Source of the DNA: an uncultured Lachnospiraceae bacterium
Lineage (GTDB): Bacteria; Bacillota; Clostridia; Lachnospirales; Lachnospiraceae
Assembly: GCA_947178145.1 (NCBI GenBank)
Contig: CAMWXE010000006.1
Coordinates: 1 to 64,000, forward strand
Direction of reading: 5' to 3'
Length of the DNA stretch: 64,000 nucleotides
Each line of letters opens with the position of its first letter. Positions within the stretch are counted from its first letter, which is position 1. Positions 1-64,000 of this stretch are shown here, one piece after another. Below the pieces are notes generated by a model. The model was not told where the DNA came from and ran no database searches. It saw only the letters and a program-made list of their open reading frames with translations. The position numbers and the translations under genes are program-made.

Positions 1-231
1 AAGCTGGTGCTCCATATTATTTTTGGAAAAATTCCCCAAGTAAAGTTACACTATCGCTCCTTATAAAATAAAATTTGACGAAATATGAGGGGGGAGGCAG
101 TTCGGTTTCAGTTTAAGAACAGTCTTGGCGGCGGGCTGCATTCGCCCCACGCACTGGCAGCTCCCGGTGGCCGGTAATGCGACAGGCCTGCTCCCTCACT
201 TCTCCCATCCTTATATCTTTTTATGGCTATA
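1..231. other. Left edge, no gene recognised
   Basis: No convincing coding region is seen in these 231 bases. A minus-strand ATG at 13-15 could begin a gene that runs off the left edge, but it has no clear ribosome binding site. The 121-190 part is GC-rich and matches nothing I recognise. Confidence 0.4.
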
Positions 232-672
232 TTATATCATTAGATTGCTATAAATAACAATCGTATTATCCGCCTGTTCAGATTTAGGGTAAACGAAATC
301 TGAACAGGAGGGGCGGGCCGCTATACCGGAGCTGGATGGAATGACCCGATTCACACGCTTCCCTCTTTGCAAGTTGTTGTAGCCAATAGCGGCAACAACC
401 TCTGGCTGCATCACGAAAAGTTTGAAAAGCAGAGTATTATGGATATTTGCTTTTTCTGCAAATAAGGTTTGGGTTGCACCTGGACAAAGACAGGTTACTG
501 TAACGCCAGTGCCTTTTAGCTCTTGGTAAAGTCCGTTAGAGAAAGAGAGAACATATGCTTATGTCGCAGCATAAACCGCATCATAGGGGCATGGCATATA
601 GGAGTCAGTAGATCCAATGTTCAGAATGCGTCCATACCCACGTTTTATCATTCCAGGTAAAAAGGATTTCGC
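232..672 (-). pseudogene. Short-chain dehydrogenase remnant, C-terminal half with in-frame stop
   Basis: Read on the minus strand from 672 down, the frame gives a typical SDR core: FLPGMIKRGYGRILNIGS, then the active-site region PYDAVYAA-T, then a stop TAA at 559-561, then AYVLSFSNGLYQELKGTGV, a CPG motif and PEVVAAIGYNNLQRGKRV. In SDR enzymes the active site is Tyr-x-x-x-Lys. Here Tyr is present and the stop sits exactly at the Lys codon, one base change from AAA. The N-terminal Rossmann half is absent and is replaced by an esterase fragment at about 672. It is therefore a broken gene. The last 30 or so residues before the stop at 232 no longer resemble the family well. Confidence 0.75.
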
Positions 673-1254
673 AAAATAACCCTCCCCCAGTTCCTGCGCC
701 AGCAGCCTGCCCAGGCAGTCATAATTCGGTGTGCAATTGACCTTCCCGATATGCCCGTTATGTCCGTTGATAAAAATGACACTTCCATCGCCATGTTCTA
801 TAAACCACTTCACTTTTTCCGCCATATGACGATCCTGCACCGCATTATACTCACGATCGGATTTGCGGATATCACAGCAGTTGTAAATGCTCTGTGCACA
901 CTCCCGCGCATATGCAAACGTTTCACTTCCAAACATTTCCACAATATTTTCTTTTGCGCTGTCCACTTCCTGTATCAGACTTTCCGCCACAGACAATCCC
1001 TGCTCAAATGCCTCCGAACTGATGTCATACATTTCATCATCATTTAAGAAAGCGAACGCCTCCCTGTACTGCAAACCGATACTCGAATCAATTTGTTCTA
1101 ATATCCGCAATACATACTCCTTGCTGCTGTCAGCCCACTGCATATCCATCACGTAAAAATGCAGATTTTCGCCATCCCCGGCAGTTTCATTGTAAGAGCG
1201 CATCCACTGGATCAGCTCCTCCATCTCCTCTGTGCGGTAAATGCGGAACCCGAT
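673..1254 (-). pseudogene. Internal fragment of an erythromycin-esterase-like gene
   Basis: About 194 residues here are nearly identical to an internal stretch of the intact gene at 2546-3781, matching its bases of about 2867-3448. Both ends of the similarity are abrupt. The N-terminal part with the signal peptide and the GEASH motif is missing, and at the other end the frame passes directly into the dehydrogenase remnant. Upstream, residues to about 1332 match neither parent. The fragment lacks essential family motifs and a start of its own, so it should be inactive. It probably arose by partial duplication and recombination. Confidence 0.8.
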
Positions 1255-1662
1255 TTGGAAGGTGGGTTCTTTCTCTTTTTTTGTCCAATCAGTTACACTG
1301 AAAACTATAAAGCAGGAACAAGGATTCGTCAAGATAAGAAAACACCTTGGAAATTGGCGGGATTACGGAGACATTATTTAGAATGTTCGATTTTAATCTG
1401 CAGTATTTGTGCGGGAGATAGGAAAGAAAGTTTGCTGTTTGACAGTAATCAGAAACACTGCTTTACACGGAGGTGCATTTGGGTCATAAAACCGCTTGCC
1501 AACCAAGCGGAAGCATGGTATTCTTTTCATAAGCAGCGGGAAGGTCGATCCTGTCTGATTGTTGATTGTGGTGATTTAACAATACTACTAATTGCTATGT
1601 CACAGCCTTGGCAGGCCATCGCGCAGCGATTTTGTTCAATTGGGAATTGTGGAGGAATAACT
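1255..1662. other. Stretch without a recognised gene
   Basis: Open reading is possible on the plus strand through this stretch in frame with the following GNAT gene, but the peptide is rich in Cys, Trp and Arg, resembles no family I know and has no ribosome binding site. I see no convincing gene. The GNAT ribosome binding site GGAGGA lies at 1651-1656. Confidence 0.4.
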
Positions 1663-2315
1663 ATGGTTCATTTGAAAAAAATAAATCACGATAATTGGAT
1701 GGAGTGCATTGAACTTGACGTACATGATTGGCAAAAACAGTTTGTAAATCCAAACATTCTTAGCCTGGCAGAGGCATATGCGCATTCAGATGCAAATAAA
1801 GAGGATGCAGAACAATATTACAGATGTATCCCATTTGGAATATACTGTAATGACCAAATGATAGGATTTAGGAACTGTAGGAAAATAAGTGATACAGATT
1901 GCGCAGGATATTTCTTCGAGAGTGCAGTACAAAAAACGTAGGCGTAGTGGGCTACGGCGAGGCTTTTTGTGCTGTGCTATCGGAGAAATAGACAAGTCAA
2001 GATGTGTCACTTATTTTTCTACAATTCCTTACTCTTATAACATATGAAAAAGAATGTGATTTTGATGATACTCCCGGATATGAAATTTACAGATTAATGA
2101 TTGCAAAGGATTATCAGGGAAAAGGTATTGGAAAAGAATCAATAAAAAGAATCATTGAATACATAAAGACATTTCCTTATGGAACAGTTGAGTATATATA
2201 TGCGTCCTGGCATCCAGAAAATAAAGCATCGGAGCGGTTATGCTTGGGCAGTGGATTTGAAGTTGTTGGAAAAGATGAGGATGATGGGGCGATAAGATCG
2301 AGATTGAAAGTATAA
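1663..2315 (+). pseudogene. GNAT N-acetyltransferase split by a MITE-like insertion
   Basis: The start ATG at 1663 follows GGAGGA with good spacing. Residues run to MIGF at about 1867, are interrupted by an insertion, and resume after 2031 as LITYEKECDFDDTPGYEIYR. Removing bases 1871-2031 (the element and one TTA copy) restores one open frame of 163 residues, reading MIGFTLITYEKE across the joint. The restored protein has the acetyl-CoA loop QGKGIGK and a C-terminal strand-helix region like polyamine or other small-molecule acetyltransferases of the PaiA/BltD type; substrate is unknown. In its present state translation stops inside the insertion, and the downstream half lacks a good start. 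Confidence 0.85.
1871..2028. mobile_element. MITE-like element, 158 bp, TTA target duplication
   Basis: The element has terminal inverted repeats of about 31 bp with 26 matching positions; the left end begins GGAACTGTAGGAAAATAAGT and the right end is its imperfect complement, ending at 2028. TTA at 1868-1870 and 2029-2031 flanks it, and removing one copy restores the GNAT frame. The interior can fold back further (GTAG and CTAC, ACAAAAA and CTTTTTGT around 1931-1969). It has no coding capacity, so it would depend on a transposase elsewhere; the family is not identified. Confidence 0.85.
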
Positions 2316-2461
2316 TTGGCTAACATCAAGTTCCTGTTTTTTGCGCCCATTTTTGGCATTTTCAAAAATCACCGTCATTTTTGTTTTGCGTGGTGCTGCA
2401 GGTATTAGGGGAGAAATATCGCCGCCGTTTTGGCAAAATCCCCGCTTTCGGCAGGAAGCTT

Positions 2462-2493
2462 CCTGTTCCGGGTCAGGTCAGATCCGGAACAGG
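2462..2493. repeat. Perfect 10-bp inverted repeat
   Basis: CCTGTTCCGG and CCGGAACAGG are separated by 12 bases between the convergent ends of the GNAT and esterase-like genes. It could act as a terminator in either direction, but no T tract follows on either strand. Confidence 0.5.
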
Positions 2494-2545
2494 CTTTGTA
2501 TGCTGAAACAATGGATGAAACTGCGTGGACAGCGCTGGAATCCTC

Positions 2546-3781
2546 CTACTGGTCAAGCGTCGTGGGTGAGACTTCGAAAAAGACAATCATGCCGTCAAAA
2601 GTATCCTTCGGTATGATTTTTGTTGTATAGAATGCCTTCATGGCCGTCATCGCTGTTACATTTAAGGACGTGATCCTCTGTTTGTCCGATATAATTTTAC
2701 TCCAGTGATCATCCGCGGACGCCGCTGAAAAATCGATATAATAATAGTTCTGTGCGAGTTCTTCTGTCAATTCGTTCAGAAAATTTTGATTTTCTACCCT
2801 CAATTCTTCAAATCCATCATCCGTCTGGGAATTGAAAGAAGTGACTTTGGCATCCGTGCCAATGGCAAAGTAACCATCCCCCAGTTCCTGTGTTAGCAGC
2901 ATGCCCATGCAGTCATAGCCCGGCGTACAGTTGACCTTCCCGATATGCCCGTTATGTCCGTTGATGAAAATGACACTTCCATCTCCATGTTCTATAAACC
3001 ACTGCACTTTTTCTGCCATATGACGGTCCCGCACCGCGTTATACTCCCGATCGGATTTGCGGATATCACAGCAGTTATAAATGCTTTGGGCACACTCCCG
3101 CGCAAACGCAAACGTATCGTCTCCGAACATCTCCACAATGCTTTCCCTTGCGCTGTCCACTTCCTGAATCAGCCTCTCCGCCACAGGCAGCCCCTGCTCA
3201 AATGCCTCCGGACTGATGTCATACATTTCATCATCATTCAAAAAAGCGAACGCCTCCCTGTACTGTGAACTGATATTCGAATCAATCTGTTCTAATATCC
3301 GAAATACATACTCCTTACTGCTGTCAGCCCACTGCATATCCATCCCGTAAAAGTGTAAATCTTCACCGTCCCTAGCCGTTTCATTGTAAGCGCGCATCCA
3401 CTGGAGCAGCTCCTCCATCTCCGCTGTGCGGTAAATGCGAAACCCGATCAGGGCAGCCGCCTCCTTCGCAGTCCCCGGCCCTCCATGTATATAGTCATCT
3501 ACTTTCAATGCATTCCCAAAATCACCTTCTATGACAAAAGTCCGGCATCCATTGTTCTCAACAAGCGCCTGAAACACCCCGGCCTTCATTTCCTGATACT
3601 CTTTCACACCGTGACTGGCCTCACCCAGCCCCACAACCAGCACGTCCTCCGGAACGGTAATCGTGCTTACATCAGTTTGTACCAGCCCCATATCAACATC
3701 TGCTGTCCCGCTTGCGCACCCTGTCACAATTGCCATGAAACAACATAGGATCGCTATGCCGCAGATTATTTGTTTCCTCAT
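2546..3781 (-). CDS. Erythromycin-esterase family lipoprotein
   Basis: This is a 411-residue member of the erythromycin esterase (Ere) superfamily, hydrolases that open macrolide lactones in EreA/EreB but whose other members have unknown substrates. The start ATG at 3781 is chosen because GAGGAGGAG stands 6 bases upstream; a longer frame from 3802 has no such site. Residues 1-21 form a signal peptide ending in a lipobox with Cys22, so the protein is probably exported and membrane-anchored, unlike cytoplasmic EreA. Family motifs are visible: GEASHG at 53-58 with Glu54 and His57, and VIEGDF around Glu85. A partial second copy lies at 673-1254. The location argues against a simple drug-resistance role, so substrate is left open. 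Confidence 0.8.
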   Translation of the reverse strand: MRKQIICGIAILCCFMAIVTGCASGTADVDMGLVQTDVSTITVPEDVLVVGLGEASHGVKEYQEMKAGVFQALVENNGCRTFVIEGDFGNALKVDDYIHGGPGTAKEAAALIGFRIYRTAEMEELLQWMRAYNETARDGEDLHFYGMDMQWADSSKEYVFRILEQIDSNISSQYREAFAFLNDDEMYDISPEAFEQGLPVAERLIQEVDSARESIVEMFGDDTFAFARECAQSIYNCCDIRKSDREYNAVRDRHMAEKVQWFIEHGDGSVIFINGHNGHIGKVNCTPGYDCMGMLLTQELGDGYFAIGTDAKVTSFNSQTDDGFEELRVENQNFLNELTEELAQNYYYIDFSAASADDHWSKIISDKQRITSLNVTAMTAMKAFYTTKIIPKDTFDGMIVFFEVSPTTLDQ

Positions 3782-3836
3782 TTGACTCTCCTCCTCATCC
3801 AATCCTGTTTTTCCCTGTTACATCGGAACTGTATTC

Positions 3837-3865
3837 AGCATAACAGAATGAAGAGAAGGCAGCAA
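3837..3865 (-). promoter_or_regulatory. Promoter of the esterase-like gene
   Basis: On the minus strand TTGCTG (3860-3865) and TATGCT (3837-3842) are 17 bases apart, a good fit to a vegetative sigma-A promoter, about 55 bases before the chosen start codon. Confidence 0.6.
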
Positions 3866-3894
3866 TCGATTCCGCTTACAATTTCGCGGTTTTT

Positions 3895-3910
3895 CTTACA
3901 GTTTTGTAAG
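3895..3910. promoter_or_regulatory. Palindrome CTTACA-N4-TGTAAG upstream of promoter
   Basis: A 6-bp arm palindrome lies 30 bases upstream of the -35 box of the esterase-like gene. Its TACA/TGTA arms resemble operators of several small repressors or activators, but no regulator can be named from sequence alone. Confidence 0.45.
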
Positions 3911-3947
3911 ATTGGTGTGTTGTTTCATAATCTTCACGCAGCCCTTT

Positions 3948-4379
3948 TTACTTCCACTTAAACAACACAAACCCTCCAATGGCAACCAATGCACCGATAA
4001 CCTTCCGCCAGCTAAACGGCTGCTTCTCCACGCCAAACAGTCCAAAGAGCTCTATCAGATATGCAATGATAAGCTGAGAGATCACGATTAGCATCACCGC
4101 TTTTGCTGGTCCCAGCGCATCCATGCTCTTGATGACAGTCAATGTGATAAATGCCCCCATGACACCGCCGAGCAGGAAATATTTAGGCTCTACAGAAATC
4201 ACATCGCGAAACGAAGTCCTGTCCGCAAACATCCATGCCAATATACACACGAGAAATGCAGTGAACTGAACAAACGCATTGGCAGCCCACATGCTTGACG
4301 CTTCCGTCACCTTTGTGTTAAACACTCCCTGTACACTCATCAGTGCCCCTGAAATCAACGCAATCAAAAATCCAATCAT
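3948..4379 (-). CDS. DMT-superfamily small membrane protein (YdcZ/DUF606-like)
   Basis: The 143-residue protein is nearly all hydrophobic, with about five membrane segments (roughly residues 2-20, 32-52, 66-88, 92-112, 124-140) and the spacing of YdcZ/DUF606 proteins, which are half-length relatives of EamA/DMT transporters. Typical features are the ALMSVQGVFNTKV start and the closing FSWRKVIGALVAIGG segment. The start ATG at 4377-4379 follows GGGAGG. Such proteins usually act as dimers or paired genes; no partner is next to it here. The transported compound is unknown. Confidence 0.75.
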   Translation of the reverse strand: MIGFLIALISGALMSVQGVFNTKVTEASSMWAANAFVQFTAFLVCILAWMFADRTSFRDVISVEPKYFLLGGVMGAFITLTVIKSMDALGPAKAVMLIVISQLIIAYLIELFGLFGVEKQPFSWRKVIGALVAIGGFVLFKWK

Positions 4380-4461
4380 AGCCTGTAAACCTCCCTACAT
4401 TCTATCATTGGATTTTTCATACAAATTTATTCAATTGTTTCTGGTTTCCTGAATGTTGTTT

Positions 4462-5958
4462 TCACTCCTGCGATTCCGGGTTCACGTCCAGCTCACCTGT
4501 GCCTTCCTCATACCCTACCGCCGGAAGCAGTTCCACCTGTGGATCCTCGATTGGTTCTTCCGTAACTGGTTCACCTGCCAGCTGTGTCTTAATCTGCTCT
4601 GAAAGCTGCCGTAGCTGCGTGTTCGCGTCCTCACCGCCCCATACTCTGGCAAAGCAGATTTCAAGCTCTACCCAGAAATTTCCGGTTTCCAGCATCTTCG
4701 GAATCGGAACCGATTCGATATAATTTTCCACAAAAGCAGCTACGTGCTCATTTTCATAAGTATCCCGAATCACTGATGAGAGTTTCCCCGTCATGCTGTA
4801 CAAATCATCATGCGCATTTTTGATCAGGTATTCCATCAGACGCCCTGCAGACTCCTTATGCTCTGAATATCCGTTGATGACAAGCGCATTTGTCACTGAC
4901 ATCCCCCTGGTCGTGAGCTCCTGATTGATATCCGGCAGCTTCGCAATCCCGTATTCATAGCTAAATTCACCGTTCTTAGCCGCCTCGTCAAGCCTTCTGA
5001 GACAGTCGCTTGTGGCGATGGTATAAATGGTTCTTCCCTCCTGAAACTCCTGCATGATCGTATCGTAATTCGTCTCCTTGGTATCAATGGAAAAGAACTG
5101 ATTCATCTCCTGATAGACTTTCAAACTGGATACAGACTCTGTATTGTAGATGTCAATCAATGATTTATCATCCCCGGCTGCTCCGCCTACTGAGATATAA
5201 TTTCCTATAAAAAAGTAATTATAAAAAATATCTGATACGTCCCAGCGGAAGAAGTACTCCACATTCTCTGGCGTCGGATACTGGTCAGCAAAGGTCAGTA
5301 TATCCACAATCGACTTGGGAATCAACTGTTCCGCAGTCATGGCCGGCGCTTCTGCACTCTCGCCAATCAGGTCCTCACTGGCATTCTCTCCGCCTTCTTC
5401 CTCCTCATTCCCCACACTGTTTATCGTGTCGACAATCTGCTGCAGATAGGTTTTGTTGTAAAGCAATGCGCTCGTCTCAAAGTACATCGGGCAAGCAACG
5501 TATTTTCCATCATAGATCACCGCATTTTTCGCAGCCTGGCTAAACAATCCTTCCTCATGGACCGGCGCAGTATCTGGCAATTGTGTCGCAAGACCTGCCA
5601 GATAGGCCTTCTCCAGGGAATCATTGCTCAGAATATAGAGATCGGGTGTATCTGTTCCCTCATCCAGACTAGCCGCATTGACAGCTTCCAGATACTCAAG
5701 TCCCGATACAAGCTTCACATCCACGCGGATATCCGTACTGTCGTAAAATTCCAGTGCCTTGCTATTCAGATAGTCTGTCAGAGCATCGTCTGTATACCAT
5801 AGATGAATTGTCTCTTTCCGGTTTCCAAATTCTGGCGACGATTTACCGCTCCCTTCCAGTGCTGCGCGATACAGAAATACCGCAGCAATTATGACGCCCA
5901 CCGCCACAAGTGCAGCTGCCACTGCAAGGAGCCTCTTTTTGTTTTTATTATGTCTCAT
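4462..5958 (-). CDS. Extracellular solute-binding protein, membrane-anchored
   Basis: The 498-residue protein has a basic start (MRHNKNKKR) and one hydrophobic anchor at about residues 10-30, without a lipobox Cys, followed by a family-1-type periplasmic binding fold: LWYTDDALTDYL, then TPDLYILSND, then YDGKYVACPMYFETSALLYNKTYL. An acidic, Glu-rich insert lies around residues 185-205. The start at 5958 is preferred over 5991 because GAGGGA stands just before it. No ABC permease or ATPase gene is adjacent, which is unusual for a binding protein, so its transporter partner, if any, is elsewhere. The ligand is probably a sugar or oligosaccharide by family, but this is inference. Confidence 0.75.
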   Translation of the reverse strand: MRHNKNKKRLLAVAAALVAVGVIIAAVFLYRAALEGSGKSSPEFGNRKETIHLWYTDDALTDYLNSKALEFYDSTDIRVDVKLVSGLEYLEAVNAASLDEGTDTPDLYILSNDSLEKAYLAGLATQLPDTAPVHEEGLFSQAAKNAVIYDGKYVACPMYFETSALLYNKTYLQQIVDTINSVGNEEEEGGENASEDLIGESAEAPAMTAEQLIPKSIVDILTFADQYPTPENVEYFFRWDVSDIFYNYFFIGNYISVGGAAGDDKSLIDIYNTESVSSLKVYQEMNQFFSIDTKETNYDTIMQEFQEGRTIYTIATSDCLRRLDEAAKNGEFSYEYGIAKLPDINQELTTRGMSVTNALVINGYSEHKESAGRLMEYLIKNAHDDLYSMTGKLSSVIRDTYENEHVAAFVENYIESVPIPKMLETGNFWVELEICFARVWGGEDANTQLRQLSEQIKTQLAGEPVTEEPIEDPQVELLPAVGYEEGTGELDVNPESQE

Positions 5959-6015
5959 TAAAATCCCTCGTGCCGCCGGCCCACACAGCAAAGCGGCATC
6001 AATCCTTTGAATCTG

Positions 6016-7218
6016 TTATCTTCTTTCCATCTCATCAAAACAAGCATCAACAATCGCTATCATGTTATCTACATCCGCTTTTGACACGATCAACGGCGGA
6101 ATAAAGCGGATAATCCTCGCCCCTGCATTGATCAGCAAAAGTCCCTTCTCAATCGCCCTGTCAATGATATCTCCTACAGGTCCGTCACATTCCAGTCCCT
6201 GCATCAGACCAACACCCCTGTGCGCCTTGATATAGTCATGCTTTGCGGCAAGCGCATCCAGCTTTTCATACAGATAAGCCCCTGTCGCATTGACGTTCTC
6301 CAATATATTCTGTTCCTCAAAGAGGTCAATCACTTTCGAGATTGCAGCGCACGCGAGCGGATTTCCGCCGTAGGTTGTGCCGTGGTCGCCGCTCGTCAGG
6401 GACTGCTGCGCGACCTTCTCTGTCATCATAAACGCCCCGACCGGGACACCACAGCCAATCGCCTTGGCACTCGTCATGATATCCGGTTTTACGCCGTACT
6501 GCTGCCATGCATACATGGTTCCCGTCCTGCCCATGCCGCACTGAATCTCGTCCAGAATCAGCAGAATGTCCTTCTCATCACAGAGCGCCCTCACCTGCCG
6601 GATAAACGCTTCCGCCGCCGGATAAATGCCGCCCTCTCCCTGCACCGTCTCAAAGATAATTGCGCAGGTCCTGTCTGTCACCTGTGCCCTGACACTCTCA
6701 AAATCATTGAAGTCCGCAAACCTGATGTTGCCAATCAGCGGCTCAAACGCCTCCCTGTAGTGCGGATTTCCCGTCACGGAGAGCGCGCCCAAAGTCCTTC
6801 CATGGAATGAATGGTTCATGGCTATGATCTCGTGGTCTGTGTGTCCGTCCCGCAAAAAAGCGTACTTTCTTGCGGCCTTTATGGCACCTTCCACCGCCTC
6901 CGCGCCGCTGTTTGTGAAAAAGATTCTGTCCATGCCGGAAATCTTTTTGAGCTTCGTGGCCGCCTCAATCGCCGGAATGTTGTAATAGTAATTAGATGTG
7001 TGGATAACCTTGTCAATCTGCGCTTTCAGCGCATCATTGTACGCCCTGTTATTGTACCCAAGTGCAAACACCGCAATCCCTGCCACGAAATCAAGGTATT
7101 TTTTCCCTTCAATATCGTACAGATACATACCGTCTCCCCTATCCCACACAATCTGATAGCGATTGTATGTGTGCAGCAGCGCTGACTCGGCTTCGTCAAT
7201 GTATTCTTTCATATTCAT
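6016..7218 (-). CDS. argD: Acetylornithine aminotransferase
   Basis: This PLP enzyme of arginine synthesis moves an amino group from glutamate to N-acetylglutamate semialdehyde. The 400-residue protein shows the class-III aminotransferase pattern: TNSGAEAVEGA near 102-112, MNHSFHGRTLG near 134-144, ILDEIQCGMGRTG near 221-233 and the PLP lysine Lys252 in TSAKAIGCG. The start at 7218 follows GGAGA. It lies 19 bases after argB and behind argJ in one direction, forming a partial arginine operon. Length and motifs are standard; a role on succinylornithine or GABA is possible in this family but the neighbours support ArgD. Confidence 0.92.
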   Translation of the reverse strand: MNMKEYIDEAESALLHTYNRYQIVWDRGDGMYLYDIEGKKYLDFVAGIAVFALGYNNRAYNDALKAQIDKVIHTSNYYYNIPAIEAATKLKKISGMDRIFFTNSGAEAVEGAIKAARKYAFLRDGHTDHEIIAMNHSFHGRTLGALSVTGNPHYREAFEPLIGNIRFADFNDFESVRAQVTDRTCAIIFETVQGEGGIYPAAEAFIRQVRALCDEKDILLILDEIQCGMGRTGTMYAWQQYGVKPDIMTSAKAIGCGVPVGAFMMTEKVAQQSLTSGDHGTTYGGNPLACAAISKVIDLFEEQNILENVNATGAYLYEKLDALAAKHDYIKAHRGVGLMQGLECDGPVGDIIDRAIEKGLLLINAGARIIRFIPPLIVSKADVDNMIAIVDACFDEMERR

Positions 7219-7237
7219 ACTTAAATCTCCATTTACC

Positions 7238-8143
7238 CTATACTTCCCTGTCCATGCCCTCCAGATCCTCGTCCTTCACAATTGCCGTACCAATGCCGTT
7301 TCTGGTGAAAATTTCCAGAAGCAGGCAGTGCGGAATCCGTCCGTCGAGGATATGCACACGGTTTACGCCGTTTTTGATCGCGCTGGTGCAGTTGCCCAGC
7401 TTCGGCAGCATGCCGCCGCCGATAAAACCGTCCTCGATCAGTTTCTCCGCCTGTGACGCTGAAATTCTGGAGATAAACGAGGACTTGTCACTTATATCCT
7501 TGTACAGACCCTCGATATCGGTCAAAAACGCGAGCTTCTCCGCGCCCACAGCCTTTGCGATGGAACACGCCGCGTCATCCGCATTGATATTGTAAGTCTG
7601 AAATGTATCATCGAGACCAATCGGCGCGACAATCGGCAGAAAATCCTTTTCAATCAGGTCAAACAGTACTTTGGGATTGACTTCCCTGATATCCCCCACA
7701 AAGCCGATATCCTGTCCGTCCGCATATTTCTTGTCCACTGTTAAGAGTCCGCCGTCCTTTCCGCTGACGCCGACCGCCTTCACGCCGAGCTCCTGAACCA
7801 TCGTCACCAGACTCTTGTTCACCTTATTCAGCACCATCTCTGCGATTTCCATGGTTGCCTCGTCGGTGACGCGCAGACCGTTCACAAACTGCGATTCCAT
7901 ACCGACCTTGCCAACCCACCTGCTGATCTCCTTGCCGCCGCCGTGCACGATGATCGGCTTAAATCCCACCAGCTTTAAGAGCGTCACATCTTTGATGACA
8001 TTCTTCTGCAGCTCCTCGTTGCTCATGGCGCTCCCGCCGTATTTGACGACAATATACTTTCTGTTAAATTTCTGTATGTAGGGAAGCGCTTCGATGAGCA
8101 CCTCCGCCTTTGACAGAATTTTGTCCATATCCTGTTCGTTCAT
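7238..8143 (-). CDS. argB: Acetylglutamate kinase
   Basis: ArgB phosphorylates N-acetylglutamate, the second step of arginine synthesis. The 301-residue amino-acid-kinase fold protein has the phosphate loop VVKYGGSAM, the VHGGGKEIS motif, and the substrate region [13 protein letters not shown]. Later [11 protein letters not shown] and [11 protein letters not shown] complete the signature. The start ATG at 8143 has AAAGGAG 8 bases upstream, better than the ATG at 8164. It sits between argJ (126 bases upstream) and argD. Feedback inhibition by arginine in this family depends on an N-terminal helix; residues 1-20 here are long enough to supply one, but this is inference. Confidence 0.93.
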
Positions 8144-8269
8144 TTTCTGTACTCCTTTCCCCATACCAGTCCCTTGCTGTCAGCCTTCGCGTGTATTTGA
8201 AAATCATTCCCGACATCCGGCAGATGATTTCTTCTTCCGCAATTTGCGATATTCAAACACCTGTTTATA

Positions 8270-9493
8270 TTACGAACGGTAGTCCGCGTTAATCTTCACA
8301 TAGTCATACGTCAGATCGCAGCCCCATGCAGTCGCAGTCTCTGAACCCATCTTCATGTCTACAAGCACGGTAACCTCCGGCTCCGACAATATTTTCGTGG
8401 CTTCCTCCTCACTGTAGTCAGCCGCCACGCCGTCCTTATAAATCAGCATTTTCCCTGCCCTGCTCTCAAAGAAAAGCTCCACCTTCTCCGGATCAAACTT
8501 CACGCCAGAGTAACCGAGCGCGCACAAAAACCTGCCGAAATTCGCGTCATGACCGTAGATAGCCGCCTTGCACAGACTTGAACCGATCACCGACTTTGCC
8601 AGCGTCCGCGCCTCCTGCTTTGTCGCCGCGTTGATGACCGTCGTCTCAAACAGCGCTGTCGCGCCCTCGCCGTCCCCTGCCATCTTTCTCGCCAGATATG
8701 TGTTGACAAAGTTGAGCGCCTCACAGAATTTGTCATACGCCTCGCCCTTTTCTGTGATTTCATCGTTTCCCGCCAGACCGTTTGCGAGCACGAGACAGGT
8801 ATCGTTTGTCGACGTATCGCCGTCGACGGATATCATATTGTAAGAGTCAAGAATGCTGCCGCGCAGCGCCTCCTGCAAAAGTTCCTTGCGGATCGCCGCA
8901 TCGGTCGTGATGTAGGCAAGCATTGTGCACATATTCGGGTGAATCATTCCAGAGCCCTTGCTCATACCGCCGATTGTAACCGTCTTGCCGCCAAGTTCTA
9001 TCGTGACCGCAATCTCTTTGTTGACCGTATCAGTCGTCATAATCGCCTTGGAAGCCGTCGTTCCTGCCTCTATCGAGCCATCTTTTACTGCTGCAAGCGT
9101 TCTGATGCCCTCGTTGATGCGTTCTATCGGAAGCTGCATACCGATTACGCCGGTTGAACCCACCAGCACGGAATTCTCAGGAATATCCAACAGTCCTGAT
9201 GCTGTCTGCGCCTCCTCGCGGCAGTAATCCATGCCCTGCTTTCCCGTACAGGCATTCGCAATTCCTGCATTCACGATAACCGCCTGCGCGTAAGGACTGT
9301 TATCCACAACATCCATATCCCACATGACCGGCGCTGCCTTCACCACATTCGTCGTAAAGGTCCCGGCCACTCTGCACGGCGCGCTGCTGTAGATCAGCGC
9401 CATGTCCATCCTGTCCTTATATTTAATATTTGCCGCCGTGCCCGCCGCCTCAAAACCTTTTGCCGCGGTCACACCGCCCTGTATCTGTTCCAT
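8270..9493 (-). CDS. argJ: Glutamate N-acetyltransferase (ornithine acetyltransferase)
   Basis: ArgJ transfers the acetyl group from N-acetylornithine to glutamate, recycling it. It is made as a precursor that cuts itself before a threonine, which becomes the nucleophile. The 407-residue protein shows the cleavage motif around Thr190 (MCTMLAYITTDA), the N-terminal GGVTAAKGF and FTTN region, and the C-terminal end DLTYDYVKINADYRS typical of the family. Some members also use acetyl-CoA; this cannot be judged here. It is first of argJ-argB-argD. No argC lies in front of it; the next gene upstream is an unrelated zinc-ribbon protein. Confidence 0.93.
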   Translation of the reverse strand: MEQIQGGVTAAKGFEAAGTAANIKYKDRMDMALIYSSAPCRVAGTFTTNVVKAAPVMWDMDVVDNSPYAQAVIVNAGIANACTGKQGMDYCREEAQTASGLLDIPENSVLVGSTGVIGMQLPIERINEGIRTLAAVKDGSIEAGTTASKAIMTTDTVNKEIAVTIELGGKTVTIGGMSKGSGMIHPNMCTMLAYITTDAAIRKELLQEALRGSILDSYNMISVDGDTSTNDTCLVLANGLAGNDEITEKGEAYDKFCEALNFVNTYLARKMAGDGEGATALFETTVINAATKQEARTLAKSVIGSSLCKAAIYGHDANFGRFLCALGYSGVKFDPEKVELFFESRAGKMLIYKDGVAADYSEEEATKILSEPEVTVLVDMKMGSETATAWGCDLTYDYVKINADYRS

Positions 9494-9530
9494 TTTCTAC
9501 TCCTCCTATACCCAAACCTTCTATTCCCAT

Positions 9531-9986
9531 TCAAATCCGTGAATAAATAACCTTAATACGCATCCCCAGCAGCCGCTCGACTGCCTCTATATGATGCTGT
9601 TCCAATTGATTTCGCGGGTTTAACACAATCAATTCGGTGCAGGCAAAACCACACGGATAATCGTACTTTAACTCATTGAGTGATGCCCGCCTGCCGCAGC
9701 ACGGCAGCTGCTTTTCGTCAAGTTCAGCAAAAAGCCCATTCTCCCCTGCTGCCGCGTCCATCGCATCTTTCCACCAATCCAAAAGGTCGCCGCCGCAGAA
9801 CGGACATGCAATCTCCTGAAGGTAACCGCCGCTGTCGACAAATGCAGGCGCTTCATGCATCTCAATCTCCACCGACATTGCCACCATGCTGCACTCCTCC
9901 AGATAGTCCCGAGCCTTTTCTGCCGCCTGCATATCCACATGGCAGTACGGATTATCTGGTATGATTTTCACATAATAATTTGACAT
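9531..9986 (-). CDS. Uncharacterised protein with two Cys-pair motifs
   Basis: I do not recognise a named function. The 151-residue protein has CPFCGG at about residues 62-67 and LPCCGRR at about 94-100, which together could bind one zinc ion, and a DWWKDAMD segment between. The start is supported by a GGGGAGGAG stretch just upstream. The C-terminal half (YPCGFACTELIVLNP) looks like a compact alpha/beta fold. Proteins of this size and make-up are often found near toxin-immunity or stress genes in Firmicutes, but nothing here proves that. It is 37 bases before argJ and may share its transcript. Confidence 0.6.
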   Translation of the reverse strand: MSNYYVKIIPDNPYCHVDMQAAEKARDYLEECSMVAMSVEIEMHEAPAFVDSGGYLQEIACPFCGGDLLDWWKDAMDAAAGENGLFAELDEKQLPCCGRRASLNELKYDYPCGFACTELIVLNPRNQLEQHHIEAVERLLGMRIKVIYSRI

Positions 9987-10084
9987 TTCTCCTCCCCTGC
10001 CCGTTCTTTCAAAATCCTTTCCGGGCTTTCAGGAAATGATACTGCACGGTTGTATTTACACCGTCTCTTCCAAAAAAGCATCTA

Positions 10085-10528
10085 TTACCTGTTAAACGCC
10101 TCAATATTTTCACTGTTGAGCACGAAATCGTAATAATTCAAATCCTCGCGCTGTTTCCACCCGACACTATGCCAGAACGCATTTCCGATGTCATTTTGGG
10201 TAAATGCGATCAGGCTCACCTTGTTGATCTTCTCCTTTTTCAACGCATCCATACAGAAGACGACCATCTCCTTGCCGATGCCGCGCCTGCGGTACTCCGG
10301 GTTCACGCACACATGATACAGACAGCCGCGTCTGCCGTCATGCCCGCAGAGAATCGCCCCCACCACCTTTTGGTCCTCCACTGCCACCACGCTTGTCGTC
10401 GGATTGCGCCTCAGAAAGCGCTCCACGCCCTCCCTCGAATCGTCAATGCTTCTGATGGCAAACCCTTTGATCGTCATCCACAGCGCCCGCACCTGATCAT
10501 AATCCCCGACTGTCATCAACCTTACCAT
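10085..10528 (-). CDS. GNAT-family N-acetyltransferase
   Basis: The 147-residue protein begins MVRLMTVGDYDQVRALW, a common GNAT opening, and carries the acetyl-CoA binding loop YRRRGIGKEMV around residues 82-92, then LIAFTQNDIGNAFWHSVGWKQ, the usual C-terminal half with the conserved N-x-x-x-x-F-W pattern. The start ATG at 10528 has AAAGGGTGG upstream; the longer frame from 10621 is AT-rich and lacks a site. Substrate unknown: similar proteins acetylate small amines, peptides or aminoglycosides. It stands alone. Confidence 0.8.
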   Translation of the reverse strand: MVRLMTVGDYDQVRALWMTIKGFAIRSIDDSREGVERFLRRNPTTSVVAVEDQKVVGAILCGHDGRRGCLYHVCVNPEYRRRGIGKEMVVFCMDALKKEKINKVSLIAFTQNDIGNAFWHSVGWKQREDLNYYDFVLNSENIEAFNR

Positions 10529-10665
10529 ACTGAATCTGCCACCCTTTCTATAAATACATCCTGTAAACAGTACTTTTCCATAATAGTTGATTGTAAAAAG
10601 AAATACAACTATTTTCATCAAAATATTCTAAATTTCAAATCTCTCCACATTTCATGGAGCAGTGG

Positions 10666-11040
10666 CTAATCCCCAACCGCCTCAACATAAAGAATCGTTC
10701 CAGCCTCATTGATATGGACAACCGTACACATTTTCTTTGTCATGATAATATCCGACTGAAACGCAAAATTCGCGTTCTCTGCAGATTTCCATTTCTGCCC
10801 TTTCACCTCATCGGGCTCATAGTACAATTCGATGTCGCCGCATTCGCTTTGCACTGCCATTTCCTGCAGTTCGCCGCTGATGTCATGGTCATAAAAAGCA
10901 AAGATATAGAGCCTGACCATCGACGGTCCAAGCCCTCCCGACGTTACGCTGCACCACTGTATCTCTGATGTCTCCGGCAAATCTGGAAAATGGTTGTAAA
11001 TTCCTGCCCATGACATTTCACGCGCAAAACAAATCAACAT
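10666..11040 (-). CDS. Hypothetical protein, 124 residues
   Basis: Not recognised. The frame reads as a plausible soluble protein with regular hydrophobic spacing (VRLYIFAFYDHDISGE, IMTKKMCTVVHINEAGTILYV), but neither ATG 11040 nor the internal ATG at about 11016 has a good ribosome binding site, so the true start is unsure or the gene is decaying. It is separated from its neighbours by more than 90 bases on both sides. Confidence 0.45.
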   Translation of the reverse strand: MLICFAREMSWAGIYNHFPDLPETSEIQWCSVTSGGLGPSMVRLYIFAFYDHDISGELQEMAVQSECGDIELYYEPDEVKGQKWKSAENANFAFQSDIIMTKKMCTVVHINEAGTILYVEAVGD

Positions 11041-11132
11041 CTATCAAAACATCTGCAAGGAAAGTATATCATAACCATGCTGTTGCATTCAATAAAAACA
11101 CTTGCTTCCTGCCAAAAATTGCTTATTTCATT

Positions 11133-12314
11133 TTACTGCATCCCCTTCTCCGAAATTTTCCCAGAAAGCGTGACAATAAAAATCGTACTCTCATTCGCGC
11201 TTGCCGCTGTGATCGTTCCCTCGTGCAGCTCCACAATCTCCTTTGCGATAGCAAGTCCAAGTCCTGCACCGCCTGTCACTGATGAGCGCGCCGCGTCAGC
11301 CCTGTAAAACTGTTCAAAGATATGTTCCAGCTTGTCCGGCGGTATGGTTTTTCCATGGTTCTTGATCATAATCTTTGCCACATCCTCCTCCACCTGTGCA
11401 AATAAAACGATCTCTGTCCCAGCATCACTGTAATTGACGGCATTTCGAATCAGGTTGTCAAACGCCCTCACAAGCTTATCTGCATCCCCCACAATCTCAA
11501 TATCCGGCGCTATCTCCAGCTGCCATACCAATTCCCGTTCCGCCAGAATCGGATCAAATTCACTGGCCAGCTGTTCCAGCATGCGGCTCAGATAGATTCG
11601 TTCTTTATCCAGAGTCAATGTGGTCAGATTAAAGCGCGTAATGTCGAAAAACTCGTTGATCAGCTCCTCCAGGCGCTCTGCTTTCTCGAGTGCTATGTTC
11701 GTGTAGCGGCCGCGAAGCTCCTGCGAGATCTGCGGCTCGTCCCGAAGCAGCGTGAGATATCCAATAACGCTGGTCAGCGGTGTCTTGAGGTCGTGCGCCA
11801 GATACACAATCAGATCATTTTTGCGCTGTTCGGCGAGCTGCGCGTCACTTTTGCGCTTCTCCAATGTATGTTTAATGGAATTAATCTTCCGCTCTGTCGT
11901 GGCAAGCTCCTGTGACAGTATGACATCACCCGCATTTTCTGTGACAAGTGCATCGATGCCCCGGTTAATTTCAATGAAATATTTGATAAAACTGTTTAGA
12001 TAAACCATCTGTGCGATGATAAATACGAACACGACACCGCCCAGAAAATACCAGTCCAGATAATTCCGTATCACTTGCCTGTACGTCCAAAGCGCCCTGT
12101 CATATGCGTCTATATAACCTGCAAAGATAAAATCGCACATAAAGTTTACCACAAAGTTGGCAAACCGTCCGCGAAAGATAAAATTATATAGTGCAACAAC
12201 TACGACAATCGCTATGACCGCCGTGGCAATCGTGATCAGCAGCAGCTTCGTCTTTAAATGCCGGAAACCACTGTCCTGTCTTTTTCTTAGTTTCCAATGG
12301 ACTCGCTTACTCAA
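11133..12314 (-). CDS. VanS-like sensor histidine kinase
   Basis: Inner-membrane sensor kinase of 393 residues. It probably starts at the TTG at 12314, which overlaps the end of the upstream regulator gene and has GGGGAGTGGGG ahead of it. Two membrane segments lie at about residues 23-45 and 88-110. A linker follows, then LEKRKSDAQLAEQRKND, then the H-box YLAHDLKTPLTS with His174, and the ATP-binding N box, G boxes and GGAGLGLAIAKEI. From the H-box on it is closely similar to VanS of vancomycin-resistance clusters. VanS-type kinases respond to cell-wall-active conditions and pass phosphate to VanR. No vanH, vanA/B-type ligase or vanX gene is present in this window, so it is an orphan relative and its stimulus is unknown. 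Confidence 0.88.
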   Translation of the reverse strand: MSKRVHWKLRKRQDSGFRHLKTKLLLITIATAVIAIVVVVALYNFIFRGRFANFVVNFMCDFIFAGYIDAYDRALWTYRQVIRNYLDWYFLGGVVFVFIIAQMVYLNSFIKYFIEINRGIDALVTENAGDVILSQELATTERKINSIKHTLEKRKSDAQLAEQRKNDLIVYLAHDLKTPLTSVIGYLTLLRDEPQISQELRGRYTNIALEKAERLEELINEFFDITRFNLTTLTLDKERIYLSRMLEQLASEFDPILAERELVWQLEIAPDIEIVGDADKLVRAFDNLIRNAVNYSDAGTEIVLFAQVEEDVAKIMIKNHGKTIPPDKLEHIFEQFYRADAARSSVTGGAGLGLAIAKEIVELHEGTITAASANESTIFIVTLSGKISEKGMQ

Positions 12315-13014
12315 TCGTATACCCCACTCCCCAGATCGTCTTAATATATTTCGGACGCCTCGCCGGCTCACTCATTTTTTCACGGAGTCTTGCAATGTGC
12401 GTCATAACAGTATTGTTGTTGTCGAGATACTTTTCTCCCCATACTGACTCAAAGAGCTCCTCCGACGAGACAACACTTCCACGCCTGCTGCACAGATACC
12501 ACAAAATATCAAATTCTGTCGGCGTCAATACCAGATTCTTTCCATTCAAAAGACATTTGTGATTGTCCTTCGATATATGCAGTCCCATGATATTCATCTC
12601 CGTCTGCTCTGCAGCGCCCTCCCTCAAATTTTCTTTCCCGACATTATATTTGGTGTATCTTCTAAGCTGCGTCTTCACCCGCGCCAAAACCTCCAGCGGG
12701 TTGAATGGTTTCGTGATATAGTCATCCGCACCGATTGTCAGTCCCATAATCTTATCCCCGTCCTCAACCTTTGCGGTGAGCATAATCACCGGATAAAAAA
12801 ATTTTTCGCGAATTTTCTGACAAATGTGAAAACCATCGATGTCAGGCAGCATGATATCCAAAACTGCCAGGTCCAGCTCTATTTTCCCGATACAGTCCAG
12901 CGCCTCTGTACCATTGTAGCATTTGTATACCGTATACCCATCATTTTTCAGATAAACCTCTATCAAATCAGCAATTTCCTTTTCATCATCAACTACCAGA
13001 ATTTTTTCACTCAT
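12307..13014 (-). CDS. VanR-like response regulator (OmpR family)
   Basis: The 235-residue protein has an N-terminal receiver domain (acidic pocket VVDDE at 8-12, phosphorylated Asp53 in VLDIMLPD, and the switch lysine in DDYITKPF near 100) and a C-terminal winged-helix DNA-binding domain (LTPTEFDILWYLCSRRGSVV to IKTIWGVGYTIE). It is the partner of the overlapping kinase gene. The sequence is close to VanR. It faces the HtrA protease gene across 246 bases, so it may control itself and that protease; that is inference from position. Confidence 0.9.
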   Translation of the reverse strand: MSEKILVVDDEKEIADLIEVYLKNDGYTVYKCYNGTEALDCIGKIELDLAVLDIMLPDIDGFHICQKIREKFFYPVIMLTAKVEDGDKIMGLTIGADDYITKPFNPLEVLARVKTQLRRYTKYNVGKENLREGAAEQTEMNIMGLHISKDNHKCLLNGKNLVLTPTEFDILWYLCSRRGSVVSSEELFESVWGEKYLDNNNTVMTHIARLREKMSEPARRPKYIKTIWGVGYTIE

Positions 13015-13164
13015 CTATCTCATAATGCCTCACTTCCCGTAGAAACTATGAATCGTAACCCGATTCAGTACGTTCCCATTTACAATCAGTTTACTACTGA
13101 CTTACCGCAATTTCAAGGAGATGTTCTTTTATGAATTCACAGATTTATCACATTTAGATAACAA

Positions 13165-13194
13165 TTGAAACACAATTTGGATTTATATTATAAC
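13165..13194 (+). promoter_or_regulatory. Probable promoter of the HtrA gene
   Basis: TTGAAA (13165-13170) and TATAAC (13189-13194) are 18 bases apart, leaving a 5' leader of about 60 bases before the HtrA start. The rest of 13015-13260 shows no further element I can name. Confidence 0.45.
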
Positions 13195-13260
13195 CATAGC
13201 AACGATAAAAACAGTTTACAAATTTTAATAAATGTAATTTATTGAAAGGAGATTTTCACT

Positions 13261-14784
13261 ATGTACGAAAACAACAACAACTATTCGCAGCCGTCAAACA
13301 ATCCTGTAAATTCCAACAATGGATATCAAGAATACTATTATTCCAGTACTCCAAACGGAAACTACAATCAGACGATAAATGCCACACCGATTCCGCCATC
13401 AGGCAAATCCAGAAAAAAGAACGGCTTTGGCAAAAAGGCCGTCTCGGTTGTCTGTCTCGGTCTGGTGTTTGGCGTAACTGCCGGTGCCGCCTTCAGCGTG
13501 CCCGCCACTCTTGCGACAAGGGAGCTCCAGTCGACCAAGCTTGAGATTCAGCAGATGCAGGAAGCCCTAAATAGCAGTACCGCGGCCGGCAAGACATCCC
13601 TCTCAACAACAACGGATTCCCTGACTGCCTCCAATGCACTCTTCAATAACAATGCTCCGTCAAATGTATCCGCCATCGCAGAAAACTGCCTGCCCAGTGT
13701 TGTCTCGATCACAAACAAGGGCGTGACAGAAGTTCGAACTATGTTTGGGACCTATCAACAGGATACCGAGAGCAGTGGTTCTGGTATCATTATTGGCGAA
13801 AACGATACAGAACTTCTGATTGTCACAAACTATCATGTCGTGTCAGGAAGCAATGAGCTCAGCGTCGTGTTCAGTTATGACGAGGACAGTGATGATCCTT
13901 CCCTCGTAAGTGCAAGAGTGAAGGGCTATGAATCAGACAAAGACCTCGCTGTCATCTCGGTCTCCCTCGACGATATCACAGATGAAATGCGCTCAAAGAT
14001 TAAAGTTGCCACAATTGGGGACTCCTCTAATCTTGTACTTGGACAAGAAGTTGTGGCCATCGGTAACGCGCTCGGCTATGGTCAGTCTGTGACTACCGGT
14101 ATCATTAGCGCACTGGGACGCGAGGTTACGGTGTCTGATGAAAACGGCGGCAGCATTACAAACAAGCTGATTCAGACGGATGCGGCCATCAATCCAGGCA
14201 ACTCAGGCGGTGCCCTTCTAAACATGAACGGTGAATTGATTGGCATCAACTCTGTAAAAGTTGCCTCAAGCTCTGTCGAGGGCATGGGGTACGCGATTCC
14301 GATCTCAGATGTACAGTCTATTATCGAGGAGCTTATGTTGAAAGAGACAAGAGATGTCGTGTCAGAGGACAAACGGGGTTATCTGGGGATCAATCCTATC
14401 GACGTGACAAATGATATTTATGAAACTTACGGTATGCCAGTTGGTATCTATGTCAATATTGTATATGAAAATTCACCGGCCGAAGCCGCTGGTCTTGTGA
14501 AGGGCAATATCATCACAAAATTTGATGGTCAGACAGTAAAAACAAGAGAGCAGCTCATCTCACTACTCACCTATTACAGTGCTGGTGAGACGGTTGAGCT
14601 CGTCGCAATGGTACAGAGCTCCAATGGATATGTGGAAAAAACATTCCAGATTACACTTGGCACAAATGATATTTTCGGTGATGACGCCGAGAGCACACAG
14701 TCCTCGCCAAAGCAGCAAAAGTCCGATGACAATATTGATGAATTCTTTAGCAACCCTTTTGGTTCCTTCTGGTCAATCCCATAA
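13261..14784 (+). CDS. HtrA/DegP-type serine protease with PDZ domain
   Basis: Membrane-anchored protein quality-control protease of 507 residues. The first 50 residues are Asn/Tyr/Gln-rich and cytoplasmic, and one membrane span lies at about 58-82. A Ser/Thr-rich linker follows, then the trypsin-like domain with catalytic His192 (TNYHVVSG), Asp228 (KDLAVISV) and Ser315 (GNSGGALL). A PDZ domain lies at about 375-475 (GYLGINPIDVT to ELVAMVQSSNG). The start at 13261 follows AAAGGAGA. Such proteases degrade or refold damaged exported proteins under envelope stress. The divergent VanRS-like pair, a wall-stress type sensor, is a plausible regulator. It ends in a strong terminator. Confidence 0.93.
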   Translation: MYENNNNYSQPSNNPVNSNNGYQEYYYSSTPNGNYNQTINATPIPPSGKSRKKNGFGKKAVSVVCLGLVFGVTAGAAFSVPATLATRELQSTKLEIQQMQEALNSSTAAGKTSLSTTTDSLTASNALFNNNAPSNVSAIAENCLPSVVSITNKGVTEVRTMFGTYQQDTESSGSGIIIGENDTELLIVTNYHVVSGSNELSVVFSYDEDSDDPSLVSARVKGYESDKDLAVISVSLDDITDEMRSKIKVATIGDSSNLVLGQEVVAIGNALGYGQSVTTGIISALGREVTVSDENGGSITNKLIQTDAAINPGNSGGALLNMNGELIGINSVKVASSSVEGMGYAIPISDVQSIIEELMLKETRDVVSEDKRGYLGINPIDVTNDIYETYGMPVGIYVNIVYENSPAEAAGLVKGNIITKFDGQTVKTREQLISLLTYYSAGETVELVAMVQSSNGYVEKTFQITLGTNDIFGDDAESTQSSPKQQKSDDNIDEFFSNPFGSFWSIP

Positions 14785-14807
14785 TCGATCAGTTACCTCT
14801 CAATAAA

Positions 14808-14835
14808 AATGCAAGCCTTGCGGCTTGCATTTTTT
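14808..14835. terminator. Bidirectional rho-independent terminator
   Basis: A perfect 10-bp stem AATGCAAGCC / GGCTTGCATT with a 4-base loop is followed by T5 on the plus strand and has A's before it that give a T tract on the minus strand. It serves the convergent HtrA and PfkB-family genes. Confidence 0.9.
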
Positions 14836-15919
14836 ACAATTCTATCTTTGCTCTCTCCGAGACTGCCGGAACACACAGCTGCGGATTAATATTTTCCTCC
14901 ACTTCCATGGTAATGCCTGCAGCAGCCTGTCCCACCTTTGCCATTTGCCGAATACTCATATGCTTCATAAATCCAAGTGCCACACCCGCCATAAAAGCAT
15001 CCGCCACCCCATTCGCGCTGACCTGCCCTGCCGTATTGCTTTTATTCTGCATAAACTGCTCATCGTAGCAGGCACAATATACACCTTTTTCTGTGAGGAC
15101 AAATACATTTTTCACTCCTTTTTCCATAATGATGTCCACAGCCCGCTCTAAAGTATCCTTGTCCTGAATGCGGATACCGCTCAGCACTTCCGCCTCCGAC
15201 TTGCTGCAGACCACAAGGGTGATTTTGTCGAGAACTTCCATAAGTTTGCCTGCACTTTGCGCGGATACAGGAGCTGCAAACAGAGGAGCCTTGCACTTTC
15301 CGCACACAAGCGCAATCGTCTCCTCTGGTATATTGGTATCAAGAATAACCATTCGCGCTTTATTCAGCAGTTCCATCCTGGATGCCATAAAATTCACTGT
15401 GAGATTATCATAAATCCTCCTGTCGGATACTGCAAGTCTTCTGTTTCCTTTCTCGTCAGTGATATACAAATATATGGCTGTATCTGCCCGCACGGTCTTG
15501 AGCGAATTGGAGATATCTATCCCCAATTCCTCACAGTTTTCAATAATTTTGCGCGCATAGTCATCATCGCCGATTGCCGTAATCAACTTTGATCCGATGC
15601 CGAGAAGTCTGAGATTGTGGGCTATATTCCTCCCTGTACCTCCAAGGGATCGAATGGCTCTTCCTGCACTGGACTCCCCCTCCACCAGCGTCTCTTCCGG
15701 TGCTCCTCCAATATCAATGCCTGCACTTCCGATAACAGCACAGTAGTCAGGCCCGCTTGTCACATATCCCTTTCCCAGGATGTATCCTTTTTTCATCAGG
15801 TTCGAAATATGTACTGCAGCCGAAGAGCGTGCAATTCCTGCTTTTGCTGCAAGCTCCTCCTGCGAAATCATCGGATTTTCCATAATCCATTGAAATATCT
15901 GTGCCTCTCTATTTGTCAT
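14834..15919 (-). CDS. PfkB-family carbohydrate/nucleoside kinase with N-terminal winged helix
   Basis: The 361-residue protein starts with a winged-helix DNA-binding domain (MTNREAQIFQWIMENP to MKKGYILGKGY, residues 1-55), followed by a ribokinase-type kinase domain: GSAGIDIGG, then SLGGTGRNIAHNL (substrate and fold motif), and the C-terminal motif ANGVADAFMAG with the catalytic Asp. The usual motif is GAGD; here it reads GVAD, so the anion hole is altered. The HTH-kinase fusion resembles pseudouridine-kinase-like members (PsuK/YeiC), but the substrate is unproven. The start follows AAGGGAG. It is divergent from the carbamate-kinase-like gene. Confidence 0.82.
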   Translation of the reverse strand: MTNREAQIFQWIMENPMISQEELAAKAGIARSSAAVHISNLMKKGYILGKGYVTSGPDYCAVIGSAGIDIGGAPEETLVEGESSAGRAIRSLGGTGRNIAHNLRLLGIGSKLITAIGDDDYARKIIENCEELGIDISNSLKTVRADTAIYLYITDEKGNRRLAVSDRRIYDNLTVNFMASRMELLNKARMVILDTNIPEETIALVCGKCKAPLFAAPVSAQSAGKLMEVLDKITLVVCSKSEAEVLSGIRIQDKDTLERAVDIIMEKGVKNVFVLTEKGVYCACYDEQFMQNKSNTAGQVSANGVADAFMAGVALGFMKHMSIRQMAKVGQAAAGITMEVEENINPQLCVPAVSERAKIEL

Positions 15920-16102
15920 AAATACTCCCTTCTATATCTCACTATGAACGTTTTTCGCTTTCATAGATGCCATACCCATTCACAAATTACTGAACTGGAA
16001 ACATTACCCTATTTTTTATGATAACATCCCATAAAAATACTGTCAACGTATTAAGTTACGTTTAAAAATCATTTCTATAAGCTAATTTTTAACTACTTTA
16101 TG

Positions 16103-16131
16103 TGTACAACGGAACAGTAATTTGATATACT
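16103..16131 (+). promoter_or_regulatory. Promoter of the carbamate-kinase-like gene
   Basis: TGTACA (16103-16108) and TATACT (16126-16131) with exactly 17 bases between, about 50 bases ahead of the start codon. Confidence 0.6.
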
Positions 16132-16182
16132 GAATATATCGATTTCAATTGATTAATGAGATTTATTCAGGAGGATTCCCAT

Positions 16183-17115
16183 ATGAGCAAGAAAAAAGTT
16201 GTTGTTGCACTGGGTCATGATGCACTTGGTTCCACTACTCTGGCACAGCTTGACGCTGTCAAAAAGACTGCAAAAGCACTCGCCGATTTGGTCGAGGCCG
16301 ATTATCAGCTTACCATCACACACAGCAACGGCCACCAGGTCAGCATGATTCATAAGGCCATGACGGAGCTGCACCGTGTCTATACCGACTACACACCGGC
16401 ACCGATGTGCGTGTGTTCTGCGATGAGTCAGGGGTACGTGGGTTATGATATTCAAAATTCACTGAAGTCTGAGCTCCTCAGCCGTGGCATCTCCAAACCA
16501 GTCAGCACAATACTGACCCAGGTGACAGTCGATCCCTATGATGAGGCATTTTATGATCCTAAGAAAGCTATCGGACGCTATATGTCAAAGGAAGATGCAG
16601 ACACAGAAGTAAATAAAGGAAATTATGTCATGGAAACTGCTGATGGTTACCGCCGGATTGTTGCTGCTCCCCAGCCGATTGACATCGTGGAAATTGAGGC
16701 CATCAAAGTACTCTCCGATGCCGATCAGGTTGTCATCGCCTGCGGCGGCGGGGGTATTCCAGTCATCGAACAGCAGCATGTGCTGAAAGGCGCTTCCGCA
16801 GTCATCGAGAAGGACTGCATCGCCGGAAAGCTTGCCTCCGACCTTAGGGCTGACGAGCTCCTGATACTCACCAGCGTAGACTATGTATATTTGAATTTCG
16901 GGAAAGACGATCAAGAACCATTAAGGAACTTGACGATCACAGATGCCAAGCGCTATCTTGCGGAAGGCCAGTTTGGTGAGACCGATATGCTGCCCAAAAT
17001 TGTCGCTGCGATATCCTATCTTGAGGCAGTCCCCCACGGTAGAGCTGTGATTACTTCCCTCAATAGAACAGCCGACGCCATCAACGCAAAAATCGGCACT
17101 GTCATTACAGCATAA
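16183..17115 (+). CDS. Carbamate-kinase-like protein, divergent active-site loops
   Basis: Amino-acid-kinase-fold protein of 310 residues that follows the carbamate kinase (ArcC) pattern over its full length: VVVALGHDALG at the start, an ACGGGGIPVI segment and an ADELLILTSVDYVYLNFGK segment. Carbamate kinase makes ATP from carbamoyl phosphate and ADP. Two loops differ from the classic enzyme: GGNAL is GHDAL, and the HGNGPQVG loop reads HSNGHQVS. These loops bind phosphate and carbamate, so the activity or substrate may have changed. The start ATG 16183 has AGGAGG 7 bases ahead. No arginine deiminase or carbamoyltransferase gene adjoins it. Confidence 0.78.
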   Translation: MSKKKVVVALGHDALGSTTLAQLDAVKKTAKALADLVEADYQLTITHSNGHQVSMIHKAMTELHRVYTDYTPAPMCVCSAMSQGYVGYDIQNSLKSELLSRGISKPVSTILTQVTVDPYDEAFYDPKKAIGRYMSKEDADTEVNKGNYVMETADGYRRIVAAPQPIDIVEIEAIKVLSDADQVVIACGGGGIPVIEQQHVLKGASAVIEKDCIAGKLASDLRADELLILTSVDYVYLNFGKDDQEPLRNLTITDAKRYLAEGQFGETDMLPKIVAAISYLEAVPHGRAVITSLNRTADAINAKIGTVITA

Positions 17116-17154
17116 CGATAACGATAACAATCTCAGGCAGTGGACAGGCAACAC

Positions 17155-17646
17155 TTATTCACTGCCTAACTTACCTATAACGAACAGCATCGCTCCGATC
17201 ATAATTCCAAAGTCGGCAAGATTAAATACAATCGAACTCAATTTATCATCCAATTTTCTTAGTATTCCACTGCGGCATTTTTCTGCATTCCCAATATGGA
17301 CAGAGAAGTAATCGACCACATACTTTCTTCTGAGGCGATCATAAGTGTTGCTGTAAGCACCGCCCAGTATCAGAGCAAGCCCGGTTTTCATCAATCGTTT
17401 CCCTCTCGTTCCAAGTGTCGCAGCAAAGATACCTGTCACAAACGCACTAAAAACTAAGGAGAGCAATGCGATCCAATCCTGATTTTTATCTCCGATATTC
17501 AGCATCGCTCCCCTGTTATGATATCGCTTAACAATAATTCTGCTGCCCGCCGCTGGCTGCTCATCAACAACATCACGTTTCTCTATTCGATACTTTATGA
17601 TGCTATCCACCGCCAGAAGTGACATCAGTGTCATAATATATGGCAT
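17155..17646 (-). CDS. Signal peptidase II (LspA)-like membrane protein
   Basis: The 163-residue membrane protein carries LspA boxes: NRGAMLN (44-50), GGAYSNTYDRL (95-105), VVDYF with Asp112, and FNLADFGIMIG with Asp145, the two aspartates that form the active site of signal peptidase II. Four membrane segments are visible. It differs from housekeeping LspA by an insert of about 20 residues with basic and Cys residues between the two catalytic boxes. The start ATG at 17646 has AGAGGA upstream. It directly follows a lipoprotein gene on the same strand, so it may process that or a small set of lipoproteins; whether a standard lspA exists elsewhere cannot be seen. Confidence 0.78.
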   Translation of the reverse strand: MPYIMTLMSLLAVDSIIKYRIEKRDVVDEQPAAGSRIIVKRYHNRGAMLNIGDKNQDWIALLSLVFSAFVTGIFAATLGTRGKRLMKTGLALILGGAYSNTYDRLRRKYVVDYFSVHIGNAEKCRSGILRKLDDKLSSIVFNLADFGIMIGAMLFVIGKLGSE

Positions 17647-17727
17647 ATCGTTCACATCCTCTTGATCATTTTGCGTTTCTAACTCAACGCTACCACAGAT
17701 GTGAACAAATGTCAATCCTGCTGATGG

Positions 17728-18738
17728 TTACTGTTTGCTATTGTTTGTGTCGTTCGTGTTGTTCGTTCCATCTACACTGCCAGCTTCTGTGCTGCTGTTC
17801 TCAATATTGCTGTTCTCTGTACCGCTGTTTCCAGTACTGTCTGACTGACTTGAACCAGTTCCATTGTTTTTCAGATTGCTCACGTCAAACCTGCCCTGCA
17901 GTCCTTGATAGAACTCCTCCATATTGTCATTGATCTTGAAATTGTTTTTCTGCAATACATCGATATACTCTGTGACAATTTTTCCTAAATTACTGTCTGG
18001 ATTTGCCTTCGCAAACTGCTCATAATACTGCAGTGCATTCTGGTCAATAACATCGTTTGTCTCACCTTTATAATAATGATCTATTCCCTCTGTTTTGTTG
18101 TATCCGCCGACGATAGCGTTTGTCGCAATCTCCTCATATATTCTTGCCGCTGCCTCGGATGACACCTCATTTGGATATTTTTCCAGATGCTGCTCGAAGA
18201 GGCGGGCACGCTCTAGCATCTCGGAAAGTGTCATATTGATGACCTTTCGGTTCTCCTTATCAGACATTACCATGGACGGTGTGTCACTCTCCAGACGCAT
18301 CAAATCCATAAACGCGATCATATCCTCAGGCATGTACTGCCTGCTGTCCTCAAGACCTGTGAAATCAATATTTCTGATATCATCGCCAAAACTCAAAAGC
18401 CCTGTAAAAAACCGCTTCACATCGCTCACTGCTGCCCCTGCAATATTCGTATTGATGTAGTTAATAATGCTGTTGGGATCTGTATTTTCGTCGCCGATCA
18501 TTGCATCAAACTCACTGTGATCACCATTTTCCGTGTCAGAGCCGCCCTCGGTGTTATCTTCGCTGCCGCTCTCATTCGTCTGAGACTGGTCTGCACCTGT
18601 GATCGGATCCTTGTTTTCATTTCTGTTATCTTTTTTTCCGCAGGCCGATATGGACAGTGCGCAGATGACACATACTGCCGCGAGTACTGCCCTTCGTACG
18701 GTTGAACTTTTCCTATTCAATATCCACTTTTTTTTCAT
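17728..18738 (-). CDS. Uncharacterised lipoprotein
   Basis: Exported lipoprotein of 336 residues with a basic N-terminus, a hydrophobic segment at about 15-31 and a lipobox SISAC with Cys33. A Glu/Asp/Ser/Asn-rich linker (about 36-75) is followed by a helical domain (about 80-280), then an Asn/Ser/Thr-rich low-complexity tail. I see no known domain. The start is preceded by GGAGG. It lies between the LspA-like gene (81 bases downstream) and the large J-like gene (99 bases upstream), all in the same direction, suggesting a shared function in an envelope-related chaperone or secretion process; that is inference. Confidence 0.72.
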   Translation of the reverse strand: MKKKWILNRKSSTVRRAVLAAVCVICALSISACGKKDNRNENKDPITGADQSQTNESGSEDNTEGGSDTENGDHSEFDAMIGDENTDPNSIINYINTNIAGAAVSDVKRFFTGLLSFGDDIRNIDFTGLEDSRQYMPEDMIAFMDLMRLESDTPSMVMSDKENRKVINMTLSEMLERARLFEQHLEKYPNEVSSEAAARIYEEIATNAIVGGYNKTEGIDHYYKGETNDVIDQNALQYYEQFAKANPDSNLGKIVTEYIDVLQKNNFKINDNMEEFYQGLQGRFDVSNLKNNGTGSSQSDSTGNSGTENSNIENSSTEAGSVDGTNNTNDTNNSKQ

Positions 18739-18837
18739 AATTTTTCCTCCATGTGATCCATAGTTACTGCTGCTATCTTATTGTTTGTCACTTTGGGAAA
18801 AATATGCGCTTTTTTGAAATTTTGAAATTCTCAAATT

Positions 18838-21800
18838 TTAAAATAATTCCCTGCGGATTTCTTCATAAGTGCGCGGTTTCACAGGATTTTCCGAAGCAAA
18901 CTCGGCAAACTTGCCCATAATGGCTGGCAGATCGCCCATGTCGTCAAAGATCAGATCCAGGCAGTTGCGGATTTTCTTCGCATCGGAGTGAATCAGATAA
19001 GCCGGCGTGATTCGTCCCATGAAAGTATCTTTCGGATACTTTTTCCCCTCCACATCCATATAAGTGCTCACATCTGCCACATAATATTCCGCCTGCTGCA
19101 CATCATCGCGCAGACATGCCATCATATAGCGTTTGTCCTCCTGCAGCAGCACAATGTGAAACGGATACCACGTCTGCCCCTCGCTTTGCGGATACCAGGA
19201 AAGCCGCAGCCGCCGGAGCTTGTTCTGCATAAATTCCACCAGAGCCAGTTTTACCACATCTGTATTCCCACTGCCAATCTCAATGACACTGCTGTTTCCG
19301 TCAGGTAATTCCCTCTCTATCTGTTCCGGATAGCGAAAAATCACAAATTTCGACAATATATAATTCTGTACCTGCTCTGCCGGAAATCCTCCCAGCTTTT
19401 GCTTTGCAGCCCGGTATCGCTGCCGTTCTAAGCTGCCGCTGTTGCCAACCGCCCAGAGAAGCTGGTCTCCCACCCGCATTGCGAGGGACTCCCCGCGCCC
19501 CATCTGCCCAAATACTTTGTCAAGACTGCTGACAATGGACGCCGTACTCTGGTGGATTCCATAATCTGGAAGTTTTCCCATGCCAAAAGGAATGTAATGC
19601 TTTTTGCCGTCCTCCACTGTGCGGTACACCTCCGGCATAGAAAGCAGAATATAATACGTATCCCACAGTTCATCAAAATAAAGGCAGGCAAAGCCGCGCT
19701 CATCGCGCAGAAACACCAGCGAACCCGTATACCAATGCAGCTGCAGCCGTTTCAGACTGCCCTGCGCGTATCGTTCAATCAGCGTTTTTAACACCTCTTC
19801 GGTAATTTCTCCTTCTTCCAATGCCTCTGCCGGAGCATATTGCGGCTGCACACAGATCCTGTCAGGCAGCCGCTGGAGCAGCGACAAATCAAAACCGGTG
19901 GGTGACACCAACTCCTGCAGCAGCCTGCGCGCCATAGAAACCGCCGCACTTTCCTCATAAATTCCTTCATAATAGCTCCTCGGCAGATCACGTCTCCCCG
20001 CTGCAGTCTGCTCAAAGAAAATCAGTACGCCCCTCTGCGAATACCAGCTGCAGCCATAAAGATGCTTTTCATTCTCCGCAAACAGCTCCATCGGAAGCGC
20101 TGCGAGTGCATCCTGCTGACTCTCTGATACAGGCAGACAACATATATGACCGGCAAGAAAACCAGCTATCATGCGCCGATCCTGCCTGGGTGCCGCAGTT
20201 GTTTCCAGTCTGTGCAGCAGTTCGCCCCGGACAGATTCATACTGGTCGAATGCCGCAGCTATGACCGGCAATAGAAGAAACAAGCTGCGATTATCTTCCT
20301 GCAGAACTTCCAGCAAAGCTGTCCAGTCCAAAAACGGACGGTATACTGGTACTTTATCCACCTGATATTCAATATAGCGCTGATGGAATATCACATCAAT
20401 CGTGTGACCGTCAAGCGTCATTGTCTCCCTTTTTCCTGTCTCCGCAAAGCGTCCGCTCCATTTGGACAAATATGGTAAACAATAGTTTAGATAAATCAAG
20501 AGTGACTGTCCACTCTCCGGATCTTCCGCAAGGTAGAACCCTGTGTTCAGCCAGTGCCGGAAAAAAGGACGACAATCGAATGTCATGCACTCCTCTGTGA
20601 CAGGCACTGATTCGTCTTCCTCCATCTGCCGCTTTACCTCTTTCTGCTGCAGCAGCCGGTCTGCCAGAGCAGCCACACTTGCCGCACAAGGCGCATCAGG
20701 ATTTTCACGGTAAAATGCTCTGACCTTCTCAAGAAAAGAAATGCATCTGTCTTCTTTCATCCAAATGCACAGAAGATGCTCTTCCACAAAACGCCGGCTG
20801 CGAAGTGCCTTTTGCACGTCCTCCCGCGCAAAGAAAGCCTCCGTCTCCGCAGCCTCCCTATGGGGATTTTTCACGCATTCGCTAAAATAGACGACATCAT
20901 CCTGAAACAGCTGACTGAAATTCTCCTCTTCCTCCGCTATCCCAGGAACCCGTTCCAGGACAATTTCGCGCAGTCTGCCATAGAAAAGCTTTGTGCGTCC
21001 CATCGTGGCAGTTTTGAGAGACAGACACTCCCACAGAATACGGTAAAGCTCCTCGGGAAGTGTCTGTCGTCCAAAGAAATCTTCGAGCAGCCGCAATCCT
21101 GCGGGATGACGCTCCCTCTCATTCCCGCTCTGTGTACATTTTTCTCTTAAGTATGCCAAAACATAATTCTTGATGATACTTCGGGCGGCTGTGACGGCCT
21201 GGTCACTCCAGCTCCCCTCCTCTGCAAGGCGCACGAGAAAATGGTACTCGGAAAAGCTGATAGACAAGGCGCGCTCATTGCCCCGAAACTGCTTTGGAAC
21301 CGGACCTTTCGCAGCAATCTGAAAGACGGACTCCATCCCTTCAAAGCCAGTTCCATGAAGTTCAAACTGTCGTTCCTGTCCTCCTGGCATAGAAGGATTC
21401 CCTGTGTAAAAAGATGTAAACTGATAAGCGATGTGCAGCCATGTCAAAAACTCCCTGCCCGGAGGGTTGTCCTGCCGCTCCACATCCTCCAGAAGCAGTG
21501 CTGTAAATGCCGGCTGCCTGTGGACTTCCAGAAAAGCAGAAGATGTAACGTATTCCATCCAGAGCTTTGGATTGTTACACTGTTTTCCAGTATACAATGT
21601 TACAAACTGCCTGTGGGCATCGTGCTCTATGTATGGATTATTCTCTGACTCTTCCTCATCTGCAACAATCTGCCAGCCGGTATCTTCTGTCTGATCTTTT
21701 GTTTCCCATATACGATCCTCATTCTGTTCTTCCAATATACTGCCATTTTCTATCAATTCTTTTTCGGGGGCATGCTCTTGTTCAGGAAAGCTGTCTTTCG

Positions 21801-22146
21801 TATTATCGCTTTCTGTCAATTCTTTTTCAGGAACACACTCTGGTTCACGAAATCCGTCTTTCGCACTATCACTTTCCGTCAACTGCTTTTCGGATGCACG
21901 CTCCCGTTCACGAATGCTGCCGCTGATATTATTGCTTTCCGCCAATTGCTTTTCGGACGCGCGTTCCGATTGCTGAAAGCTGTCACAGAAATCCATTGCT
22001 GCCTGATAGGCTTTTCGCAGCCGCAGAAACATTTCCGGATTTTCCTCTGGATGGTACTGACGCGTCTGTTTCGCGTAGGCTCTTTTTATGACAGCCGCAT
22101 CATGACTTGGCTCAATGCCCAGAATTCTCCAAATATCTTCCATCAT
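18838..22146 (-). CDS. Large protein with degenerate N-terminal J domain
   Basis: The 1102-residue protein begins with a J-domain fold: IWRILGIEPSHDAAVIKRAYAKQ, then a HPE tripeptide at 32-34 where DnaJ proteins have HPD, then the FLRLRKAYQAA helix. The Asp of HPD is essential for DnaK stimulation in classic J proteins, so function may differ. Residues 61-144 are four 21-residue tandem repeats (EKQL/EKEL units). The rest, about 150-1100, is a long soluble region rich in aromatic and Leu residues with no domain I recognise and two related-looking segments near 790-850 and 960-1040. It is 33 bases after an Hsp70 gene, its likely partner. The start has AAGGAG 5 bases upstream. Confidence 0.82.
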   Translation of the reverse strand: MMEDIWRILGIEPSHDAAVIKRAYAKQTRQYHPEENPEMFLRLRKAYQAAMDFCDSFQQSERASEKQLAESNNISGSIRERERASEKQLTESDSAKDGFREPECVPEKELTESDNTKDSFPEQEHAPEKELIENGSILEEQNEDRIWETKDQTEDTGWQIVADEEESENNPYIEHDAHRQFVTLYTGKQCNNPKLWMEYVTSSAFLEVHRQPAFTALLLEDVERQDNPPGREFLTWLHIAYQFTSFYTGNPSMPGGQERQFELHGTGFEGMESVFQIAAKGPVPKQFRGNERALSISFSEYHFLVRLAEEGSWSDQAVTAARSIIKNYVLAYLREKCTQSGNERERHPAGLRLLEDFFGRQTLPEELYRILWECLSLKTATMGRTKLFYGRLREIVLERVPGIAEEEENFSQLFQDDVVYFSECVKNPHREAAETEAFFAREDVQKALRSRRFVEEHLLCIWMKEDRCISFLEKVRAFYRENPDAPCAASVAALADRLLQQKEVKRQMEEDESVPVTEECMTFDCRPFFRHWLNTGFYLAEDPESGQSLLIYLNYCLPYLSKWSGRFAETGKRETMTLDGHTIDVIFHQRYIEYQVDKVPVYRPFLDWTALLEVLQEDNRSLFLLLPVIAAAFDQYESVRGELLHRLETTAAPRQDRRMIAGFLAGHICCLPVSESQQDALAALPMELFAENEKHLYGCSWYSQRGVLIFFEQTAAGRRDLPRSYYEGIYEESAAVSMARRLLQELVSPTGFDLSLLQRLPDRICVQPQYAPAEALEEGEITEEVLKTLIERYAQGSLKRLQLHWYTGSLVFLRDERGFACLYFDELWDTYYILLSMPEVYRTVEDGKKHYIPFGMGKLPDYGIHQSTASIVSSLDKVFGQMGRGESLAMRVGDQLLWAVGNSGSLERQRYRAAKQKLGGFPAEQVQNYILSKFVIFRYPEQIERELPDGNSSVIEIGSGNTDVVKLALVEFMQNKLRRLRLSWYPQSEGQTWYPFHIVLLQEDKRYMMACLRDDVQQAEYYVADVSTYMDVEGKKYPKDTFMGRITPAYLIHSDAKKIRNCLDLIFDDMGDLPAIMGKFAEFASENPVKPRTYEEIRRELF
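21715..21966 (-). repeat. Four tandem 63-bp in-frame repeats
   Basis: Within the J-like gene, residues 61-81, 82-102, 103-123 and 124-144 are four 21-residue copies with the core E-x-x-x-E-K-E/Q-L-x-E. The copies differ by several residues each, so they are old, but the exact 63-bp period is kept. The segment forms an acidic linker between the J domain and the rest. Confidence 0.85.
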
Positions 22147-22179
22147 TTTGTCTCCTTGTCCATTTTGGTAATCAATTGT

Positions 22180-23934
22180 TTATTCGTCATCCTCCCTATC
22201 TTCCTCATCGTCCGCCCAGAAATCCAAGTCCAGCGGATCTGCGTACAGATAGATCTCTATCGCTGCCAGCTGCTTTCTCATTTCACGGCGGGATTTTTCT
22301 CTCTGAATCAAGTCACCGCTTTCTCTATTCCACTCAAAATACTGAATCAGTTTCGCAACCTGTTCCCGCATAATCCCAGTCATCTGGGCATACAAACGCA
22401 TTGCTGTCTCCAACAACAGCTGATCCTCCTGATTCCCTCTGGCAGCCAGTTGAATCTGCGAAATCCGTTCATGTGCCTGCCGGAGCGCCATGTCTCCCGG
22501 CTGAAAGCGGGAATTGAGAATCATCCGCTCCCGGTAATCCCCTCCGCTGCTGCGGGCACTGACGTGGAGAATCCCGTCAATGTCATACGTGAAAGTAACT
22601 GTGGCATACTGCTGTCCTGCCATTCCTGGCGGAACCCTGACTTCAAGCTCTCCAAGCTTCAGGTTGTCCTTGGCATAATACCCCTCTCCCTGAAAAATCT
22701 CAAACCGCAGTTTCTGCTGATTGTTGGAAAGTGTATAAAAATTGTCCTGATGGCTGGCCGGAAGCATGCTGCTGCGCTGGATCAGAAAAGCCATATGCGG
22801 ATTGTTATCTCTGGCATCATTGTAAGTTGCCACGCCCAGGGAAAATGGACATACATCTGTCATCACAAGATCCTGAAGCTCCTCCGCGCGCTCCTTGATC
22901 CCCGCACAGAGTCCTACCCCAAGCGCCACCATCTCATCTGTATTTCCATGTACAGCGGGGCGGCGGCCAAACAATTCTTCCAGATAATCGCAAAAGACCG
23001 TGAGCTGCGCAGAACCGCCCACCAGAATAACCTCATTGATTCTGCCTGCCCGCGCCCTGTCCTTCATGGCGCGGGAAATGACTGCCCTGACCTTGCAAAA
23101 AATCGGTTCACACAGCTGCCTCAGCAATGTGTTTGTCAGTGTCACGCTGTACTTGTTATCATCCTGCACGAGCACCACGGATACCCTTGTGTCCATATCC
23201 CCCTGGGACAGGGCAATCTTGGCCTCCTCCGCCTGCCGGTAAAGGGAAGACAGCGCAAAAGCATCCAGTTTTTCCATCGTCAGACCATTCTGCCCACAGA
23301 AATATGCCACAATCGCGCAGTCAATATCATTGCCGCCCAAATGATTGTCGCCGGCGATAGCCGTGATTTCGATAATATTTTCAAAACATTCCACAATGCT
23401 CACGTCCAGAGTGCCCCCGCCAAAATCAATCACCATCATCTGACTGTCACCCTGCTCCTGCATGCTGTGCCGATAGTACAAAGCGGCGGCAGAAGGCTCA
23501 TTGATGAGACGCTTTACGGTCAATCCGGCAAGCTGTGCAGCTAATTTGGTGGCGCAGCGCTGATTGTCGTTAAAATAAGCCGGGACACTGATCACGGCCT
23601 CATCCACCGGTTCCCCCAGATACTGCCGGGCATCCTGCAATATCTGTTTTAACACAAGAGAAGAAAGCTCTTCCGGCTTAAAGCTCTTTTTTCCCAGGCT
23701 GATCATGCGCTCTGTTCCCATCCATACCTTGAAAGATGCCGCAGTGCTTTCCGGGTGTGTGATCAACCGCTCTTTCGCGGCTGCACCCACCAGCACGGAG
23801 CCATCTTCCATCATACTTACCACACTGTTTGTCTTGTAATCCCCCAGTTCATTGGGAATCAGCTCTGCCCTGCCGTTGCGGTAGACACAGGCAAGGCTGT
23901 ATGTAGTTCCCAGATCAATCCCGATAATCGCCAT
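22180..23934 (-). CDS. Hsp70-family chaperone, HscC-like
   Basis: Hsp70 protein of 584 residues. The ATPase domain is complete: IGIDLGTTYSLACVY (phosphate 1), AVISVPAYFNDNQR, RLINEPSAAALYY, VIDFGGGTLDVSIVE (phosphate 2) and VILVGGSAQLTVF (adenosine). A peptide-binding beta domain follows (about 390-500), but the lid is short and the acidic C-terminal tail lacks the DnaK EEVD-like end. Such compact Hsp70s with their own J-protein resemble HscC of enteric bacteria. The start ATG at 23934 follows AAGGAGA. It leads a gene row with the J-like protein, a lipoprotein and an LspA-like gene. It is not dnaK itself: no grpE or dnaJ lies here. Confidence 0.9.
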   Translation of the reverse strand: MAIIGIDLGTTYSLACVYRNGRAELIPNELGDYKTNSVVSMMEDGSVLVGAAAKERLITHPESTAASFKVWMGTERMISLGKKSFKPEELSSLVLKQILQDARQYLGEPVDEAVISVPAYFNDNQRCATKLAAQLAGLTVKRLINEPSAAALYYRHSMQEQGDSQMMVIDFGGGTLDVSIVECFENIIEITAIAGDNHLGGNDIDCAIVAYFCGQNGLTMEKLDAFALSSLYRQAEEAKIALSQGDMDTRVSVVLVQDDNKYSVTLTNTLLRQLCEPIFCKVRAVISRAMKDRARAGRINEVILVGGSAQLTVFCDYLEELFGRRPAVHGNTDEMVALGVGLCAGIKERAEELQDLVMTDVCPFSLGVATYNDARDNNPHMAFLIQRSSMLPASHQDNFYTLSNNQQKLRFEIFQGEGYYAKDNLKLGELEVRVPPGMAGQQYATVTFTYDIDGILHVSARSSGGDYRERMILNSRFQPGDMALRQAHERISQIQLAARGNQEDQLLLETAMRLYAQMTGIMREQVAKLIQYFEWNRESGDLIQREKSRREMRKQLAAIEIYLYADPLDLDFWADDEEDREDDE

Positions 23935-23974
23935 ACAAATTCTCCTTATAACACATAAATTAATAGCCTGCCGC

Positions 23975-24017
23975 GCCCCATGCGCCGCCTTAGCGGCGTA
24001 TTTCCTCTGCATGGGGC
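23975..24017. other. Nested hairpin in the Hsp70 leader
   Basis: An outer stem GCCCCATG / CATGGGGC encloses a perfect inner hairpin CGCCGC-CTTA-GCGGCG. It lies 41-83 bases upstream of the Hsp70 start codon and just after the stop of the histidine kinase gene. It has no T tract, so it is not a standard terminator; it could be a transcript-processing or regulatory structure. A second stem AAAGAGACTT / AAGTCTCTTT lies at 24029-24054. Confidence 0.55.
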
Positions 24018-24053
24018 TGTGCATTGAGAAAGAGACTTCATATAAAGTCTCTT

Positions 24054-26387
24054 TTAACATTCTGTCGGTCTTACAATCTCCCACAAAAGTTCCAACAGCT
24101 TTGAAACTTCAATCGGCTTTGCTATATGACCGTTCATCCCTGCTTCCAGCGCTGCCTGTTTATCTTCATCAAAAGCGTTGGCTGTCATGGCAAAGATCGG
24201 GATACCGGCAATATCAGGATGTTCCAGCGCCCGGATCTGTCGTGTCGCCTCATAACCGTCCATGATCGGCATCTGGATATCCATCAGAATCAGGTCGTAC
24301 TGACCTGGTTCTGCCTCCATCATCCGTTTTACCGCAACGGTGCCGTCATCCGCAACATCCACAACAAAACCGACTTCCTGAAGAATCTCCACCGCAATCT
24401 CCTGATTCAGCTCATTGTCCTCCACCAGAAGAATCTTCTTTCCATGGAAAGAGTAAGTATCCGGCAAAACCGCCTCCAAACCTTTGTCCACAAACGGAGA
24501 CTCGAGTATCTCCTTGAGCTCCGATAAAAAGATTGGTTTGGAGCAGAAAGCTGTGACGCCTGCCTTTCTTGCCTCTTCTTCAATATCCGACCAGTCATAG
24601 GCAGTCAGTATGATAATGGGTGTCTCTTCACCGATTATTGCACGAATCCGCCGCACCACTTCGATTCCATTCATGTCCGGCATGAGCCAGTCTATGATAT
24701 ATACGGCGTATTCATCCTCCTGTTCCCCGGCAAGCTTTACCCGGAGAACCGCCTCCTTGCCAGATGTCGTCCAGTCCGGTCGCATGCCGATGGCTACCAG
24801 CATCTTGGTCACGCTCGAGCAGGTGTTAAAATCATCGTCCACCACCAGCGCCCGAAGCCCCTGCAGCTCAGGAATCGTTTCCTGCCTTACCGGACCAGAA
24901 CAGGTCTGAAACTGCAGGGATACTGTAAACGTGGTTCCTTTTCCCACCTCACTCTCCACAGCGATGGTACCGCCCATCATATCCACAATGTTCCTTGTAA
25001 TCGCCATGCCAAGCCCGGTTCCCTGTATTCCGCTGACCGTGCTTGTCCGCTCACGCTCAAATGGTTCAAAAACATTCTTTACAAATTCCGGGCTCATGCC
25101 GATTCCTGTATCTTTCACCTGGAATTCGTACGCTGCATAGCCTTCCGGCGCACTGCTCTTCTGCAGAATCCGGACACTCACCATGCCGCCCGGCTTTGTG
25201 AACTTCATGGCATTGCTCAGCAGATTCAGCAGAATCTGATTCAGTCTGAGCTTGTCGCACATAACATGTTCATTTACCACATCCACCGTATCGATGTAAA
25301 AATCCAGCTGCTTTGACATGATATCTGCCTGTACAATGGTCTTTAAGTCATGCAGAATCTCCGGAATAGAGCTCTCCTTTTCCTCGATTTTGACCTTTCC
25401 GCTCTCAATGCGGCTCATATCCAGCACATCGTTAATCAGGCTCAGCAGATGATTGCTGGAGGTGGCAATCTTTTTCAGATAGTCCTGTACCTGCTCTGTA
25501 TTGTCGATATGCGCGGCAGCAAGCGATGTGAAGCCTATGATGGCGTTCATGGGCGTCCGGATATCATGAGACATATTGTTGAGGAACGTGGTCTTTGCCT
25601 GATTGGCATGCTGCGCGGCAGCAAGCGCGTCCTGGAGATCCGCCGTCTGCGCTTCCAGCTGGGCCTCCATCCGCTTCTCATCATCTATATCGATAAAGAA
25701 TCCGACAAAGGTGACTGGCGAACCATCCTCCCTCCTGGACAGCCTGCCGGCTGCATGGAACCATCTCCATCCTGCATTTCTGGTGAGGAGACGGTATTTC
25801 ACATCATAAGTCTTCTCACCGGTATAATCCCTTACCGTGTCCCAGTACTCTTTCATCACATACGCTTCATCCTCTCCATGCAGCAGATTCGACCAGGAAT
25901 CCAGCCTGTTTGGAAAATCCGCTTCGCTCTCGTACCCCAGCATGTTCCGAAATACATCAGTCCAGATACAGGAGACGATCTCTCCGCGCTCGTCAAAATC
26001 CATGCTCCATTGACCGGATCCCAGCGCTGCCTGAATATTCTCCATCGCGGTCCGCTCCCGCTCAATCTGGGCAAGGGCAGCCCTGAGCTGGTCTTTGTCC
26101 GCCTTTTCCTGGTCCAGCAGAATCCTTGTCTTTTTCCTTGAGTGATGGAGCAATATCAAAAATACCAGAAGCATCAAAGCTGCCACGACGACAGTATGAA
26201 CAAGGAACCTGCACAATGCCTCCAAAGATTCTATCCCCATCATTTCCAATATGTAAACAGCCTGACCAGTACCGGTTTTCGCCCCTTCCGCCAACCATAT
26301 GATTGCAATAAGAAGAAGCACTGCCAGCAAAATTCCGCCCCCTATGGCCAAAACAGCAGTCCTCTTCTTTTGTTTATTTAATCGCAT
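24054..26387 (-). CDS. Hybrid sensor histidine kinase with two receiver domains
   Basis: The 777-residue membrane protein has two N-terminal spans (about 10-33 and 60-80), a coiled-coil (82-115), a PAS domain (115-235), HisKA with His274 ([14 protein letters not shown]), an ATPase domain (370-495, with DTGIGM and [12 protein letters not shown]), and two receiver domains, REC1 at about 510-620 with Asp566 ([11 protein letters not shown]) and REC2 at about 640-770 with Asp703 ([11 protein letters not shown]). There is no Hpt domain, so phosphate may pass to a separate protein. The start follows GGGAGG. No output regulator is adjacent. It lies upstream of the Hsp70 gene in the same direction, 119 bases away. 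Confidence 0.92.
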
Positions 26388-26581
26388 TGTTTTCCTCCCT
26401 CTGTGTTTTCCTTTCCTCCCTTTGCCGGCGCTTCCTAAGCCTCTCTGGCAAAGTCCATCATATCCTCTTCTTCAAGGACTGCTGATATTTTATCACATTC
26501 ATATACTTTTTTCCATTCCCAATTTATAAAGAGAGAAAAGAATAACCCCTGTGTCCTTTCTAAAGTTTGCTTTCAACAAAA

Positions 26582-28321
26582 TTACCCCCCTCTCCCAATC
26601 CCGGCCAAAAATTCAAACACTCCTGCTACATCAAGCCTGCCATACCCCCACTCCCGATTAGGATACTCCAAAAACCCGTCGCGCTCCGCTCCCCTGATCA
26701 GATAGTTTTTGATATTGACCGAATTGGCGAGAATGTCATTGCGGTTGACGACTGCCCATTCCATGAGCTGTGCGCATCCTCCTGCTGTGATTGCCGCTGC
26801 CACGCTGGTTCCGCTCCTGTCCCCGAACGGAGTGGAGACACCCACTCCCGGCGCGGCGATATCCGGGACGATATAATTGTCCCGCGCATTCCCCCTCCCT
26901 GAGAATGCGGCAATACTGTGATTGCTGATCTGGTACCCCGCCACCGTCACCGCACTGTGCACATACCCTGGCTCTGTGATTGTCGTGTAAGGACTGGATT
27001 CGAGAAAATAGGTATCCGACGACAGGAAGTCAGAAACAGGCAGCCATATGTCAAACTGTCCCCCTGACGTACTTCCCTCCGAATTGATTCGGATATTCCA
27101 GATGCCCTGCGTGGGGTCGGAAAACCGGAACCGGATCACTTCCGCCCCAGACAGCGATTCCACAAGCTGATACTCAATCACAATCCTGGTTCTCTCATAG
27201 ACAAACGTAAACTCCTGCGGAACATAACTTCTGGGATTATTCCAACGGGCTGTTTCACCGCCGGGTGTCCGGATGACCGCATTGTAAAAATAGGGCGCAT
27301 CCCCCCACAGCTCCATAATAAACCCATTCTCTCCCTCCCCGACGCGCAGCTCCACATCCTGATACGACTCGCGCTCGCTGATCCTCCCAGAAAAGTGATG
27401 TGCGCTGTTGCCCTCATTTCCTCCGGCCACCACAGACACACGGCTTTTCTGCGTACTGATATAGTTGAGATAATTTCCAAGCATTCCCCCTCCTGTGTGA
27501 TCGCCAAGACTCGTTCCAATCCCCATACAGATCACGAGCGGTCTCGTCAAAAGCATTGCATATTTCTGCAGATACTGAATCGCCAGCATGATATCAGCCT
27601 CACTGTAACAGGGCACGCCGGGCGGAATCTTGTAATAATCCTTCAGGTACTGTTTTGCTTCCTTTAGCTTCACAACTGCAATCCGGCAGTCTGGCGCTGC
27701 ACCGACAAAACTGCTGTTCTCAATCGAGCTCCCCGCTGCCAGACTCGCCATAACGCTCCCATGGCCATTCGCATCCGTACTCGGCACGATACTTAAGGGA
27801 TTCTCACTCGCAAGCGCCTCATTGATCATCTCATTTGTATACTCTGAACCATACTCGAATCCCTGCGGCGGCGTCCCTGTCTGGATGGTCTGATCCCATA
27901 TTCCCACAATGCGGCTTCTGCCCGCAAAATCCCTGAAAACGGGTTCCTGATAGCGAATCCCCGTATCGATAAAGCCAATTGTCACATTTTTTCCTGTCAG
28001 GTTTAAGGGAGCACCCTGTACTATCAAAATACCAGACTCCGCCAGACTCAGCGTATTCAGATTTCTGTTCTGCGCCGCCCGCAGTACCTGTTTTTTCCCA
28101 TATTCCATCAGCCCGTAACATTTCGGCGTCAGAGAGTATGCGCGCTGCCCCATCCGATAATTTTCCGTGCTGCTCCGCTCTATGTATAAAACGCCCAGGT
28201 CCTGCGTAATCTGGTGAAAACAGTAGTCCGATGGCAGATAAGCCTCAAAATTTTCCGACAAAATGACATCTCCTATGATGTCTGCATAGTCATTCGACAA
28301 AATACGTTCCCTGCAGGTCAC
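26582..28321 (-). CDS. Subtilisin-like S8 protease, Csp-type
   Basis: The 579-residue peptidase shows the full subtilase triad: Asp119 (IGFIDTGIRY), His187 (ANGHGSVMASLAAGS) and Ser506 (RSGTSVAAAI), with a large insert of about 130 residues between His and Ser that forms a jelly-roll-like domain, as in Csp proteases of clostridia. No signal peptide is present, so it should act in the cytoplasm or within spores. Csp proteases activate germination in spore formers; several paralogs of unknown role exist in the Lachnospiraceae. The start is GTG at 28321 behind GAGGAAAAAA. Family is firm, role is inference. Confidence 0.88.
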   Translation of the reverse strand: MTCRERILSNDYADIIGDVILSENFEAYLPSDYCFHQITQDLGVLYIERSSTENYRMGQRAYSLTPKCYGLMEYGKKQVLRAAQNRNLNTLSLAESGILIVQGAPLNLTGKNVTIGFIDTGIRYQEPVFRDFAGRSRIVGIWDQTIQTGTPPQGFEYGSEYTNEMINEALASENPLSIVPSTDANGHGSVMASLAAGSSIENSSFVGAAPDCRIAVVKLKEAKQYLKDYYKIPPGVPCYSEADIMLAIQYLQKYAMLLTRPLVICMGIGTSLGDHTGGGMLGNYLNYISTQKSRVSVVAGGNEGNSAHHFSGRISERESYQDVELRVGEGENGFIMELWGDAPYFYNAVIRTPGGETARWNNPRSYVPQEFTFVYERTRIVIEYQLVESLSGAEVIRFRFSDPTQGIWNIRINSEGSTSGGQFDIWLPVSDFLSSDTYFLESSPYTTITEPGYVHSAVTVAGYQISNHSIAAFSGRGNARDNYIVPDIAAPGVGVSTPFGDRSGTSVAAAITAGGCAQLMEWAVVNRNDILANSVNIKNYLIRGAERDGFLEYPNREWGYGRLDVAGVFEFLAGIGRGG

Positions 28322-28429
28322 TTTTTTTCCTCATCCAACAAGGTTATTATTATAATGTATGTGTTTTGTTTTCGCATTGTACCAGATTTTTCATTTTCGG
28401 GAAAGGATAAGGGATCTGCCGACTCATAA

Positions 28430-28471
28430 AAAGATATGGCTCCTGCAATCCCTGCAGAGAGCCATATCTTT
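28430..28471 (-). terminator. Terminator of the hexuronate operon
   Basis: A perfect 13-bp stem AAAGATATGGCTC / GAGCCATATCTTT with a 16-base loop, followed on the minus strand by a T tract. It lies 28 bases past the SDR stop codon and also faces the S8 gene start. Confidence 0.85.
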
Positions 28472-28498
28472 CTTATTTCGTTCCTTCTGTTATTTGTC

Positions 28499-29344
28499 CT
28501 ACACGCCTGAATACGCCGCAAAGCCCGCGTCAATCGGCAGAACTACTCCGGTGATCGCGCTTGCCGCCTTGTCGTCGCACAGGAAGAATACACCGCCGAG
28601 AAGCTCCTCGCTCTCGACAAAACGTCCTGTCGGTGTGCCGCTCAAAATCTTGTTGGAGCGCGCCGTCGGTGTCCCATCTTCATTGAATAACAGCCTGCGG
28701 TTCTGGTTTGACACCAGGAAGCCGGGAGCAATCGCATTGCAGCGGATTCCTGTGCCTGCAAAGTGTGTCGCAAGCCACTGTGTAAAGTTCGAGACAGCCG
28801 CCTTTGCACCGGAATAAGCCGGAATCTTGGTCAGCGGGATATAGGCATTCATGGAAGAAATGTTCAGGATACATCCCGACTTTTTCTCCACCATGTCCTT
28901 TGCAAATACCTGTGTCGGCAAAAGGGTTCCCTGGAAATTCAGCTTAAACACAAAGTCCACGCCGTTGGGATCTAAGTCAAAAAAGGTCTTCTGTCCCTCC
29001 ACTGCCTCGTGCTGGTACTCATTGTCTGTCGTCGCGCGCGGATTATTGCCGCCTGCACCGTTCACGAGAATATCGCAGGGCCCCAGGTCCGCCATCACCT
29101 GCTCATGCACCTGGTTCAGCGCCTCCAGCTCGAGTACATTTGCCTTGTATCCCTCACAGACAAGCCCTTCCGCCTTGCACTCGTCAGCCAACGCCTTAAC
29201 CGCCTCCTCATTCAGGTCCAGCGCCGCTACCTTCGCGCCCGCCTGCGCAAACGCCTTTGCCATCGTTCCGCACAGCACGCCGCCCGCACCTGTCACCACT
29301 ACCACTTTCCCGGTAAAGTCTATCTTTAATGGAAGTTCCATCAT
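28499..29344 (-). CDS. uxuB: SDR oxidoreductase, probable D-mannonate oxidoreductase (fructuronate reductase)
   Basis: The 281-residue short-chain dehydrogenase has the NAD-binding loop VVVTGAGGVLCGTMAKAF, NGAGGNN, the Ser of ILNISSMNA and the active site Tyr-Ser-Gly-Ala-Lys (YSGAKAAVSNF). It directly follows uxuA (72 bases), matching the arrangement in Bacillus subtilis, where an SDR-type UxuB converts fructuronate and mannonate. The reaction is D-mannonate + NAD <-> D-fructuronate + NADH, linking glucuronate to the 2-keto-3-deoxygluconate route. The gene symbol rests on this neighbourhood; the family alone would not decide it. The ATG at 29344 or 29341 follows GGATGG. Confidence 0.78.
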   Translation of the reverse strand: MMELPLKIDFTGKVVVVTGAGGVLCGTMAKAFAQAGAKVAALDLNEEAVKALADECKAEGLVCEGYKANVLELEALNQVHEQVMADLGPCDILVNGAGGNNPRATTDNEYQHEAVEGQKTFFDLDPNGVDFVFKLNFQGTLLPTQVFAKDMVEKKSGCILNISSMNAYIPLTKIPAYSGAKAAVSNFTQWLATHFAGTGIRCNAIAPGFLVSNQNRRLLFNEDGTPTARSNKILSGTPTGRFVESEELLGGVFFLCDDKAASAITGVVLPIDAGFAAYSGV

Positions 29345-29416
29345 AGTTTAAAACCATCCTTTCTTAAAACATTGTATGCCCTTGTTACACTTCCGTGCTC
29401 TCCTGCGGAAGTCTTA

Positions 29417-30493
29417 TCACTTCTTCGCGCTTCCCTCAGTGCGCTCTAACATATCCCAGCAGCCCCACAGATACATGATGCCGAGCGCCCTGTCATACAG
29501 CCCGTAACCCGGTCTGCACTGCTCACCCCAGATATGCCTGCCATGATCCGGGCGGATATAGCCGTCATAGCCGCAGTCATGATACGCACGCATTATCTCC
29601 AGAATCCCCACATCACCGTCACAATCGCGGTGGGAAGCCTCTGTGAAATCCCCGTTCGGGAAATGCTTCACATTGCGGATATGCGCAAACGCAATCCTGT
29701 CACAGTATGTGCGGATAATATCCGGCACATCATTCTTTGGATTTGCGCCGAGCGAACCGGAGCACAGGCACAGACAGTTGTACTCATCGTCCACCATGGA
29801 CAGGAACCGGCCAATCGCTTCCTTGTCTACCAGCAGACGCGGAATGCCAAAGATATCCCATGGGGGATCGTCCTGATGAATCGCCATCTTGATGCCGGTC
29901 TCGTGGCAGGTCGGCATGATCGCCTCGAGAAAATATTTCAGATTATCCCACAGTTTCTCCTTCGTCACAGGGCGGTATGCCTCAAAGAGCTCATCGAGTT
30001 TCGCCATGCGCTCCGGCTCCCAGCCCGGAAATGTCATGCCATGGAGGTTTTCAAGAATATAGCTTGCCATCTCCTTGTAGTCCTCCTGGATTTTTGCCTT
30101 CTCATAAAATAGCGCAGTAGAGCCGTCCTCCATCGGATGAAAAAGGTCTGTTCTCGTCCAGTCAAAGATCGGCATGAAATTGTAGGTCACTACCTTAACC
30201 CCGAACTTCGCCAGATTGCGCAGTGTCTGCTTGTAATTCTCGATATATTTGTCGCGCGTCGGCAGTCCGATCTTGATATCGTCGTGGACATTCACGCTCT
30301 CCACGACATCCATGTTAAATCCGTGATCCTCAATCTGGTGACGCATCTTCTCAATCTCGTCCACTTCCCACACTTCGCCTGCCGCCTTGTCGTGCAGCGC
30401 CCATACAAGACCAGTCACACCGGGAATCTGTCTGATCTGCTCCTGTGTAATACTGTCATTTCCCTCGCCGTACCAGCGAAAAGTCATCTGCAT
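29417..30493 (-). CDS. uxuA: Mannonate dehydratase
   Basis: UxuA removes water from D-mannonate to give 2-keto-3-deoxygluconate. The 358-residue protein shows the family marks: MQMTFRWYGEGNDSITQEQIRQIPGV trimmed start region, MAIHQDDPPWDIFGIPRL, LCLCSGSLGANPKND and IRPDHGRHIWGE, including metal-binding His, Cys and Asp. It is of the metal-dependent (Fe/Mn) UxuA type of normal length. It stands between GH3 (29 bases upstream) and the SDR. Start ATG 30493 has AGGAGG. Pairing with a GPH symporter and GH2/GH3 enzymes points to growth on uronic-acid glycosides. Confidence 0.93.
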   Translation of the reverse strand: MQMTFRWYGEGNDSITQEQIRQIPGVTGLVWALHDKAAGEVWEVDEIEKMRHQIEDHGFNMDVVESVNVHDDIKIGLPTRDKYIENYKQTLRNLAKFGVKVVTYNFMPIFDWTRTDLFHPMEDGSTALFYEKAKIQEDYKEMASYILENLHGMTFPGWEPERMAKLDELFEAYRPVTKEKLWDNLKYFLEAIMPTCHETGIKMAIHQDDPPWDIFGIPRLLVDKEAIGRFLSMVDDEYNCLCLCSGSLGANPKNDVPDIIRTYCDRIAFAHIRNVKHFPNGDFTEASHRDCDGDVGILEIMRAYHDCGYDGYIRPDHGRHIWGEQCRPGYGLYDRALGIMYLWGCWDMLERTEGSAKK

Positions 30494-30522
30494 AATTTGC
30501 TACCTCCTAAATGATAAGTTCG

Positions 30523-32295
30523 TTAAATACGTGTGTCAAAAATACCGCAGAAAGAATCCACCGGATCTTCGCCCGTAAATGCCTCCTCACCCGCCATCAG
30601 TTTCGCAATCAGCGCATCCAGCGTGGAGTCGCTGCTGTCGTAGGTGTTGATATACGTTCTCGCCTGTGGAATGTCAGCAAGCACAAACGGGTGCTGTACA
30701 CCGATCACGACTACCGGCAGTTCAAACACATACCACGGAATCTCTCCGCCGCCCTTCGTCATGCCAAACGCCGGGCGTGCAACTGGCTGAAATCCGCCTG
30801 GAATGTCCACCAGCGTGATGATCAGATCCTGATTTTCGCGAAATTCCCTGATCGGCGTTTTTCCTGCGAAATACATGTTGATATCCGGCTTTTCTCCCGC
30901 CTGTATCTGTTTCTGCATCTTCTCGATCGGACTTTCGTATATAAAAGCATCAAAGCCTTTCTCTGTCAGCTTATCGCGCAGCACTTCCGCCGGAGATTTC
31001 TTAGCCCCAAACAATGCCCCGAGCCCCGGCGCGGACAATCCTTTCACATACACGATCATAATCCGCTTATAGCGCTCCGGCGTGACTGGGAGCACATCCT
31101 TGTCCTTGTATTTTACCAAAGTGATGGACTTGTCAGAAATCTCTTTCTGCATGGCAGCATGCGCTTCACAGCCGACTATCTCATGCACCTGCCCACGCGG
31201 CGGCATCAGCTCGTTCTTTGCCTTTTTGTGCAGTCCCATATGTGCCTTGAGCGCCAGAATGCGGTGCAGGGCATCGTCAAGCCGCTCCTCTGTGATGCGC
31301 CCGTCAAGATACCCCTGCTTCATGCTCGCAAAATCTTCGTCCATCTCATTGAAGAACAGGAACATGTCCACGCCGGCTGCGATCGCTGCCGGAAGCACAT
31401 CACTGCGCTTCATGCGGCAGGTCAACCCTACCATGTGCGACGCATCTGTCAATACCATCCCGTTAAATCCAAGCTTTTTGCGCAGCAATCCCTGAATCAG
31501 CTCCGGCGAAAGCGTTGCCGGCATCATCTCATCATCTGTGATATCCGGGTTAAAATGGCGCGCATATGCCGGCTGCATGATGTGGCCTGCCATAATTGCC
31601 TCAAGTCCGTTGTCGATCAGTGTCTTGTAGACCAGTCCAAACGTCTCGTCCCACTCCTCACAGCTCATGTCATTCACACTGTTTGCCACATGCTGGTCGC
31701 GAAAATCCAGTCCGTCGCCCGGGAAATGCTTGGCCGCACAGCAAAATCCTGGATTTGCATGTGCACCATCCATGTACGCCTTTGCCATCTCAGCAACCCG
31801 CTTTGGATCATTGCCGTAAGTGCGCAGCCCGATTACAGGATTTTCCCAGTTGTATATGATATCGCTCACTGGTGCAAAGGATAAATTGCAGCCGATCGCC
31901 GCAGCCTCCCTGTTTGACATATAGCCCAGCTGATAAGCATAGTCCGCATTCCTGGTCGCGCCGATCTTGGTCTGGCTTCCGATCATCGTGCCGTCCGTAC
32001 AGGCTCCGTTTCCACCGTTCTCCGTGTTGCAGGCGATAATCAGCGGAATCTTGCTGTTCTCCTGCAGAATACGGTTCTGCTCATAAATCTCATCCGCCGT
32101 CCCCGGATTGTACCGGATACCGCCGATGTGGTAATCATTCACTGTCATCTTCAGATAGTCCTCCGTGCGGGAAGAACCCATGTTGAAAAACAGCTGCCCT
32201 ATTTTCTCATCAAGGTCCATCCCTGCGATGGTGTCTTCCACCCACTTGCAGTCCTCATCTGACAGGTTGAACGGCTTTGCTTTCATATCTACCAT
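30523..32295 (-). CDS. Glycoside hydrolase family 3, NagZ-like
   Basis: The 590-residue GH3 enzyme has the N-terminal barrel with KHFPGDGLDFRDQH around 189-201, like the beta-N-acetylglucosaminidase (NagZ) motif, and the likely nucleophile Asp284 in VLTDASH. A second alpha/beta domain occupies about 370-560. In NagZ a His/Asp pair on the KHFPG loop serves as acid/base, and here the loop is similar, not identical (KHFPGDG, usually KHFPGHG). No signal peptide, so the enzyme is cytoplasmic. By position it should cleave sugars brought in by the neighbouring GPH symporter; the bond is uncertain. Confidence 0.85.
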   Translation of the reverse strand: MVDMKAKPFNLSDEDCKWVEDTIAGMDLDEKIGQLFFNMGSSRTEDYLKMTVNDYHIGGIRYNPGTADEIYEQNRILQENSKIPLIIACNTENGGNGACTDGTMIGSQTKIGATRNADYAYQLGYMSNREAAAIGCNLSFAPVSDIIYNWENPVIGLRTYGNDPKRVAEMAKAYMDGAHANPGFCCAAKHFPGDGLDFRDQHVANSVNDMSCEEWDETFGLVYKTLIDNGLEAIMAGHIMQPAYARHFNPDITDDEMMPATLSPELIQGLLRKKLGFNGMVLTDASHMVGLTCRMKRSDVLPAAIAAGVDMFLFFNEMDEDFASMKQGYLDGRITEERLDDALHRILALKAHMGLHKKAKNELMPPRGQVHEIVGCEAHAAMQKEISDKSITLVKYKDKDVLPVTPERYKRIMIVYVKGLSAPGLGALFGAKKSPAEVLRDKLTEKGFDAFIYESPIEKMQKQIQAGEKPDINMYFAGKTPIREFRENQDLIITLVDIPGGFQPVARPAFGMTKGGGEIPWYVFELPVVVIGVQHPFVLADIPQARTYINTYDSSDSTLDALIAKLMAGEEAFTGEDPVDSFCGIFDTRI

Positions 32296-32329
32296 TGTAC
32301 CACTTCTCCTTCTTATTATCTATGTTTTT

Positions 32330-33178
32330 CTACTTTTTACCAAGATTTCTGAGAAATTGTTCCTTTTTTTCCTGCTGATAGCCCTCACCATAAGTACCAT
32401 CCAGGAAATGCATGATTCCTTCCTGGACAAATTCCGCCCAGCTCTGCTCCTCGCGCCGCACCAGAATCGGATAATAGTATACGCCGTTTTTCTCCGCAGC
32501 ATCCAGATCTCCCGGGGCGTCGCCGCACATCAGTACGTGATCCGGGGCATATCCCCGCTTCATCAGCTCACCGATACAGAACGCCTTGCTCCCGGAATCC
32601 TGTGCCAGCACCACATCCGTATACTCCAGCAGTCCATAAAAATCCCACTCGTCCAGCACTGCACTCAGGTTCGCGCTGGATACAATCGCAATATCCGCAT
32701 CGCGGTATGCCCTCTTCAAGGCTTCCAGCACTCCGGGAAAAGGACGTTTGTCCTCCTCCGGGAGTCTGTCTATGGACTGGTTCACGGCATTGCTCCACGC
32801 CAATGCCTTGCGCAGACAGATATTGTCATTTCTGGCAAGCTCGCGCTCCAGCGCGGCGTTGGACAGCTCCGTCGACTCCTGAACCCACTGTTCCAGCGCG
32901 CCAAGCTCCTCAATCTCACAGTACTTTTCCTGTATCTCGCCGAGCGCCTTCGCAAGCCCCTTAAAGCGGTTGACACCGCGTGTCATCGTGTACAGATTGA
33001 TCTCATTCCAGCGCTCCAGTATTGCATCTCTCCACTCTTCCAGTCCCCACTCTGCGACCATGCAGGGTCCAAAGCAGCGGATATGCTTGATATCCATTGT
33101 GTCCATCGCGCATCCATCGCTGTCCACACAGACCAGAAAATCACTTCGTTTTGTGTACGTCAAAAATTGATCTGCCAT
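32330..33178 (-). CDS. HAD-family hydrolase
   Basis: The 282-residue protein starts with the HAD motif I region FLVCVDSDGCAMDTM, with nucleophile Asp19 and Asp21, and later has IVSSANLSAV (motif II Ser) and HVLMCGDAPGDLDAAEKNGV (motif IV acid pair). A helical cap of about 130 residues separates them. Such proteins dephosphorylate sugar phosphates or related metabolites. It is 34 bases upstream of GH3 on the same strand, so it may act on an intermediate of the same pathway. No substrate can be named. Confidence 0.8.
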   Translation of the reverse strand: MADQFLTYTKRSDFLVCVDSDGCAMDTMDIKHIRCFGPCMVAEWGLEEWRDAILERWNEINLYTMTRGVNRFKGLAKALGEIQEKYCEIEELGALEQWVQESTELSNAALERELARNDNICLRKALAWSNAVNQSIDRLPEEDKRPFPGVLEALKRAYRDADIAIVSSANLSAVLDEWDFYGLLEYTDVVLAQDSGSKAFCIGELMKRGYAPDHVLMCGDAPGDLDAAEKNGVYYYPILVRREEQSWAEFVQEGIMHFLDGTYGEGYQQEKKEQFLRNLGKK

Positions 33179-33238
33179 CGCCCAGCCCCCTTTCTCTCAT
33201 AACATCGTTTTTATTACTTTGTGTTCTTTGAAACATTT

Positions 33239-33279
33239 AGAAAGTCTTAGGCTGCGTACCTTGCAGCCTTAGACTTTCT
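33239..33279 (-). terminator. Strong hairpin behind the GPH symporter gene
   Basis: A 17-bp stem (AGAAAGTCTTAGGCTGC against its near-perfect complement, one mismatch) with a 7-base loop begins 8 bases past the symporter stop codon. No long T tract follows, so it may partly end transcription or stabilise mRNA ends inside the operon. Confidence 0.65.
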
Positions 33280-33286
33280 GAATATT

Positions 33287-34675
33287 TTATTTCCGTTTCT
33301 GCGCAAGCACCGTAACGTTCTCTTCCACACGCTTCTTGTTCAACGGATAGATAACGATCAAAAATACTGCCACAAGTGCAAAGCCAATAATCGGCGCGAT
33401 GCAGGAGAGCTTGAAAATCCTCTCTGTGACTACCGGGTCAAACGCCGTTGCATTGGAATATCCAATCATGGTCAGCAGTGAACCTGTAAGACCTGCGGAG
33501 AGCGCCTGCCCGAGTTTTCTTGCAAAAGAGTATACAGAATATATCGTACCATCTTCGCGCACACCGTTCTTCACTTCCGCATCATCGATGACATCTGTGA
33601 TCATTGCCCAGATTACGGTATTAAAAAATCCAAGTCCTATATATGCAACCGTGAAAAATCCAACATAAACAAACGCATTCGCAGGATGCACAATCAGACA
33701 AACCAGATACACAACCGCCGCCGTCGCACAGGAGACTACAGACAGCTCCTTCTTGCCGAACTTAGCGGACAGCCTGGAGGCAAGCGGCGCGCAGATGACA
33801 AGCATCGCAACCGTTCCCGTCAGGGAAGAGAGAGACTGTGCCGTCGCATTTCCATAATAATTCGGGAATACATAACCAGCCATTCCCTGCATCGTCAGCA
33901 TCGCAAGGAGCAGCGCGATTGCCGCCGCGATAATACCGAGCAGTGAGCGGTTTGTCACAAGACTCTTGAGCAGATTTCCGACATTGAGCTTTGTATTGTT
34001 TGCCGGAACCTCCACGCGCTCACGCACCAGATTAAAGCATATCAGATAACAGAAAATCGCCAGCACGCTGAAGACTCCTGCTATTATGGTCATGCGCGAG
34101 CCAGACAGAACCGTATTTCCATCGACCATCTCATAAGCAAACATCGGTGTCCCAACTCCGATTACCAGTCCGGCAAGTGTCCCCCCAATCGTCCTCCATG
34201 TGGATAACTCTGCGCGGTCCTTGGGGTCCGGCGAAACCGCAGATGCCATAGAACCATATGGAATATTGATGGAAGTATAGAAAATGGAACCCCATAAAAT
34301 ATATGTGATAACCATCCAGAACACCTTAAACCCGTATGCCATATTGGCAAATCCCGACTGATAGATCAGAAACGAAGCAATCGCCACCGGCCCGCACATA
34401 CGCTTAATCCAGGGCTTGAACTTACCGTCCTTCGTCGGTTTGGAGCGGTCAACAATCTGCCCCATCGTCACATCCGTAAAAGCATCGATAAACCGCGCTG
34501 CCATCATCAGCAGTCCCACAACAGCCGCATCGATTCCCATAACGTCCGTATAAAATTTCAACATAAAACTAGAGGACAAAATAAATGTAAAATCATTTCC
34601 AAAATCGCCGAACATATAACCCAATTTGTCTTTCATGCCAAATGGGGCTGCTGCATTCTTTGTACTATCTGCCAT
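33287..34675 (-). CDS. GPH-family sugar:cation symporter (MelB/UidB type)
   Basis: The 462-residue transporter has twelve hydrophobic segments and GPH hallmarks: KLGYMFGDFGNDFTF at the start, RFIDAFTDVTMGQIVDRSKPTKDGKFKPW in the first half with the cation-binding acidic residues, and SPDPKDRAELSTWRTIGG. Members import melibiose, glucuronides, xylosides or pentosides with Na+ or H+. Neighbouring uronate genes favour glucuronides. It follows GH2 with 34 bases; GGGAGGAGG precedes its start. Substrate is inference. Confidence 0.88.
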   Translation of the reverse strand: MADSTKNAAAPFGMKDKLGYMFGDFGNDFTFILSSSFMLKFYTDVMGIDAAVVGLLMMAARFIDAFTDVTMGQIVDRSKPTKDGKFKPWIKRMCGPVAIASFLIYQSGFANMAYGFKVFWMVITYILWGSIFYTSINIPYGSMASAVSPDPKDRAELSTWRTIGGTLAGLVIGVGTPMFAYEMVDGNTVLSGSRMTIIAGVFSVLAIFCYLICFNLVRERVEVPANNTKLNVGNLLKSLVTNRSLLGIIAAAIALLLAMLTMQGMAGYVFPNYYGNATAQSLSSLTGTVAMLVICAPLASRLSAKFGKKELSVVSCATAAVVYLVCLIVHPANAFVYVGFFTVAYIGLGFFNTVIWAMITDVIDDAEVKNGVREDGTIYSVYSFARKLGQALSAGLTGSLLTMIGYSNATAFDPVVTERIFKLSCIAPIIGFALVAVFLIVIYPLNKKRVEENVTVLAQKRK

Positions 34676-34709
34676 AAAAATCCTCCTCCCGGATTATCTT
34701 ATCTCTTCA

Positions 34710-36980
34710 TTATTTTATCTTGTCAATCTTGATCAGCTGTGCGTTCAAACTCTCCAGAAAACCTTCCGGCAGCATGTTGCCAGCCATGTTTACCATCCCC
34801 TCCGGCGCCATGGACTTCATCATATCCCACATGCCGACGCCCGGGCGCACGTCAAAGTTGGTCGCAAGCTTGATCGCTTTCGCCACGATTTCAATCGCCT
34901 CTGCGCTCTCTGCAATCTCTTCCATCTTACACCTGACATTGTACTTGCCTTCCGGGAACTCCATCGGCGCCTTGAGATCCAGGTCGCCTGCCAGCTTAAA
35001 CCAGTTTGCAACGCCCTCTGCCCTCTCATTCACCTCCGGGAGAACATAGATGTCCGGCTCCTTCTCAACCTTCTCGAGTGTCATCGTGTCCTTGCAGCTG
35101 CCCGCCAGTGCGAGAATGCTGTTAAAGCCGTCCTGCAGCGCAACCGTAAATACAAACACCTTATCCGCCGTCATGACTTGTGCAAGCGCTCCATTGACAA
35201 ACAGGGAAACCGTCGGCTGGTTCGAGTACACGCGAATCTGCGTCGTCTCCCCCGCGCGCTGCGCATAGCGTTTGCCGCACAGATGCACCATCGGCTCCCG
35301 ATTCCAGTATGCCTTGTAAATGTAATAGCTGTCCTTCTTTGTCCGGCGGTCCATTGTGACCAGTCCTTTGTTGTTGCGTCCTGCCACACCGCCTTCATTT
35401 CTCGCCGCGCAGCCAAAGTCAAACATGTTCCACACGTGGCTTGACCAAATCCATGGACGCTCGTCAAGCACCTTCGCCATATGCTCATGGTACAAGGCCT
35501 GGTACTCCTCGCTGTAGTCCTTGCACGCCGGGTTCGGTCCGTGGTAGGTGATGATGCCCTCACAGCCGTATTCTGAAAGTCCAAGGCAGATTTCCGGGTG
35601 TGCCCTGTGGAAATTGTCAAGCCATGGACCATTGTCCTCCATCTTTCCGCCGTACCACCCAAAATAGTGATTGTAGCTCTCTACATCGGTGATATTGTGC
35701 ACAGGGCTGTCAACCGGCGTCATGGAAACATGTGCAATCGTGGTCAGGCGAGTTGGGTCCAGTTCCTTACAAAGCGCATTCAATTCTTTGTGATTTTCTA
35801 CTAACTGCTCTGAGATGCCTCCGATCAGAATCTCGTTGGACACGCCCCAGAAACAGATACTCGGGTGGTTATAATTCTGCAGGATAAGCTCTTTCATCTG
35901 TGTGATGCAGTTCTGGTGTGCCTCCGGGTCCTTGCTCATCACGCTGATGAACGGAATCTCTGCCCACACAATAAACCCAAGCTCGTCGCAAGCGTCATAA
36001 AAATCCTGCGAGTGCTGGTAATGCGCGAGACGAATTGTGTTTGCGCCCAGTTCCTTAATGATTCTGGCATCGAGATAATGCTCCTCTCTCGTCAGCGCAT
36101 TGCCCTTGTAGAGCTGGTCCTGATGACGGCTGACGCCGCGCAGCGGAGTAGGTACACCGTTTAATATAAAGCCCTTGTCCGGATCGCAGGAAAAACTTCT
36201 GACACCCACGCGTGCCGATACCGTATCGTACGCTTCATTGCGCCTCTGCAGCACTGCTGTGACTGTATACAAATACGGATTGTCACAGTCCCACAAAACC
36301 ACGTCTGGCACATAGAGCTTCACTGCTGTGCTGTCTGCCGGACGAACACAGTATCCTACTTCCGTTCCGTCTGCGTCACAGATGCGGTAGAGGACGGTAA
36401 AGTTCTCGTCTGCGTCAACCACCCAGGATTCCAGCGCAAACTCAGCGCCACCGCACTGCGCCGGAGTCGCTGTGACCTTCAGGCCATTGCTGCCCCAGTA
36501 TGACAGCTCGAAATGCGTCTTCGGTACACTGATGAGATTCATGCCGCGGTAAAGTCCACCGTAAAATGTAAAGTCTGCGGACTGCGGGTACACGTTGCTC
36601 TTGTTCTCATTGCTGCACGCCACTGCCAGCAGATTTTCCCCGTCTTCCTTACATGCATCTGTAATGTCCGCGCGAAATGCAGAATATCCGCCCTCGTGAT
36701 AGCAGATTTTCTTACCGTTCACATATACCGCTGCCTGCTGCCCTGCTGCCGGGATATCCACAAAGACACGCCCGCCGTCGAGGGGCTGCTTCGGTGTCTC
36801 AAATGTCCTCGCATACCAGTAACAGCCGCGGTCATAGCTGCCGTTCCCGTCGTGGCCGTCCACCGCATTCCATGTGTGCGGCAGATCGACCAGTGCCCAG
36901 TCCGTCGGAAGTTTGTCCGGGAGTCCCGCATTCTCCTGGATAAACCTCCAATCTTTGTTGAGATTGATGATCGTTCTCAT
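34710..36980 (-). CDS. Glycoside hydrolase family 2 (beta-galactosidase/beta-glucuronidase)
   Basis: The 756-residue GH2 enzyme has the sugar-binding domain (to about 170), an Ig-like domain (to about 265) and the TIM barrel (about 265-560), with acid/base Glu383 (GVSNEIL) and nucleophile Glu470 (LGLSEYGCEG). A further C-terminal region of about 190 residues follows. Its closest known look-alikes from memory are BgaA-like beta-galactosidases; the loop GRNNKGLVTMDRR has an Asn-x-Lys that glucuronidases also carry, so sequence does not settle the substrate. The absence of a signal peptide implies cytoplasmic action after uptake. The start at 36980 has GAGGAGGA; it is the first gene of the locus. 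Confidence 0.85.
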   Translation of the reverse strand: MRTIINLNKDWRFIQENAGLPDKLPTDWALVDLPHTWNAVDGHDGNGSYDRGCYWYARTFETPKQPLDGGRVFVDIPAAGQQAAVYVNGKKICYHEGGYSAFRADITDACKEDGENLLAVACSNENKSNVYPQSADFTFYGGLYRGMNLISVPKTHFELSYWGSNGLKVTATPAQCGGAEFALESWVVDADENFTVLYRICDADGTEVGYCVRPADSTAVKLYVPDVVLWDCDNPYLYTVTAVLQRRNEAYDTVSARVGVRSFSCDPDKGFILNGVPTPLRGVSRHQDQLYKGNALTREEHYLDARIIKELGANTIRLAHYQHSQDFYDACDELGFIVWAEIPFISVMSKDPEAHQNCITQMKELILQNYNHPSICFWGVSNEILIGGISEQLVENHKELNALCKELDPTRLTTIAHVSMTPVDSPVHNITDVESYNHYFGWYGGKMEDNGPWLDNFHRAHPEICLGLSEYGCEGIITYHGPNPACKDYSEEYQALYHEHMAKVLDERPWIWSSHVWNMFDFGCAARNEGGVAGRNNKGLVTMDRRTKKDSYYIYKAYWNREPMVHLCGKRYAQRAGETTQIRVYSNQPTVSLFVNGALAQVMTADKVFVFTVALQDGFNSILALAGSCKDTMTLEKVEKEPDIYVLPEVNERAEGVANWFKLAGDLDLKAPMEFPEGKYNVRCKMEEIAESAEAIEIVAKAIKLATNFDVRPGVGMWDMMKSMAPEGMVNMAGNMLPEGFLESLNAQLIKIDKIK

Positions 36981-37279
36981 ATAAAGTCCTCCTCTCGTTT
37001 TGTCTGGCAATTATAGTTCTTTTGTACAATACATTTTATAACCGCCACATTGTATATATGTTAATTTATACATTTTTTTTAGTTTAACAGTGCATTTTTT
37101 ATTGTATCTGCACACCTACATCATATTTTCGTTTTTCATCTTTGGCGATATACGATTTTTTGTATTTTTTGCATTATTATTATATTGTGTTGCTTTTACC
37201 AAAAAAATGTGCAAAAATATATAAAAATAATTTGTATTTTTCATACTATTTTGGGGAATTTTAGAAAGAGTTGACGCGC
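36981..37279. other. Divergent control region between GH2 and AraC genes
   Basis: About 300 AT-rich bases separate the two starts. A TATAAT occurs on the minus strand close to the GH2 gene but without a fitting -35 box. Runs of T and inverted TACAAT/ATTGTA words near 37023-37051 are the only structure I see. AraC binding sites are likely here but cannot be assigned. Confidence 0.4.
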
Positions 37280-38530
37280 ATGAAAGATATTTTATTGTCC
37301 TTTGTACAAAATTTGCTGGAAAACAACCGTATCCCTGTGCATTTTATCGCGCTGCCCTGTGAAAATGCCACATGGCTGGACTGTGGTCTGCGCTCAGATA
37401 TCCTGCCGGACTACAAACCCGATTTTACACAGAACTTTCTGAATCATATGAAAGAAAAAACCGTATACCACCTAAAAGACACGTTCCAGTGCTCCTACAG
37501 TATCATCCGTATTCCTGACGACAGCAGACTGATGGTGTGCGGCCCGGTTCTGTTTGAAGAAATGCGCCCTTCCCGTCTGAAAAGCATTGTCGCAAAAGTA
37601 CAGCTTCCGCAGGAACTGCACACCGTCCTGCAGGGCTATTATCTGCGCCTTGCATCGTTCCCTGTTCCGGCGGTTTATTACAGTATTTTTCTGACACTTG
37701 GGAATTATCTGTTCGGTGAAAATCAATATGAGACCATTTATCAGGACTTAAACGACATGGATGAATGGTACGAATTCTACTCCCACCATTACCGGAGCAC
37801 CGGGGATTCCATGATGAATATTGAAATGATTGAGATGCGGTATGCACTGGAAGCGCAGCTGCTGGATGCTGTTTTCAACGGAAATGAGGCCAAGGCGATG
37901 GCGCTTGTCTCCAAATTGTCGTCACTCATGCTGCCCAGCAGGCTGTCGGATGAACTGCGTGACCACAAGGACTATACGATCGCCTTCAACACCCTGTTTC
38001 GCAAAAAGGCAGAAGAGGCTGGCGTACACCCAATCCACATCGACCTGTGTTCCAACCAGCATGTCCAACTCATTGAGCAGGTTACCAGCAAGGACCAATG
38101 CCACACGGTCTGGTCCCGCATCGTGCTCAATTACTGCCGCTTGATCCGCAAACACACACTCAAAGACTACTCTTTGCTGACGCAGAAGATCATCACCTAC
38201 ATCAATTCCGATCTGACAGCAGACCTGAGTCTGAAAGCAATGTCCGAATGGCTGAATGTCAATGCCAGCTACCTGTCCACACTGTTCAAGAAGGAGGTTG
38301 GCATTCCGCTGACCGACTATGTCAACCGCCAACGCATCGAACAGGCAAAGAAGCTCCTGATCGTGACAGAGCTTCCCACAAAGACGATCGCACAGCAGTG
38401 CGGCATTCCCGATATTTACTATTTCAGCCGCCTGTTCAAGAAGCGGACTGGCGTCACGCCAAAATTATACCGGGAGACCGTCACCAGGGACCACGAGCTT
38501 CAACAGTATGAGGATGTCGATTTCAACTGA
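37280..38530 (+). CDS. AraC-family transcriptional regulator
   Basis: The 416-residue regulator carries an AraC/XylS DNA-binding domain at its C-terminus (about 310-410), with LSLKAMSEWLNVNASYLSTLFKK as the first helix-turn-helix and KTIAQQCGIPDIYYFSRLFKK as the second. The N-terminal 290 residues have no cupin motif I recognise; similar regulators sense sugars or polar compounds. It is divergent from the GH2 gene and is the likely activator of the hexuronate/glycoside operon. The start is taken at ATG 37280; a TTG at 37271 in the same frame is possible, the ribosome site AGAAAGAG being weak for both. Confidence 0.85.
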   Translation: MKDILLSFVQNLLENNRIPVHFIALPCENATWLDCGLRSDILPDYKPDFTQNFLNHMKEKTVYHLKDTFQCSYSIIRIPDDSRLMVCGPVLFEEMRPSRLKSIVAKVQLPQELHTVLQGYYLRLASFPVPAVYYSIFLTLGNYLFGENQYETIYQDLNDMDEWYEFYSHHYRSTGDSMMNIEMIEMRYALEAQLLDAVFNGNEAKAMALVSKLSSLMLPSRLSDELRDHKDYTIAFNTLFRKKAEEAGVHPIHIDLCSNQHVQLIEQVTSKDQCHTVWSRIVLNYCRLIRKHTLKDYSLLTQKIITYINSDLTADLSLKAMSEWLNVNASYLSTLFKKEVGIPLTDYVNRQRIEQAKKLLIVTELPTKTIAQQCGIPDIYYFSRLFKKRTGVTPKLYRETVTRDHELQQYEDVDFN

Positions 38531-38556
38531 TTCATGTCAAGTCACATTGCCGCTAT

Positions 38557-38608
38557 CTCGTATGTGTAAAAAGCTGTGCGCAGCATCGCAGGCATGTACA
38601 CATACGAG
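38557..38608. terminator. Hairpin between convergent genes
   Basis: A perfect 12-bp stem CTCGTATGTGTA / TACACATACGAG encloses 28 bases that can fold again, between the AraC stop and the exporter gene end. It is not followed by a T tract. Two 16-bp direct repeats, GCGCAGCATCGCAGGC at 38578-38593 and a copy with two changes at 38608-38623, overlap it. Confidence 0.5.
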
Positions 38609-38646
38609 CGCAGTATGGCAGGCTGTGATTGATCAATGAAATTCTT

Positions 38647-39156
38647 TCAAGCTTTTCTTTTCCTGTTTCCATCGCGTTCTTCTGGCTGCTCAAACCGCAC
38701 TTTAAACTGTATTCTCTTATGGCTGATATGGTAAAAAACAAGCGATACCACCACAATCCCGACTGCGATTCCAAGTGCTATGACAATCGTCTCCATCGCA
38801 TAAACCCTGGCATCTGCTCCCTCTCCGTCCACAATCGCGCGCATTGTGTAATACAATCTTCCGCCCGGCACCAAAGGGATGATCGATGGAATCAGAAAAA
38901 CCGTCGCCGGCGCTTTGACAACCCTTGCCAGCACCTCCGCATAAAATGTAACGACTGCCGCCGGAATCAGATTCTGCAGCAGCAGCGATAACCCTGCCTC
39001 CACAAACACACAATACAAAAATGTGGAAAGCACCCCTCCAATGCAGCCATATATGATCTTATTCCGCTTTACATTGACATTCAGACAATAGCCTGCCGTA
39101 CCGATTGCCGCTGTCAGGACCATGACAAAATACTTTTCCCAGAATACCCCCATCAT
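38647..39156 (-). CDS. ThrE-type exporter, small subunit (DUF3815-like)
   Basis: The 169-residue membrane protein has about five spans and a GGRLYYTMRAI motif, typical of the second half of split ThrE threonine/serine exporters. A basic tail (KRIQFKVRFEQPEERDGNRKRK) faces the cytoplasm. It overlaps the large subunit gene by 4 bases, indicating translational coupling. In whole ThrE the two parts are fused in one chain; in clostridia they are often separate like this. The exported compound is not proven; threonine, serine or related small amino acids by family. Confidence 0.85.
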   Translation of the reverse strand: MMGVFWEKYFVMVLTAAIGTAGYCLNVNVKRNKIIYGCIGGVLSTFLYCVFVEAGLSLLLQNLIPAAVVTFYAEVLARVVKAPATVFLIPSIIPLVPGGRLYYTMRAIVDGEGADARVYAMETIVIALGIAVGIVVVSLVFYHISHKRIQFKVRFEQPEERDGNRKRKA

Positions 39157-39938
39157 CTCAACATTCCTCCAAACATCATAATCGCAATACCAAAGCCTGC
39201 GGCAATGGCAACTGCGATCATCAGCGCCTCAGCAAGCCGCAGAATACCAGTGATGATATCCCCGCACATCATGTCACGGAGCGCATTCATCAGATTGATT
39301 CCTGGTATCGACAACATAATGCTTCCAATCATAACCTTGTCCACATTCTGTCCGATCCCGACGACAACCGACAGACTGCAGAGAATCCCTGCAACTATCG
39401 ACATAAACAGACTGTAAACCACCCTGTTTCTGTTGTGCGAAGAGAAAAAATAATCCCAAAAATACATCAGCACTGCCACGATTCCCGCGGCCAGCCCGTC
39501 CCGCAGATTGCCGCCAAAAAAGATGGCAAACGCCGATGCTAGAAGCACATAACCAGTGATCTTTGACTTGTATATGCGCCTTTCCTCCGGTGCCATAATC
39601 GCACAGATTTTCTGGTTGATCTCACTGCATGGCGGCTTCTTTTCACATATGTACCGCGACAGCGCATTGAGATCCTCAAGCTTATTCAGATCCGTAGGGT
39701 GCGGATTGATCCGCCTCGTAAGCGTATAGTTCTTCCCCTCCTCCGTCTTCCAGCTTAAAATAATCAGCGATAAAATCGTAAACACATCCACAATCCCTCC
39801 GCCGTAGGCTGTGCAGATGCGTGTGACGGTATCCTCGACCCGCAGAATCTCCGCCCCGCAGCGAAGCATAGTCTCCCCCATATCGAGCGCGCACTCCATC
39901 ACAAGCGCCGGGTCCTCGCAAGACTTTTCCTTGTCCAT
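39153..39938 (-). CDS. ThrE-type exporter, large subunit (DUF1212-like)
   Basis: The 261-residue membrane protein has a soluble N-terminal part (CALDMGETMLRCGAEILRVEDT, a conserved ThrE signature) and five spans afterwards (about 118-250). The start ATG at 39938 follows AGGAGGA; the longer reading from 39980 does not fit. Together with the small subunit it should form an amino-acid exporter in the membrane. A role in removing excess threonine/serine is inferred from the family. The two genes form an isolated pair, divergent from ptb. Confidence 0.87.
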   Translation of the reverse strand: MDKEKSCEDPALVMECALDMGETMLRCGAEILRVEDTVTRICTAYGGGIVDVFTILSLIILSWKTEEGKNYTLTRRINPHPTDLNKLEDLNALSRYICEKKPPCSEINQKICAIMAPEERRIYKSKITGYVLLASAFAIFFGGNLRDGLAAGIVAVLMYFWDYFFSSHNRNRVVYSLFMSIVAGILCSLSVVVGIGQNVDKVMIGSIMLSIPGINLMNALRDMMCGDIITGILRLAEALMIAVAIAAGFGIAIMMFGGMLR

Positions 39939-40059
39939 ATTGATTGCATCCTCCTGAAAATAATTTCTTATTCTTATCATATTTCATTTTGCATGGTTCG
40001 TCTATATTTTTTATCATGCAATTCCTATCGATTTTTGCCATTATCCCCCCTCTATCACC

Positions 40060-40088
40060 TTGACCGTTGTTTTTGAAAGTGTTATTAT
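40060..40088 (+). promoter_or_regulatory. Promoter of ptb-buk
   Basis: TTGACC (40060-40065) and TATTAT (40083-40088) stand 17 bases apart, giving a leader of about 115 bases before ptb. Confidence 0.65.
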
Positions 40089-40211
40089 TTTAACATACAG
40101 TAAGCTGTGCGGAAGTGATTTATGATATGCATGTGGGGAATTGGTCACTGAGGGCATGGCCAAACTGTATTATTTTCATTCTAAAAATATGTAAATAATG
40201 AGGTGTTTCAA

Positions 40212-41132
40212 ATGAGTAAAGGTTTTAAGGACTTACTGCAAAAAGTTTATGAGTGCGACCGCAAGACAGTTGCTGTCGCTGTCGCTGAGGACGAGCCGGT
40301 GTTGGAGGCTGTAAAGGCTGCCAAAGAAAAAGGCATCGCCGATGCAATCCTTGTCGGTGACGAGGCAAAGATCAAGGAAATCGCTGCCGGCATGAATATG
40401 GATCTGGCAGGATTCGAGATCATCAACGAGCCCGATCATGTGCAGGCTGCACACACAGCAGTCAAGCTCGTCCATGACGGCAAGGCTGACATGTACATGA
40501 AGGGACTGATCGACACCAAGAATTTCCTAAAGAGTGTTCTCGACAAGGAAGTTGGTCTCCGCACAGGCAGGGCGCTCTCCCACGTATGTGTGTTTGAGAT
40601 CAAAGGCATTGACCGTCTTCTGTTCTTATCCGACGTCGCATTCATGACCTATCCTACACTGGAGGACAAAGTTGCCATCATCAACAACACCGTTGAAGTC
40701 TGCCACGCATGCGGTATCGCGGAGCCAAAGGTTGCCCCTGTTGCCGCAGTGGAAGTTGTCAACCCAAAGATGCCATGCACCGTTGACGCAGACGAGCTTG
40801 CAAAGATGAACGCCGAAGGCAAAATCACAGGCTGCGTGATCGACGGACCACTCTCCATGGATATGGCGATCGACAGCGCAGCCGCCGCACACAAGGGCGG
40901 CACAGACAGAAAGATCGCCGGCGACGCCGATGTCATTCTCTTCCCGGATATCCATGCAGGAAACCTTGTATATAAAGTGCTGACACATCTCTGCGAAGTC
41001 AAGAACGGCAATATCCTGACCGGTACAGCAGCGCCTGTTATCCTGACATCACGCTCTGACAGCTTCGAGGCAAAGCTGAACTCCATCGCGCTCGCCGCAG
41101 TTGTCGCAGAATCCATGAAACAGGCAAAATAA
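40212..41132 (+). CDS. ptb: Phosphate butyryltransferase
   Basis: Ptb exchanges the CoA of butyryl-CoA for phosphate, giving butyryl phosphate for butyrate kinase. The 306-residue protein has the phosphotransacylase fold with VAVAVAEDEPVLEAV, YMKGLIDTKNFLKSVL, GLRTGRALSHVCVFE and a C-terminal GTAAPVILTSRSDS segment, which bind CoA and phosphate. The start ATG at 40212 follows GAGGTG; an upstream GTG at 40203 is less likely. buk follows 75 bases later, as in other butyrate kinase pathway bacteria. Together with the operon at 51.8-58.1 kb it completes butyrate formation. Confidence 0.93.
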   Translation: MSKGFKDLLQKVYECDRKTVAVAVAEDEPVLEAVKAAKEKGIADAILVGDEAKIKEIAAGMNMDLAGFEIINEPDHVQAAHTAVKLVHDGKADMYMKGLIDTKNFLKSVLDKEVGLRTGRALSHVCVFEIKGIDRLLFLSDVAFMTYPTLEDKVAIINNTVEVCHACGIAEPKVAPVAAVEVVNPKMPCTVDADELAKMNAEGKITGCVIDGPLSMDMAIDSAAAAHKGGTDRKIAGDADVILFPDIHAGNLVYKVLTHLCEVKNGNILTGTAAPVILTSRSDSFEAKLNSIALAAVVAESMKQAK

Positions 41133-41206
41133 AGAGCTGTTAATTGATGGTGTAACTGAGGTTGCTGACCATCTGAACAAAAAAGTAAATGAACAGGAGG
41201 ATTACT

Positions 41207-42274
41207 ATGTCTATCAAAAGTTTGATTATCAATCCAGGCTCCACTTCCACCAAGATCGGCGTTTTTGAGGACGAGACCTTATTATTTGAGGAAACCCTGA
41301 GACACTCTACCGAGGAAATTTCCCAGTATGCTACAATCGTGGACCAGAAGGATTTCCGCAAGAAAATTATCACCGATCTGTTAGAAGAGAAAAGCTTTGA
41401 CATAAAGTCTTTAAACGTTGTCGTGGGACGCGGCGGTATGCTCAAGCCGATTCCGGGCGGTACATATGCAGTGACGGACGCCCTGCTTGCCGACTTAAAG
41501 GTTGGTGTACAGGGGCAGCACGCCTCCAATCTCGGCGGTATTCTTGCAAGGGAAATTGCTGATTCCATCGGCGTTCCCTCCTACATTGTCGATCCCGTTG
41601 TTGTAGATGAACTGATGCCGATCGCCAGATATTCCGGAGTTCCCGAACTCCCGCGCACCAGCGTGTTCCACGCCCTGAACCAGAAGGCCGTTGCCAAGAG
41701 ATACGCAAAGGAAATCGGCAAGCCGTATGACTCCCTTCGCTTAATCGTAGTCCATATGGGCGGCGGTGTCTCTGTGGGCGCCCACGAAAACGGTAAGGTG
41801 ATTGACGTTTTCAACGCACTGGACGGAGACGGAGCATTTTCTCCCGAGCGCGCCGGCGCTGTTCCAAGCGGTGCCCTGATTAAGATGTGCTTCTCAGGAG
41901 ACTATACAGAGAAGGAAGTGTACAGCAAGATTGTCGGAAAAGGCGGCTTCAACGCCTACCTTGGGACAAACGACATGCGCGAAGTCACAAAGCGCGCAAA
42001 TGAAGGCGACGAGAAGGCGGTCGAGGCCAAGAAAGCTTTCCTGCTGCAGGTAGCCAAAGACATCGGCTCCATGGCATGCGTACTTGGCGGAAAAGTTGAC
42101 CAGGTCATCGTCACCGGCGGAATCGCATACGGCGAGGATGTCGTAGCCGCCCTCAAAGAATACGCGGAATGGATTGCTCCTTTCACAGTGTATCCCGGCG
42201 AAGATGAACTTCTTGCCCTCGCTCAGGGCGCACTGCGCGTCATGAACGGCGAAGAGAAGCCAATGGAATATTAA
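41207..42274 (+). CDS. buk: Butyrate kinase
   Basis: Buk transfers phosphate from butyryl phosphate to ADP, giving butyrate and ATP. The 355-residue ASKHA-fold kinase has the N-terminal [61 protein letters not shown] and [10 protein letters not shown], all standard for the acetate/butyrate kinase family. The start ATG at 41207 has CAGGAGGA 6 bases ahead. ptb is directly upstream. A branched-chain fatty acid kinase is the main alternative; the thl-crt-hbd-bcd operon nearby favours butyrate. Confidence 0.93.
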
Positions 42275-42288
42275 TTTTGGATAAAGTG

Positions 42289-42328
42289 ACAGGGTTTCGA
42301 CCAGAATCATGGTTTAAACCCTGTTTTT
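42289..42328 (+). terminator. Terminator of ptb-buk
   Basis: Stem ACAGGGTTT / AAACCCTGT with an 18-base loop, followed by a T5 tract on the plus strand. It overlaps the nspC stop codon, which comes from the other direction. Confidence 0.85.
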
Positions 42329-43504
42329 AAAATCCTCATAGCCAAATCGCCTTACTGTCTCCCATCTCCCATCTTCCCTCAATGCAATGATATCGGGAAG
42401 CGGCATACCATTGAAGGTATTGTTTTTCACCATCGAATAGATTGCCATATCTCCGAAAACCAGCCTGTCCCCCGCATGCAGTTCCCAGTCAAAAGAATAT
42501 TCCCCAATGATATCCCCCGCAAGACAGGTTGGACCGCCAAGCCTGTAGGGATATGCTTTCTCTCCTGCCTCACCACTGTCACACAACGGCGGTCTGTATG
42601 GCATCTCAATCACATCCGGCATGTGACAGGCCGCAGAAGTGTCTAAGATTGCGATGTTCATCCCACCATTTTGTACAATCTCAAGTACCTCCGTCACCAA
42701 AAATCCTGCATTGAGCGCCACTGCCTCACCTGGCTCCAAATAGACCTGAAGTTCATATCGATTCTGGACATCCTGAATCAAGGCTATTAACCTGTCCACA
42801 TCATAGTCGTCCCTTGTGATATGATGTCCGCCTCCAAAGTTAAGCCATCGCATTTGATGCAGATATCCGCCAAACTTTTCCTCCACTGCCTTCATGGTCG
42901 TGACCAGTGCGTCCACATTCTGCTCACACAGGCAATGAAAGTGCAGTCCCGTTATTCCATCCAATTGCGTATCCTTAAAGTTTGCCCGTGTGACCCCCAT
43001 ACGGGATCCGGATGAACACGGATCGTAAATTGCATGGTCCTGCGTGGAACACTCCGGGTTAATGCGAATCCCACATTCCTTTCCTGCTTTAAGCACTCTA
43101 TCCTTGTACTTTTCCCACTGTGCAAAAGAGTTAAAAACAAAATGATCGCAGATTTCCAGCAGTTCATCCATATGCTTTTCCTGGTACGCTGGTGAAAAAA
43201 TATGGTTTTCACACGTTTTCCTTTTGCCGTCCCTATCTGTAATCTCCTTCTGGCAGAGCTCTTCATAACCCAGCTTTGCCTCGTACAACCCGCTTGCTGT
43301 CACCCCGTCGAGATACGCCCCAATCAGTGGATAATAATAATACATCGAAAAAGCCTTTTGTGCCAGCAGGATTTTGCAGCCAGTCTCGTCAGAGACATGT
43401 CGAAGAATTTCAAGATTCCTTTTCAAGAGCGACTCGCTCACAATATAACACGGAGTCGGAACCTCATTTTTTATTTCACTGACGATTTGATATTGAATTT
43501 TCAA
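42314..43504 (-). CDS. nspC: Carboxynorspermidine/carboxyspermidine decarboxylase
   Basis: PLP enzyme of the alanine-racemase fold that removes CO2 from carboxyspermidine or carboxynorspermidine. Visible are VPTPCYIVSESLLKRN near the start, the PLP lysine in LLAQKAFSMYYYYPL (Lys50 from this start), HCLCEQN, and the GDMAIYSMVKNNTFNG segment near the end. A TTG at 43504 with AGAGGAG 9 bases upstream fits family length (about 380-400). An ATG at 43555 is also possible, with a weaker AGGAAA. It lies downstream of the dehydrogenase gene, the enzyme that makes its substrate, and ends in the buk terminator. Confidence 0.9.
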   Translation of the reverse strand: MKIQYQIVSEIKNEVPTPCYIVSESLLKRNLEILRHVSDETGCKILLAQKAFSMYYYYPLIGAYLDGVTASGLYEAKLGYEELCQKEITDRDGKRKTCENHIFSPAYQEKHMDELLEICDHFVFNSFAQWEKYKDRVLKAGKECGIRINPECSTQDHAIYDPCSSGSRMGVTRANFKDTQLDGITGLHFHCLCEQNVDALVTTMKAVEEKFGGYLHQMRWLNFGGGHHITRDDYDVDRLIALIQDVQNRYELQVYLEPGEAVALNAGFLVTEVLEIVQNGGMNIAILDTSAACHMPDVIEMPYRPPLCDSGEAGEKAYPYRLGGPTCLAGDIIGEYSFDWELHAGDRLVFGDMAIYSMVKNNTFNGMPLPDIIALREDGRWETVRRFGYEDFKNRV

Positions 43505-43551
43505 TCTATTAGTCTCCTCTAACTCATATTTCCCCAAAATCACTGCATCAT

Positions 43552-43668
43552 CCATTTACAGTTTCCTATGGCCTGCAGGCTGACATTTTTTCGCTTTTAT
43601 TCCTAATCCTCCATTTACAGTCTACCACAGTCTGCAAGATGACATTTTTCGCCTTTATTCCACAAGTA
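43552..43668. repeat. Imperfect tandem duplication, about 58 bp
   Basis: Two copies share CCATTTACAGT, then TGCA-x-G-x-TGACATTTTT, then CGC and TTTATTCC with scattered changes. One copy (43611-43668) ends in the 3' end of the dehydrogenase gene and the other (43552-43607) contains the upstream possible ATG of nspC. It fills the gap between the two genes. Confidence 0.65.
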
Positions 43669-44914
43669 CCGGACAATCGCTTTCCTGCCACGGAAGTCCC
43701 CACTTGTTCAGTGCCTCCATATATGGATCTGGATCGAACTCCTCCACTGTATAAACTCCTGGCTTATTCCACTTCCCCGTCAGAAGCATCATCGCGCCAA
43801 TCATTGCCGGCACGCCTGTCGTGTAGGAAATCGCCTGTAAACCAACTTCCCTGTAACACTCCTGATGGTCACACACGTTATAGAGATAATAGGTCTTTTC
43901 CTTTCCGTCCTTTTTCCCGGTAAAAATGCACCCAATATTCGTCTTCCCTTTTGTGCGTGGTCCAAGGCTTGCCGGATCGGGCAGCAGCGCCTTTAAGAAC
44001 TGAATCGGTACAATTTCCTTCCCCTCATAGTTGACCGGTATGGTCGAAAGCATGCCGACATCCTCAAGACATCTCATATGGTTCAGATAGCTCTGCCCAA
44101 ATGTCATAAAGAAACGAATCCTCTTCACACCGGGAATATTCTTTGCCAGCGACTCAATCTCCTCGTGATGCAGCAGATACATATCTTTTCTTCCCACCTG
44201 GTCAAAATCGTACTCTCTCCTGATGCTCATGGCCGGAACTTCTACCCAGTGGCCATTTTCCCAGTAGCTTCCGGGAGCGGATACTTCGCGCAGATTAATC
44301 TCCGGATTAAAGTTCGTGGCAAACGCATAGCCGTGATCCCCACCATTACAGTCCAGAATATCAATTGTGTCAATCTCATCAAACACATGCTTTCGTGCAT
44401 AAGCACAATACGCCTGTGTGACACCCGGATCAAACCCGGAACCGAGCAGCGCAGTGATACCTGCCTCCTCAAACTTTTTCCTGTATGCCCACTGCCATGA
44501 ATAATCAAAATACGCTGAGAAACCTTCCTCCCTGCACCGCTTTTCATAGGCTGCCTTCCACTTTGGCTCCTCAATATTCTCCGGCTCATAATTTGCAGTG
44601 TCCATATAGTTTACCTTACATTCAAGACATGCATCCATAATCGTCAGGTCCTGATATGGCAGTGCGATATTCATGACCAAATCCGGTTTGCAGCTCTTGA
44701 TCAACGCCACAACCTCCTCTTTATGATCCGCGTCCACCTGAGCCGTTGTAATCTTCGTCTTTGTCGTACCGTCCAGCTTCTCCTTTAATGCATCACACTT
44801 TGATTTCGTGCGGCTTGCGATCACAATCTCCTCAAACACTTCGCTGTTCTGGCAGCACTTGTGGATTGCCACACTCGCAACGCCGCCACACCCTATTATT
44901 AACGCTCTTCCCAT
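43655..44914 (-). CDS. Carboxynorspermidine/carboxyspermidine dehydrogenase
   Basis: The 419-residue enzyme is of the saccharopine dehydrogenase type, with the Rossmann loop LIIGCGGVASVAIHKC at 5-20 and conserved ALLGSGFDPGVTQAYCAYARKH and GGDHGYAFATNFNPEINLREVS segments. It reduces the Schiff base of aspartate semialdehyde with putrescine (giving carboxyspermidine) or diaminopropane (giving carboxynorspermidine). Its partner decarboxylase, nspC, follows. Because an agmatinase, and therefore putrescine, is encoded in the same gene row, carboxyspermidine and thus spermidine is the more likely product. True saccharopine dehydrogenase is an alternative but is not supported by context. Confidence 0.9.
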   Translation of the reverse strand: MGRALIIGCGGVASVAIHKCCQNSEVFEEIVIASRTKSKCDALKEKLDGTTKTKITTAQVDADHKEEVVALIKSCKPDLVMNIALPYQDLTIMDACLECKVNYMDTANYEPENIEEPKWKAAYEKRCREEGFSAYFDYSWQWAYRKKFEEAGITALLGSGFDPGVTQAYCAYARKHVFDEIDTIDILDCNGGDHGYAFATNFNPEINLREVSAPGSYWENGHWVEVPAMSIRREYDFDQVGRKDMYLLHHEEIESLAKNIPGVKRIRFFMTFGQSYLNHMRCLEDVGMLSTIPVNYEGKEIVPIQFLKALLPDPASLGPRTKGKTNIGCIFTGKKDGKEKTYYLYNVCDHQECYREVGLQAISYTTGVPAMIGAMMLLTGKWNKPGVYTVEEFDPDPYMEALNKWGLPWQESDCPVLVE

Positions 44915-45021
44915 CTTCTCTCATACTCCCTCTATCTCAATATTTTTGTTCTCCTGTAAATAATTCAGCACCTTAATACTGATGAATTTCTATTTCCATT
45001 TTATCACACATACACTTATCT

Positions 45022-45531
45022 CTAAAACTGCGGTTTATTATACTGAAAACACCCTAAAAAATGTAAACTGATATTATCGTGTTTTGCTTCCAAAATACTG
45101 CCATCATATTGAAAATCATATAAAACAACAGCAGTATTGCTCTCCGCAGCAAGTTTTTTTGAATCTCTTAACTCATCCAAAAACGAATCACAAAAAGAAA
45201 AACCATCAAACAAAATCTCTAGATCCTCTGTAAAATCATCCAAAACACATGCTTCTCGGTAATCTTCATCAAATGCTAATCCAAAATCATATTCAAACTG
45301 ATTATAAAATTCATAATTAAAATAATCTTTCAGCTCTTCTTCGCAGGCTCTATTTTGATTGTCAGCAATAAACAATTTTTTCCACACTTCACTTTGTTTT
45401 GCTTCCTCGATATCATCCGAATCTTCATCAAGATATACTGTTGACAAATAATTATCAAGCACACCGTAATCTTTGCATCGGCCTATCCAAAGAGACACAT
45501 ATCCTTCCTTATTTTCATAATCGTAAATCAT
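45022..45531 (-). CDS. Acidic protein resembling Imm22-type immunity proteins
   Basis: The 169-residue protein is strongly acidic and AT-rich in coding sequence, unlike its GC-richer neighbours. It starts with GYVSLWIGRCKDYGVLDNYLS, which matches the VSLWIG-x-DYL opening I associate with Imm22-type immunity proteins of contact-dependent toxin systems. The rest, with DDDIEEAKQSEVW-like acidic helices, is consistent but not decisive. No toxin gene is close. It is a foreign-looking gene inserted in the polyamine gene row. Confidence 0.6.
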   Translation of the reverse strand: MIYDYENKEGYVSLWIGRCKDYGVLDNYLSTVYLDEDSDDIEEAKQSEVWKKLFIADNQNRACEEELKDYFNYEFYNQFEYDFGLAFDEDYREACVLDDFTEDLEILFDGFSFCDSFLDELRDSKKLAAESNTAVVLYDFQYDGSILEAKHDNISLHFLGCFQYNKPQF

Positions 45532-45642
45532 GTAATAACCTCCAGTTCATTCTTCATCAGGGACTGTTCCGAAATAACTTGTGACAAGCCAATGTTATGT
45601 GTTATGTCTGAAATAACAGCCCGATTATAAACAGCAAAAAAA

Positions 45643-46200
45643 TCAATCCCAGCATCCACATGAAACCAGCATCAGCAAATCGTCCTTGATTGCCAAATAT
45701 TCATGATCACCAGAATCACATCCGCCAATTTCAATCACTGCCGCATCGGAAAATCTATCAAAGATTTCTTTCTGTTTTAACTCTGGAACCTGATCACTGT
45801 CCGCAAAAAATTGGATTTCCTTCACCAGATATTCCCAATCCCACTCAATCAGACGCAGTTCTCTTGGAATCGCATAATTTTTATATAACTCCTTCCCCCG
45901 TGTCAGACATACGATTCTCTGGGATTTCGGAATATTCCAAAAATCCTCGTCCCACTCCTCATAGATTGCCATGCTTGACAACACCGCTCTGACATAGGAC
46001 TCCGGCAGGTGATGTTGTATATATCCTTCAGGAAATGTAAACACATCAAGGTATATGCCCAGCGGATAGTCGTGCGCATAGCCGTGATACCAGTCTTCAT
46101 GCTGCACCTCTACATCAATCCATTCCAGTTCCTCAGCAATACGGCAAAATCCGTCATAATCCATAACAGTGCTTTCTAACCGTAACCTTTCAACATTCAT
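45643..46200 (-). CDS. Uncharacterised acidic protein
   Basis: Not recognised. The 185-residue soluble protein is rich in Trp, Tyr, Glu and Asp with regular hydrophobic spacing (SYVRAVLSSMAIYEEWDEDFW, LRLIEWDWEYLVKEIQFF) and ends in VEIGGCDSGDHEYL-like and SCGCWD segments. The start ATG 46200 follows GGGGGAA with a long gap, so it is tentative; a longer frame begins at 46236. It stands beside the Imm22-like gene, with the same low-GC, acidic character, and may have arrived with it. Confidence 0.55.
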   Translation of the reverse strand: MNVERLRLESTVMDYDGFCRIAEELEWIDVEVQHEDWYHGYAHDYPLGIYLDVFTFPEGYIQHHLPESYVRAVLSSMAIYEEWDEDFWNIPKSQRIVCLTRGKELYKNYAIPRELRLIEWDWEYLVKEIQFFADSDQVPELKQKEIFDRFSDAAVIEIGGCDSGDHEYLAIKDDLLMLVSCGCWD

Positions 46201-46271
46201 AACACCTGTTTCCCCCGCTTGCTGTATCAACAACATAATGATACTGATGCAATGTCTCCGTCTGAAACCAA

Positions 46272-47156
46272 TTACCTGATATACTTCTCCTCCAGCTTCA
46301 GCAGCAATTCGCGCAGTACCTTCAACGCGGTCGCTGTCGATGCCCCGCTTGGATCCAGCGGCGGCGACAGCTCATTCATATCACATCCCACAATATCAAG
46401 CCCGCCAATCTTTAATATCGCATCAAGCAGCTGCACAAACGTCACACCGCCTGCCTCCGGCGTCCCTGTTCCCGGAAAACAGGAGGGATCAAGCACATCC
46501 AGATCCAGCGTGAAATACACCGGCTTTCCCCTCAGCTCTTCCACGATCTTGTCAAGGCCTTCAAAATCAAACCTGCGCGTTGTCACATGCTGTTTTCCCC
46601 ACTCAAATTCCGTCCGATCCCCGCTTCGGATTCCAAACTGACAAATTCTGCCATCCCCCACAATATCCCATACCCGATGCATAACAGTGGCATGAGACAG
46701 CTTCGCACCCAGATAATCATCCCTCAGGTCTGCATGCGCATCAAAATGAATGACATGCAAATCGGGATACCTTTTCGCAACCGCCCTCACGGTGCCTAGT
46801 GTGACAAGATGTTCCCCGCCAATCATCAGCGGAAGCTTATCACTGTCAAGTATCTCCTGTGCATATGCAGTGATATCATTTAATGCCCGGTCGGTATCGC
46901 CAAAACACAGCTCCAAATCGCCTCCGTCAAATACCGCCGTATCTTCCAAATCCAAATCCTGATAAGGACTGTATGTCTCCAGCCCATAGGATTCCGCACG
47001 CATAGTTCTGCTGGCAAAGCGCGCACCGGGACGGTATGATGTCGTCGAGTCAAAAGGGGCACCGAAAATGACAATTCTCGCCTCCTCAAAAGACTTATCA
47101 CACCCTAAAAATGTTTCTATATTTCTGCCTTTTATTTTACCAGTATTGTCGCCCAT
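46272..47156 (-). CDS. speB: Agmatinase
   Basis: SpeB hydrolyses agmatine to putrescine and urea using a two-manganese centre. The 294-residue ureohydrolase shows the metal motifs GGEHLVT, HFDAHADLRDD and the LDLDVLDPSCFPGTGTPEAGG region with its two Asp, plus SRTMRAESYGLETYSP at the front. It follows speE (152 bases) and a PLP decarboxylase with an arginine-type role, giving a complete arginine to putrescine route. Start ATG 47156 uses AAAGG. Arginase and formiminoglutamase are the alternatives; neighbours favour agmatinase. Confidence 0.9.
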   Translation of the reverse strand: MGDNTGKIKGRNIETFLGCDKSFEEARIVIFGAPFDSTTSYRPGARFASRTMRAESYGLETYSPYQDLDLEDTAVFDGGDLELCFGDTDRALNDITAYAQEILDSDKLPLMIGGEHLVTLGTVRAVAKRYPDLHVIHFDAHADLRDDYLGAKLSHATVMHRVWDIVGDGRICQFGIRSGDRTEFEWGKQHVTTRRFDFEGLDKIVEELRGKPVYFTLDLDVLDPSCFPGTGTPEAGGVTFVQLLDAILKIGGLDIVGCDMNELSPPLDPSGASTATALKVLRELLLKLEEKYIR

Positions 47157-47308
47157 ATCTCCTAACCTTTCGCACTTTTTCTACAGTTCCTTACAACCAC
47201 CATACGCTCTTTCATGATTTCAATGCCACGATATATCAGGACGCATTGTTTATTACACTTTTTCACTGATTTTACAGCACAGTGCAAATCCGGTCCTGAA
47301 TCGCTGCA

Positions 47309-48160
47309 TTATTCGACTTTTTCAAGCATCTCCTCCACATAGTTTGGCAGCGCAAAAGCACCCTGGTGAAGCTGTTCGTTATAATATTTTGTCCTGATTC
47401 CCATAGATTTCCACCGGACAATATCCTGATCTTCCAACGGGCGGTATTTTTTTGATGCAAATCCAAAGAGCCAGTGTCCTGAAGGGTATGTCGGAATATG
47501 TGCCTGGTATACCCTGCTGATTGGAAAAGACTCCACAATCCGCTTGTGCGCTCTCTGCATCGCCGTCGCATCATTTGGATAAAACGGACTCTCATGCTGA
47601 TTCACCATAATTCCATCCGCCCTCAACGCCTTGTAACAATTTCCGTAAAACTCTTTGGTAAACAACCCTTCGCCTGGTCCAAACGGATCAGTCGAGTCCA
47701 CGAGAATCAGGTCATACACATTTTCATACCGCCGGACAAATTTTAGCCCATCCTCGTAATAAATATGCACCCGCTCATCGTCAAATCCGCATGCCGTCTG
47801 CTGCAGATACTGCCTGCACGCTGACACCACTTCCTCGTCAATCTCCACCAGATCAATGTGTTCTATGCTCTGATATCTGGCAAGCTCCCGCACTGTGCCG
47901 CCGTCACCACCGCCAATCACCAGAGCCTTTTTTACACAAGGATGCACTGCCATCGGCACATGCACCATCATTTCATGATAGATAAACTCATCTTTCTCTG
48001 TCAGCATCATATAGCCGTCAAGTGTCAGGAATCTGCCAAACTCCTTTGACAAAAAAATGTCAATCCGCTGAAAATCCGACTGCGACGAATAGAGCTGCCT
48101 GTCTACCTGTATCGAAAACTTCACATCCTCCGTATGCTTCTCAGTAAACCATAATTCCAT
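47309..48160 (-). CDS. speE: Spermidine synthase
   Basis: SpeE moves an aminopropyl group from decarboxylated S-adenosylmethionine to putrescine. The 283-residue protein has MELWFTEKHTEDVKFSIQV at the start, then VIGGGDGGTVRELARY (SAM-like binding loop), DLVEIDEEVVSACRQYL, and the active-site DLILVDSTDPFGPGEGLF with catalytic Asp. The start at 48160 has GGAAAGGA. It lies between the decarboxylase gene and speB, and speD, which supplies the aminopropyl donor, heads the row. Confidence 0.93.
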   Translation of the reverse strand: MELWFTEKHTEDVKFSIQVDRQLYSSQSDFQRIDIFLSKEFGRFLTLDGYMMLTEKDEFIYHEMMVHVPMAVHPCVKKALVIGGGDGGTVRELARYQSIEHIDLVEIDEEVVSACRQYLQQTACGFDDERVHIYYEDGLKFVRRYENVYDLILVDSTDPFGPGEGLFTKEFYGNCYKALRADGIMVNQHESPFYPNDATAMQRAHKRIVESFPISRVYQAHIPTYPSGHWLFGFASKKYRPLEDQDIVRWKSMGIRTKYYNEQLHQGAFALPNYVEEMLEKVE

Positions 48161-48258
48161 GTTTTCCTTTCCCTCTTTTTCTGTCTGTTTTTGCAGCACA
48201 TCTGTCGACGCAATTTGCTGCGGCCCCGGCTCTTCTGCCAGTTATCTGTAAGACAATT

Positions 48259-49710
48259 TCATCCGGATTCCTTTCTGACGTTCAATCTGTTAATCTCCAT
48301 ATCCTCCGGGCCTGTCACGGAACATCCTTTTGCCTTTGCATAACGAATATAATCAAGAATATCTCTGGTAATCAGCTCTCCCGGTGCCAGTATCGGTATT
48401 CCCGGCGGATAACACATCACAAACTCCGCACACACTGTATTCTCACATTCCGCCAGCGGTAACGACTGCTTATCGCTGTAAAACGCATCCTGCGGCGAGC
48501 AGACCACCCTCGGATTGATATATTCTGCTGTCATTAGACTGCCCCTGTCTCTTTTATACAGACGCCTAATCTCCGCAAGCGCACTCACAAGCCGCTCAAT
48601 ATCGCGCGGCCGGTCCCCCACTGACACATATGCCAATATATTTCCCAAGTCCCCAAACTCCGTCTGAATGTCATACTCATCCCGCAGGAGATCATATACC
48701 TCAATTCCTGCAAGTCCTATGGGCAGTGTATTAACCGATAGTTTCGTGATATCAAAATCATAAATGGAATCCCCGTTTACCAGCTCCCTTGAATACGCAT
48801 AGTAATCGCCAATCTGGTTAATCTCTCTTCTCGCATACTCCACCAGATCCTTCACTTTATCAAAAATCTCCTGACCATGCAGTGCCAGATTTCTCCTTGA
48901 AATATCCAGACTTGACATCAGTAGATACGAGCCGCTTGTCGTCTGCGTAATGTTAATCATCTGTCTGACAAGCCCCTCGCTCATATCCGGGCCGATCAGC
49001 AAAAATGACGACTGTGTCAGTGAACCACCTGATTTGTGCATACTCACCGCAGCCATGTCCGCCCCCGCCTCCATCGCAGTCATTGGCAGATCTTTATCAA
49101 AATAGAACTGCGTGCCATGCGCTTCATCCACCAGCACTTTCATGCCATGGGAATGTGCCAGATCTGTAATACCCTTTAAATTGGAACAAATACCGTAGTA
49201 CGTCGGATTATTCACAAGAACTGCTCTGGCATCCGGATTTTCTGCGATTGCCTTTTCCACCTCACTGCGTTTCATTCCCAATGCAATCCCAAGCTCATGG
49301 TTCATATCCGGATTGACATACACTGGCACTGCCCCGCAGAGTATCATAATATTGATCACGCTTCTGTGCACATTTCGCGGAAGGATGATCTTATCTCCCC
49401 GCCTACAGACCGACAGCACCATGCTCTGCACGGCAGATGTCGTTCCCCCTACCATGAAATACGCATGTGCCGCCCCAAATGCCTCCGCGGCAATCTCTTC
49501 TGCCTCCTTTATGACTGATACCGGATGGCACAGATTATCCAGCATTTTCATGGAGTTCACATCGACCGCAAGACACTGTTCCCCCAGAAAACTGGTCAGA
49601 TCCGGATTCCCTCTTCCATGCTTGTGCCCTGGCACATCAAATGGCACAAGTCTGTTTCTCTTCATTTCCTCCAATGCTTCCAATATGGGAGCGCGTGACT
49701 GGTCAAGCAC
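48259..49710 (-). CDS. speA: Arginine (or lysine/ornithine) decarboxylase, fold type I
   Basis: The 483-residue PLP enzyme belongs to the Orn/Lys/Arg decarboxylase major family in the short Gram-positive form without the receiver-like N-terminal domain. Seen are PFDVPGHKHGRGNP near 23-36, GGTTSAVQSMVLSV near 88-101, LVDEAHGTQFYF near 193-204 and the PLP lysine Lys226 in SMHKSGGSLTQSS. The family has members specific for arginine, lysine or ornithine; the agmatinase gene downstream makes arginine the most likely substrate, forming agmatine and CO2. It follows speD by 37 bases. Confidence 0.87.
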   Translation of the reverse strand: MLDQSRAPILEALEEMKRNRLVPFDVPGHKHGRGNPDLTSFLGEQCLAVDVNSMKMLDNLCHPVSVIKEAEEIAAEAFGAAHAYFMVGGTTSAVQSMVLSVCRRGDKIILPRNVHRSVINIMILCGAVPVYVNPDMNHELGIALGMKRSEVEKAIAENPDARAVLVNNPTYYGICSNLKGITDLAHSHGMKVLVDEAHGTQFYFDKDLPMTAMEAGADMAAVSMHKSGGSLTQSSFLLIGPDMSEGLVRQMINITQTTSGSYLLMSSLDISRRNLALHGQEIFDKVKDLVEYARREINQIGDYYAYSRELVNGDSIYDFDITKLSVNTLPIGLAGIEVYDLLRDEYDIQTEFGDLGNILAYVSVGDRPRDIERLVSALAEIRRLYKRDRGSLMTAEYINPRVVCSPQDAFYSDKQSLPLAECENTVCAEFVMCYPPGIPILAPGELITRDILDYIRYAKAKGCSVTGPEDMEINRLNVRKESG

Positions 49711-49747
49711 GATAATCCTAGCCTCCTCCGGAATGGTTTAAAAGTGT

Positions 49748-50569
49748 TCAATAGATATTCGTACCGCTAAATATTTCTATCATTTCCTGTCTTAAATTGT
49801 TGCTGATCTGCAGCCTTGTCTTAGGCGTAATTTCATAGATATCGGAATTAAACAGGTAATTTTGCAAGTCCATCTCCTTGATCAGCATCTTTGTGTGAAA
49901 AATATTGGCCTGATACATATTGATGTCGATCGCATCATACTTGTCTAAAATCGACTGGTCAATATAATCCTGTATGGAAGTGATCGTATGATCCATAAAA
50001 AGCTTCTTTCCTTCCACATTTCTGGTAAACCCCCGCACCCGGTAGTCCATTGTGATAATATCCGAATCAAAGCTTCCAATCAGATAATCCAATGTACTGA
50101 GCGGCGTGATCTCCCCACAGGTCGCCACGTCAATATCCACCCTGAATGTCGCAATATTTGTCTCCGGATGGTACTCCGGGTAGGTATGTACCGTAATATG
50201 GCTCTTGTCAAGATGCCCCACAATCTCATCATTGTGCTTTGCAGGCGCAAGCGTATCCTCGTAGACAAGAGCCGCACTCGCCGCACTCTTCTGCCCCGCC
50301 GGTATCATATTAGGCTCCGCTATGAGAAAAGTCACGCTCGCTCCCTGCGGCTCATAGTCCTGTCTGGATACATTCAGTACATGGGCACCAATCATATCAG
50401 TCACATGAAATAAAATTTTAGTGAGACGCTCTGAATTATACTGTTCGTCAATGTAAGCAATATAATCCTTCTGCTCGCGCGCACTCTTCGCATAACAGAC
50501 ATCATAAATATTAAAGCTCAATGATTTTGTAAGATTATTAAAACCATACAATTTTAATTTCGTCTCCAT
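49748..50569 (-). CDS. speD: S-adenosylmethionine decarboxylase, class I (pyruvoyl)
   Basis: The 273-residue proenzyme resembles the E. coli SpeD group. It cuts itself before Ser123 in GHLDKSHITVHTYPE, and that serine becomes the pyruvoyl cofactor; DVATCGEITPL carries the active-site Cys151. Product is decarboxylated SAM, the aminopropyl donor for SpeE. The E. coli-type class I form is longer than the short SpeH type found in Bacillus. The start follows GGGAGG. It is first in the polyamine row, behind a long leader with a terminator-like stem and a 14-codon reading frame. Confidence 0.93.
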   Translation of the reverse strand: METKLKLYGFNNLTKSLSFNIYDVCYAKSAREQKDYIAYIDEQYNSERLTKILFHVTDMIGAHVLNVSRQDYEPQGASVTFLIAEPNMIPAGQKSAASAALVYEDTLAPAKHNDEIVGHLDKSHITVHTYPEYHPETNIATFRVDIDVATCGEITPLSTLDYLIGSFDSDIITMDYRVRGFTRNVEGKKLFMDHTITSIQDYIDQSILDKYDAIDINMYQANIFHTKMLIKEMDLQNYLFNSDIYEITPKTRLQISNNLRQEMIEIFSGTNIY

Positions 50570-50596
50570 GGCCTGATGTACCTCCCTTCCGCTGTA

Positions 50597-50641
50597 TCAA
50601 CGCACAAAAAATGAGCGGAAACCATTCCGATCTCCACTCAT
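50597..50641 (-). CDS. Putative 14-residue leader peptide of speD
   Basis: On the minus strand ATG at 50641 to TGA at 50597 encodes MSGDRNGFRSFFVR. Its start codon is at the base of the terminator-like stem and its Phe-Phe codons lie in the T tract. The frame ends 27 bases ahead of the speD start. There is no strong ribosome binding site before it, so its translation is uncertain. Confidence 0.4.
   Translation of the reverse strand: MSGDRNGFRSFFVR
50606..50639 (-). terminator. Terminator-like stem in the speD leader
   Basis: On the minus strand GAGTGGA pairs with TCCGCTC, separated by 13 bases, followed by ATTTTTT. It lies between the probable promoter and speD, 37 bases ahead of the start, so it may work as an attenuator; it could also end transcripts from upstream genes. 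Confidence 0.65.
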
Positions 50642-50676
50642 AATAATAAATCACACTATCTGTCAGACACACATAT

Positions 50677-50682
50677 ATTATA
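50677..50682 (-). promoter_or_regulatory. TATAAT -10 box for the polyamine row
   Basis: A perfect TATAAT on the minus strand about 108 bases before speD. The -35 region is weak (TAGACT, 15 bases away), so an activator or a different spacing is possible. Confidence 0.45.
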
Positions 50683-50731
50683 TAACAAGGTGACCAGAGT
50701 CTATATAGCAAAAAACTTTACTTTTACTACT

Positions 50732-50789
50732 CTTATTGATTTTCACAAGTGGATTGTTGCGGATATCATAGTCGTATCCAATCAATAAG
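50732..50789. other. Structured element with 10-bp closing stem
   Basis: CTTATTGATT (50732-50741) and AATCAATAAG (50780-50789) form a perfect closing stem. Inside are two short hairpins, ACAA/TTGT (50745-50757) and GGATA/TATCC (50761-50779), giving a three-way-junction shape. It lies upstream of the speD promoter, so it may be part of another transcript, a mobile-element end or an unknown RNA. Confidence 0.45.
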
Positions 50790-50843
50790 GCTCTAACCGC
50801 CTTAATATTCAATAAACTTATTATACGTGATGACCTCTGTATT

Positions 50844-50857
50844 TGCAAGCGTTTTCT
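50844..50857. promoter_or_regulatory. cre-like site
   Basis: TGCAAGCGTTTTCT differs in one position from the TGNAANCGNWWNCA consensus for CcpA binding. The chance of a random match is substantial, so this is weak. Confidence 0.25.
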
Positions 50858-50903
50858 TCACTATTTCGCGTCCGGTTGTAACAGTTGTGTTACTGTTCAC
50901 AGG

Positions 50904-51015
50904 CAATGTCATTAACTTAAGGAATTTGACCAACAAATTGTACTGGAAAATGCCCAATAAATCATTGTATTTGTTCACAAACCCTAGGTATTAAGGTCTT
51001 AAGTAAATGACATTG
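50904..51015. mobile_element. MITE-like element, 112 bp, 9-bp target duplication
   Basis: Terminal inverted repeats of 18 bp, CAATGTCATTAACTTAAG at 50904-50921 and its complement with one mismatch at 50998-51015, are flanked on both sides by the identical 9-mer GTTCACAGG (50895-50903 and 51016-51024). There is no coding sequence. An 8-9 bp duplication fits several DDE transposase families; the parent element is not in this window. Confidence 0.85.
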
Positions 51016-51082
51016 GTTCACAGGGCGCATATACTGCGCATTCCGTGAGAAAGCATATTGCTTGAAAGCAAAAATCCATGTA

Positions 51083-51625
51083 TTACAGCTCCAGATTTGA
51101 CATGCGAATCGTAAGATCCATATAAATTCCAGCGGGAATATCCTCCGTAAAGCTGTACTCGTTCATATCATCCTGATAAAAATTATAAACCATAACTCTC
51201 GTCTTGTCTGCATCTACAATCCAGTATTCACGCACTCCCGCGGAACGATATTTAAAAAGTTTTATCGTGTAATCTATCCTTCTGCTGGCAGGGGACACTA
51301 CCTCTATAATCCAGTCCGGCGCACCATTGCAGCCTCTGTCATCCAGCTTGTTTTCATCACAGATAATGCAGATATCCGGCTCTACATAGCTCTTGTCATC
51401 CGCATTGATAAATACGCCAAACGGATTGATATCCACTTCGCCCTTAAAGCTGTTCCTTCTGATATATTCGCGAATCGTCGCATAGAGTTCACCGACAATC
51501 CTTTGATGATTTCTCGTCGCTGGCGCCATATAATATACCTTTCCGTCGATGAGCTCCGCTCTCTGTCCTTCCGGGAGATTATATACATCGTTAATTGTGT
51601 ATGTGTTTAATTCAGTTAGTGCCAT
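51083..51625 (-). CDS. Uma2-family (DUF820) PD-(D/E)XK nuclease-like protein
   Basis: The 180-residue protein has the Uma2 pattern: YNLPEGQRAELIDGKVYYM, SYVEPDICIICDE with the first acidic residue, DWIIEVVSPASRRIDYTIKLFKYRSAGVREYW with the Glu and Lys of the restriction-like fold, then IVDADK. These proteins are common in many copies in cyanobacteria and occur in Firmicutes; their real function is unknown. The start has AAGGAG. It is isolated between the etfA terminator and the second MITE-like element. Confidence 0.85.
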   Translation of the reverse strand: MALTELNTYTINDVYNLPEGQRAELIDGKVYYMAPATRNHQRIVGELYATIREYIRRNSFKGEVDINPFGVFINADDKSYVEPDICIICDENKLDDRGCNGAPDWIIEVVSPASRRIDYTIKLFKYRSAGVREYWIVDADKTRVMVYNFYQDDMNEYSFTEDIPAGIYMDLTIRMSNLEL

Positions 51626-51725
51626 TCTTATTCTCCTTATCCATTATACCGCTTATATTTCATTCACAGGCAAAGGCAAAAAACTTGCCTCCTCTGAAAT
51701 ATTATACCTTATTTTTCGACAAAAT

Positions 51726-51757
51726 AAAACCCCAGAGGACAAATCCTTTGAGGTTTT
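51726..51757 (-). terminator. Terminator of the butyryl-CoA operon
   Basis: Stem AAAACCTCAAAGGA / TCCTCTGGGGTTTT (12 of 14 pairs, counting one G-T) with a 4-base loop, then ATTTT on the minus strand. It lies 25 bases past the etfA stop. Confidence 0.85.
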
Positions 51758-51781
51758 ATGTAAATTTTAATATTTCTGTGA

Positions 51782-52825
51782 TTATTTATTGGCAACTGCA
51801 GCCTTAATCTGCTCGGTAAGCATCGGCACGATTTTGTTCAGATCGCCTACGATACCGTAGTCAGCCACATCAAAGATCGGAGCTGTCTCATCCTTGTTGA
51901 TCGCAACAATGATGTCAGACTCTTCCATACCAGCCAAGTGCTGAATCGCACCTGAGATACCAATCGCAAAATATACATTTGGACGAACAGTCTTTCCAGT
52001 CTGTCCAACCTGCAGATCTTTGCTCTTCCAGCCAGCATCTACCACTGCACGCGAGCAGCTCACTGTACCGCCGATCGCCTCAGCAAGATCATCGAGAATC
52101 TTGAAGTTCTCCGGACTTCCCACACCACGTCCACCGGACACGAGAATCTTTGCATCCATGATATCCACTGTATCTGTAAGATTCTTGACAACCTCAACGA
52201 TCTCCACATACTTGTTATCTGGCGTGAATCCAGGATTGAACTCCTCAATCACAGCCTTAGCGCCTTCCTTCTTCTCCAGCTTCTGCATAACGCCAGGACG
52301 CACTGTCGCCATCTGAGGACGGAAATCCGGACATGCGATGGTAGCGATCGTGTTTCCGCCAAATGCAGGACGTGTCATAAGCAGCTGATTGTGCTTCTGC
52401 TCTTTGCCTGGAATCGGATTGATCGGAAAATCACCGATCTCAAGCGATGTACAGTCTGCTGTTAATCCTGTGTGGACTCTCGCAGAAACGCGTGGTCCTA
52501 AGTCACGGCCGATTGCCGTAGCACCCACCAGCAAAATCTCCGGCTTATATTTGTTAATTACAGATGCCAGCGCATGTGCATAAGGCTCTGTTCTATACTC
52601 TTTCAATTCCGGGTCATCCACTACGATAACCCTATCTGCGCCGTAAGCGGCAAGCTCATCTGCCAGGCCCTTCACATCACTTCCGACTAACACTGCTGTT
52701 ACTTCTGCAGATAATTTCTCTGCAAGTCTCTTACCTTCGCCAATCAGCTCAAGGGCGATACCACTCACCTTGTTATCTACCTGCTGTGCGAAGACAAACA
52801 CGCCTTTATATTCTTCTAAATTCAT
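51782..52825 (-). CDS. etfA: Electron transfer flavoprotein, alpha subunit
   Basis: EtfA binds FAD and, with EtfB, works with butyryl-CoA dehydrogenase to reduce crotonyl-CoA and, by electron bifurcation in clostridia, ferredoxin with NADH. The 347-residue protein has the ETF alpha core (YKPEILLVGATAIGRDLGPRVSARV) and the C-terminal FAD domain (LVSGGRGVGSPENF, VDAGWKSKDLQVGQTGKTVRPNVYFAIGISGAIQHLAGM). It is the last gene of the operon, 52 bases after etfB, and ends in a strong terminator. Confidence 0.95.
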   Translation of the reverse strand: MNLEEYKGVFVFAQQVDNKVSGIALELIGEGKRLAEKLSAEVTAVLVGSDVKGLADELAAYGADRVIVVDDPELKEYRTEPYAHALASVINKYKPEILLVGATAIGRDLGPRVSARVHTGLTADCTSLEIGDFPINPIPGKEQKHNQLLMTRPAFGGNTIATIACPDFRPQMATVRPGVMQKLEKKEGAKAVIEEFNPGFTPDNKYVEIVEVVKNLTDTVDIMDAKILVSGGRGVGSPENFKILDDLAEAIGGTVSCSRAVVDAGWKSKDLQVGQTGKTVRPNVYFAIGISGAIQHLAGMEESDIIVAINKDETAPIFDVADYGIVGDLNKIVPMLTEQIKAAVANK

Positions 52826-52877
52826 GATTAACCTCCATTATAATCTAAGAGTTCTATAATACTTTATCTAATTACGA

Positions 52878-53660
52878 TTAGATAACATGCTTCTCTTTCA
52901 ACTTATCCATGATGTATGCTACAGATTCAGAAGGATCTAATGCAACCTTCTCTCCCTTTCCTTTTCTAACCTTGTCAGATGCTCTTGCGATCTGTGTCGG
53001 TGAACCCTTCAGTCCAAGGTTGGAATCCTCTACATCCTTTAAGTCCGCTCTGCCCCATGTGGTAATCTCTGCCTTGTATGCATCAAAGATTCCACCCGGA
53101 GTCATATAACGAGGCTCGTTCAGCTCAGCAAGTGCTGTGATCAGGCAAGGCATCTTCGCCTTCAATACATGATATCTGTCATCATACTGACGCTCAACGA
53201 TCACGCTGTCCCCTTCAATCTTGATATTCTGTGCGTAAGAGATAACAGGGATTCCAAGGTGCTCTGAGATCTGAGGGCCAACCTGTGCGGTATCACCGTC
53301 AATCGCCTGGCGGCCTGTGATGATCAGATCGTACTCCAGGTTTCGAATTGCACCTGCAAGTGTCTGGGAAGTAGCCCATGTATCAGCTCCTCCGAGAACT
53401 CTGTCTGTCACGAGGATGCCCTTGTCTGCGCCCATTGCAATCGCCTCGCGAAGCACTTCCTCAGCCTTCGGAAGACCCATTGTGACAACGGTTACTTCTG
53501 CGCCATACTGATCCTTTAATCTCAATGCTGCCTCAAGACCCGCCTTGTCATCAGGGTTCATGATTGTCAGCATAGCTGCTCTATCAAGTGTACCGTCAGG
53601 ATTGAACTTAACGCCACCCTTTGTATCAGGTACCTGTTTTACACATACTACAACTTTCAT
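52878..53660 (-). CDS. etfB: Electron transfer flavoprotein, beta subunit
   Basis: Partner of EtfA, 260 residues. Seen are MKVVVCVKQVPDT at the start, NPDDKAGLEAALRLKDQYG, VTDRVLGGADTWATSQTLAGAI, DLIITGRQAIDGDTAQVGPQI (nucleotide-binding) and the end YIMDKLKEKHVI. The start ATG at 53660 follows AAGGAG; another ATG two codons upstream is possible. In bifurcating ETFs the beta subunit binds the second FAD. It lies 186 bases after bcd, an unusually wide gap in this operon, containing two direct repeats. Confidence 0.95.
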   Translation of the reverse strand: MKVVVCVKQVPDTKGGVKFNPDGTLDRAAMLTIMNPDDKAGLEAALRLKDQYGAEVTVVTMGLPKAEEVLREAIAMGADKGILVTDRVLGGADTWATSQTLAGAIRNLEYDLIITGRQAIDGDTAQVGPQISEHLGIPVISYAQNIKIEGDSVIVERQYDDRYHVLKAKMPCLITALAELNEPRYMTPGGIFDAYKAEITTWGRADLKDVEDSNLGLKGSPTQIARASDKVRKGKGEKVALDPSESVAYIMDKLKEKHVI

Positions 53661-53768
53661 GTTCATTCTCCTTATATTATATTTTATTATCACCATCTAC
53701 AATATTGCAATATGGAAAAACGCTTTCTTTTCGCGTTCATCAAAAACAAAACAATTCTTCGCGCATGT

Positions 53769-53849
53769 TTTATCCGCTTAGAAACGCCCGGTTTTTACTT
53801 CGCAATCCATAGTGCGTGCCTTTATACGCCTAGAAATGCCTGGTTTTTA
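53769..53849. repeat. Two 29-bp direct repeats, 52 bp apart
   Basis: TTTATCCGCTTAGAAACGCC at 53769 (29 bases in all) recurs at 53821-53849 with five differences. They fill the gap between bcd and etfB and the second one overlaps the bcd stop codon. Confidence 0.6.
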
Positions 53850-55013
53850 TTTTAAAAGGCTTGATGAGATAACCATTCTCTGAACTTCGCTCGTTCCCTC
53901 GTAGATCTCCGTAATCTTGGCATCTCTCATCATGCGCTCCACTTCATACTCTCTCGTGTAGCCATATCCGCCATGCAGCTGAACTGCCTTTGTCGTAACT
54001 TCCATAGCCATCTCCGCAGCGTATAACTTCGCCATAGCGGCCTCCACATTGTAAGAGGTCTTATGATCCTTTGTGTACTGATCCTTTGTGCATGCAGCCT
54101 TGTAAACCATATACTGGGCAGCCTGCGCCTTTGTAGCCATATCTGCCAGCTGGAACTGTGTATTCTGGAATGCGCCGATCGCACGGCCAAACTGCTTTCT
54201 CTCCTGCACATACGCAATGGTTCTCTCCAGAGCACCCTCGCCAATACCAAGTGCCTGTGCAGCGATACCAATACGTCCGCCGTCAAGTGTGTGCATCGCG
54301 ATACCAAAGCCCTTGCCCTGCTGTCCTAACATATTTTCCTTCGGAATACGGCAGTCTGTAAAGATCAGCTCATACGTGGATGAACCGCGGATACCCATCT
54401 TTTTCTCCTTTGTACCAAATGAGAATCCCGGAGTGCCCTTCTCCACGATAAATGCAGAAATTTCCTTTGTCATTCTGCCGCGCTTCTCGATCATGCCAGT
54501 GATTGCAAAAATCACATATACGTCCGCTTCCTTACCGTTTGTGATAAAGATCTTCGATCCGTTGAGTACCCATTCATCACCTTCGAGTACAGCCTTTGTC
54601 TGCTGTCCCTGCGCGTCTGTACCTGCACCCGGCTCTGTCAGACCGAAAGCGCCAATCTTCTTACCGCTTGCAAGATCCGGCAAATACTTCTGCTTCTGCT
54701 CCTCCGTACCATAGGTAAGAATCGGATCACAGCAGAGTGAAGTATGCGCAGACACGATAACTGCTGTCGTACCGCAAACTTTTGCCAGCTCCTCGACACA
54801 CATTGCATAAGTCAGGACATCACAGCCCTGTCCGCCATATTCCTTTGGAATAGGAATACCCATGAAACCAGCCTTAGCCATTTTCTCGACAGTAGCTCTT
54901 GGGAACTCCTCTGTCTCATCTACCTCGATTGCAAGAGGCTTCACCTCTTTCTCAGCGAACTCTTTGAAGAGTGTTCTCGCCATCTCATGCTCTTTACTTA
55001 ATGTAAAATCCAT
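53847..55013 (-). CDS. bcd: Butyryl-CoA dehydrogenase (acyl-CoA dehydrogenase)
   Basis: Bcd reduces crotonyl-CoA to butyryl-CoA with EtfAB. The 388-residue FAD enzyme has MDFTLSKEHEMARTLF at the start, LTEPGAGTDAQGQQT (FAD loop), MLGQQGKGFGIAMHTLDGGRIGIAAQALG and the C-terminal LHGGYGYTREYEVERMMRDAKITEIYEGTSEVQRMVI with the catalytic Glu of YEGTSE. The start ATG at 55013 has CGGAGGA. Standard length and motifs. The neighbouring genes make the C4 substrate certain in practice. Confidence 0.95.
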   Translation of the reverse strand: MDFTLSKEHEMARTLFKEFAEKEVKPLAIEVDETEEFPRATVEKMAKAGFMGIPIPKEYGGQGCDVLTYAMCVEELAKVCGTTAVIVSAHTSLCCDPILTYGTEEQKQKYLPDLASGKKIGAFGLTEPGAGTDAQGQQTKAVLEGDEWVLNGSKIFITNGKEADVYVIFAITGMIEKRGRMTKEISAFIVEKGTPGFSFGTKEKKMGIRGSSTYELIFTDCRIPKENMLGQQGKGFGIAMHTLDGGRIGIAAQALGIGEGALERTIAYVQERKQFGRAIGAFQNTQFQLADMATKAQAAQYMVYKAACTKDQYTKDHKTSYNVEAAMAKLYAAEMAMEVTTKAVQLHGGYGYTREYEVERMMRDAKITEIYEGTSEVQRMVISSSLLK

Positions 55014-55164
55014 GTTATTATTCCTCCGTTTTATATTCACTTTGATAAATTATTTCTACCACGAACAGCAAGCCACTGTGCCATGCGCTGCCACGAAATC
55101 AGTCAACCATGATTTTATGACAGCACCGTATGCACAGCGCCTTGCCGCAGTATCACATACTCAA

Positions 55165-56007
55165 TTATTTCTTAGAATAATCGTAGAAGCCAGCGCCTGT
55201 CTTCTTTCCGAGCTTTCCAGCGCGTACCATCTTTCTGAGAAGCGGAGACGGTGCATACTTGGAATCGCCAGTCTCAGCATAGATAACTTCCATGATTGCA
55301 AGTACGATATCCAGTCCTATGTAATCGCCAAGTGCCAGAGGTCCCATCGGGTGATTTGCGCCGAGCTGCATCGCCACATCGATGTCTGCCACGCTTGCAA
55401 CGCCTGCTGCGTATACGTTGATTGCCTCGTTGATCATCGGAATCAGGATTCTGTTTACCACGAAACCAGCTGCCTCGTTCACCTCTACCGGAGTCTTGCC
55501 GATCTCTGCAGCGATACCCTTAATCTTCTCAACAAGCTCTGCAGGTGTATTTGCGCCTGCAATTACCTCTACCAGCTTCATTCTGTCAGCCGGGTTAAAG
55601 AAGTGCATACCAACGAGCGGACGGTCAAGGCCAGCACCCATCTCTGTGATGGAAAGGGAAGATGTGTTGGTGGCAAAGATACACTCAGGCTTTACAATCT
55701 CCTGCAGTTCCTTAAATGTAGTCTTCTTAATTTCCATTTTCTCCGGTGCAACCTCGATCACAAGGTCGCAGTCTGTACAGATATCCTTCAAACCTGTAAC
55801 AATTTTAGCAGCAATCGCATCTGCTTTCTCCTGTGTGATCTTCTCCTTGCTTACGAGGAAGTTCAGATTCTTTAAAATCTTAGCTTTTCCGCCATCTGCA
55901 AACTCCTGCTTAATATCGCATAAGCATACTTCGTAACCATCTGTCATTGCAAATGCCTGTGCAATACCAGAACCCATGGTTCCCGCACCAATAATACCAA
56001 CCTTCAT
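55165..56007 (-). CDS. hbd: 3-hydroxybutyryl-CoA dehydrogenase
   Basis: Hbd reduces acetoacetyl-CoA to 3-hydroxybutyryl-CoA with NAD(P)H. The 280-residue protein has the Rossmann loop IGIIGAGTMGSGIAQ-like start, IFATNTSSLSITEMG, RPLVGMHFFNPADRMKLVEVI with the catalytic His, and the C-terminal helical domain (GANHPMGPLALGDYIGLDIVLAIMEVI). Start behind AAGGAGG. It lies 32 bases after crt. Confidence 0.95.
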   Translation of the reverse strand: MKVGIIGAGTMGSGIAQAFAMTDGYEVCLCDIKQEFADGGKAKILKNLNFLVSKEKITQEKADAIAAKIVTGLKDICTDCDLVIEVAPEKMEIKKTTFKELQEIVKPECIFATNTSSLSITEMGAGLDRPLVGMHFFNPADRMKLVEVIAGANTPAELVEKIKGIAAEIGKTPVEVNEAAGFVVNRILIPMINEAINVYAAGVASVADIDVAMQLGANHPMGPLALGDYIGLDIVLAIMEVIYAETGDSKYAPSPLLRKMVRAGKLGKKTGAGFYDYSKK

Positions 56008-56039
56008 TGTCAGTCCTCCTTATAAATAATTATTTAATA

Positions 56040-56825
56040 TTAACAATTTTTGAACGGCTCTTTCACCTTTTCCTTGTTCTTATCCAGGAAAAATGCCATG
56101 CCATACTTCTGGTCTTCTGTCTCGAAGCAGTCGCCAAACAGCTTCTCCTCGATTACGATTGCCTTGTCCATGTCCACGTCAAGTCCCTCGTTGATCGCCT
56201 TCTTGCAGTTGCGTACTGCGATCGGCGCATTCTTTGCGATGCCCGCCGCCATCTTCTCCGCCTGTGTCATCAGCTCTTCTGCCGGATATACAGCGTTTAC
56301 CAGACCGATCCGGAGTGCCTCGTCCGCCTTGATATTTCTTGCGGTGTAGATCATCTGTTTTGCCATGCCTGCACCCACAAGGCGTGCCAGTCTCTGTGTA
56401 CCGCCAAATCCTGGCGTAATGCCAAGACCAACCTCCGGCTGACCAAACACAGCATTCTCAGAACAGATTCTGATATCACAGCTCATGGAGATCTCGCAGC
56501 CGCCGCCAAGTGCAAAACCGTTCACTGCCGCGATCACGGGAATCGGGAAAGTCTCAAGCTTTCTGAACACATCATTTCCCTTCTTGCCAAAAGCCTCGCC
56601 CTCCGCCTTTGTGAGGGTACTCATCTCACCGATGTCTGCGCCCGCAACAAATGACTTGGAACCTGCACCTGTGAGAATCAGACATCTCACCTCATCGAGA
56701 TTCACTGCGTCAAGTGTTGCATCCAGCTCGTCCAAAACCTGCGAATTTAACGCGTTCAGAGCTTTTTCACGGTTGATTGTGATCTTGCCAACTGCACCGT
56801 TTACTTCATACAAAATAAAATCCAT
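56040..56825 (-). CDS. crt: Crotonase (3-hydroxybutyryl-CoA dehydratase)
   Basis: Crt removes water from 3-hydroxybutyryl-CoA to form crotonyl-CoA. The 261-residue enoyl-CoA hydratase has the oxyanion-hole motifs SKSFVAGADIGEM and NGFALGGGCEISMSCD, and VFGQPEVGLGITPGFGGTQRL with the catalytic Glu pair. The start at 56825 follows GGAGGTAAGT. Second gene of the operon, 63 bases after thl. Confidence 0.95.
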   Translation of the reverse strand: MDFILYEVNGAVGKITINREKALNALNSQVLDELDATLDAVNLDEVRCLILTGAGSKSFVAGADIGEMSTLTKAEGEAFGKKGNDVFRKLETFPIPVIAAVNGFALGGGCEISMSCDIRICSENAVFGQPEVGLGITPGFGGTQRLARLVGAGMAKQMIYTARNIKADEALRIGLVNAVYPAEELMTQAEKMAAGIAKNAPIAVRNCKKAINEGLDVDMDKAIVIEEKLFGDCFETEDQKYGMAFFLDKNKEKVKEPFKNC

Positions 56826-56888
56826 ACTTACCTCCATTTATATAACTTCAGAAGAACGCCTTCTTCTGGCGTTCTTCTTACGCGTAAC

Positions 56889-58082
56889 TTACGCGTTTGC
56901 CTCGTATTTTTTAACGACTGTAGAGCAGCCCATACCGCCGCCGATACACAATGTCGCAAGACCTGTCTTAGCGCCCTTTGCCTCCATCTCATGAAGCAGT
57001 GTAACCAGAATACGGCATCCCGATGCTCCTACCGGATGTCCCAATGCGATAGCACCGCCGTTTGGATTCAGCTGTTTATCCACATCGATTCCCAGGTCTC
57101 TGCCCACTGCGATCGACTGTGCTGCGAAAGCCTCATTTGCCTCGATAATATCAAAGTCCTCAATCTTCATGCCAGTCTTAGCCATAACTTTCCTGGTAGC
57201 CGCAACAGGTCCGATACCCATCACTTCAGGTCTCACGCCTGCAAGCGCACCTGCAACCCACTCAGCCATAGGCGTTACGCCCAATTCCTTTGCCTTCTCC
57301 TCGCTCATCACTACGATGGCAGCTGCACCGTCATTGATTCCTGACGCATTGCCTGCTGTGACGTACTTATCCTTGTTGATCGGACGAAGTTTTGCCAGAC
57401 CTTCCATTGTAGAACCTGCTCTTGGACCCTCGTCAACCTTAAACTCTACCATCTCTTTTTTCTTCTTAACCATCACAGGCACGATTTCCTTGTCGAAAGC
57501 ACCTGATTTCTGAGCTGCCTCTGCCTTCTGCTGGCTCTTTAACGCGAACTCGTCTAATTCCTCGCGTGTAATCTTCCACTCATCGCAGATATTGTCTGCG
57601 GTTTGAATCATGTGGTAGTTGTTGAATGCATCCCACAGCGCGTCGTTCACCATTGTATCCACCAGTGTACCATTGTTCATTCTATAGCCGAAACGTGCAT
57701 TAGGCAGTGCAAAAGGAGCCATAGACATATTCTCCATACCACCTGCCACTACGACATCTGCATCGCCTGCCAAAATCATCTGAGCAGCCATATTCACACA
57801 GTTCAGACCAGAGCCGCACACAACATTGACTGTAACTGCCGGCGTCTCAATCGGAAGACCCGCCTTGATGGAAGACTGGCGAGCCACATTCTGCCCCTGT
57901 CCAGCCTGGATAACGCATCCCATATATACATGATCAACCTTATCAGGAGCTACCCCTGCTCTGTTTAAAGCCTCCTTAATTACGATAGAACCAAGTTCTG
58001 CTGCCGGTGTTGTGCTGAGTGAACCGCCCATCGTGCCGATTGCTGTACGGCATGCACCTGCTAATACAATTTTCTTTGCCAT
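56889..58082 (-). CDS. thl: Acetyl-CoA C-acetyltransferase (thiolase)
   Basis: Thiolase joins two acetyl-CoA to acetoacetyl-CoA, the entry step of butyrate synthesis. The 397-residue protein has the nucleophile Cys89 ([14 protein letters not shown]), the [10 protein letters not shown] motif with His, and CIGGGMGCS at the end with the acid/base Cys. The start ATG at 58082 has GGAGGA 8 bases ahead; a longer frame to 58142 has no site. It leads the operon with a long leader behind the promoter at 58310-58338. Confidence 0.95.
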
Positions 58083-58309
58083 TATCTTTTCCTCCATACT
58101 TATGATACTCTCATGACGGGTTTCTGCAGCTCTCACATCCACCCACCAGTTTCCACGTGACTGCGATTTTTGTCACATTAGCCGGGAATTAATGAAAAAT
58201 GCACAAAAAAATATTGCAAATTCTCTCAATACAGCTGTTTGTTGTGCAGTTCCTTTGTGCAGTATTCAAAATTTGCCCATTTATTGCATCTATCGCAATC
58301 ATTGTGCTT

Positions 58310-58338
58310 ATTTTATCACATTGTTAAAAAAAAAGCAA
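58310..58338 (-). promoter_or_regulatory. Promoter of the butyryl-CoA operon
   Basis: On the minus strand TTGCTT (58333-58338) and TAAAAT (58310-58315) are 17 bases apart, leaving a 5' leader of about 220 bases. The rest of 58083-58512 is AT-rich and shows nothing else I can name. Confidence 0.5.
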
Positions 58339-58512
58339 TCTATTTATCTTTTGATATTTACTGCAATATTGACGAATTTTGCCTATATAAATTATCCATT
58401 TTTATCCAGTGCGAATCTGTCACAAAATACTCTGGCTGTCGCTTCTTGTGCACTTTTTCTATTTGGCGGCATTTATGCACTCTATACAATTATTTTTTGC
58501 TGCTGTTCGCCA

Positions 58513-59055
58513 TTATTGCCCGGCAGCTATTGGCACTACTGGATCTTTCATGTCATATATCCGATCCCACTCCTTCGTGTCATCATCCCGCTCCACCTCG
58601 CATCTGTGGGCGCTCAGAAATCCTGCCAACTGGTAAAAATCAACCCATATTTCATTATTTCCATCCTTCTGCGATTCATCAAATATGAGCTGCAGCCCTA
58701 CGTGGAGATGTACCGTCTCGATATTATTTACATTCTCTGTATCACTGTAGCCTGTATGCCCCATGTATCCGATCACATCCCCTGCCGTGACATAGTCTCC
58801 CTCTTTGAGCCCCTCCGCATAAGGTCTGTTCTGCCTTAAATGTGCATAGTAATAATACCTTTGCTTGTCAAAGCTCCGGATGCCAATACGCCATCCCCCA
58901 TACCGGTTCCAGCCAAGGGCCTCCACATAGCCCGACTCCACTGCTATGATCGGGGTGCCAATGAGCCCCATCATGTCATGTCCAAGATGCTGCCTCTTGT
59001 AGCCGAAATCCCTGCCTACACCAAAATCAGCCTCTGTCTGACACGGACTAAAAAA
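58513..59055 (-). pseudogene. M23 (LytM-type) peptidase, N-terminally truncated
   Basis: The frame from 59055 to 58513 gives about 180 residues of a peptidase family M23 catalytic domain: FGYKRQHLGHD (zinc His and Asp), then VIAVESGYVEALGWN-like sheet, YYYYAHLRQNRP, and VHLHVGLQLIFDESQK with the third zinc-binding His. Residues before FGVGRDFGY are preceded by a stop (TGA at 59056-59058), so the signal peptide and N-terminal part of the usual protein are missing. ATG codons at 58974 lie inside the catalytic domain. The metal site is kept, but export is lost, so it is probably inactive. It ends directly next to the MotB-like gene. Confidence 0.75.
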
Positions 59056-59061
59056 TCATTC

Positions 59062-59979
59062 TTACTCCAGAACCTCCGAAATCTTCTTGATCATCTCATC
59101 TTCCTTCAGCCGAAATTTGATCTCTACCCTTCTGGAAGCCGGCATGTCCACCTCCTCAGTGGAGTTTCCTGACGAATCCGTTTGGTAAACCGGATTACTC
59201 CATGATTTCCCGTTGACGGTCAGAATCTTTTGCAGCTGCTCGATCTTTGCCTCGCTGAGTCCGTTGCTTTTGTTCAGGCAGAAATCTGCCACCGCATTCG
59301 CACGCTCATAGGATAGCTTCATATTGCTCTGATAGCCTCCGTCCGTGTCCGTATGCCCCTCGATAATAATCTCAGCAATATAATCGCGGAACTGGTCCTG
59401 GAGCAGCACATCCAGATACATCGGAATAATGTTTTGTAATGACTCCTTACTCTCCGCCGTCAGTGAGGAACTGTTATAGCGGAAAAGCACATCCGAAGAA
59501 AACGTAATGGAACCTGTCTGCGCATCCACTTTCATCGTCGAATTGCTGAAAGCTGACTGCAGCGCCCCGATAATATCCGTGCGGATGCCGACGATATCCT
59601 GCAGTTCCTGCTTTGTCGTTGTCAGCTCCTGTTTGGCATTTTCTATCTCCAGGTACGCATTGTTCAATTCTTCCTGCGTCAGGGCCGCCTGCTCGTAAGC
59701 CTGCCGTAATTCCGCCAATGAGGACGCAAGCTCCTCATTGGACTTCTCCAGCTCTGCCTTGGAAAATTCCAAATCCTCTATTGTCACATCTAACGCGCTC
59801 TGCGCTGCACTAAGCTCCAGTCTTGTCCTGTCGAGATCATTTGTTTTCTGTCTGTATATAGCAAGCGTAATCGCTATCAGCAAAATAAATATCAGCAGAA
59901 GCGCCGCCATCATATCCGAATAGGACTGCCAGTAGCTGTGCTCCGCAAATGTTTCTCTGTTTCTTCTCCTATTTTTCAT
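59062..59979 (-). CDS. MotB/ZorB-like protein with OmpA peptidoglycan-binding domain
   Basis: The 305-residue membrane protein has a short cytoplasmic N-terminus, SYSDMMAALLLIFILLIAI (one span with Asp22, the place of the ion-carrying Asp of MotB and ZorB), a long coiled-coil at about 45-130 and an OmpA-type domain at about 165-300 with EIIIEGHTDTDGGYQSNMKLSYERA. Such proteins anchor ion-driven motors to the wall. It overlaps the MotA-like gene by 11 bases. No flagellar or chemotaxis gene is present, so it is not an ordinary flagellar stator. The peptidoglycan domain would act outside the membrane. Confidence 0.82.
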   Translation of the reverse strand: MKNRRRNRETFAEHSYWQSYSDMMAALLLIFILLIAITLAIYRQKTNDLDRTRLELSAAQSALDVTIEDLEFSKAELEKSNEELASSLAELRQAYEQAALTQEELNNAYLEIENAKQELTTTKQELQDIVGIRTDIIGALQSAFSNSTMKVDAQTGSITFSSDVLFRYNSSSLTAESKESLQNIIPMYLDVLLQDQFRDYIAEIIIEGHTDTDGGYQSNMKLSYERANAVADFCLNKSNGLSEAKIEQLQKILTVNGKSWSNPVYQTDSSGNSTEEVDMPASRRVEIKFRLKEDEMIKKISEVLE

Positions 59980-61144
59980 ATAAATTCCTCATCTGTCCCA
60001 ATGTGTATATCTGACTGCTAATCTCATCGCTCATATCACTGCACATATCCGCCAGCATTTCCTTCTGGTCCTCAAGCTGTCTTGCAAACACTTCCTGCCG
60101 TTCCATGACACTTGCAAGGGCCTCCTGTACATCGCGGTTTACTTCCACCAAGGCCGTGACCGCTTCCACCATTTCCGCAACATTGGCCGCGCTGACTGCC
60201 TGCGATTCTCCCGCGCTCTTCAAAACATTCCCAAGTTTCTTAAAATCCATTTCCAGAGCCTTCTGCATCTGTTCTGTAAACTTGTCTACAATGCGCCCCA
60301 CGCCTGCCGTCTGCTCCATCGCATTGCCCTTCATCATTTCAAGCATCTGCTTTAAAGAATTTGCCATTCCGGCCTGATAAACAAGCATCGTTGCAGAATT
60401 CTCATCCTCTTTCCCGGCAAACGGCTGCGCAGTCTGGCGGAACACACTCAGAAATTCATCCAGCACCCTGTACGCATCCGACATAATACTGCGGTAAACA
60501 ATATTAAACACCAGCGAGAAGAAAATACCATATACGGAAGTGTGAAAAGCCACTTTCATGCCGGAAAGCAGCGAGCCCACATTGTCCGAAATCGTAAAGA
60601 TATCGTCTCCGCTGAATGCGCCCAGCCCCATGGACAGACCGAGAAACGTTCCCAAAATCCCCATGCCCGTAAGTGTCCCTGGAACTCCGGAATTAAAGAA
60701 ATTCATGCCTACCTGGTCCAAAAGATCCTCATTGATATATTCTTCCAGATCGCGGGATGAACCAGCGCCCCGCCTCGTCTTTGTACCTTTTACCCGCAAT
60801 CGGTACTTATTGAATGCATTCTGCAAATTCTTTTCCTCAAAAAATGCAGCATTGTCTTTCAAAATTGCCCATAGATTCTGTCCATCTGCCTTCTTATATT
60901 CCTCCTGCAGGTACAGTCTGACATCTTCCAGCTCACGCGTAACCCTGCCCAGTCTGCCGAAACTGATGGCAGATATGACAAAAAGAATCCCGATAATAAT
61001 CAGAAATCCGATATTGATGACCAGATTCACAGAAGAATCCCATTCCCCTGTAAATACTCCGTTCAAATACAAAACAAACGCCACAACAATGACATACAAA
61101 AAAAATAGTACATAATACAGCTTTCTTTTCATCCTTGTTCCCAT
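59969..61144 (-). CDS. MotA/TolQ/ExbB-type channel protein, ZorA-like
   Basis: The 391-residue membrane protein has spans at about 10-32 and 40-62, then the MotA/ExbB core GMGILGTFLGLSMGLGAFSGDD and GMKVAFHTSVYGIFFSLVFN (about 160-220 of the longer reading), and a C-terminal helical tail of about 170 residues with repeated Gln/Glu/Met. The tail is longer than in ExbB, as in ZorA of Zorya defence systems. The start at 61144 has GAAAGGAAAAGG; ATG at 61165 and 61132 are alternatives. With the MotB-like protein it forms an ion-driven pair. Zorya identity is only a possibility. Confidence 0.78.
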   Translation of the reverse strand: MGTRMKRKLYYVLFFLYVIVVAFVLYLNGVFTGEWDSSVNLVINIGFLIIIGILFVISAISFGRLGRVTRELEDVRLYLQEEYKKADGQNLWAILKDNAAFFEEKNLQNAFNKYRLRVKGTKTRRGAGSSRDLEEYINEDLLDQVGMNFFNSGVPGTLTGMGILGTFLGLSMGLGAFSGDDIFTISDNVGSLLSGMKVAFHTSVYGIFFSLVFNIVYRSIMSDAYRVLDEFLSVFRQTAQPFAGKEDENSATMLVYQAGMANSLKQMLEMMKGNAMEQTAGVGRIVDKFTEQMQKALEMDFKKLGNVLKSAGESQAVSAANVAEMVEAVTALVEVNRDVQEALASVMERQEVFARQLEDQKEMLADMCSDMSDEISSQIYTLGQMRNLYEK

Positions 61145-61282
61145 CCTTTTCCTTTCGTACTTCATCCAGTTATTATTTCATTTAACTTTAAAATGATTCT
61201 TACAGTTTTTGTCTGTCCGTATAAAATACGATTTCATGTGTGAGTGTATCATACTTTTCGATGACTGACTATATAAATGATA

Positions 61283-62950
61283 TTAAATTTTTAATAAACA
61301 TTTTGTACCTAAGAGCTGTTCACGAATAACTTGATCCTCTGACGCCAGCAGATCCTTATTTTCTGAAGCTTCCATATCAGGAATCAGCTGCCGCAAATCT
61401 TCCTGATAATTCCAGATAATATTCAGTTCATAATCAGGATAAACGACAAGCCCACCCAGAACATCCGCCGCCATTTCAACTGCCAGTTCCTCTGTCTCTG
61501 TATACTGGTTTTCCAGAGTCTTATGTGCCTGTATCTTCTTTTGTTTTGCTTCAAGCTTTTGCATCTGCTGCAAAACAGCATCACGTTTTTTAACTGTATC
61601 ACACTTTGCCTTGAGATACCCATCTTTATCCAGTTCCCCAAGTGCAAACTTCTCATAAAGCCCCTGTAAGGAACTCTCCAGTTTCGTACAGACCTCTTGC
61701 AGATTGGAAATCATCTTTGCCGTAACATTGGCATCAGTCCTCTCATTCTGCCGTTTCTCTTCCCATATATGACTTATCTCCACTGCATAGAGCACCTGCA
61801 TACGCAGTTCTGTGAGAACTGTTTCCGTCAGGTCTTTTTCCAGTATAGGTTCCTCCATACAGGAGCAGGTATCTGTGAGGCGCGGTGTATTACAGACATA
61901 ATACGGCTGCTTTGCATTGACCCGTTTCATAACATGACCGCAGACACCGCAGCGCACTTTCTTATACAGCATTGTTCCCTTTCTGCCGGCTATTGCTGCA
62001 TTGCGTTCCATGTACTCCCGAAGTTGTTCCTGTGCGTGTTCATATTCCTCCTTCGACACAATGCCCTGATGTGTATTCTCTACAACAATCCAATCTGACC
62101 GCTGTACACTCACCACATGGTTTTTTCCCACCTCATCGCGTGTGCGCTTTCCATAAATCGTCCTGCCAGTATAGCGTTCATCCCGCAGAATTTTTGTCAC
62201 CGTATCGTCCGTCCAAAAATTATTCCTGTCAACACACGGCCATTCAGAACGGGAACACCCTGCTGCCCTTTTATACAACATCGGCGTCAAAACCTGTTCT
62301 GCATTCAATATCTTTGCAATCTGTACAGGGCGCTTTCCGTCTGCCGCCATCTGAAATATCCTATGTACAATCTTTGCCGCCTCGGAATCGATTACAAGCT
62401 GGTTCTTATTGTCCGCTGCTTTTACATATCCATACGGGGCAAACGGGGACAGAAAATCTCCCCGCTTTGCCTTGAACTGTTTGGCACTGCGCACTTTGTG
62501 TGACAGGTCGCGGCTGTAAAAGTCATACAAAAGTGTCTTAAATGACGTTTCCAGACTGTCTGCTTTTATTGCATCGACGCTGTCCAGCCCATCGTTGATC
62601 GCGATAAAGCGCACCCCTAAAAACGGAAATACACGGGTAATATAATTGCCGACTGTCAGATAATCCCGTCCAAACCGGGACAAATCCTTCACGATAATGC
62701 AATTGATCCTGCCGCACGTTACCTGCTCCAGCATTTTTGCGACCGCGGGGCGCTCAAAATTTTTCCCGCTCCAGCCGTCGTCACAAAATTCTAAGATATC
62801 CGCACCTGCAAATTCTGGTTTTTGGTTTATGAACTCCTCTATGAGATTCCGCTGATTTCCAATACTGTCGGACTCGTTCTTCCCAAACTTTTTGATATCC
62901 ATATCCTCGGCAGAAATGCGAAGATACTTTGCAATGACTAGACTGTTCAT
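61283..62950 (-). CDS. Large serine recombinase
   Basis: The 555-residue site-specific recombinase has a resolvase catalytic domain at about 1-150 with the catalytic Ser in YLRISAED (Ser13) and the arginine motif IVKDLSRFGRDYL, a recombinase domain (about 170-290), a zinc ribbon (CGVCGHVMKR then two more Cys around 330-375) and a long coiled-coil (about 410-500). Such enzymes insert and remove phages or integrative elements. It overlaps the upstream recombinase gene at ATGA. Coiled-coil presence suggests control by a directionality factor, not seen here. The frame is intact. Confidence 0.93.
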   Translation of the reverse strand: MNSLVIAKYLRISAEDMDIKKFGKNESDSIGNQRNLIEEFINQKPEFAGADILEFCDDGWSGKNFERPAVAKMLEQVTCGRINCIIVKDLSRFGRDYLTVGNYITRVFPFLGVRFIAINDGLDSVDAIKADSLETSFKTLLYDFYSRDLSHKVRSAKQFKAKRGDFLSPFAPYGYVKAADNKNQLVIDSEAAKIVHRIFQMAADGKRPVQIAKILNAEQVLTPMLYKRAAGCSRSEWPCVDRNNFWTDDTVTKILRDERYTGRTIYGKRTRDEVGKNHVVSVQRSDWIVVENTHQGIVSKEEYEHAQEQLREYMERNAAIAGRKGTMLYKKVRCGVCGHVMKRVNAKQPYYVCNTPRLTDTCSCMEEPILEKDLTETVLTELRMQVLYAVEISHIWEEKRQNERTDANVTAKMISNLQEVCTKLESSLQGLYEKFALGELDKDGYLKAKCDTVKKRDAVLQQMQKLEAKQKKIQAHKTLENQYTETEELAVEMAADVLGGLVVYPDYELNIIWNYQEDLRQLIPDMEASENKDLLASEDQVIREQLLGTKCLLKI

Positions 62951-64000
62951 GCCATCAGCCTCCCCGTCTGTTCCACAAACTCTGCCAGCTTCCTGTATTC
63001 ATCCTGGTATTGTAACTCTACAAAAACCTGGCCGCCAACACCAATCTCTATGCGCGAGAGAACGGCCTGTACCATGTCTTTTGTCAGACGCTGCGAATTC
63101 TGAAAAACCGCCGCCTGCCCTGACAGACTGTCTGTCAGCACAAACTGTCCTGCCAGGATATCCCACAGAATTTCCATCAGTTTTGACTCTGGCATATTCT
63201 TCAGTGGACAGGATAACGGATCGAGCGTATGAGAACGGCAGACATACGAGTACACTGCTTTTGTTCCCCTACCTGTAACACTTTTAGAACGCGTCATTCT
63301 GCGTCCGCAGTCTGCACAATAGACGAAACCTTTCAGAATGTTTGGTGTGTCGGGACGTTTCCCATAGCGTTCCAGATAAGATGCCTTCCTGTACGCTGCT
63401 GTTTCCTGCACGTTCTGGAAGGTATTCTCGTCAATCAGCGGCTCATGGGTATTTCTGACAACTGTCCATTCCGTCTGCGGCAGTAACTGTTGTTTCTTTC
63501 CCTCTCTAAAAGACTGCCTTTTCCGCCCCTGCACCATATGCCCAAGATACACTTCATTCAGAAGGATATCCCCCACTACCTTGGGACTCCACTTCGCACA
63601 GGCATAGCGTTCAGACTTTGCATCGCCTTTCTGATAGTGATAGCGGCCTGGGGAGGGAATTCCCTGTCTGTTCAGCTCCCTTGCAATCTGCGTACAGCTC
63701 ATGCCCAAAATCCGCTTCCGGAAAATATCCTGTACCACAGGAGCCGTTTCCTGATTGGGTTCTATCCTATGCGGATCATCTGCACATTTCTGATAGCCAT
63801 ATGCCGCCCATGTACCAGTAAATTCGCCTTTTCGCTGTTTGACAGCATAACCGGAACCAACCTTCTTTGATATGTCTTTGCTATACGCCTCGTTCATGAT
63901 ATTTTTCAGCGGAACAATATATCCATCCGCGCTTTGTCTGGCATTTAATGTATCAAACTGATCGGATACCGCCACAAACCGCACGTCAAGAAATGGAAAA
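62947..64000 (-). CDS. Large serine recombinase, partial (runs off right edge)
   Basis: The frame is open to the right edge; the last visible residues before the edge are FPFLDVRFVAVSDQFDTL, matching the middle of the resolvase domain, so the catalytic Ser lies outside the window. Visible are the recombinase domain, zinc ribbon (CADCGRRM and two more Cys near the end) and a short C-terminal segment. It is the upstream partner of the recombinase at 61283-62950, with a 4-base overlap. Tandem serine recombinases like this are typical of clostridial integrative elements. Confidence 0.9.
   Translation of the reverse strand, partial: FPFLDVRFVAVSDQFDTLNARQSADGYIVPLKNIMNEAYSKDISKKVGSGYAVKQRKGEFTGTWAAYGYQKCADDPHRIEPNQETAPVVQDIFRKRILGMSCTQIARELNRQGIPSPGRYHYQKGDAKSERYACAKWSPKVVGDILLNEVYLGHMVQGRKRQSFREGKKQQLLPQTEWTVVRNTHEPLIDENTFQNVQETAAYRKASYLERYGKRPDTPNILKGFVYCADCGRRMTRSKSVTGRGTKAVYSYVCRSHTLDPLSCPLKNMPESKLMEILWDILAGQFVLTDSLSGQAAVFQNSQRLTKDMVQAVLSRIEIGVGGQVFVELQYQDEYRKLAEFVEQTGRLMA

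Follow-up and report, generated by a model that had tools for sequence, protein, structure and literature searches.

The speD operon and its leader

Four polyamine genes form an operon on the minus strand of the window (the whole 64,000-nucleotide stretch of DNA analysed here), in the order speD-speA-speE-speB. The first gene, speD (49748..50569, start at 50569; TIGR03331), encodes S-adenosylmethionine decarboxylase. It is followed by genes for a speA-type Orn/Lys/Arg decarboxylase (48259..49710; PF01276), for the spermidine synthase SpeE, a polyamine aminopropyltransferase (47309..48199; NF002010/TIGR00417), and for the agmatinase SpeB (46272..47156; TIGR01230). The operon lies behind a leader that carries an intrinsic terminator (50604..50641, minus strand), whose hairpin at 50641-50611 has 14 pairs and a 3-base loop, is followed by the U tract TTTTTGTG, and has a computed energy of -17.9 kcal/mol in the window.

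A promoter-like site is found farther upstream on the same strand (50820..50848), with a -35 element TTGCAA at 50848-50843, a 17-nt spacer, and a -10 element TATAAT at 50825-50820. The arrangement TTGNAA-17-TATAAT is present 5′ of the RNA element described below in 10 of 11 leaders from the genus, including that of the window, at a distance of 16-102 nt from helix P1 of this RNA. The distance is 16 nt in the window, where transcription would be expected to start a few bases 5′ of P1. Beyond the promoter, an inverted repeat with 18-nt arms (CAATGTCATTAACTTAAG / CTTAAGTAAATGACATTG, 76 nt between them) occupies 50904-51015, and bases 50889-50960 belong to a multi-copy repeat that is matched at 20 other places in the genome, in most cases over part of the stretch. 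This region looks like a MITE-type element placed directly 5′ of the speD promoter. Upstream of the leader, at 51083-51625, lies the coding region for a Uma2-family protein (PF05685), and by eye the end of a Uma2-family gene also lies upstream at loci L002, L005, L006, and L010.

An earlier note on this DNA had drawn attention to a 14-codon open frame on the minus strand (50597..50641; ATG AGT GGA GAT CGG AAT GGT TTC CGC TCA TTT TTT GTG CGT TGA; peptide MSGDRNGFRSFFVR, then stop), and had proposed that this frame encodes a leader peptide on which ribosome stalling controls the terminator. The geometry that it described is accurate. The ATG opens the terminator stem 50641-50611 and makes up its first three bases, the two Phe codons coincide with the T tract, and the stop codon is located 27 bases 5′ of the speD start at 50569. 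We compared the leader of the window with those of 11 congeners (congener L007 was left out) and of one member of another genus of the family (L030). The hairpin is present in all 13 leaders, with its sequence altered among them, and we take the terminator before speD to be real.

The peptide fares differently in this comparison. A similar full peptide is encoded by only one of the 12 other leaders (L002), where it has a GTG start (MSGNRNGFHLFYAQPRAQCV). Absence of the frame from relatives is the outcome that the earlier note had named as a refutation of its proposal. The frame in L003 begins alike (VSGNRKRF...), then diverges and runs on without a stop codon as far as speD, that in L010 ends after 5 codons, and no such peptide was seen in the remaining 9 leaders. 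Nothing like a Shine-Dalgarno sequence is present before the ATG in the window, and other short frames that start in or just before the terminator are present in most of the 12 other leaders. The conserved, translated short frame with a ribosome binding site that is typical of a leader-peptide attenuator was thus not found, and we judge the 14-codon frame, which gives no sign of being more than chance, to be incidental to the terminator. What stands from the original proposal is its regulatory core. Computation supports the view that the operon is very likely controlled by transcription attenuation at this terminator, with a polyamine as our best guess for the feedback signal. It does not support the leader peptide. 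The 151-nt stretch considered on its own has an unremarkable fold (z = -1.24), and the signal is conservation upstream of 50597..50682. The earlier note had picked the right place and most likely the wrong mechanism, its frame being incidental to a terminator that would belong to a candidate riboswitch for polyamines.

A conserved structured RNA upstream of the terminator

The conserved region is a structured RNA and candidate aptamer, represented in the window by a short form at 50687..50808 (minus strand) that ends approximately 45 nt upstream of the terminator. It was delineated by two covariance models, R1 built from nine congeners (match at 50687-50808) and R2 built from 103 sequences (match at 50688-50807, 67.8 bits), both of which include the sequence of the window in their training sets. 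The leaders share a block that ends in ...CACUUGUGAAAAUCAAUAAGAGUAGUAAAAGUAAA(n)UUGCUAUAUAGACUCU upstream of the terminator. Helix P1, as assigned from the sequence and predicted folds, is formed by the strands GGUUAGAG (50791..50798) and CUCUGGUC (50692..50699), and P2 by the strands CUUAUUGAUU (50780..50789) and AAUCAAUAAG (50732..50741). The near-invariant hairpin P3, GUAGUAAAAG...UUUUUGCUAU, lies at 50705..50730, where an alternative pairing AGAGU/ACUCU fits equally. The strand UCCACUUGUGA (50743..50753), which we call the switch strand, is the 3′ strand of helix P4 in relatives. It could be part of the aptamer fold or pair with the complementary terminator 5′ arm UUAUGAGUGGA (50633..50643) as an antiterminator. 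All of these strands are on the minus strand of the window.

The copy in the window is without the P4 5′ strand, P5, the variable hairpin that follows, and a 5′ domain that corresponds to Rfam family RF02440. Absence of the P4 5′ strand, P5, and the variable hairpin is common to the window and to L002, L003, L006, L009, and L010. Sensing by the window's copy could be altered, given that helices of most aligned copies and the RF02440 domain are missing. In L012, the P3 loop exceeds that of the congener L011 by about 140 nt (167 versus 28 for the core-to-GCTA distance), and the core is intact on both sides. Two other origins of the conserved block were rejected. A coding origin is at odds with the spacing of the two most conserved blocks, which is even over the three frames (42, 39, and 38 of 119), and a mobile repeat is at odds with the single copy in the genome that is found by R1 and by R2 alike.

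Structure was assessed with two alignments. The first (A4) comprises 103 copies, part of which were selected by an exact pattern over P2 and P3 that hides variation there. Its 42-pair structure (hairpin P0, P2, hairpin P2a, P4, hairpin P5, and P3) is formed in 93.5% of alignment cells, with 76 double-change cells compared to 20.8 ± 3.7 after shuffling (0 of 500 shuffles as high) and at most 41 when the structure is slid along the alignment. The second (A5) holds 23 copies from across the phylum (22 distinct) that were found and aligned by the model, and so leans towards the structure. In this set 93.2% of cells pair, and 32 double-change cells were observed versus 4.8 ± 2.0 after shuffling (0 of 500), with no more than 10 for the structure in slid positions. 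Little of the covariation comes from P2 and P3, which are too strongly conserved. P3 and its alternative AGAGU/ACUCU, compared on A4, are paired in 95.5% and 100% of cells, respectively, and both fit. P1, a possible closing helix, is formed in 93.5% of cells within the genus, and candidates for it can be seen by eye in some other members. The leader contains one feature that is expected of a riboswitch, a conserved structured 5′ RNA with covarying helices.

Within the genus, presence of the element goes with that of speD: it is found in 12 of 13 genomes that have speD and in none of the 25 that do not. The exception is a congener (G011, locus L005) that keeps speD and the terminator and has no element in its genome. 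There, what by eye resembles the upstream Uma2-type gene comes to its end close to the terminator, an arrangement that suggests deletion of the element. Among 30 speD loci, 12 have the core within 600 nt upstream of the gene. Those without a nearby core belong mostly to other families of the order, together with congeners L005 and L007, the latter of which has the element farther upstream of speD than 600 nt. At this locus (L007 / L040, G035:C59:11645-12214) two tandem copies of the element with equal scores precede a sugar O-acetyltransferase-like gene and then speD.

Searches beyond the genus expanded the number of representatives. At E ≤ 0.1, 50 of 397 family genomes contain an R1 match, and the best 30 of these loci were analysed. 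A pattern scan of a genome collection found at least 119 stretches with the element, including examples from Paenibacillus, Bacillus, Robertmurraya, Acetobacterium, Blautia, Mediterraneibacter, Agathobaculum, and Faecalibacterium prausnitzii, and we used the 80 listed of these stretches, minus L112. With R2, 24 of 398 genomes across the phylum match at E ≤ 0.001. One of these is the window, and among the other 23, L194 duplicates an element that is already represented in the training set by L093.

Downstream genes and the 5′ domain

To each of 119 copies (12 from the genus, 28 further loci of the family, and 79 on named contigs, some of them near-duplicates) we assigned the first downstream open frame that matches a reference set of speD, speA-type, speE, speB, carboxynorspermidine synthase, and PotA, with the reference genes checked by HMM. 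The first recognised gene is speD in 61 copies, a speA-type gene in 28, potA in 14, and carboxynorspermidine synthase in 10; one copy precedes another gene (L063) and five stretches are too short. Thus, one of these four gene types comes first in 113 of 114 classifiable copies, and the same is true for all 23 further R2 matches across the phylum (speD in 10, speA-type in 6, and carboxynorspermidine synthase in 7), although related copies inflate these and all other counts given here. The distance from element to gene is at most 530 nt, potA aside (its position was judged by the first open frame), with the exception of L007, where 1170 nt and the acetyltransferase gene intervene.

Because ABC ATPases are alike, the PotA proteins were scanned individually. 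The spermidine/putrescine ATPase family NF043075 is the best match in 13 (L074, L086, L104, and ten others), and 12 of the 14 pass the potA cut-off of TIGR01187. One protein cut by the contig (L132) has NF043075 as its best family and falls below the TIGR01187 cut-off, and another cut at its end (L140) is recognised as an ABC ATPase only. In L074, genes resembling potB, potC, and potD then follow. Overall, the element shows the cis association with genes of one pathway that would be expected of a riboswitch. Two copies have other neighbors. In L063, an element with an RF02440-like 5′ domain precedes, in place of a polyamine gene, one for a lipoprotein-like protein that carries an M28 peptidase domain. 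A congener carries a second copy (L216, G001:C82:1-4000), with the 5′ domain visible by eye, before a protein of 379 aa that has weak, below-cut-off matches to Cache domains. This copy is a misfit to the polyamine association, and its contig may be foreign to the genome.

The 5′ domain is present in 65 of the 119 copies by a looser text match, 18 copies have the motif ATGCAAATAT instead, 33 have neither, and three could not be judged. In 18 of 18 loci hand-picked among the named ones, most with the motif already visible, the Rfam family RF02440 (SpF59_sRNA, ‘ldcC RNA’, 54 nt) matches just upstream of the element. The match abuts the element in 17 of these loci and is about 52 nt away in L074. 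It also abuts the element in five of six other loci, the sixth (L069) being cut at the locus start with no room upstream. RF02440 is found in 35 of 200 genomes of the family, 34 of them above the cut-off, though not in the one congener of that set. In the genomes of the picked loci RF02440 is the 5′ domain of the same RNA. The Rfam model, 54 nt long and typed ‘Gene; sRNA’ (Rfam 15), covers neither the conserved region on the 3′ side nor the terminator and the pairing that forms the switch. Its label ‘ldcC RNA’ suggests that somebody had linked it with a decarboxylase gene. Neither the window nor its genome has an RF02440 match, and because the promoter in the window is 16 nt 5′ of P1, a transcript that starts from it could not contain this domain.

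A candidate polyamine switch

In addition to structure and gene association, a riboswitch is expected to have an expression platform with mutually exclusive folds. Sufficient sequence between element and gene is available for 112 of the 119 copies, and a simple detector found a terminator in 87 of these and none in 25. Within the aptamer, the strand that contains (C)ACUUGUG can pair with the terminator 5′ arm by complementarity. When compared to letter-shuffled arms, this complementarity reaches p ≤ 0.05 in 44 of the 87 copies and p ≤ 0.01 in 10. The mean helix score of own pairs over 84 distinct copies is 14.73 versus 13.39 ± 0.26 for permuted pairs (0 of 300 as high), an excess of which shared ancestry may explain part. 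When 18-nt windows are slid along the element, the gain relative to shuffled arms is highest on the switch strand (+5.1) and amounts to no more than about +1.2 in windows that do not overlap it. Single copies extend or shift the pairing, such as L123 (UCAAAACUUGUG with CGCAAGUUUUGA) and L011 (CCGCUUGU with ACGAGUGG).

In the window, the switch strand at 50753-50743 faces the terminator 5′ arm at 50643-50633. When the nascent chain has reached the end of this arm, the computed energies are -40.1 kcal/mol for the aptamer fold and -39.0 for the antiterminator fold (a difference of 1.1), and for the full leader the terminator state is at -55.0 versus -47.6 kcal/mol. Such near balance before the terminator and strong bias after it should be expected of a terminator that is tipped by a ligand. 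By computation, therefore, the leader has two mutually exclusive folds of the type that form an expression platform.

From these results, we think it probable that the speD leader carries a cis-acting structured RNA that works as a riboswitch and turns transcription off in response to a polyamine, spermidine being the most probable one, where direct binding, the ligand, and the direction of switching are the parts that we infer. The element in the window would be a short representative of a leader RNA that is distributed across Bacillota. If the polyamine is scarce, the strand 50753-50743 would pair with the terminator 5′ arm 50643-50633, and this antiterminator would block the terminator and permit transcription of speD. 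If it is abundant, its binding would stabilise the aptamer fold P1-P3 and keep the switch strand occupied, such that the terminator at 50641-50611 would form and transcription would stop. We favor an off-switch because of the strand logic and because end-product control would be expected for such an operon. Spermidine is the product or cargo common to synthesis that depends on SAM, to the carboxynorspermidine route, which does without SAM, and to PotABCD uptake. It is therefore the economical guess for the ligand, and SAM, dcSAM, and MTA seem unlikely.

Among the other explanations, a riboswitch that responds to some other pathway metabolite (putrescine, agmatine, cadaverine, SAM, or MTA) is the one to be taken most seriously, and we give it a minor though real chance. 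Operons that begin with a decarboxylase gene (28 of 119) or potA (14 of 119) also have a bearing on putrescine or cadaverine. However, SAM, dcSAM, and MTA are, by what is understood of these pathways, outside the carboxynorspermidine route (10 of 119) and uptake (14 of 119), and no SAM riboswitch matches the region of the window at E ≤ 5. It is unlikely, to a somewhat greater degree, that the RNA is instead a cis-acting attenuator read by a polyamine-responsive, RNA-binding antiterminator or terminator protein. The near-invariant sequence of P2 and P3 and the stretch AUAUAGACUCU could be a protein site, and the switch anatomy would be identical, but a multi-helix fold and a distribution that reaches from Lachnospiraceae through many families to Paenibacillus suit an aptamer better.

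That the element is a stand-alone small RNA, ended by the terminator and with targets elsewhere, would be in keeping with the ‘Gene; sRNA’ type of RF02440 and with the short RNA that a terminated leader would yield. The polyamine genes behind 113 of 114 classifiable copies and the antiterminator pairing both argue for control in cis, and we regard this explanation as very improbable. Ribosome stalling on MSGDRNGFRSFFVR is harder still to credit. The frame exists and overlaps the terminator, but it is not conserved in relatives and lacks a Shine-Dalgarno sequence, and a translating ribosome would presumably melt the terminator at any polyamine level. The polyamine riboswitch thus remains our preferred reading of the leader.

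Polyamine riboswitches have long been sought, and several known kinds of leader can be compared with this one. In E. coli, a polyamine gene is controlled by its leader through the peptide SpeFL, and T-box RNAs are terminator/antiterminator leaders that are common in the same phylum as the organism studied here. The leader in the window differs from speFL in having no conserved peptide. It differs from T-boxes in having no match to a T-box model and in preceding a polyamine operon rather than an amino-acid or tRNA gene. The alphaproteobacterial speF RNA motif likewise controls a polyamine gene from its leader, according to PMC11477304, and it has no Rfam match in the window. A search of the whole window with Rfam models yielded nothing at gathering scores, and at E ≤ 5 the region 50450-51150 gave only SdsR_RyeB (23 bits), L20 leader (20.6), and FopS (19.2), all far below their cut-offs.

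The closest functional parallel is a spermidine riboswitch that is a SAM-I variant with a four-stem aptamer and 13 reported examples (Salvail et al. 2023, PMC10853860). As described in that paper, it resides in leaders of speD, speE, speB, and ldcC with an intrinsic terminator and acts as an off-switch for spermidine, and its authors regard it as certain that further classes are yet to be discovered. The RNA in the window resembles it in being a polyamine-gene leader with a terminator, and the mode of action is the one proposed here. In contrast, there is no SAM-I match in the region of the window at E ≤ 5, in the Paenibacillus dendrobii locus L083 (3200-3700) at E ≤ 1, or in 18 loci at gathering scores, and because of this the RNA in the window is not a member of that class. 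We found no description of the element as a riboswitch in the literature covered, a scope that leaves aside the 224-motif catalogue (doi 10.1093/nar/gkx699) and supplementary files, and PMC8040213, PMC6429828, and PMC3675131 do not contain the searched terms in their main text. Within these bounds, the RNA class is widespread and uncharacterised, and the motif may have been listed before.

A wider proposal, which we hold in even balance, is that this RNA is a second spermidine riboswitch class, unrelated to SAM-I and more widespread across Bacillota, that has been hidden in Rfam as a 54-nt sRNA. It would govern polyamine supply in each of its three arms, namely synthesis from SAM, the carboxynorspermidine route, and import by PotABCD. 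In the window and in part of its genus, the 5′ domain and the inner helices would then have been shed and the switch kept, leaving a minimal sensor. The element would complete the partial Rfam entry RF02440, and the short form in the window offers a minimal construct. With the element present in the gut genera Blautia, Mediterraneibacter, and Faecalibacterium, as well as in Paenibacillus, Bacillus, and Acetobacterium, and with an expression platform that can be read, polyamine sensing in gut Firmicutes becomes directly testable.
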